From the IMG/VR virus record IMGVR_UViG_3300032322_002595, positions 1 through 23,063 of that record: 23,063 bases of DNA; one strand, given 5' to 3'. Positions 1-23,063 of the stretch are shown here, in pieces. The notes beneath the pieces are model-generated. The model was not told the DNA's origin, made no database searches, and saw nothing but the letters and a program-made list of their open reading frames with translations. This DNA is from a virus. Both the position numbers and the translations under genes were made by a program. Positions within the stretch are counted from its first letter, which is position 1; each line of letters begins with the position of its first letter.

Positions 1-265
1 ATTTATCGGTTGTGACAGACAAGTACCAGTTTGTTGTGCCGCCTAAAATGTCACCTATGATAACTGTTGTTGAATTTAAACTTGTTGGGTAGATCCATGC
101 TTCAACTGTAAAGCTGGTTTCAACTGTGAGATTTAAAACAGATGGCAATGTTAGTGCATCTGTTGTGCCATCTGAAAAATATAAGCTACCGTAAACAGGA
201 GGGGGAGGTGAAGTAAGAGTTACTCCTGCACCTAATACTATTCCCCCACCTACAAAGATTCCCAT
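1..265 (-). CDS. LamG/concanavalin-like adhesin, N-terminal part only
   Basis: This reading frame starts with ATG at 265 and is still open at the left edge, so only about 88 residues are visible. After a Gly/Val-rich start and a run of four prolines comes a stretch with the motif SFTVEAWIYPT followed by a strand-like segment ending near NWYLSV. That pattern is typical of laminin-G-like (concanavalin-fold) carbohydrate-binding modules, which are common at the tips of phage adhesins. The start lies 1 nt after the stop of the 1105-aa fibre gene, with no clear Shine-Dalgarno, so translational coupling is likely. The role as a tail adhesin is inferred from the LamG-like pattern plus the position directly behind two fibre genes. 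The rest of the protein cannot be judged from this window. Confidence 0.7.
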   Translation of the reverse strand, partial: MGIFVGGGIVLGAGVTLTSPPPPVYGSLYFSDGTTDALTLPSVLNLTVETSFTVEAWIYPTSLNSTTVIIGDILGGTTNWYLSVTTDK

Positions 266-266
266 A

Positions 267-3200
267 TTACGTTGGTTGTAAGTTAGCCCAAACGCTACCT
301 GTGTATACTTGAACGTTGCTGCCTGATGTTAACCATATCATCATACCTGCGGTTGGGCTAGCTACCCCTGTATCTCTTGCAGTAGTATCAGCATAAACTG
401 GTAATTTATGTGCTACTGTAGCTGCAACTGTTGCACCAGTGATATTACCAGTAGCACTAATAAGTCCACCAGTACCAAGATTACCAACGTTTGCATTTGC
501 AGTTATGTTTGCGTAACCAGTTACATTAGCACCGGTATTAGTAATAACCATTGTGCTATTGCTTGTAGCAGTCAATGTGATGTTACCATTGGCAGTTATA
601 GCTACATTACTATTACCACTTGCGACTGGTCCTATTAAGTTACCTACCGTCACATTGCCTGTTATATTAGCGTAACCAGTGATATTAGCACCAGTATCAG
701 TAATGACCATTGTAGCATTGGCACTACTTGTGAAAGTAATGTTTGCGTTAGCTGTAACTACAATATTACTGTTGCCATTATTTAAGTTTGCAAGTGTAAT
801 ACCAGTTATGTTTGCACCATCACCTACGAAATATGTAGAATCTACGTACCCAGTTACATTAGCTCCTGTGCCAGTAACAGTCATTGTAGCATTGCTAACA
901 CTAGTAATTGTTACATTACCGTTAGCTGTAACTACAACATTACTGTTACCGTTATTTAAATTAGCTAGTGTTACGGAAATATTTGTTAAGTTGGCGCCAT
1001 CGCCTACAAAGTATGTTGAGTTAACATAACCAGTTACATTAGCACCTGCGCCAGTAATAACAATTACATTAGCATTACCTGCAGAACTAAATGTTATGTT
1101 TGCATTGTTGATGATGCCAATGTTACTGTTACCGTTTGCAAATCCAGTGCTAGTTACACCAGTGATGTTTGATCCGTCGCCATATAGATAAGCTCCGACA
1201 ACAATGTTACCTTCAACATTACCTAAAGCACTTAAGTTACCTTGGAATAGATTTGCTGACACTACATTAGCGCCACTGATATTTCCACCAGATCCTATTG
1301 TCGTAATATTACCTGCTGCTAAGTTACCAATTACACTCATACCAGCAGGTGCTGTAACTAAACCATTTGCAGCATCTATAGTAAATGCACCAGCGAATGC
1401 AGGAGTTGCATTTCCATTCTCATTGAAGCCTATATAGAACTCATCTTCATTGAGATACATTGTGTTTCTAATTGTATTAATGTTACCAAAGTTATTAGCA
1501 GGGTCATCATTATCTAACCAATTAAGTTCAGGTCCACCGTGGTTACCAGAACCATATGCGATAAGTACAGGATAAGCGTTTGCTACTTGTATTGAAGGAT
1601 CATCACTATTAGGCAAATCTAAAACTGTTCCATTAAACACATAGTCATCTGAACCAGCTACAGTAAGGGTAATTACACCGTTACCTGCCGTATTGGACAC
1701 TCCAGCAGAGATAGTTACATCACCGCCTACACCGTTGTTACTACCTGAAGCAGCGATAACTATATCTCCACCATCACCATCTTCAGCAACTCCTGCACCT
1801 ATTGTTACTGAACCGGCATCACCTGTACCGTCGTTCTGTCCTGCAGTAATTGAAATACTTCCTGCTAAGCTATCAACAGTTCCATTACCAGCAGTGATTG
1901 CTATTGCACCACCTTGACCAGTACCATTAGCACCACCATCACCAGCAGTGATATTAATTTCACCACCTATGCCTACATCAAAGCCATTTGCTGCAGTTAA
2001 GTTAATGTCCTGACCGTTTGGTGTACCTGCATTTGCTGATGCTGTTTGAATGTTAATATCTAGTGAGTTGTTATTAACACTCAATGTGTTTGTACTAATT
2101 TGGAAGTTACCTAATTGTGAAGGTAGATTAGTTAAATTACTACCGTTACCTATTAAATTGGCTGCATTAATATTACCACTTACACTTAAGTTAACTCCAC
2201 TTATGTTACCACCGGCACTTAGTATACCTGAGGTAAGTAAGTTACTTGCATTAACGTTGCCTGAAACTGATAAACTTGCTCCTGTAATATTTCCTGTTGC
2301 ACTTACTGCGTTTGGCACACTTAAGCTACCGTCATTTGTGAATTCATATGAGAAAGTATTACCAACACCATCTTTAGTTGAAACCGTTACTGCACCTGTT
2401 GAATCGGACACTTGAACAAAAGTTTCTTCTGCGCCTAAATATAAATCTGCTCCTGATGCATCACCTGTTCCACCTGCACGCAGATGAATATGATTTGGTC
2501 CAGTAGGATCTACAATTATATATTGATCGCCCGCAGCTAAGCTAGCATCTGGTATTAAATTTATAGTGCCGCTACCATCTATACCTGCAACACCGCCACC
2601 TATGATTGTTGGGTTATCTGCAGGTAGTGTTAGATTACCTGTTTCGTCAAAATCCCATTGAAAGTCTGCGTTTGCTGTAGAAACTTGAAAACTTCCGCCA
2701 TCTTCTAATAGAACTGATACGCTATTAGCAGTATTACCGTTACTTGTTGACAAAGATATATTATTTGCAGTATCAGTTAATATAGCACCTGAAGTATTTG
2801 AAAATATTAATTGATTTGGTATACTTACGTTACCAGTATCGTCAAAAGTAAAATTGTAAAGATTTGTACCGTCACCCGTTGTTATCTGAACACCATTTAG
2901 TTCATTGATAATAGTTAAATTGTTACCTGCGGCATCAGTATCGCTAGGAACTGTTATTGTTGAGGAAGCATTTTGTGAATAACTAGGGCTTAATGTAATT
3001 GAACTATTTGATTCGCTATATAACAAGCTACCAGCGAATAGAATATTACCTGTGCCTAAATCAAAGATCCAAGGCTCACCGTTTGCATACAGTAGGCTAT
3101 TAGTTTTTACACTGTTTATATCAGCATTGCCTGACACATTCAATGAAGTAAGTGTACCTACACTTGTAATATTTGGCTGTGCAGCGTTTGAAACAGAATC

Positions 3201-3584
3201 TGCTACAGATGCACTAGCTGCTAAACTGACTGGGCCTACAACTTGAGTTCCCTGAACGTTCGTTAATTGTGCTCCGCTACCTGCAAATTGCCCTGCAGTT
3301 ATAGTTCCTGCAACTGTTAAGCTGTCGGTATTTGGGTCGTATGTTAGTCCCGAATCACCAACAAGTTGATTGTTGATATTAAACTGCACAGTTGAATTTG
3401 CGCCACCTGCAGCATTGTTAAGTGTTTGGTTGATTACTGTTGTTCTGGTGACTTCTTCAACATTAGTTATGTTTATCGTGACGTTGCCAGTGGTAAGTGT
3501 ACCTGGCACAGCTTCCCCGTATACGGTTAAAGCTGGATCGGTGTTAGGGTCTATTATTGTTTGTGGTGGGGTAGGTATAGCCAT
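267..3584 (-). CDS. Large repetitive tail-fibre / adhesin protein (1105 aa)
   Basis: A 1105-residue protein of low complexity, rich in Gly, Asn, Thr, Ser, Val and Ile and almost without cysteine, as expected for a trimeric phage fibre. The N-terminal 60 residues probably attach it to the virion. Residues about 70-170 carry the SGLTYDPNTDSLTVAGTI and NITSVGTLTSLNVSGNA motifs that recur in aquatic myovirus fibres. Residues about 540-640 are Gly-rich repeats of the type GG-x-I-x-ITAG, a probable beta-solenoid. Residues about 815-1020 hold four diverged copies of a 55-60-residue unit containing TGANVTGY and FVGDGAN. The C-terminus (KLPVYADTTARD...AGMMIWLTSG...YTGSVWANL) is a short capping domain of a kind seen at fibre ends. 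The start at 3584 follows a strong AAGGAG. Fibre identity is well supported; the receptor and exact virion position are unknown. Partner genes are the upstream collar fibre and the downstream LamG protein. Confidence 0.8.
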   Translation of the reverse strand: MAIPTPPQTIIDPNTDPALTVYGEAVPGTLTTGNVTINITNVEEVTRTTVINQTLNNAAGGANSTVQFNINNQLVGDSGLTYDPNTDSLTVAGTITAGQFAGSGAQLTNVQGTQVVGPVSLAASASVADSVSNAAQPNITSVGTLTSLNVSGNADINSVKTNSLLYANGEPWIFDLGTGNILFAGSLLYSESNSSITLSPSYSQNASSTITVPSDTDAAGNNLTIINELNGVQITTGDGTNLYNFTFDDTGNVSIPNQLIFSNTSGAILTDTANNISLSTSNGNTANSVSVLLEDGGSFQVSTANADFQWDFDETGNLTLPADNPTIIGGGVAGIDGSGTINLIPDASLAAGDQYIIVDPTGPNHIHLRAGGTGDASGADLYLGAEETFVQVSDSTGAVTVSTKDGVGNTFSYEFTNDGSLSVPNAVSATGNITGASLSVSGNVNASNLLTSGILSAGGNISGVNLSVSGNINAANLIGNGSNLTNLPSQLGNFQISTNTLSVNNNSLDINIQTASANAGTPNGQDINLTAANGFDVGIGGEINITAGDGGANGTGQGGAIAITAGNGTVDSLAGSISITAGQNDGTGDAGSVTIGAGVAEDGDGGDIVIAASGSNNGVGGDVTISAGVSNTAGNGVITLTVAGSDDYVFNGTVLDLPNSDDPSIQVANAYPVLIAYGSGNHGGPELNWLDNDDPANNFGNINTIRNTMYLNEDEFYIGFNENGNATPAFAGAFTIDAANGLVTAPAGMSVIGNLAAGNITTIGSGGNISGANVVSANLFQGNLSALGNVEGNIVVGAYLYGDGSNITGVTSTGFANGNSNIGIINNANITFSSAGNANVIVITGAGANVTGYVNSTYFVGDGANLTNISVTLANLNNGNSNVVVTANGNVTITSVSNATMTVTGTGANVTGYVDSTYFVGDGANITGITLANLNNGNSNIVVTANANITFTSSANATMVITDTGANITGYANITGNVTVGNLIGPVASGNSNVAITANGNITLTATSNSTMVITNTGANVTGYANITANANVGNLGTGGLISATGNITGATVAATVAHKLPVYADTTARDTGVASPTAGMMIWLTSGSNVQVYTGSVWANLQPT
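519..1140 (-). repeat. Tandem repeats in the fibre gene (four diverged copies)
   Basis: Four imperfect copies of a unit encoding TGANVTGY, usually with FVGDGAN and a GNSN-V-V-TANGN segment, begin near 519, 677, 848 and 1029. The periods (about 158, 171 and 181 nt) are all near multiples of three, so copies can be gained or lost without breaking the frame. Similarity is high enough on the DNA level for recombination between copies. The repeats are part of the coding sequence and not a CRISPR array: there is no fixed repeat with unique spacers. Confidence 0.75.
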
Positions 3585-3588
3585 TTTC

Positions 3589-3631
3589 TTTTTGCTCCTT
3601 TATACTGTATTTAGCAAAAATGGAGCAAAAA
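3589..3631 (-). promoter_or_regulatory. Late-promoter-like element inside an RBS-masking hairpin (1105-aa fibre gene)
   Basis: On the minus strand a perfect 10-bp inverted repeat, TTTTTGCTCC (3631-3622) and GGAGCAAAAA (3598-3589), flanks a 23-nt loop. The 3' arm contains GGAG of the Shine-Dalgarno (AAGGAG, 3600-3595) for the gene starting at 3584. The loop holds GCTAAATA (3615-3608), one base off the T4-type late element. A start about 6 nt downstream of it, near 3602, would drop the 5' arm and leave the ribosome site free, while RNA reading through from the upstream fibre gene would fold. The arms and motif are seen; the regulation is inferred by analogy with T4 gene e. Confidence 0.5.
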
Positions 3632-3642
3632 TAGTATGAGTA

Positions 3643-6441
3643 TTATAAACTTCTAATAAATTGAACTGTTAGGGCGACAGTGGTGCCTGAACCAGGCGCT
3701 GTAAGAGTTGCAGAATTCGTGCCCCAATATATTTCAATAAAATCAGTGGTCCCATTACAAGAAATTATGTCAGAAATCGTCATAGTTTCATTATATGCAG
3801 CAGCGTAGTTAACTAAAAATTGGCTTCTTGTAACCGCAGATCCATTTTTATAAATTAATATACCAGTGGTAAATCCAGCAGTACCCGTAGCAGTATAACC
3901 TAAGGTAGCATCAACTCTATAATATCCAGGCGTTTTTGGGTTAACTCTTGTGTTAGAACTATCCCACATGTTATTAGTATCAAAAGTTACTGTGTCAAAT
4001 GGATATTTTACAGGTGTGGCTAAGGTACCTGATCCTGATACAGAGTTGGCTGTAGTTCTTGTAACTCTTATTAATGCACCAGTTTCTAGTAAAGAATTTT
4101 TGACAAAAGCAGTGGTAGCGATTTGTGTGCTATTTGTATTAGTCGCTGCAGTGGGAGCTGCAGGTGTTCCAGTCAAGACAGGGCTCGCCTTGGTAGCATA
4201 AATGGACAAGTCTAATGTTTGATTAGAACTTGGTGCATTGCGATTCATTATATATGCTAGTGCATAATAAGGAGGTAAGTTTTGATTTGTACCGCTAACA
4301 CCATTACTGTTTATGGTAATATTAGTGTTTGCTGATGGTATTTCTGTGGAAAATATGTTTCTATCGTTGACATCAACCACACGTGAGCCGTCAATAGTGC
4401 CGTCGGCTCCGGCTACCGGACCTACCCAAAAACGATTTGGAGGATTTGGATGTGTATGTCCAGGATCATTAATGGTATGTGCGTGACTTACTACAACTGC
4501 ATCCTTAGTGCCACCTGTTGTAGTTAAACTACCAGTTACATTAGTTCTAGCTATACCAGCATTATCTTGCGCAGCGCCAATTACAAATTTATCACGTAAA
4601 TCAGGAGTATCGTTTTGTCCGTCACATAAGACCCACCCTGAAGGTATATTAGCTATAGTACCCGACCATGCTACGATTACACCAACTGGAACTCCAACAC
4701 CCACTTCACCTACAGCACTCTTAACATATGCGGTTGTAGCTAATGCATTACTAGCAACTACAGTTTGTGCAATAGTTGGTGCTTGAGGCGTTCCTGTAAA
4801 TATTGGGCTATTAATTGGAGCATATGTTTGTATATTTCCAATTGCATTTGTAACAAACTGTGTGGTAGCTACCTGAGTATTAGATGTTCCATTTGCCGGT
4901 GTACTGGCATACATGAATCCATTACTAGTAACTGTACCTGTAACACTGACACTTGCTGCAGTTATGTTTCCTGCACCGGCTAAAATATTACCAGAGTTTG
5001 TATTAATGTTACCAGCATTTAAATTAATATTTTTAATGCTTAAGTTAGCATTGGATGCAACAATATTTCCTGTTGTTAGATTTAAGTTACCATTAACACT
5101 AAGTGTTGTTAATGTACCTAAGCTTGTGATATTACCTTGACTTGATCCGGTCACGTTCCCAGCGAAATTAGCAGTATTAGCACTGACGTTAGTAACAAAT
5201 GTACCATCTCCTGTAAATGCTGTTGCTGTTAATCTACCATTTGTTTTGTTAAATGTAAGATTTGCATTTGCCCCTACACTACCACCATCATTAAACAATA
5301 CCTGTGTGTTAGCACCAACTGCTCCTAATGTACCTATGCTTTGTGTATTAAGAACCCAACTCAAGTTACCTGTACCGTCTGTGCTTAGTATATAACCATT
5401 TAACCCGCCGGTCATTTTAACATTAGCTACATTACCCAAACTCACATTTGCGCCACTGAATGAAACATTCCCGGTAGCCGTTAATCTTTGTGCTGTAACG
5501 TTTCCTGTGAAAGCGGCGTTGCCTCCAAAACTTGCATTACCTGAGATACTTGCATTTCCACCTATAGTTAAATTATTACTAGTTGATATATTGCCTTGTG
5601 CGGATAAATTTTGACCAACACTAAAACTACCCCCACCTGAGACATTGCCAACAACGCTAAGATTTGTTGGTAACTCAATGTTGATATTTCCTGCTAAAGT
5701 GATTGTTGGGTTACTAACAGATAATGTGTTACTTGTTACTGTAACACGTGATACTGTTCCTGTAAATGTTGACAAGTTAGCGGATATTGTAATCTCACCA
5801 GTTGTGTCTGTTAATAATATTCCGGGACCTGGGTTAAGTTTTCTTACACCGGTATTTGTTACTGTGATAGTTCCATCAGAAACAATAGGCCCACCACTTA
5901 CCTCAATGCCCGGACCATTTTGTACAGCAACACTAGTTACCGTACCAGTAGAAAATGTATTTTGAACTGATGTTATTCGTCCATAACTGTCAACTTGCAA
6001 CAATGGATTTGAGTAGGTTCCGGGAATAACGTTACCTAGTATAGGTAAATCAACACCTATAGTACCTGAACTTACTATAGGGCTATTTAAAATTTGTAGC
6101 GTAGAACTAGTAATACCTACATTTGTTACCCCTGCGACTAATGCTCCATTTCCCGACCCAGCAACTGAAATGACTACATTACCATTGCTAGTATTGACTG
6201 CAATTCCTGTGCCAGCAGTTAGTTTAGTAACTCCTGTGTTGTTTATAGTCACTGTTTTTGTGTTACTATTAAGGGACGTAGTAATCCCTTCGGTACCAAC
6301 AAAATTAGTGAATTGGCTAGATTGCGAAAAAAGTGTTGTAAAATTGTTCTGTGCTTTATTGAATGCGGTAAAAAGCGAATCACTGTTCGCTGCTTCGTTT
6401 TGCGCACCAATATTGATATTTTCTTGTCCCGGTATAGGCAT
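3643..6441 (-). CDS. Tail fibre with collar domain and C1q/TNF-like tip (932 aa)
   Basis: A 932-residue fibre. The N-terminus (MPIPGQENINIGAQNEAANS...TAFNKAQNNF) resembles attachment regions of myovirus fibres. The middle is built of short Gly/Asn repeats such as GNASISGNASFGGNAAFTGNV and NITSLGTLTTLSVNGN. Three copies of a T-x-N-x-x-x-Q-(I/V)-ATT-x-FV-like motif occur near residues 515-535, 550-580 and 750-782. Residues about 580-735 form a Phage Tail Collar domain, recognised by VGVIVAWSG, PSGWVLCDGQ, TPDLRDKFVIG, SHAHTI and the closing LPPYYALAYIMN. The last 150 residues (VKYPFDTVTFDTNNMWD...TPGYYRVDATLGY) have the jelly-roll pattern of C1q/TNF-like domains, a likely receptor-binding head. 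Start at 6441 is preceded by GAGGGG. Role as fibre is firm; the binding target is not known. Confidence 0.85.
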   Translation of the reverse strand: MPIPGQENINIGAQNEAANSDSLFTAFNKAQNNFTTLFSQSSQFTNFVGTEGITTSLNSNTKTVTINNTGVTKLTAGTGIAVNTSNGNVVISVAGSGNGALVAGVTNVGITSSTLQILNSPIVSSGTIGVDLPILGNVIPGTYSNPLLQVDSYGRITSVQNTFSTGTVTSVAVQNGPGIEVSGGPIVSDGTITVTNTGVRKLNPGPGILLTDTTGEITISANLSTFTGTVSRVTVTSNTLSVSNPTITLAGNINIELPTNLSVVGNVSGGGSFSVGQNLSAQGNISTSNNLTIGGNASISGNASFGGNAAFTGNVTAQRLTATGNVSFSGANVSLGNVANVKMTGGLNGYILSTDGTGNLSWVLNTQSIGTLGAVGANTQVLFNDGGSVGANANLTFNKTNGRLTATAFTGDGTFVTNVSANTANFAGNVTGSSQGNITSLGTLTTLSVNGNLNLTTGNIVASNANLSIKNINLNAGNINTNSGNILAGAGNITAASVSVTGTVTSNGFMYASTPANGTSNTQVATTQFVTNAIGNIQTYAPINSPIFTGTPQAPTIAQTVVASNALATTAYVKSAVGEVGVGVPVGVIVAWSGTIANIPSGWVLCDGQNDTPDLRDKFVIGAAQDNAGIARTNVTGSLTTTGGTKDAVVVSHAHTINDPGHTHPNPPNRFWVGPVAGADGTIDGSRVVDVNDRNIFSTEIPSANTNITINSNGVSGTNQNLPPYYALAYIMNRNAPSSNQTLDLSIYATKASPVLTGTPAAPTAATNTNSTQIATTAFVKNSLLETGALIRVTRTTANSVSGSGTLATPVKYPFDTVTFDTNNMWDSSNTRVNPKTPGYYRVDATLGYTATGTAGFTTGILIYKNGSAVTRSQFLVNYAAAYNETMTISDIISCNGTTDFIEIYWGTNSATLTAPGSGTTVALTVQFIRSL

Positions 6442-6445
6442 TTTG

Positions 6446-6476
6446 ACCCCTCATCTAGTATTTATCAATAAGGAGT
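6446..6476 (-). promoter_or_regulatory. Late promoter in the loop of an RBS-masking hairpin (collar fibre gene)
   Basis: The minus-strand RNA can pair ACUCCUUAUU (6476-6467) with GAUGAGGGGU (6455-6446), ten base pairs including three G-U pairs. The 3' arm contains the Shine-Dalgarno GAGGGG of the fibre starting at 6441. The 11-nt loop is GATAAATACTA, containing a perfect match to the late element NATAAATA (6466-6459). With the usual T4 spacing the start site falls near 6453, so late RNA keeps the ribosome site but lacks the 5' arm. The late element also overlaps the erpA stop codon. Arms and motif are visible; function is inferred. Confidence 0.6.
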
Positions 6477-6794
6477 GAAGCTGGACCCGCATCCGCAGGA
6501 TGTTTGAGCATTGGGATTTTTGATTTTAAAGCTGGATCCGTAAATATCTTCAGCATAATCAACCTCCGCACCCTCCAAATATTGAGCAGAAATGTTGTCA
6601 ATTAGGACACTTAACGATCCTGCAGGAATATTCCAGTCATCTTCATTTGTCTCTGTATCAAAGGTAAATCCATACTGCATACCTGAACAACCCCCACCTT
6701 GTACAAATATACGTAGTTTTAGATTAGGGTCGTTTTCTTCCGCAATTACTTCTTGCAGTTTTTTAACTGCATTTTCAGTTATTTCTAAGTTCAT
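6465..6794 (-). CDS. erpA: A-type iron-sulfur carrier protein ErpA
   Basis: A-type scaffold/carrier that receives and hands over Fe-S clusters to apo-enzymes in the cytoplasm. With the chosen start the protein has 109 residues. The three cluster ligands are all present: C36 in GGGCSG, and C100 and C102 in TSCGCGSSF. The segments [27 protein letters not shown] and [14 protein letters not shown] match ErpA better than IscA or SufA, and look proteobacterial. I chose ATG at 6794 because GGAG lies 6 nt upstream and the family begins here; an in-frame ATG at 6815 would add seven residues without a comparable site. It overlaps the glycosyltransferase gene by 20 nt, so the two are probably translated together. 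In a phage this is an auxiliary gene, perhaps keeping host Fe-S enzymes working; it appears intact. Confidence 0.92.
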
Positions 6795-7506
6795 TTTTGC
6801 TCCATTTTTCAACAAATTTTACATATGCATTGTAATACTCAGGTGAATTAAAATGATTTTTCTCTTTTAGTTGGTGTAATATGGACAGTGGGAATGTCCC
6901 TAAACTACAATTTTTCTCAGTAGCAGATTTACAAAAATCTGCATCATAAAAGTGAAAATCAAATAATTCATCAAATCTCAAATTTTTCTCTAAAATTAAT
7001 TTACTTGTTGTAGCTATAAACAAGCCATCTAAATTTACAACTTTTTTAGAGTAATCTCCAAAATATGAAAATATTTTAGCAGGCCATCCATCTCCATGCA
7101 ATACACTTCCTGCTACAAACTCATCATCATCCCAAATAAGTTTATCATTTTCTGCACCTTTAAAAGCCCAATTTGGATAATTTATTTCGTGCCTAGCATT
7201 ACCTGCTATACCAACGATGTCAAATTCTTTTAGTGCCTCATGTACTCTCAAAGGCCAATAGTAATCAAATATTGCTACATCATCATGAACAAATATAACA
7301 GTTTTTGGTTCATTTTCTTTTAATGTATCTATTACTAAATTGTAACAGTGACATAACCCTTTTAGATTATCTAAAAAAACGTGTAGGTCAATATTAAAAT
7401 ATGTTTGTAGTTGAATTGATTTGCCTAACAATGTATTACTATAAAAATCTTGTTGAGTTTTTTCTCTTGTAGCGGCTACTACTAAAAACTTTTCTGAGAT
7501 ATTCAT
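6775..7506 (-). CDS. Glycosyltransferase, GT-A fold (StrF/GT2-like)
   Basis: A 243-residue protein with the layout of small GT-A-type glycosyltransferases often listed as StrF-like or family-2-like. Visible markers are [13 protein letters not shown] near residues 50-62, the metal-binding-type acidic motif [12 protein letters not shown] near 70-81, a central [16 protein letters not shown], and [14 protein letters not shown] followed by a conserved LSILHQL near the C-terminus. It probably transfers a sugar from a nucleotide-sugar donor in the cytoplasm; the acceptor could be a virion protein, DNA or a surface glycan and cannot be read from the sequence. It starts 1 nt after the SOD stop and runs 20 nt into erpA, so it is embedded in the IF-1/SOD/erpA operon. 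Family assignment is fairly secure; substrate is unknown. Confidence 0.75.
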
Positions 7507-7507
7507 G

Positions 7508-8059
7508 CTATAGATTTTTACCCCAACGTGTGTTAATCTTGTTCCAATTCATAATCTTCCATGTATTCTCTAAGTATTGCTTCTTGTCTGCTTGATAGTC
7601 TAGTGCCCAAGCGTGTTCCCACCAGTCTACTAGAATCAATATATCGTCACGAACCTCATGATTTACGATTGTTTTTATATCCCCACTGTATGACATATAA
7701 ATCCAACCACTGCCCTGTATTTTCATGGCTTCTAGTTTGAATTGTTCTTTAAAATCACGCCACCAACCATACTTGCGTTTTATTAAATTGAGTACAGGAC
7801 CGTTAGGTGTGTTACTGTCTTGTGGACTACGAAATTGCGAAAAGTAAATGTTGTGCAGAAATACACCAGCATAATTGAAGTCATCATCGCCTTCATTATT
7901 ATTGTATCGTTTAGCATAACCTTTTGCAAGATTATCGTAATGATACTCTATGGTGTCTTTGCTTAATACAGGAGCTAAGTCGGTGGGTGAGTACTTGAGT
8001 TTTTCAATCTCAATGTGTTTTCTTCGGGATTCTGATAGACTCTCTACAATATCATACAT
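7508..8059 (-). CDS. Fe/Mn-family superoxide dismutase with N-terminal extension
   Basis: Catalyses dismutation of superoxide to peroxide and oxygen. The four metal ligands are in place: H40 (TIEYHYDNL), H69 (VFLHNIYF), D145 and H149 (LVDWWEHAWALDY). The GSGW motif lies at 116-119. The outer-sphere glutamine of Fe-type enzymes (H69 minus 4) is Gly65, and the position used for Gln in Mn-type enzymes is His134 (VNHEVR), as described in some archaeal and mycobacterial SODs, so metal choice cannot be assigned. About 20 residues precede the usual SOD start (LKYSPTDL); they contain LSE followed by Ser, which fits a T4 prohead-protease site but is not proof. The start has no Shine-Dalgarno and lies 7 nt after a late-promoter motif, so a leaderless late mRNA is possible. 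It sits between IF-1 and the glycosyltransferase. Confidence 0.9.
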   Translation of the reverse strand: MYDIVESLSESRRKHIEIEKLKYSPTDLAPVLSKDTIEYHYDNLAKGYAKRYNNNEGDDDFNYAGVFLHNIYFSQFRSPQDSNTPNGPVLNLIKRKYGWWRDFKEQFKLEAMKIQGSGWIYMSYSGDIKTIVNHEVRDDILILVDWWEHAWALDYQADKKQYLENTWKIMNWNKINTRWGKNL

Positions 8060-8066
8060 CGTAGAG

Positions 8067-8074
8067 TATTTATT
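8067..8074 (-). promoter_or_regulatory. Late-promoter-like element AATAAATA before the SOD gene
   Basis: AATAAATA on the minus strand is a full match to the T4-type late element. It is followed by CTCTACG and then directly by the SOD ATG at 8059. With the normal T4 spacing, transcription would begin within about 2 nt of the start codon, giving a leaderless message. The same TAAATACTCT core is seen on the minus strand near 14482-14491 and on the plus strand at 16298-16307. Confidence 0.5.
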
Positions 8075-8079
8075 GAGAT

Positions 8080-8295
8080 TTAGCGGCGTCTTGTAATTCT
8101 ACCGCGGCTCATATCATACAAACTGAATTCTATTTCAACAGTATCACCCAGTAAGATTTTAATGTCATGTTGACGCATCTTACCAGATATATAACCTATT
8201 ACATTTTGACCTGTTTCTAGGTCTACTCTAAACATAGCGTTTGGTAACACATCTGTTACTACGCCATCTATTTTTAATGTTTCTTCTTTTGCCAT
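8080..8295 (-). CDS. infA: Translation initiation factor IF-1
   Basis: A complete 71-residue IF-1, the usual length. Family landmarks are all present: MAKEE at the start, the OB-fold segment [16 protein letters not shown], the [22 protein letters not shown] block and the closing [13 protein letters not shown]. Host IF-1 binds the ribosomal A site on the 30S subunit and helps IF-2 and IF-3 choose the initiator tRNA. A phage copy could support or bias translation initiation during infection; that role is inferred. The gene starts 10 nt after the upstream stop, and GAGGAG lies at that stop with an unusually long spacing of about 14 nt to the ATG, so translation may rely on coupling. It is followed by the SOD gene after 20 nt. 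Confidence 0.93.
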
Positions 8296-8305
8296 TGTGT
8301 TATGA

Positions 8306-8695
8306 TTATCTCCTCATCTTACTAATGTCCTTGGCTGCTTCATCATTGAAGATGGGTACTGCATTGGACTTATGCATAGTACCAATACCGATGATCTTGT
8401 CACCGGTATATTGCATTGGTTGTTTGATTGTGACTGCACCTTTGTGACCAGTGTCAACACTAGAAAACTTTTTGATTTCTGCGACACGTGGATTAACAGG
8501 TGGCTTGTAAACTTGTGCCTTAAGACCGCGCTCACGTTGACGGTCACTAATGTCAGTCTTCCACTTGTCTTGAAGTTCTTGCCACTCACGGTCTAATCGC
8601 TCGGCGTTGCGCTTTTGTTCTGCGCTTGCCCATTTTTTCTTGCCCTTGCGTTTGCCAAGGGTAGTGAGTGCAGGGTGTGCTAGGTGCATAGTCAT
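8306..8695 (-). CDS. Conserved phage protein of unknown function, basic (129 aa)
   Basis: A 129-residue protein, strongly basic in its first half ([25 protein letters not shown], a likely helix) and ending with a conserved-looking block: [34 protein letters not shown] and [12 protein letters not shown] know this C-terminal pattern from unannotated proteins of aquatic tailed phages but have no function for it. It is first in the operon leading to IF-1 and is served by a strong sigma70-type promoter. Two ATG codons (8695 and 8689) are possible; neither has a clear Shine-Dalgarno. An open frame in another register of the same stretch is a shadow. Confidence 0.75.
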
Positions 8696-8728
8696 ATCAA
8701 ATTGATAACATGAGTTGATAGTATATTG

Positions 8729-8757
8729 AGTATAGCACCATATGATTATATTGTCAA
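8729..8757 (-). promoter_or_regulatory. Sigma70-type promoter for the IF-1 operon
   Basis: On the minus strand, TTGACA (8757-8752), a 17-nt spacer and TATACT (8734-8729) match the host housekeeping promoter at 11 of 12 positions. It overlaps the stop codon region of the gene ending at 8759 and would give a leader of about 25-30 nt to the gene starting at 8695. The IF-1/SOD block may therefore be expressed early by unmodified host polymerase. Confidence 0.75.
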
Positions 8758-8758
8758 G

Positions 8759-9304
8759 TTATTTTTGAAGTATTGACCAAATCTTTTCTTTTTCTTTTAT
8801 GTCCGCAACCAACTCTTTGTATCTGCGGGCGAGTTCTCTTAATTCTTCCCACTTTTCTTCAAGTTCAGGGGCAGGTTGATAAATTGCTAACTGGTCTTGT
8901 ATTTTTGATAATGTTTCACCTATGTCAACACCTTTAACTTTAAGAGTGCCGTCAACGTTTGCATCACCTTGAATTTGTATATTACCATTACTATATGGAT
9001 TATTCCAAGTCGGAATGTTTGAATATGTACTTGGAGATAACGTGACTGTTGATGGGCTAAGACCTGTGTATATACTTGTGCTTGAACCACCTAAAGTTAC
9101 TGCAGATATATTTCCATATGAATAAGAACCTGATCCATATGTGTAGATATCTGTTGACGTATCACCTGACAATGTTATTGTGTCGTCCATTGATAAAGAT
9201 GGAATAGTATAAGAATCTAGACTAGAGATTTCTTTTGGATCTAAGTCAAATTTAAAATCACTTAAATCAACTGTTACTTTTACTTCATCTGAGGTTGAAT
9301 TCAT
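8759..9304 (-). CDS. Virion-like protein with low-complexity N-terminus and coiled-coil C-terminus (181 aa)
   Basis: The first 120 residues are rich in Ser, Thr, Tyr and Gly (for example SGSYSYGNISAVTLGG) and look extended or beta-rich. Residues 120-135 (DANVDGTLKVKGVDIGE) resemble short repeats of phage fibres. From about 135 the sequence becomes helical and charged: TLSKIQDQLAIYQPAPELEEKWEELRELARRYKELVADIKEKEKIW, a good coiled-coil candidate. This C-terminal pattern, L-x-I-x-x-P-x-P-E-L-E-x-KW-x-x-L-x-x-L, is familiar from small phage structural proteins, but I cannot name the part. The start overlaps the AbrB gene stop (ATGA), with AAAGG upstream. Function remains open. Confidence 0.65.
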   Translation of the reverse strand: MNSTSDEVKVTVDLSDFKFDLDPKEISSLDSYTIPSLSMDDTITLSGDTSTDIYTYGSGSYSYGNISAVTLGGSSTSIYTGLSPSTVTLSPSTYSNIPTWNNPYSNGNIQIQGDANVDGTLKVKGVDIGETLSKIQDQLAIYQPAPELEEKWEELRELARRYKELVADIKEKEKIWSILQK

Positions 9305-9483
9305 TTAAATACCTTTTTAAGTATGTATCTGCCCTTGTCATCTAAATCAAATGAAATTTCATCGCCCGGTTTCCATTTTAATGAATCAAGTAACACAGGA
9401 GGAATAGGTATTAGTACATCACCATTTGTATCCTGTTGGGTGATCACTTCATATTGATTTGTATCTTTCTTTTTTCTAGGCAT
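9301..9483 (-). CDS. AbrB/SpoVT/MazE-type small DNA-binding protein
   Basis: A 60-residue protein with the swapped-hairpin pattern of AbrB-like transition regulators: basic N-terminus (MPRKKKDTNQ), GDVLIPIPPVLLDSLKWKPGDEISFDLDDKGRYILKKV. The KPGD-x-(I/L)-x-F/D core and the final strand are diagnostic. Members bind DNA as dimers and act as repressors or antitoxins. No toxin gene is next to it; it instead overlaps the 181-aa gene by 4 nt, so a regulatory or virion-related role is open. No Shine-Dalgarno is obvious at the start. Confidence 0.75.
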   Translation of the reverse strand: MPRKKKDTNQYEVITQQDTNGDVLIPIPPVLLDSLKWKPGDEISFDLDDKGRYILKKVFK

Positions 9484-9519
9484 ATAGAATACTTAGTGTG
9501 TTATAAATTTACCAATAAA

Positions 9520-11199
9520 TTATTTAAAAAGATTTTTAAATTTGGTAAAATAACTATCATCTTCTGGTGGGATTTTTTCTGTAGCTTGATACTCTTTGCT
9601 AAATTTGTCTCCGGCAGCAGTCTGTAGTTTTTCCATACGTTTGTCATAATCTTGCCATGCTTTCGGATCAACTTCTGGATCTGATTTGGGCGGTAATGTT
9701 GATGTGTTTAATTTTGACTGGCGTTCTTTGTCTAATTGCTCTTTATCTAATCGTGCTTGACGTTCTTTACTAAATTTCTCGCCGGCTGCAGCTTGTAGTT
9801 TTTCCATTCTTGCATCATATTCAGGAGTGCCTACAGTTAACTCTGGTTTTTGTTTTACAGGTTGCGGTTCAGGTTTTACATTTTGCTGTGGTTTATTTGC
9901 ATCAACGTATTGTTGAACAATATTAGGTTCTGTTTTAGTTGTTTTAGTAGCAGGTGGCTCTGATGTAATCTTTGCTGGCGGAGCTGTCGTAGTAGGCTCT
10001 ACATTTGTCTTTGGTGGTTCTTTTGGGGTTACACCAGGTTTATACATTTGACTTATATAACCACCGTATTTTTGATATCCTTGCGGTGCTAAATGTACAT
10101 CATCTCCGCCCCTCACTTCTTTACTAGTGGGTGCTGTTCCTAAATCTAGTATGTCTCTTGACTCTAACGATTTTAATAATTCTTGTCTTAGTTCTTCACG
10201 TTTCTGTTGTAGTTTAGGATTTGCGCTGGCAGTTGGTAACATATAGACTACCTGATGACCTTGTGCTTTACTTGCTGCTATTGTCTTATTAACTTGATCA
10301 ACAATATCAGATAATTTTTTACTACCCAAATCATTTGCACCTATACTTAACGCTACTACACTTCCGGGAGGGATATTTTTAATATTTTTCAAATGTTGTT
10401 TATCAAATGCACTTGATCCTTTTACACCAAGGTTATTCCATGCAATATTGTTTTTGGGATCGTTACTATATCCTCCCACCCCTTGTGCATGACTATCACC
10501 TACTGCGTAATATCCTGGTTTACCTTTAGCTACTGCTGGCGTATCCTTAGCAGTTGCAGGACCGGAACTGATTGTAGGCCCTAAAATATTGCTTGCTACA
10601 TTTTTAATTTTATCTAGTGTTGACGGTTCTGTTTTCGCAACTTGTGTGTCTTTTGTTTTGTCTAACTCATACTGTGTTTTGAGTTCAGCAACATTGTCAT
10701 TAACCCATTTCCAATTCTTTGGTCCGTACCCCTGTTTGATGTCTGATGCAGGTAAACTAGCCCATTGGCTTTTTGTTTTCCTAACTGCATTTATGAAATC
10801 ACCTTGTAGTATGGAATTCAATGCACCTCTGTCTGCAAGCATTTGTATTGCAATTTTATCTTGTGACTCTGGACTAAAATCTTTAAGATTTAGTCTTTTG
10901 GAATAAGGTCCCCAATTAAATCCCATAATCTGATATCTACCAGCCGCATCACTTGGTATTATTTTTTTAAGTGACTTTAGATAAACTGTTTGGTTGGGAT
11001 GTGTACTAAAATCTTTGAATTTACCACCACCAACAATAGTGTTGTAATCAGTATTTCCTTCTGCCCTTGATATTAAATCAAGCATGATACGAACATTGGG
11101 ATCTTTTCTTAATTGATCCAGCCTTTCATTATCCAATGTAGAACGTTGCTGAGGTTGAAAGCGACTTGGTGCTTCAAAAATAAATTCTTTTGCTCTCAT
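9520..11199 (-). CDS. Lambda R-like muramidase fused to SGNH hydrolase, capsid-targeting-like N-terminus
   Basis: A 559-residue protein with four parts. (1) MRAKEFIFEA resembles the T4 capsid-targeting peptide MKTYQEFIAEA, with a prohead-protease-like site after IFE9. (2) Residues 38-175 align by eye with phage lambda endolysin R (GH104-type lytic transglycosylase): LDLISRAEGNTDYN with likely catalytic E47, IVGGGKFKDFSTHPN, DAAGRYQIM, LKDFSPESQDKIA, RGAL and WASLP. (3) Residues 228-390 form an SGNH/GDSL hydrolase: GDSHAQG with S236, SIGANDLG with N290, and DDVHLAPQGY with D366 and H369. (4) A Pro/Thr/Lys-rich tail contains two copies of YD-x-RMEKLQ-x-AAG-x-KFSKE (461-479, 519-537). No signal peptide. 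It overlaps the next upstream gene by 1 nt (TAATG). It probably cuts peptidoglycan, and the esterase may deacetylate glycan; packaging in the head is inferred. Confidence 0.85.
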   Translation of the reverse strand: MRAKEFIFEAPSRFQPQQRSTLDNERLDQLRKDPNVRIMLDLISRAEGNTDYNTIVGGGKFKDFSTHPNQTVYLKSLKKIIPSDAAGRYQIMGFNWGPYSKRLNLKDFSPESQDKIAIQMLADRGALNSILQGDFINAVRKTKSQWASLPASDIKQGYGPKNWKWVNDNVAELKTQYELDKTKDTQVAKTEPSTLDKIKNVASNILGPTISSGPATAKDTPAVAKGKPGYYAVGDSHAQGVGGYSNDPKNNIAWNNLGVKGSSAFDKQHLKNIKNIPPGSVVALSIGANDLGSKKLSDIVDQVNKTIAASKAQGHQVVYMLPTASANPKLQQKREELRQELLKSLESRDILDLGTAPTSKEVRGGDDVHLAPQGYQKYGGYISQMYKPGVTPKEPPKTNVEPTTTAPPAKITSEPPATKTTKTEPNIVQQYVDANKPQQNVKPEPQPVKQKPELTVGTPEYDARMEKLQAAAGEKFSKERQARLDKEQLDKERQSKLNTSTLPPKSDPEVDPKAWQDYDKRMEKLQTAAGDKFSKEYQATEKIPPEDDSYFTKFKNLFK

Positions 11200-11840
11200 T
11201 ATTGCTTGATTAGTCTTATAATAGATTTTAGTAAATCATCCTCACCGTCATTATCTTCTTCTGCAACAGTTTGCGGCTGATTAGCAGATACATACTGGCT
11301 TGCTAAACTTGGCTCAGCCGCAGGTGGTTTAGAACCTACAGAAGCAGTCGTTGGCTGAGTTGCAGCTTTTGGTTGGTTAGCAGCTACGTATTGACTTGCT
11401 AAGCTAGGCTGACTTGCAGCAGTTGTTGGTTGCGCTGTGGTTGTTGCCTGTGCAGTCTGAGTTGTACCACCTATTGCATTAGTTTTTGCTGCATCCGATG
11501 CTGCTGATTGGGTTGCACTTGCTGGCGTTGCTGCTTTTGGATTATTACCCAATGCGTATTGAACTTTAGTAGGATCATATCCACCACCATACTGCTGATT
11601 AGTATTCACTGTTTGGGGTGCAGGTGTATTAATTTTTCCTGATGCCGTCTGTTGTTGTAAACGATTTCTAGCGGCTGTAGCCTGAGCATTCACTCCAGCA
11701 GCTGGCACCGCCGCAGACTGAGTTGGTGCATTAATACTCTTACCAAATGCTGCAGCATTCGGATCATTTGGGTTTATAGCTGTAGCCGGAGCCTCGTTTA
11801 TAATATCTATATATTTTCTAAAAAAATTAGTATCGTTCAT
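11199..11840 (-). CDS. Ala/Gln/Thr-rich putative internal head protein (213 aa)
   Basis: The protein begins MNDTNFFRKYIDIINEAPAT, very like the neighbouring 622-aa protein (MSDRQFFRKYLDIISEADN) and like T4 internal-protein targeting peptides; a prohead-protease-type site follows INE16. The rest is low complexity, rich in Ala, Gln, Thr, Pro and Asn, with two copies of EPSLASQYV-x-ANQP-like sequence (the first with QPSLASQ) that recur once in the muramidase protein (QQYVDANKPQ). It ends with an acidic patch and a hydrophobic helix (DDLLKSIIRLIKQ). There is no enzymatic signature. The start has AAGGAAAAC upstream, 13 nt after the 622-aa gene, so the two are co-transcribed. A role as head-internal or scaffold-like protein is inferred from the N-terminus. 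Confidence 0.65.
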   Translation of the reverse strand: MNDTNFFRKYIDIINEAPATAINPNDPNAAAFGKSINAPTQSAAVPAAGVNAQATAARNRLQQQTASGKINTPAPQTVNTNQQYGGGYDPTKVQYALGNNPKAATPASATQSAASDAAKTNAIGGTTQTAQATTTAQPTTAASQPSLASQYVAANQPKAATQPTTASVGSKPPAAEPSLASQYVSANQPQTVAEEDNDGEDDLLKSIIRLIKQ

Positions 11841-11853
11841 TTGTTTTCCTTAA

Positions 11854-13722
11854 TTACCATGCTCTGCAAGACCAATATCTTGCCTTCCAACGTGGTCCAG
11901 GATTCTCACAACGATGGCGCGCTCTGAAACTCTTTCTACGACTTGGATTTGATTTTTTAATCTTCATGTTCTTGTCGCCGAAGTTTACTTTAACTACTTT
12001 ACCATTTGGCTTCTTAACATAGACTTTTGACTTAGCAACGTCACCTGCCATTGGCTTACCCAATGGCACTTTACGACCTTGATATTCGGCTTCGTTTATA
12101 CTAGCACGGAATTGTGACATTGGACCTTGTCCGCCTTTTTCAGTGTAATCCATCCAAGGCTTGCTGACGTTTTGCTGGAAGTCTTGTGTAACTTCTCCGT
12201 CTTTATCTCTTGACATTAAGTAAGAACCTGTACCCGTTTTTGGATTACGTGAGAATGACTTTGATGAAAAATCCGAACTTACTTTTCCATCCTTCTGTGT
12301 TGTTTTGTGGTCTTGATAAACCGACATCATGGTTTCGTCTTCGTATCCTTCTTTAGCAATGTAATCTTTTGGATCTCCTTTAAGTGGTTTGGCTTTTAGG
12401 GGCTCCTTGTCAATTAATTTAGACGTATCTATATTTGTATCTGTTGCTGGTTTGGTATCAATATAATTATCAGATGGTTTATCTTTTTTATTTGTGTCAG
12501 GTTTAGATTGTGTAGTTTCTTCCTCACACAGGATATTATTCACTTCCAATAACCCTAACAATGTTTCATCTGCTTCAATGATAATACCATCTTCTGTAAA
12601 ACCAATGATACCTGTTTCAATTACAAAGTGTTCGTTTAACTCAATATCAAAACTATCATGTAATTCTATAGATTCAGTTAACTCTGTTTTTTCAGATGAT
12701 TCATTTAATATGCTATAGAATTTTTTAAAGCTATCGTTTTCGTTTGTGGTTTGTTTTTGTCTACCACTTAATCTTACTATCTTTTGTAATTCTTCTTCTA
12801 ATTCTTCCTCTGTAGTTTGTTGAGGTTGAGTTGGTTGCGGTGCTGCAGGCGTAGTTGGTTGAGTTGGCGCAGGAGCTGCTTGTTGTGCTGCAGGCGCAGT
12901 TGGTTGGGTTGGTGCTGCCGCAGGACCTGCTGGTGCGGTAGGTTGATTCGGTGCTACTTCTAATGGACTTCCTAATTTTGGTCTACCGTATTGATCTTTT
13001 GCTACTTGTAAATTAGTAGTCGTTTGATTTGCAGCAGTTGGACTAACAGGCGCTGCTGCTACTGTTCTAGCAATATCTCTTCCCGCAGAGCCGCTCGGGG
13101 CATATTTGTTTGCTTCTAAATCGTAAATATCTTTTTCAGTATATTTTTTTCCAACATTAGGTTGTATCGGCTGCATGAGACTAGGATCATAAAATCCTTT
13201 TCCTGCTTTTTTATCTGCTTGATCCTGTGCACCTATATTACCTATTTGTTTAAAATTTTGTGCTGCTTGTTGTTGATAATCATCAGGTATATTATCTAGT
13301 TCTGCAAACTGTGCTTTGTATGCGTCTTGTTGGTCTTTTGGAAGTGCAGCAAATTCCTTACTTGCCATTCCCTGTTTTGCTATTTTTTGTAGTTGGGCTT
13401 TGCTAGGTAAATTTTTTACTGCACCGGCTGCTTGATTAGATAATCCTTGAAGATCACCACTAGCATACATATCCATAGTTTTTTGATCGGCCCCTGCGCT
13501 TTTCATCGTGCCTAACTCTGCTGCTCTTTGCTGTGCAACTTGCAATGGAGTCTGGTTAGGAGTAGCTGCATCTTGTGCTTGTCTTGCAGCTAGTTCTTCT
13601 GGGCTAACACCCAAATTACCCATCGTATTTTCTATATCTTGCTGGGTTCCAGTTCTTCTGCCGAAGTTATCGGCTTCACTAATAATATCTAAATATTTTC
13701 TGAAAAATTGACGATCTGACAT
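11854..13722 (-). CDS. Putative head protein with two capsid-targeting-like segments (622 aa)
   Basis: Residues 1-17 (FFRKYLDIISEA) are a capsid-targeting-like peptide with a possible cleavage after ISE16. Residues 18-305 are rich in Gln, Ala and Pro. Residues 305-323 (TEEELEEELQKIVRLSGRQ) resemble the C-terminus of the 213-aa neighbour. Immediately after comes a second targeting-like peptide, SFKKFYSILNES (331-342), with further L-x-E sites at LTE350 and LNE364, then an acidic domain to about 400. The basic C-terminal block (about 540-622) includes KVYVKKPNGKVVKVNFGD and KKSNPSRRKSFRARH, with H603, C605 and C619 as possible metal ligands and aromatic residues at the end; this block recurs in uncharacterised proteins of aquatic T4-like phages. 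It appears to be a fusion of two packaged proteins. Start at 13722 has AAAGG upstream and a late promoter. Biochemical function is unknown. Confidence 0.7.
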   Translation of the reverse strand: MSDRQFFRKYLDIISEADNFGRRTGTQQDIENTMGNLGVSPEELAARQAQDAATPNQTPLQVAQQRAAELGTMKSAGADQKTMDMYASGDLQGLSNQAAGAVKNLPSKAQLQKIAKQGMASKEFAALPKDQQDAYKAQFAELDNIPDDYQQQAAQNFKQIGNIGAQDQADKKAGKGFYDPSLMQPIQPNVGKKYTEKDIYDLEANKYAPSGSAGRDIARTVAAAPVSPTAANQTTTNLQVAKDQYGRPKLGSPLEVAPNQPTAPAGPAAAPTQPTAPAAQQAAPAPTQPTTPAAPQPTQPQQTTEEELEEELQKIVRLSGRQKQTTNENDSFKKFYSILNESSEKTELTESIELHDSFDIELNEHFVIETGIIGFTEDGIIIEADETLLGLLEVNNILCEEETTQSKPDTNKKDKPSDNYIDTKPATDTNIDTSKLIDKEPLKAKPLKGDPKDYIAKEGYEDETMMSVYQDHKTTQKDGKVSSDFSSKSFSRNPKTGTGSYLMSRDKDGEVTQDFQQNVSKPWMDYTEKGGQGPMSQFRASINEAEYQGRKVPLGKPMAGDVAKSKVYVKKPNGKVVKVNFGDKNMKIKKSNPSRRKSFRARHRCENPGPRWKARYWSCRAW

Positions 13723-13756
13723 AGTATACCTTTGTTATGGTGATATACTATTTATC
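13721..13756 (-). promoter_or_regulatory. Late promoter overlapping the 5' arm of a start-codon hairpin (622-aa gene)
   Basis: GATAAATA (13756-13749), a full match to the late element, overlaps the stop of the HAD gene. It runs into ATAGTATA (13751-13744), which pairs perfectly with TATACTAT (13728-13721); the last two bases of that arm are the A and T of the start codon. The 15-nt loop contains the Shine-Dalgarno AAAGG. With T4 spacing, transcription begins near 13743, the first base after the 5' arm, so late RNA would not form the hairpin. Confidence 0.6.
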
Positions 13757-14341
13757 TAGGTAGGGTCCGTAAATCTCGTTTAGTTTTTTGATAGTGTCGT
13801 TGGTATTGTTCCAACGATGCAGAACTCCTATGCCACCTGCACTTTCCCAACTACTGATATACTTCTTGTGGTCGTCAATAAGTACGTTAGGTTGCCCACC
13901 CTTCATTGCATAGCGTTCCTTCATGCCGTCAAAGATAGCAGGCATATTTGAATTATGTTGGCTGAGCCAATACTTCTTCCCCTCAATACTAGCTTTAGTG
14001 ATAATCTTTTTCTTATCTTCTTTAGGTGATCTTAGTGGGGCTGATAACACAGTGCAAGGTATGTTATTTTTAGATATCCAGCTTAGTATTTCGGCACATC
14101 CCGATAATACAGGAAGTGTAGCAAAGAAGTTGTAAACAAAGTCAGGACCTTCTGCTTGCAGTGCTGCGATACTTATTTCACGTTGTTCTTTGTCCCCAAT
14201 GTCTTTATACCACTGAATGCTGGGATCATTCATTTTTGTACTCCACCAACGTGCCCATTGGGTGAAGAAGTCGGCTTGGACCCCATCCATATCTAAAAAT
14301 AGATGCGGCATCTTATCCGATTCTAGATCAGCGGCCCTCAT
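13748..14341 (-). CDS. HAD-superfamily phosphatase, 5'(3')-nucleotidase-like
   Basis: A 197-residue HAD hydrolase. Motif I is FLDMDGV with nucleophile D17 and acid/base D19; motif II is TVLSAP (S100); a Lys-containing segment around KERYAMKGG may supply motif III; motif IV is VLIDDH (D156, D157). Spacing and the DMDGVQADF start are like phage and bacterial 5'(3')-deoxyribonucleotidases, so dephosphorylation of nucleotides is the best guess; substrate is not certain. I keep ATG 14341 because GAGGAG lies 7 nt upstream; ATG 14311 (MPHLFLDMDG) would also leave the domain intact. It overlaps the hidden 47-aa membrane ORF by 14 nt. Its last codons form part of the late promoter for the next gene. 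Confidence 0.8.
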   Translation of the reverse strand: MRAADLESDKMPHLFLDMDGVQADFFTQWARWWSTKMNDPSIQWYKDIGDKEQREISIAALQAEGPDFVYNFFATLPVLSGCAEILSWISKNNIPCTVLSAPLRSPKEDKKKIITKASIEGKKYWLSQHNSNMPAIFDGMKERYAMKGGQPNVLIDDHKKYISSWESAGGIGVLHRWNNTNDTIKKLNEIYGPYLDK

Positions 14342-14471
14342 CCTCTAGCTCCTCAGTTAATGGTAACATAATTAGAAATCCTACCAATACAAGTAAGATT
14401 GGAAATAAGCTACCACTTCTTATGGCTAGCATCATGAAAGCAGTAAAAAGTGTAAAAATAAAATAGAACAT
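14328..14471 (-). CDS. Hidden small membrane protein, two hydrophobic segments (47 aa)
   Basis: ATG at 14471 opens a 47-residue frame: MFYFIFTLFTAFMMLAI, then RSGS, then LFPILLVLVGFLIMLPL, ending in an acidic tail (TEELEDEGR). This gives two membrane-spanning segments joined by a very short turn. The stop lies 14 nt inside the HAD gene, and the Shine-Dalgarno of HAD (GAGGAG) is inside this frame, so the two are probably coupled. No good ribosome site precedes the ATG, which would lie at or near the predicted start of transcription. A holin-like role would fit the size and topology, but nothing proves it; a small membrane peptide of other function is equally possible. Confidence 0.6.
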   Translation of the reverse strand: MFYFIFTLFTAFMMLAIRSGSLFPILLVLVGFLIMLPLTEELEDEGR

Positions 14472-14477
14472 ACTTGT

Positions 14478-14506
14478 ATTATAGAGTATTTAGTTTTTAC
14501 TGTCAA
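14478..14506 (-). promoter_or_regulatory. Consensus sigma70 promoter for the 47-aa/HAD pair
   Basis: TTGACA (14506-14501), a 17-nt spacer and TATAAT (14483-14478) are a perfect 12/12 match to the housekeeping consensus on the minus strand. The -35 lies inside the end of the 262-aa gene. The start site would be about 7 nt after the -10, at the ATG of the 47-aa ORF. A late-like ACTAAATA (14494-14487) overlaps the spacer. Confidence 0.8.
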
Positions 14507-15278
14507 TACTACAATCTACCCATTTTAAGTTGTTGTATTGCTCATAACCCCAACTACCTTTTGGGATAAGGCATCTACCCAATTCAGGACTATGGTCTAT
14601 TCTTATTTGAACGATTGACCAAACTAACCAAATAAAATATGCTATACCTATAATTGTGATGGACCAACACGTTATACGATATTTTAATATTTTATTTTTG
14701 CGGGCTTTTATTTTGTCTTGAATTGCCTTCTGTCTCATTTCTATGGCAATAGCTCCTGCTTGCTCTTTGCCAACTTTTTTCATCATTTCTTCTACATCAG
14801 TCCATAATGCGCCCAGTTCGGGAGGACTGTTATAGACCATAATTTCACGCAATTCTGTACTCATGTGTTCTAATTGTTTTTTGAGAAGCACACGTTGTAA
14901 TGCTCGTTTACCTAAACTATCTTCACCGTAATAAACTTCATATTTACTGCGGCGTTCTTCTTCTTCAAATACTGCCATACACTTGTGAAAGTTATCAAAG
15001 TAAGTACCTAGTTGTTGTCCTATTTCTGTGTAAATGTTAGTGGTATCGCCGCTTTGTTTATTAAGCTCAATGATACGGTTTTTTTCAGTTACATACTGAT
15101 TCTTTTCAGCGACCGTAGGTTGTTTGTCTTTGAATTTGTTATTGAATTGGTCGTCAAGGTCCTTGAGGACATCTTTGACATCCCCGGCAGCTCCCTTAAT
15201 GTCCTTGTAAAGTTTGCATCCTTCCTTTACAAGCTTAACCGCACCATTTGCAAGCGCAAACAGCGTTAGCGGATCCAT
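14490..15278 (-). CDS. Membrane-anchored phage protein of unknown function (262 aa)
   Basis: Starts MDPLTLFALANGAVKLVKEGCKLYKDIKGAAGDVKDVLKDLDDQF, a helical N-terminus that I recognise from unannotated proteins near tail genes of aquatic myoviruses. A long charged helical region (60-200) follows, rich in Glu, Lys and Arg. One clear transmembrane segment lies at about 203-224 (TCWSITIIGIAYFIWLVWSIV), then a short C-terminal tail with C236 and C256 around KGSWGYEQYNN that could be disulfide-bonded outside the cytoplasm. The start has AAGGA upstream, and a 5-bp stem (15301-15297 with 15293-15289) could cover that site. Function is unknown. Confidence 0.65.
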   Translation of the reverse strand: MDPLTLFALANGAVKLVKEGCKLYKDIKGAAGDVKDVLKDLDDQFNNKFKDKQPTVAEKNQYVTEKNRIIELNKQSGDTTNIYTEIGQQLGTYFDNFHKCMAVFEEEERRSKYEVYYGEDSLGKRALQRVLLKKQLEHMSTELREIMVYNSPPELGALWTDVEEMMKKVGKEQAGAIAIEMRQKAIQDKIKARKNKILKYRITCWSITIIGIAYFIWLVWSIVQIRIDHSPELGRCLIPKGSWGYEQYNNLKWVDCSIDSKN

Positions 15279-15338
15279 CTTAATTCGTCCTTTCTAAGGA
15301 TCTTATTATTTTGTTTTTATTATTTTTGTACTACTATA

Positions 15339-15896
15339 TTACAATGGCATCCACATCCAAATGCCTTGGCTCATTAATAAGAAGCCAATTAAACTTACAC
15401 CAATGCTAGCATAAAACATACTCATGCTTACTGCTAATATACTTGCAGATAACAACACAATAGCTAATTGATAGCTTGTACCTGCAAAAGTCATCCAAGG
15501 TCCATGTTTTTTAGCCAAATCACGTTCTTCTTCTAACGCTTTAGCCTTTGCGAATAGTTCCTTTTTACCCTCACCCTTTTCAGGATCAGATTCATAGCGT
15601 TCAATTTTAGCTTTCATTTTCTCTGCTTTGGCTTTATCCCCTCTAACCACTGCATCATCATAGCTCATTTCCGCTAGTGTTTGTTTGATACTTTTTGCTT
15701 GATAAAAAGCCCAAACGTCATTAGCTTTAATGGTGTTATTTAGGACTTTACTGCTAAAACTGTTCGCCATGTAAGTATTTACAGCGAGTAGTAACGCAAT
15801 AACTGTGATTACCCAACCTGCTTTGTCTTTGATTTTTGCTTCTGCTTCACTGCGACTTAACACTTTACCTGTTACTTTGTCAATCATTTGCTTCAT
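15339..15896 (-). CDS. DUF4337-like membrane protein (185 aa)
   Basis: The motif NDVWAFYQAKSIKQTL near residue 60 and the later RYESDPEKGEGKKELFAKAKALEEERD are hallmarks of the DUF4337 membrane family of bacteria. Hydrophobic segments lie at about 28-46 (WVITVIALLLAVNTYMA) and in two stretches between 133 and 183 (TSYQLAIVLLSASILAVSMSMFY and IGVSLIGFLLMSQGIWMW), giving three transmembrane spans with a charged helical domain between the first two. The family has no known biochemical function. ATG 15896 has AAAGGGAAAAG just upstream, inside the AbrB-like gene it overlaps by 17 nt. A phage copy is unusual and may have been taken from a host; its role could lie in modifying the cell envelope, which is speculation. 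Confidence 0.8.
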   Translation of the reverse strand: MKQMIDKVTGKVLSRSEAEAKIKDKAGWVITVIALLLAVNTYMANSFSSKVLNNTIKANDVWAFYQAKSIKQTLAEMSYDDAVVRGDKAKAEKMKAKIERYESDPEKGEGKKELFAKAKALEEERDLAKKHGPWMTFAGTSYQLAIVLLSASILAVSMSMFYASIGVSLIGFLLMSQGIWMWMPL

Positions 15897-16110
15897 GGTC
15901 TTTTCCCTTTATTATAAATTTTTCTAAGTCATCAACTTTAACTAATCTTAATTGTCCGTCAACTAAAACTAATTTAAAATAATCACCTGGTTGCCAACCT
16001 AATTTTTCCACCTCAAATCTGTTATCTAGGACAATTCCCGAGTCGCTTAGATTCCAAATATAATCGTCAAAAAGCACAACGTTCACTTTCGTTTGAACAA
16101 AATCGTTCAC
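15880..16110 (-). CDS. AbrB-like small protein with GTG start (76 aa)
   Basis: GTG at 16110 immediately follows the stop of the small basic gene (TAAGTG), so reinitiation is likely. The sequence MNDFVQTKVNVVLFDDYIWNLSDSG...VEKLGWQPGDYFKLVLVDGQLRLVKVDDLEKF contains the GW-x-PGD-x-(F/I) core seen in the 60-aa AbrB protein at 9301-9483 (KWKPGDEISF) followed by strand-forming residues. The N-terminal half is less typical, so this is a remote AbrB-fold candidate. It overlaps the DUF4337 gene by 17 nt. Confidence 0.55.
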   Translation of the reverse strand: MNDFVQTKVNVVLFDDYIWNLSDSGIVLDNRFEVEKLGWQPGDYFKLVLVDGQLRLVKVDDLEKFIIKGKDHEAND

Positions 16111-16254
16111 TTAACGACCCTGACCCCTGTACTTTTTATAGGATCTAGATTCGTTTTTATTCATTGTACTTGTTTTTATTTTACCACCCTGTTTTGTTGT
16201 TTTTACTACGCTAGTATGAGCTTTTCCTGATGTTGTAGTTTTTGCTTTAGCCAT
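16111..16254 (-). CDS. Small basic phage protein (47 aa)
   Basis: A short gene with an excellent ribosome site (TTAAGGAG, 6 nt before ATG). The product is MAKAKTTTSGKAHTSVV followed by KTTKQGGKIKTSTMNKNES and a basic end RSYKKYRGQGR. It is strongly basic (Lys/Arg rich), with Thr and Ser, and probably disordered. The C-terminal MNK-x-x-x-RS-(Y/F/W)-KKYRGQG(R/K) pattern is, to my knowledge, common in small unannotated proteins of aquatic T4-like phages. Nucleic-acid binding or a virion part is plausible but not shown. It is first after a late promoter, so it is likely made in quantity late. Confidence 0.75.
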   Translation of the reverse strand: MAKAKTTTSGKAHTSVVKTTKQGGKIKTSTMNKNESRSYKKYRGQGR

Positions 16255-16309
16255 TTTATCTCCTTAATATGTAGCTATATCGGTAAATTAATAACTTTAA
16301 ATACTCTTA

Positions 16310-16317
16310 TATTTATC
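16310..16317 (-). promoter_or_regulatory. Late-promoter element GATAAATA
   Basis: Full match to NATAAATA on the minus strand, in the 91-nt space between divergent genes. A start near 16304 would give a leader of about 50 nt to the small basic gene at 16254 and the AbrB-like, DUF4337 and 262-aa genes beyond. On the plus strand the related TTTAAATACTCT occupies 16296-16307, a possible element for the opposite island. Confidence 0.6.
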
Positions 16318-16336
16318 AAATGGACTTACCCATTTG
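16317..16336 (+). promoter_or_regulatory. Hairpin in the leader of the plus-strand island
   Basis: CAAATGG (16317-16323), six loop bases and CCATTTG (16330-16336) make a perfect 7-bp stem. Its last G is the first base of the Shine-Dalgarno GGAGG for the gene at 16346. It may limit ribosome access or stabilise the 5' end. There is no T-run on either strand, so a terminator is unlikely. Confidence 0.5.
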
Positions 16337-16345
16337 GAGGACAAA

Positions 16346-16489
16346 ATGAAGCAGGCCCTCGCAAATCTGATTCATGTGAAATCTGAAGAAAAACAGGCTA
16401 CTCCCAAAAGGCAAAGTATTCCTATAGTTCCAATAGACCCAACCAAAACACAGGTCAAACTGGATCCCTCCAAAAAACTAAAAACTTAA
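16346..16489 (+). CDS. Small Lys/Pro-rich protein (47 aa), first gene of plus-strand island
   Basis: ATG 16346 follows a strong GGAGG at 5 nt. The 47-residue product starts MKQALANLIHVKSEEKQ and continues with a Pro/Lys-rich part (SIPIVPIDPTKTQVKLDPSKK). It has no hydrophobic segment and is probably disordered. The next gene starts 9 nt after its stop with its own AAGGA. I do not recognise a family. Support comes from the ribosome site, gene-like spacing and the strand switch. Confidence 0.6.
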   Translation: MKQALANLIHVKSEEKQATPKRQSIPIVPIDPTKTQVKLDPSKKLKT

Positions 16490-16498
16490 GGAAAAATT

Positions 16499-16942
16499 AT
16501 GAGGAAACTTATTGCAATTTTTATGCTCGGCCTGTCACCTTTTTTAGCTGCATCAGATTTAAAAATTGAAAACGGCAGGGTTGTTCAGGAATTATCAAAC
16601 TATGAAAAAACTTATGAAAGTAATGTTTATCACTTTTACATAAGAAAAGACATTCAACAAGTAGGGCCAAAAAAGTATCTAGTACACACTATGGTGGAGT
16701 ATGTGTTGCCAGACGGAGTAGAGTACGCTGAACTTGGGTATTCGGTAAAAAGAATATACAATTATGGTATGCTTGATTGTAACCGTCGTGTGTTTAATTT
16801 AGTTAGTGATATTTTTACGGATGAAACTAACAAAATAGTTTATAGTGAAAACTATGAGTTAGGTGAATTTGTAGCTGAATTGGTTAATCCTAACACTGCT
16901 AGACATACCGTCTACAAAAAAGTATGTTTTAACACACTCTGA
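16499..16942 (+). CDS. Secreted/periplasmic small protein (147 aa)
   Basis: A signal peptide is clear: MRKLIAIFMLGLSPFLAAS with likely cleavage before DLKIENG. The mature part of about 128 residues is predicted beta-rich and has two cysteines, in YGMLDCNRRVF and KKVCFNTL, which could form a disulfide in the periplasm. The pattern around DC-x-x-R is loosely like surface-adhesin-E-type proteins, which I offer only as a weak hint. Ribosome site AAGGAAAAATT precedes the ATG. As an exported phage protein on a strand of its own it could alter the host surface or block superinfection, but this is inference. Confidence 0.7.
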   Translation: MRKLIAIFMLGLSPFLAASDLKIENGRVVQELSNYEKTYESNVYHFYIRKDIQQVGPKKYLVHTMVEYVLPDGVEYAELGYSVKRIYNYGMLDCNRRVFNLVSDIFTDETNKIVYSENYELGEFVAELVNPNTARHTVYKKVCFNTL

Positions 16943-16990
16943 TATATGATATATACTATTGTAAGCTATGACTTACTTTAGGAAACTACC

Positions 16991-17119
16991 ATGTTAAGGT
17001 GTTTACGTAGGATAGAGGAAGAAATTCCAATTCTATTTTTAATTGAAATTTTCACATTAGTTAGAGTTGCATCTATATTACTTTTGGTCACAATTTCAGT
17101 ATTGTATAATTTATTTTAA
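16991..17119 (+). CDS. Small membrane peptide (42 aa)
   Basis: ATG 16991 opens a 42-residue frame: MLRCLRRIEEEIP, then LFLIEIFTLVRVASILLLVTISVLYNLF. The charged start (four basic, three acidic residues) and hydrophobic remainder suggest a single- or interrupted-span membrane protein with the N-terminus inside. TAGGAAACTACC upstream provides a weak ribosome site. Its stop is 8 nt before the next gene. Too small for homology by eye; accepted from position and hydrophobicity pattern. Confidence 0.5.
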   Translation: MLRCLRRIEEEIPILFLIEIFTLVRVASILLLVTISVLYNLF

Positions 17120-17127
17120 GGTGCAAC

Positions 17128-17433
17128 ATGAAAAAACTAATTTTACTATTGCTATTAACGTTTTATAGTTATAATTCTTCGGCAGAAGAATATCGTAGTT
17201 TTCGTGTAGTTTGTGATAAGACCGAAGCTATTATAGCATCACTAAAAGAAAAATATAAAGAAATTCCAATTATCGCTGGTAGTAGATTGGCTAGCAGCAA
17301 AAGTACAATTAGTGTATGGGGAAATCCTGAGACCGAAACTTTCACTATCTTAGATAGTTTGGGTGATATGTCTTGCGTTTTAGCAGTAGGTAATAATATT
17401 AGTATCTTACTAGGGCAAGGAAAAGGAATATGA
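17128..17433 (+). CDS. Secreted small phage protein with two cysteines (101 aa)
   Basis: MKKLILLLLLTFYSYNSSA is a typical signal peptide; cleavage is likely before EEYRSF. The mature part carries CDKTEAIIASLKEKYKEIPIIAG, STISVWGNPETETFTILDS and MSCVLAVGNNISILL. This layout (Cys, a helix ending in KEKY, V-W-x-NP-x-T-x-TWTI-like strand, Cys, glycine turn) is one I know from many small exported proteins of aquatic phages with no function assigned. The two cysteines suggest a disulfide in the periplasm. AAGG precedes the ATG; the stop overlaps the next start (ATGA). Confidence 0.75.
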   Translation: MKKLILLLLLTFYSYNSSAEEYRSFRVVCDKTEAIIASLKEKYKEIPIIAGSRLASSKSTISVWGNPETETFTILDSLGDMSCVLAVGNNISILLGQGKGI

Positions 17434-17549
17434 ATTGGTTAGTAGATTTCTATGTTGAAACGTTTGTACGAACAATTTTGTTTTGGCATTTCTTACCCGC
17501 CTACATTACTGACTATCAAGTAACTCATAAATCATCATCGGTTTGTTAG
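17430..17549 (+). CDS. Short aromatic-rich ORF, translationally coupled (39 aa)
   Basis: The ATG overlaps the previous stop (ATGA), and AAAAGG lies just upstream. The product is MNWLVDFYVETFVRTILF followed by WHFLPAYITDYQVTHKSSSVC, rich in aromatic residues and possibly membrane-associated. The 3' end runs 44 nt into the convergent gene at 17506-17778. A real gene is likely because of the coupling, but it could be a chance extension. Confidence 0.5.
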   Translation: MNWLVDFYVETFVRTILFWHFLPAYITDYQVTHKSSSVC

Positions 17550-17778
17550 GCACATAATCAACATTCATAATTGGACTACGATCAGGGACTATTTGGTCCT
17601 CTATATCATCACCATATTTCAATTCAATATAACTTAGTGTTTCGCTTTTTTCAGGTACTTCAATTATAAGTCCATGGTGAAATCTTATTTTAAATTTTAA
17701 ATATTTTTTCAATACAGTATCGGACAATATATCGTCAAAGTTATTTGATTCTCTTCGGAATATAATTTTCTTAATCAT
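17506..17778 (-). CDS. Hypothetical protein (90 aa)
   Basis: Starts MIKKIIFRRESNNFDDILSD and includes KYLKFKIRFHHGLIIEVPEKSETLSYIELKYGDDIEDQIVPDRSPIMNVDY. The mix of alternating hydrophobic residues suggests a small alpha/beta fold. No motif is recognised. The start overlaps the upstream gene's stop (AAATGA) so it is co-translated with the 67-aa protein and dCMP deaminase. Its end is antisense to the 39-aa plus-strand ORF. Confidence 0.6.
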   Translation of the reverse strand: MIKKIIFRRESNNFDDILSDTVLKKYLKFKIRFHHGLIIEVPEKSETLSYIELKYGDDIEDQIVPDRSPIMNVDYVPNKPMMIYELLDSQ

Positions 17779-17978
17779 TTTTTAAATAGCATAAAGTTTA
17801 TATAATCTTTTTCTGATTCAAAGTAAAACTTATAATTTCCTTGTCCTGCGAAATCACTGTTATCAGAAAAGAACCATGTATCAGAGCAGTTCTGTTTGCA
17901 CCACTCCATCAATGGACCTAAACTACCAAATGGTAATTCCATTTTTATTTCATACAAGTGTTTTGTCTGTTCTGACAA
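17775..17978 (-). CDS. Small phage protein with TTG start (67 aa)
   Basis: The start is TTG at 17978: AGGAG lies 6 nt upstream, while the first in-frame ATG at 17942 has no ribosome site and would cut into the conserved-looking YEIKMELPFGSLGPLMEWCKQNC. The rest (DTWFFSDN...GQGNYKFYFESEKDYINFMLF) looks like a small alpha/beta protein that recurs, as far as I recall, in aquatic phages. It overlaps the dCMP deaminase gene by 29 nt and the next gene by 4. Function unknown. Confidence 0.65.
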   Translation of the reverse strand: MSEQTKHLYEIKMELPFGSLGPLMEWCKQNCSDTWFFSDNSDFAGQGNYKFYFESEKDYINFMLFKK

Positions 17979-18393
17979 CCTCTACTCCTGACCTAAGAAG
18001 AAATTTGATACCGTCATCGCTGCGATAGTCTCCATCGTAATAAACAGTACTAATGCCACTTTGATATATAAGTTTGGCACATTCAATGCAAGGACCGTGA
18101 GTAATAAAAATTGAACTACCAACCCCGCTGTTATTAGATTTGGCAAGCTTAGCAATTGCATTACTTTCTGCATGTAGTACCTCCGGTTTTGTTTTTAATG
18201 TAGTACTTCCATCTTCATATAATGTTTCATCTTCGCAGTTATTGTCCCATCCACTGGGCATACCATTGTAACCATAACTTATTACACAATCATCTTTTAC
18301 AATTACTGCACCAACCTGTAAACGCTTTGCATAACTACACTCAGCAACACGTTTAGCCCAATCCATATACAGGCTTATAAATTTATTCTTCAT
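17950..18393 (-). CDS. Deoxycytidylate (dCMP) deaminase
   Basis: Zinc-dependent deaminase converting dCMP to dUMP, the precursor for dTMP. The 147-residue protein shows the family start (FISLYMDWAKRVAE, KRLQVGAVIV, YGYNGMPSGWDN), the catalytic HAE motif (H74, E76 in LHAESNAIAK) and the second zinc motif PCIECAK (C102, C105). Length and motifs fit the ComEB/T4 Cd family. A phage with AT-rich DNA benefits from more thymidylate. The radical SAM gene ends 37 nt upstream; it overlaps the 67-aa gene. No thymidylate synthase or dUTPase is seen in this window. Confidence 0.93.
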   Translation of the reverse strand: MKNKFISLYMDWAKRVAECSYAKRLQVGAVIVKDDCVISYGYNGMPSGWDNNCEDETLYEDGSTTLKTKPEVLHAESNAIAKLAKSNNSGVGSSIFITHGPCIECAKLIYQSGISTVYYDGDYRSDDGIKFLLRSGVEVVRTDKTLV

Positions 18394-18430
18394 TACTTAT
18401 CTCTTTACTCTTAAAGGATCGTAAAACATT

Positions 18431-19546
18431 TTACAAAGATTTACCTATGATTGGATTTATAGTGTTTATATCAGTTTGATACATTTCGTCAGTTAGTTTA
18501 ACAAATTTCAAAAATTCTAACCATTGTTTTTCATCAAATTTGTGATACTGTTCAAACATATTTTGGACAAACTTCTTATGAGGATTTGTATCTGATATAC
18601 TTGTTAAAACCTCATCCATATACCAACTAGGGGCAATGAACGGGGAAAGAATATTATTTTTCACAATATCAATAGTTGTTCTAAATGGTAGATTTTCGTT
18701 AAACCATTTCGTACTAGCATCTAATCCTAATAAATTCAATGAACTGTATACTGAATGAACACTGTGTTCTTCTGATGAAATTTTTGATAAGTATAACACA
18801 TTTCCTATAATAGTTTCAAATTTGCTTCCCACTCTTTGGTAATCATTATATTGATAAATTCCGTCTATACTAAAATTAAATCTCACTGATTTAAATTGTT
18901 CTAGCTTTTCTAATACCTTATTTGAAGGCACAGTTGTAGCATTGGTAATTATCAACAAATTCACGTTTTGGGGATTTGAAATCTTATCTAAAAATTTTAA
19001 AAGATTAGGACTAATCAATGGTTCGCCACCTAATAGTTTTATCATTCGTAGATGGCTTAGATCAAGAGAGTCCATCAATTCTAATGTTTTATAATTAACG
19101 GTATTAGCTGAATAACCAGTAATTCCGTTTTCTTGTAAACGTACATCTCTACTTTGTAACTTTGTGCTGAACCTACTACTGCACATTCTACATTCTAAAT
19201 TACAAAGATTATCTAAACTAATTTCAAGAAACTCTAATTTTTCAAATGTAACATCTGTAGCTGAGGCTGACAAAAGTTCATTGGCCTTTTGCCTCATACT
19301 TTTCATATTTGATTTTTCTTCTACATAACATTTTTTACATTCGTTTCTAGGAATTCCTTCTAACATATCTTTTCTTAATTCAATAAGAAAACTATTGTTA
19401 AATGCTACTTCACCTTGACTTATAATCTGTTCTGTAGTAGGGTATTGTTCATTATCATCAAGTGGAAATCTACAACAGGGTCTAAAAGTATTGATAATTG
19501 TACTGGTTGCCCCTGACCATGCAAACTTACATAAAGTATTTGTCAT
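18431..19546 (-). CDS. Radical SAM protein, twitch/SPASM-like
   Basis: A 371-residue radical SAM enzyme. The C-x-x-x-C-x-x-C cluster motif is CNLECRMC (C115, C119, C122), followed by the SAM-binding GGEP (173-176), TNAT near 201 and FSIDG near 225. Before the core, Cys residues at 6, 24, 25, 70 and 73 (CKFAW, RPCCRF, NECKKC) may hold an extra Fe-S cluster, as in twitch-type enzymes; this N-terminal placement is typical of proteins found in marine phages and bacteria. Substrate is unknown; peptide or small-molecule modification is possible. Its start overlaps the methyltransferase stop by 4 nt, so the two are made together and may act in one pathway. Confidence 0.88.
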   Translation of the reverse strand: MTNTLCKFAWSGATSTIINTFRPCCRFPLDDNEQYPTTEQIISQGEVAFNNSFLIELRKDMLEGIPRNECKKCYVEEKSNMKSMRQKANELLSASATDVTFEKLEFLEISLDNLCNLECRMCSSRFSTKLQSRDVRLQENGITGYSANTVNYKTLELMDSLDLSHLRMIKLLGGEPLISPNLLKFLDKISNPQNVNLLIITNATTVPSNKVLEKLEQFKSVRFNFSIDGIYQYNDYQRVGSKFETIIGNVLYLSKISSEEHSVHSVYSSLNLLGLDASTKWFNENLPFRTTIDIVKNNILSPFIAPSWYMDEVLTSISDTNPHKKFVQNMFEQYHKFDEKQWLEFLKFVKLTDEMYQTDINTINPIIGKSL

Positions 19547-20394
19547 TTATGACGTATCCAAGAACATCTATAACCACATATATTAAGTTTATCCCTAATA
19601 GGTTTATTGACAGGTACAAGATTATTTACAAATGGTTTATTTGGAAAAGAAGTAATTACAGTATGCCTACAACCTAATGCTTCACTTATTTCTTCCAAAT
19701 ACTCTTGTTCCCAATCTATATTAATATCTAATACTAATCGACCACCAATTTTTAAACTTGACAACACTTTGTCCCAATAAACATGTTTGGGAAAATGCAT
19801 ACACCAAGCCATGTGTGATGTAATTAAATCTGCCTCAACATTCCATGGATCTTCAATATCAATAAAATTAAATCTATCTGAGTCTATACTAGTGGCTTGA
19901 ATAGCATCAGTAACTATACTCCATGAGTGTTGCCAACAAATGCTATCAGGTGAAGGATATTTAGGTATGTTACTTTGATTTATAAATTCATTTCTATCTA
20001 TCAAAATAAATTTACTAGTTGTATTATATTGTGATAATAAAAGATCAAGAACACTGTTTCCTGCACCTATATCAATTATTGTTGGGTTATTTGGCAAATC
20101 ATACACCCCTCTTTCACTAAGATTCCACCAATTCCATTTTACCCACATAGGAAAGAACTCAAAGAAGTTTTGTAACATGGGTTGTCCTGTTAGTGATCCT
20201 GTTTGTACAAACCAATTAGCTGCCAAAGCTTGCACATTGTTCCATTTTAAAGTTAGTGGTCCTTTATCTGAATCAACTGTTAAAGTATATTCATCCCATT
20301 TTTTAAAAAAATCAAATGATTTATCAAACTCTATACTATGCCCAGCTGTATCACTGAACATTATGTGTCTATTAAAATTAATCGGTGTAGGCAT
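19543..20394 (-). CDS. Class I SAM-dependent methyltransferase
   Basis: The Rossmann-type SAM site is visible: motif I PTIIDIGAGNSVLDLLL (105-120), the acidic end of strand 2 in KFILIDRN (128-135), a middle strand ADLITSHMAWCMHF, and the later strand KIGGRLVLDINID. An N-terminal domain of about 100 residues, rich in Trp and Phe (WFVQTGSLTG, MWVKWNWWNL), precedes it. No signature for DNA, RNA or protein substrate is seen. It has no good ribosome site and lies 19 nt after the 178-aa gene. The 4-nt overlap with the radical SAM gene suggests a two-step modification. Function beyond methyl transfer is inference. Confidence 0.8.
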   Translation of the reverse strand: MPTPINFNRHIMFSDTAGHSIEFDKSFDFFKKWDEYTLTVDSDKGPLTLKWNNVQALAANWFVQTGSLTGQPMLQNFFEFFPMWVKWNWWNLSERGVYDLPNNPTIIDIGAGNSVLDLLLSQYNTTSKFILIDRNEFINQSNIPKYPSPDSICWQHSWSIVTDAIQATSIDSDRFNFIDIEDPWNVEADLITSHMAWCMHFPKHVYWDKVLSSLKIGGRLVLDINIDWEQEYLEEISEALGCRHTVITSFPNKPFVNNLVPVNKPIRDKLNICGYRCSWIRHK

Positions 20395-20413
20395 AGTGTA
20401 TTATAAGTATCTA

Positions 20414-20950
20414 TCAATCCCAAAGATTTCTGAAATATTTTCCAAACAAATCAAGTCCTTCTTGAATACGGTCATCATGTAATCTGTGACCAACAAAGTC
20501 GTACCAATGTTCATCCGGATTAGTATCTACCATTTGATGCATGATTTCCATTTTACCAGTCGTTGGATTTAGCATTGGTTCTGTATCAACAAATTCATAT
20601 TTTGCTTCACCGTGATGATATTTGCCATCATAATCATCCTTCACAAGTTGCTCAAAACTCCAAATCATTTTGTCTAGTATTTCTTCCCAACGCTTACAGG
20701 ACTCATCAAATGCTTCATTATGACTTTCTTTATAAAAATCAAAACTGTCTTGCGTATCATGCCCAGCACCGCCAACATCAGCAAACTCACCGGGTACTCC
20801 GTGTTTGGTTTCTTTAAGCTGAATAAGCATTGGGTATATAATAAGCGCTAAAGTATGATACATGTTCCACGTATCATACTTGTCTATTTGAATATCAATA
20901 CGGCGTGCAGTAAGATGCCCTTTAGGAAAAGGACCAATGTTTACTTTCAT
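20414..20950 (-). CDS. Conserved phage protein of unknown function (178 aa)
   Basis: Starts MKVNIGPFPKGHLTARRIDIQIDKYDTWNMYHTLALIIYPMLIQLKETKHGVPGEF, a block shared by many tailed-phage proteins in my memory (DTW-x-M-x-HTLA-x-I-I-x-PML-x-QLK-x-TKHG-x-P). Residues 80-110 (EAFDESCKRWEEILDKMIWSFEQL) are helical and acidic. The C-terminus (DFVGHRLHDDRIQEGLDLFGKYFRNLW) is also helical. No enzymatic motif. It overlaps the upstream gene by 4 nt. Confidence 0.75.
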   Translation of the reverse strand: MKVNIGPFPKGHLTARRIDIQIDKYDTWNMYHTLALIIYPMLIQLKETKHGVPGEFADVGGAGHDTQDSFDFYKESHNEAFDESCKRWEEILDKMIWSFEQLVKDDYDGKYHHGEAKYEFVDTEPMLNPTTGKMEIMHQMVDTNPDEHWYDFVGHRLHDDRIQEGLDLFGKYFRNLWD

Positions 20951-21312
20951 ATAGTTTTCGTTATTTTTCCATCTACAAAGTAGAATTTGTCATCGTTGTG
21001 AATTACTTCACCAGTTGCATTTTGCATTCTTTGGTGAAATATTTTAGCAGCCTCTTCAAGTGAAGTTGCTTGTCCTAAAAATTCATCTGTGTCCGCGTTA
21101 TACAACAGAATAATCTCATTTATGGTTTCTGTTCGGATGAGAATAAATTCAGTATTATTTTCATCGTAAACCTGTTGCAAAATTTCGTCTAAATTAATAT
21201 TATGGGCCTTTAAGGTTCTACGAAACATTGCACGTGTTTCAATTTGTTGCACTAGTTTACCTAGCTTAAACATGCCATAACCATAAAGCAAATAAATGAG
21301 CATTTCTAGCAT
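20947..21312 (-). CDS. Membrane-anchored phage protein (121 aa)
   Basis: N-terminal hydrophobic segment MLEMLIYLLYGYGMFKLGKL, then RAMFRRTLKAHNINLDEIL, and a C-terminal domain with FILIRTETINEIILLYNADTDEFLGQATSLEEAAKIFHQRM and FYFVDGKI. This pattern occurs in small uncharacterised phage proteins of aquatic genomes; the C-terminal domain is probably cytoplasmic. AAAGGAT precedes the ATG. Function unknown. Confidence 0.7.
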   Translation of the reverse strand: MLEMLIYLLYGYGMFKLGKLVQQIETRAMFRRTLKAHNINLDEILQQVYDENNTEFILIRTETINEIILLYNADTDEFLGQATSLEEAAKIFHQRMQNATGEVIHNDDKFYFVDGKITKTI

Positions 21313-21329
21313 ATTTTTATCCTTTAGTT

Positions 21330-21830
21330 TTATTTATTTACAATGTATTTGTTGTGGTATTTTTGCCAATTTTCTAAGTAAATTTTATAGTTAATCCATT
21401 TTGGCTTGCTAACATTCTTAGTTACTAAGAATCCCCATTCACGTTGTTGCTTGCCCATTAAGAATAATGTAGTAGCTGGTTTACCTACATCAAGTTCAAG
21501 CCAATGCATTTCTTTTGCATTGCGTTTAATTATGCTACCTGGACCACGCCAACGTGCGTATTCACCACACATTTTTCCTTCTTCATCATATAAAGGTGTA
21601 TGTTCGTAATATCCGCCACTTAGAATTACTGTGATGTACGGCCATGGATGATCATGAAATATTGGGTCATCGCTACGAACAATTTTATGTAGTGTTACAT
21701 TGAAGGGGAACCAATTGCGATTTTTGCAAAGTAAGTAATAACGATGCATGTAATCAGCACCGGTACGACGGTCAGGTATAAGACGATACCTGCCTAGCTT
21801 GTCCATTAGTTTGTGAAATAAATTTTTCAT
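21330..21830 (-). CDS. Cupin-like protein (166 aa)
   Basis: The core IFHDHPWPYITVILSGGYYEH with the GPGSIIKRNAKEMHWLEL segment has the two-motif layout of a small beta-barrel cupin; possible metal ligands are the histidines of HDH and of MHW. The N-terminus (MKNLFHKLMDKLGRYRLIPDRRTGADYMHRYYLL) is basic. I chose ATG 21830; the open frame extends to a TTG at 21878 but that passes through a hairpin. Homologues are frequent in T4-like phages, with no firm role. The end of the gene forms part of the next late promoter. Confidence 0.75.
   Translation of the reverse strand: MKNLFHKLMDKLGRYRLIPDRRTGADYMHRYYLLCKNRNWFPFNVTLHKIVRSDDPIFHDHPWPYITVILSGGYYEHTPLYDEEGKMCGEYARWRGPGSIIKRNAKEMHWLELDVGKPATTLFLMGKQQREWGFLVTKNVSKPKWINYKIYLENWQKYHNKYIVNK
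21331..21338 (-). promoter_or_regulatory. Late-promoter element AATAAATA before the 121-aa gene
   Basis: Full match to NATAAATA on the minus strand, overlapping the cupin stop codon (GTA AAT AAA TAA). A start near 21325 gives a leader of about 13 nt that still contains AAGGA. This would make the 121-aa, 178-aa, methyltransferase and radical SAM genes part of a late unit. Confidence 0.5.
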
Positions 21831-21852
21831 AGTAGGTATCAGAAATGGTAAA

Positions 21853-21875
21853 GCAGCTTTTTTACAGAAAGCTGC
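21853..21875 (-). terminator. Probable terminator-like hairpin after the HTH gene
   Basis: Perfect 8-bp stem GCAGCTTT / AAAGCTGC with a 7-nt loop, followed on the minus strand by TTTACC. The T-run is short, so it may be a weak terminator or an RNA-processing element. It lies between the HTH gene and the cupin start. Confidence 0.45.
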
Positions 21876-21883
21876 CAAAACTG

Positions 21884-21905
21884 ATCTTTAATTAAACTTA
21901 AAGAT
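21884..21905 (-). repeat. Second inverted repeat behind the HTH gene
   Basis: ATCTTTAA, six bases, TTAAAGAT: a perfect 8-bp AT-rich stem starting at the last base of the HTH gene's stop codon. With the neighbouring GC-richer hairpin it makes a tandem stem-loop pair. It may stabilise the 3' end of the HTH message. Confidence 0.5.
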
Positions 21906-22159
21906 TACAAGCCAAGTGCCAATGCACGATAGCCTGCTGCAACGATTTCACGGCTAGGAGTACCTAGACGATATTTAGTGCTAACACGACCTTTAGTATC
22001 AGTGTGCTTGTTAGCATAGATAGCGAAACCTTCGTAACGTAGGTCGCTAACAGTTGCAGTTGGGTTAGCAATGCTAAAACGCTGCTTGATTTGGGCAGCA
22101 GTCATTTGCTCACCGTTTTGAAATGCCTCTAGTAGGCGTTCTTGTTTTGACTTCAACAT
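21905..22159 (-). CDS. Winged-helix/HTH DNA-binding protein (84 aa)
   Basis: Starts MLKSKQERLLEAFQNGEQ and then has an HTH-like block at 19-45: MTAAQIKQRFSIANPTATVSDLRYEGFAIYAN, followed by a wing-like hairpin KHTDTKGRVSTKYRL. The layout matches small regulators with a DeoR/MarR-like winged helix, and near-identical proteins are, to my knowledge, frequent in aquatic T4-like phages. It has its own strong host-type promoter, a 40-50-nt leader, a good ribosome site (AAGGAAAAC) and a hairpin pair after it, so it is likely a separate, early and abundant transcript. Target unknown. Base composition is slightly less AT-rich than its neighbours. Confidence 0.8.
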   Translation of the reverse strand: MLKSKQERLLEAFQNGEQMTAAQIKQRFSIANPTATVSDLRYEGFAIYANKHTDTKGRVSTKYRLGTPSREIVAAGYRALALGL

Positions 22160-22204
22160 ATGTTTTCCTTATAAAAAATGTCGCTGATCTCTCAACGTGC
22201 AATC

Positions 22205-22232
22205 ATTATAACATAGATTACGTATGTTGCAA
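22205..22232 (-). promoter_or_regulatory. Extended -10 sigma70 promoter for the HTH gene
   Basis: On the minus strand TTGCAA (22232-22227), 16 nt, and TATAAT (22210-22205), with TG one base before the -10 (TGTTATAAT). The perfect extended -10 makes up for the weaker -35. Transcription should begin near 22198, about 40 nt before the HTH start. Confidence 0.75.
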
Positions 22233-22242
22233 TAGTTTTTGG

Positions 22243-22791
22243 TTAACTATTTTTATCAGTTTCACCAAAGTTCTTTTGAATTGGGAAAGGCCAAACACTT
22301 GCTTCCTGATCACTTACTGTTTGCCAATCCATTGGAGAACCCTCACTAATTGGTTTAATATCTTCTTCAAATACTTCTAGTGTAATATCATCAATTAAAT
22401 CAATTTTTACAGGTCCATAAATTGTGAGGCTGTCAAAGTCAACTTCCCAATCATGCTCACCGTCATACAACCAACTTGCACCACCTTCGTACCATTGTTT
22501 GGTTAATTCTTCTTTTTCTTCTTCGCTAAAATCTTCGTCAAACTCAAAATTTACGTAGGTTAGATCGTCAAGTTCCGATCCATAACCTACATCCAATTCG
22601 CAATGTATGCTGCTGCTTTTAATTTCCCATTCGCTAACAGGACTATCTTCGCTTCTAAAGCCTATACCCCAACGATATAGTTCCTCAATTGACCAATTAC
22701 GTACAGTACCATCTTCTTTTCTTTCAAAGATTTCGTACAATACTTCAACGTTCTTTTTCTCAAGAGGTGTGATGCGATATACTTTAGTCAT
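22243..22791 (-). CDS. Acidic phage protein of unknown function (182 aa)
   Basis: Very acidic, for example VNFEFDEDFSEEEKEELTKQWYEGG and IDLIDDITLEVFEEDIKP. The N-terminus MTKVYRITPLEKKNVEVLYEIFERK leads into a beta-rich central part with WSIEELYRWGIGF and DGEHDWEVDFDSLTIYGPVKID. No enzyme motif is seen. Similar acidic proteins with SLTIYGPV-like strands occur in aquatic myoviruses. AAAGGA precedes the ATG, which overlaps the upstream stop. It could act as a DNA mimic or inhibitor given its charge, which is only a guess. Confidence 0.65.
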   Translation of the reverse strand: MTKVYRITPLEKKNVEVLYEIFERKEDGTVRNWSIEELYRWGIGFRSEDSPVSEWEIKSSSIHCELDVGYGSELDDLTYVNFEFDEDFSEEEKEELTKQWYEGGASWLYDGEHDWEVDFDSLTIYGPVKIDLIDDITLEVFEEDIKPISEGSPMDWQTVSDQEASVWPFPIQKNFGETDKNS

Positions 22792-23006
22792 TTTAATCCT
22801 TTTTTCTTTTTGGATTCTGCCATTCCCGCACTAATCATTTTTTTAATAATGAGTAAAACTCTACCCTTTTCTTTTTCTGTTAAAATCTTTACCATTGCTA
22901 GTTTATCATCATAACTGTTTGCACCATCTAAAAATTCAGCAGGTACTGTTATTTTTGGTTTTTTCTTGAATTTTGCTAAATTTGCTTTTACATCATCGTC
23001 AGACAT
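22788..23006 (-). CDS. Small lysine-rich protein (72 aa)
   Basis: Starts MSDDDVKANLAKFKKKPKITVPAEFLDG and ends KKMISAGMAESKKKKGLK: lysine-rich ends around a helical middle (YDDKLAMVKILTEKEKGRVLLIIKKM). No family recognised. It overlaps the 182-aa gene by 4 nt, so a basic and an acidic protein are translated together. Its leader carries a strong hairpin covering the AAGGGG ribosome site. Confidence 0.65.
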   Translation of the reverse strand: MSDDDVKANLAKFKKKPKITVPAEFLDGANSYDDKLAMVKILTEKEKGRVLLIIKKMISAGMAESKKKKGLK

Positions 23007-23014
23007 TTGTAAGA

Positions 23015-23044
23015 ATCCCCTTCGTAAATATTTACGAAAGGGAT
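23015..23044 (-). promoter_or_regulatory. 30-nt palindrome with central late-like element, masks RBS of the 72-aa gene
   Basis: Positions 23015-23029 pair with 23030-23044: 14 Watson-Crick pairs and one G-U in the minus-strand RNA. The 3' arm contains AAGGGG, the Shine-Dalgarno for ATG 23006. The centre reads CGTAAATA (23036-23029), one base off the late element; a start near 23023 would leave out the 5' arm. A TATAAT (23056-23051) just upstream would start RNA at about the first base of the full hairpin; its -35 would lie outside the window. Confidence 0.55.
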
Positions 23045-23063
23045 ATGTCTATTATACTGTATG

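Follow-up and report, generated by a model that had tools for sequence, protein, structure and literature searches.

We identified three neighbouring proteins (P1, P2 and P3) encoded in a viral DNA fragment from IMG/VR whose N-terminal peptides we read, with a probability of about three in four, as T4-type capsid-targeting leaders on head cargo that would be cut by a prohead protease. The fragment, all 23,063 bases of which were analysed, is referred to below as the window. A preliminary description had named the three N-termini, and each was found on the minus strand where it had been placed: MRAKEFIFE|A in P1, MNDTNFFRKYIDIINE|A in P2 and MSDRQFFRKYLDIISE|A in P3, the bar denoting the predicted cut. 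The features of the window discussed here are as follows.

7508..8059, minus strand: Fe/Mn superoxide dismutase with the N-terminal extension MYDIVESLSE|S
9520..11199, minus strand: P1, 559 residues; leader, lambda-R-type muramidase, putative GDSL/SGNH esterase and low-complexity tail
10072..10506, minus strand: putative GDSL/SGNH esterase domain of P1, residues 232-376; GDSH, GAND and DxxH blocks present
10735..11091, minus strand: muramidase domain of P1, approximately residues 37-155; phrog_90
11173..11199, minus strand: P1 leader MRAKEFIFE, predicted cut before Ala10
11199..11840, minus strand: P2, 213 residues, low-complexity, with leader
11793..11840, minus strand: P2 leader, predicted cut before Ala17
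11854..13722, minus strand: P3, a composite protein of 622 residues
11857..12090, minus strand: HVA1-like domain at the P3 C-terminus, residues 545-622; phrog_7595; preceded by the joint INE|A545
12700..12732, minus strand: internal leader of P3, residues 331-341, SFKKFYSILNE|S
13675..13722, minus strand: P3 N-terminal leader, predicted cut before Ala17
13748..14341, minus strand: NT5C-type nucleotidase with the degenerate start MRAADLE

The bodies behind the three leaders differ. P1 appears to join disparate catalytic domains, a muramidase and a putative esterase, in one polypeptide: the first matched lambda lysozyme (1am7) with E=1.8e-22, and the second matched PF13472 with E=1.5e-6, which is below the curated Pfam cut-off. 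The low-complexity tail of P1 ends in DDSYFTKFKNLFK. P2 carries repeats of the form SLASQYV[AS]ANQP and has the C-terminus DDLLKSIIRLIKQ; the shorter repeat QYV[ADS]AN[QK]P is common to the P1 tail and P2 (11274-11309 and 11370-11405). P3 consists, in order, of its leader, a helical and low-complexity module, the internal leader, a module marked by ELHDSFDIEL and the C-terminal HVA1-like basic domain, HVA1 being the annotation given in roseophages to the family of small, basic domains to which it belongs. An AlphaFold model of P3 was poor (mean pLDDT 48) and served solely as a pointer to helical leaders, hinting that the P3 leaders are helices. Two C-terminal motifs, EEELEEELQKI[LV]xLSG and DDSY[FY]TKFxNLFK, recur at the ends of leader modules in relatives. 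The adjacent NT5C nucleotidase has a counterpart in the related genome G013 that begins MKTKEFLTE|N; the MRAADLE start in the window does not fit (L/I)xE, and we do not claim it as a working leader.

The comparison with T4 was made against its genome record (NC_000866), which shows the leader MKTYQEFIAE|A at the starts of ipII and ipIII and also contains MAKINELLRE|S in gp24 and SFLTE|A in gp23; the cut marks on these sequences follow the literature. The new leaders end in I-F-E (P1) and I-x-E (P2 and P3), which fits (L/I)-x-E. Targeting of T4 ipIII involves residues 4 and 7 and its processing residues 8 and 10, and the cleavage motif is L/I-X-E (PMC9026906). The F, I and E of MRAKEFIFE align with ipIII residues 7, 8 and 10. 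Like the internal proteins IPI-III and Alt of T4, which are cut by gp21, the proteins described here have a short leader with an aromatic residue and an (L/I)-x-E end (EFIAE|A versus EFIFE|A), several unrelated cargo proteins occur per phage, and the S77 prohead protease and a Gp23 capsid protein are present in related genomes. They differ from T4 in the leaders themselves (MRAxEF[IL]xE and FFRKY[IL]DIIxE), in the greater variety of the cargo and in having internal leaders within polyproteins. The T4 internal proteins and Alt are known capsid-targeted proteins; here packaging is predicted.

We then asked how often the P1 type of leader occurs. A leader of the MRAxEF[IL]xE type, counted with the pattern M[RK].{1,3}[EDQ][FY][ILVMF].E that was composed after the data had been seen, stands at the start of 30 of 1638 ORFs of related large phages; 0.14 would be expected when residues 2-15 are shuffled and 0.22 from the rate at internal Met codons. 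These leaders are far from chance. Because a related DNA pattern had been used to select five of the genomes (G046, G049, G062, G075 and G076), the rate in those five is inflated. No such selection applied to G004 and G013, and G004, found through P3, has the leader on 7 of its 167 ORFs, which follow one another almost without a break at 86.3-93.4 kb. The DNA form of the leader gave many matches in contigs of relatives, and the reversed pattern gave almost none. When the leader was removed, 244 proteins fell into 45 body clusters, with 28 singletons and one loose chain of 73. The domains found behind it include GH19 (five members), SLT, phage lysozyme with LysM, ADPrib_exo_Tox, ART-PolyVal, Kinase-PolyVal, GNAT, amidoligase, NT5C and ParB_N, and the P1 homologues (L112, L003 and L109) start with the same type of leader. 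The leader is thus modular and carried on unrelated bodies. These results bear on a rival view, in which P1 would be a conventional endolysin or tail lysozyme and the T4 likeness of the three N-termini would come from chance or a shared helix propensity. Muramidases of the lambda R type are indeed common as endolysins, yet dozens of unrelated bodies carry the leader, its 30 starts compare with approximately 0.2 expected, and domain searches found no lysis domain in P2 or P3, so that we consider this explanation very unlikely. Outside the window the residue after the leader Glu is highly variable (A, S, G, N, D, Q, Y and others), and cutting therefore need not apply to every leader.

Two GH19-type muramidases and five tandem pairs illustrate the range of proteins with the MRA leader:

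L204:3858-4493, minus strand: GH19-type muramidase with MRA leader; Tat signal RRGFLRGL directly after the leader
L154:2992-3612, plus strand: GH19-type muramidase with MRA leader
L313:11956-12704; L296:14382-15154; G049:94767-95539: tandem MRA pairs
G075:216692-217497; G076:258302-259068: tandem MRA pairs

In the first of these, MDRRGFLRGLAG, a Tat signal (PF10518), follows immediately behind the leader, and the arrangement looks as though a gene already complete had gained the tag at its start. The tandem pairs, found in five jumbo contigs, encode small proteins (approximately 125 residues) and in most of the five lie near a terminase-large-like gene; tblastn matched the pair to no isolate. 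The MRA-type pattern likewise had no match in the isolates RaK2, CBB, XaC1 and Atu_ph07, all of which have S77, and we found no report of the MRA leader in the open-licence literature.

P2 and P3 share a second type of leader, FFRKY[IL]DI[IL]xE. In 1.72 million ORF residues its pattern occurred at 12 distinct places, each either a leader at an N-terminus or a joint within a polyprotein, including one in an unrelated 170-residue protein close to the capsid gene of G075. The modules of P2 and P3 are arranged differently among relatives. In the nearest relative, G001 (L112), they lie in a single protein of 807 residues with a leader before each; the joints preceding the successive modules are, in order, FFRKYIDIVNE|E, RMRKLLDMLDE|A, SLKKFYNILNE|A and VNE|A, and the same genome encodes a 302-residue protein with MSAQQFFRKYLDILNE|Q. 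In L003 and L109, P3 is a gene of its own starting with MDRDFFRKYLDILSE|S, the same module that in the window follows SFKKFYSILNE|S, and P2 is fused behind another module through the joint MRKYMDFLDE|A. In the window, P3 is fused and P2 is separate. The joints retain a leader in either module arrangement.

The reading of these peptides as leaders calls for a prohead protease. None of the S77 type was found in the window, a fragment of 23 kb. The leaders themselves, their modularity, the P3 joint, and the S77 protease and capsid site of relatives speak for the core of the proposal in the preliminary description, which we regard as supported in part. All six MRA-leader contigs in which Gp23 was found (G046, G049, G062, G075, G076 and G113) also have S77. 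In the first five of these the gene order is core protein, S77, scaffold, capsid, with roles assigned by position and by the S77 and Gp23 matches, and in their capsid proteins LLAE|S or YLKE|N aligns with LTE|A of T4 gp23. In G062, a contig of 345 kb, a single in-frame TAA breaks the Gp23 capsid gene (G062:C1:193317-194306); it may reflect a sequencing error, a split gene or recoding. Three large leader-bearing contigs (G026, G105 and G120) have neither S77 nor Gp23; since Gp23 is also absent, these contigs appear to miss the head region. Searches for S77 and Gp23 among the first 41 relatives gave few matches, most of these relatives being fragments. The T4 late promoter word TATAAATA was seen 0 times on the two strands of the window against 3.6 expected, so late timing is unsupported; this phage group may use another promoter than the T4 late word.

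The last domain of P3 allowed the joint to be compared in phages with and without the protease. Glu-Ala directly precedes this domain in 43 of 46 distinct contexts with recognised starts, the domain itself beginning [EKTV]-Y-Q-G or close to it; the residue two before the joint Glu is mostly hydrophobic, and the sequence upstream of the joint is otherwise unrelated. In the S77-bearing isolates C48C1, HTVC008M and immuto the joints are LTE|A, LEE|A and LDE|G. In six small phages without detectable S77, the only head protease searched for in them, the protein with the same domain begins M-A at the joint point: MAKY in Kolga, HTVC111P and HTVC202P, MATY in CRP-901, and MAID in CRP-235 and HTVC106P, which are more diverged. 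Cutting at E|A would therefore restore a natural N-terminal Ala. The joint Ala may belong to the domain, and the Glu is the residue that appears together with the protease. Other head proteases may be at work in the small phages.

A link to virions comes from Pseudomonas phage PA5oct, in which distant homologues of two leader families other than those of P1-P3, gp282 and gp279, are virion proteins identified by ESI-MS/MS; their N-termini have no clean (L/I)xE end. One PA5oct homologue, of the leader family MKTFAQYLIES, is located among neck and tail genes. This location would suit a different explanation, in which the leaders are docking helices that stay uncut and attach proteins to the assembling scaffold, neck or tail, xxE being a feature of the helix, and the variable residue after Glu in many leaders would suit it as well. 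Against it stand the HVA1 joint, with E|A where S77 is present and M|A where it is not, the retention of (L/I)xE at the joints of polyprotein modules and the same type of site in the capsid protein, and on balance we regard uncut docking helices as improbable. A cultured phage in which the idea of cleavable leaders could suitably be tested is the Salicola isolate SCTP-2 (440 kb, with S77), where the leader MK[IV]KHITQYLFE|S recurs on several neighbouring genes; by eye, its continuation resembles MRVTEFIAE|GYKEVAQ of G075.

L393:17423-22464: leader-repeating genes of SCTP-2

The head-cargo operon of three genes proposed at the outset is too narrow, as the leader set is much larger, takes in internal joints and perhaps extends to a superoxide dismutase. 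Three sites in the window had been overlooked: the internal leader of P3 (residues 331-341), the joint INE|A545 and LSE|S on the dismutase extension. An N-terminal extension with an (L/I/V/M/F)xE-like motif was present in 42 of 42 distinct related dismutases (including L339-L388). Among script-anchored sequences the motif was found in 14 of 14, against a control rate of 0.38, and 13 further representatives were inspected visually; since the dismutases are related, the count is suggestive only. The enzyme may be a further head cargo, the case being weaker than for P1-P3.

For P1, P2 and P3, read as head cargo of a large T4-like phage, we infer packaging and cleavage, and delivery to the host is plausible. 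Specifically, the short amphipathic leader would recruit the three proteins to the prohead core, and a gp21-type (S77) prohead protease would remove it after (L/I)-x-E. P3 would consist of fused cargo units that the protease cuts at SFKKFYSILNE|S and INE|A into two or three mature pieces. The cargo would be delivered with the DNA, P1 then cutting peptidoglycan with its muramidase and removing ester groups with its esterase. Within this reading, P2 and P3 might be cut and packaged but act in the head, in DNA condensation or core filling, and never be delivered. P2 and parts of P3 are of low complexity with acidic ends and the HVA1-like domain is small and basic, as such a role might suggest, but in relatives the leaders are attached to enzymes of host-acting types, for which injection has been proposed in other phages (PMC5512222), and we give retention in the head roughly one chance in four of being right.

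Two known systems beyond T4 are comparable. In the giant phages SPN3US and phiKZ, a protease related to gp21 trims the propeptides of head and ejection proteins after x-x-E, and the proteins are packaged with the DNA (PMC5694885). The phages studied here are likewise large, with predicted x-x-E cut sites and, in relatives, a gp21-related protease. Most propeptides of SPN3US and phiKZ exceed 100 residues, whereas the leaders described here have approximately 7-16, and the capsid protein encoded in related genomes is of the Gp23 type. Polyvalent proteins are multidomain proteins with lysozyme, ART, GNAT or kinase domains that are thought to be injected with DNA (PMC5512222). The same multidomain types occur here as in the polyvalent proteins of phages and conjugative elements, with the difference that the units are joined by leader-like, potentially cuttable joints; the text of PMC5512222 contains no mention of 'leader'.

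As a tentative extension, more probably wrong than right, these phages may make cargo polyproteins, in which fused units keep their leaders as internal cut sites and are separated in the head by the prohead protease. The short tag would admit many genes, including the superoxide dismutase and the Tat muramidase of L204; the latter, once it had entered the new host, would be exported by it. The internal leaders point to an easy way in which such polyproteins might be made and split. The leader set would broaden the scheme of the T4 internal proteins and Alt into a wide-ranging system of exchangeable cargo. As a readable tag it would make head cargo predictable in large uncultured phages from their sequences, and many genes now called hypothetical would become testable effectors of early infection.
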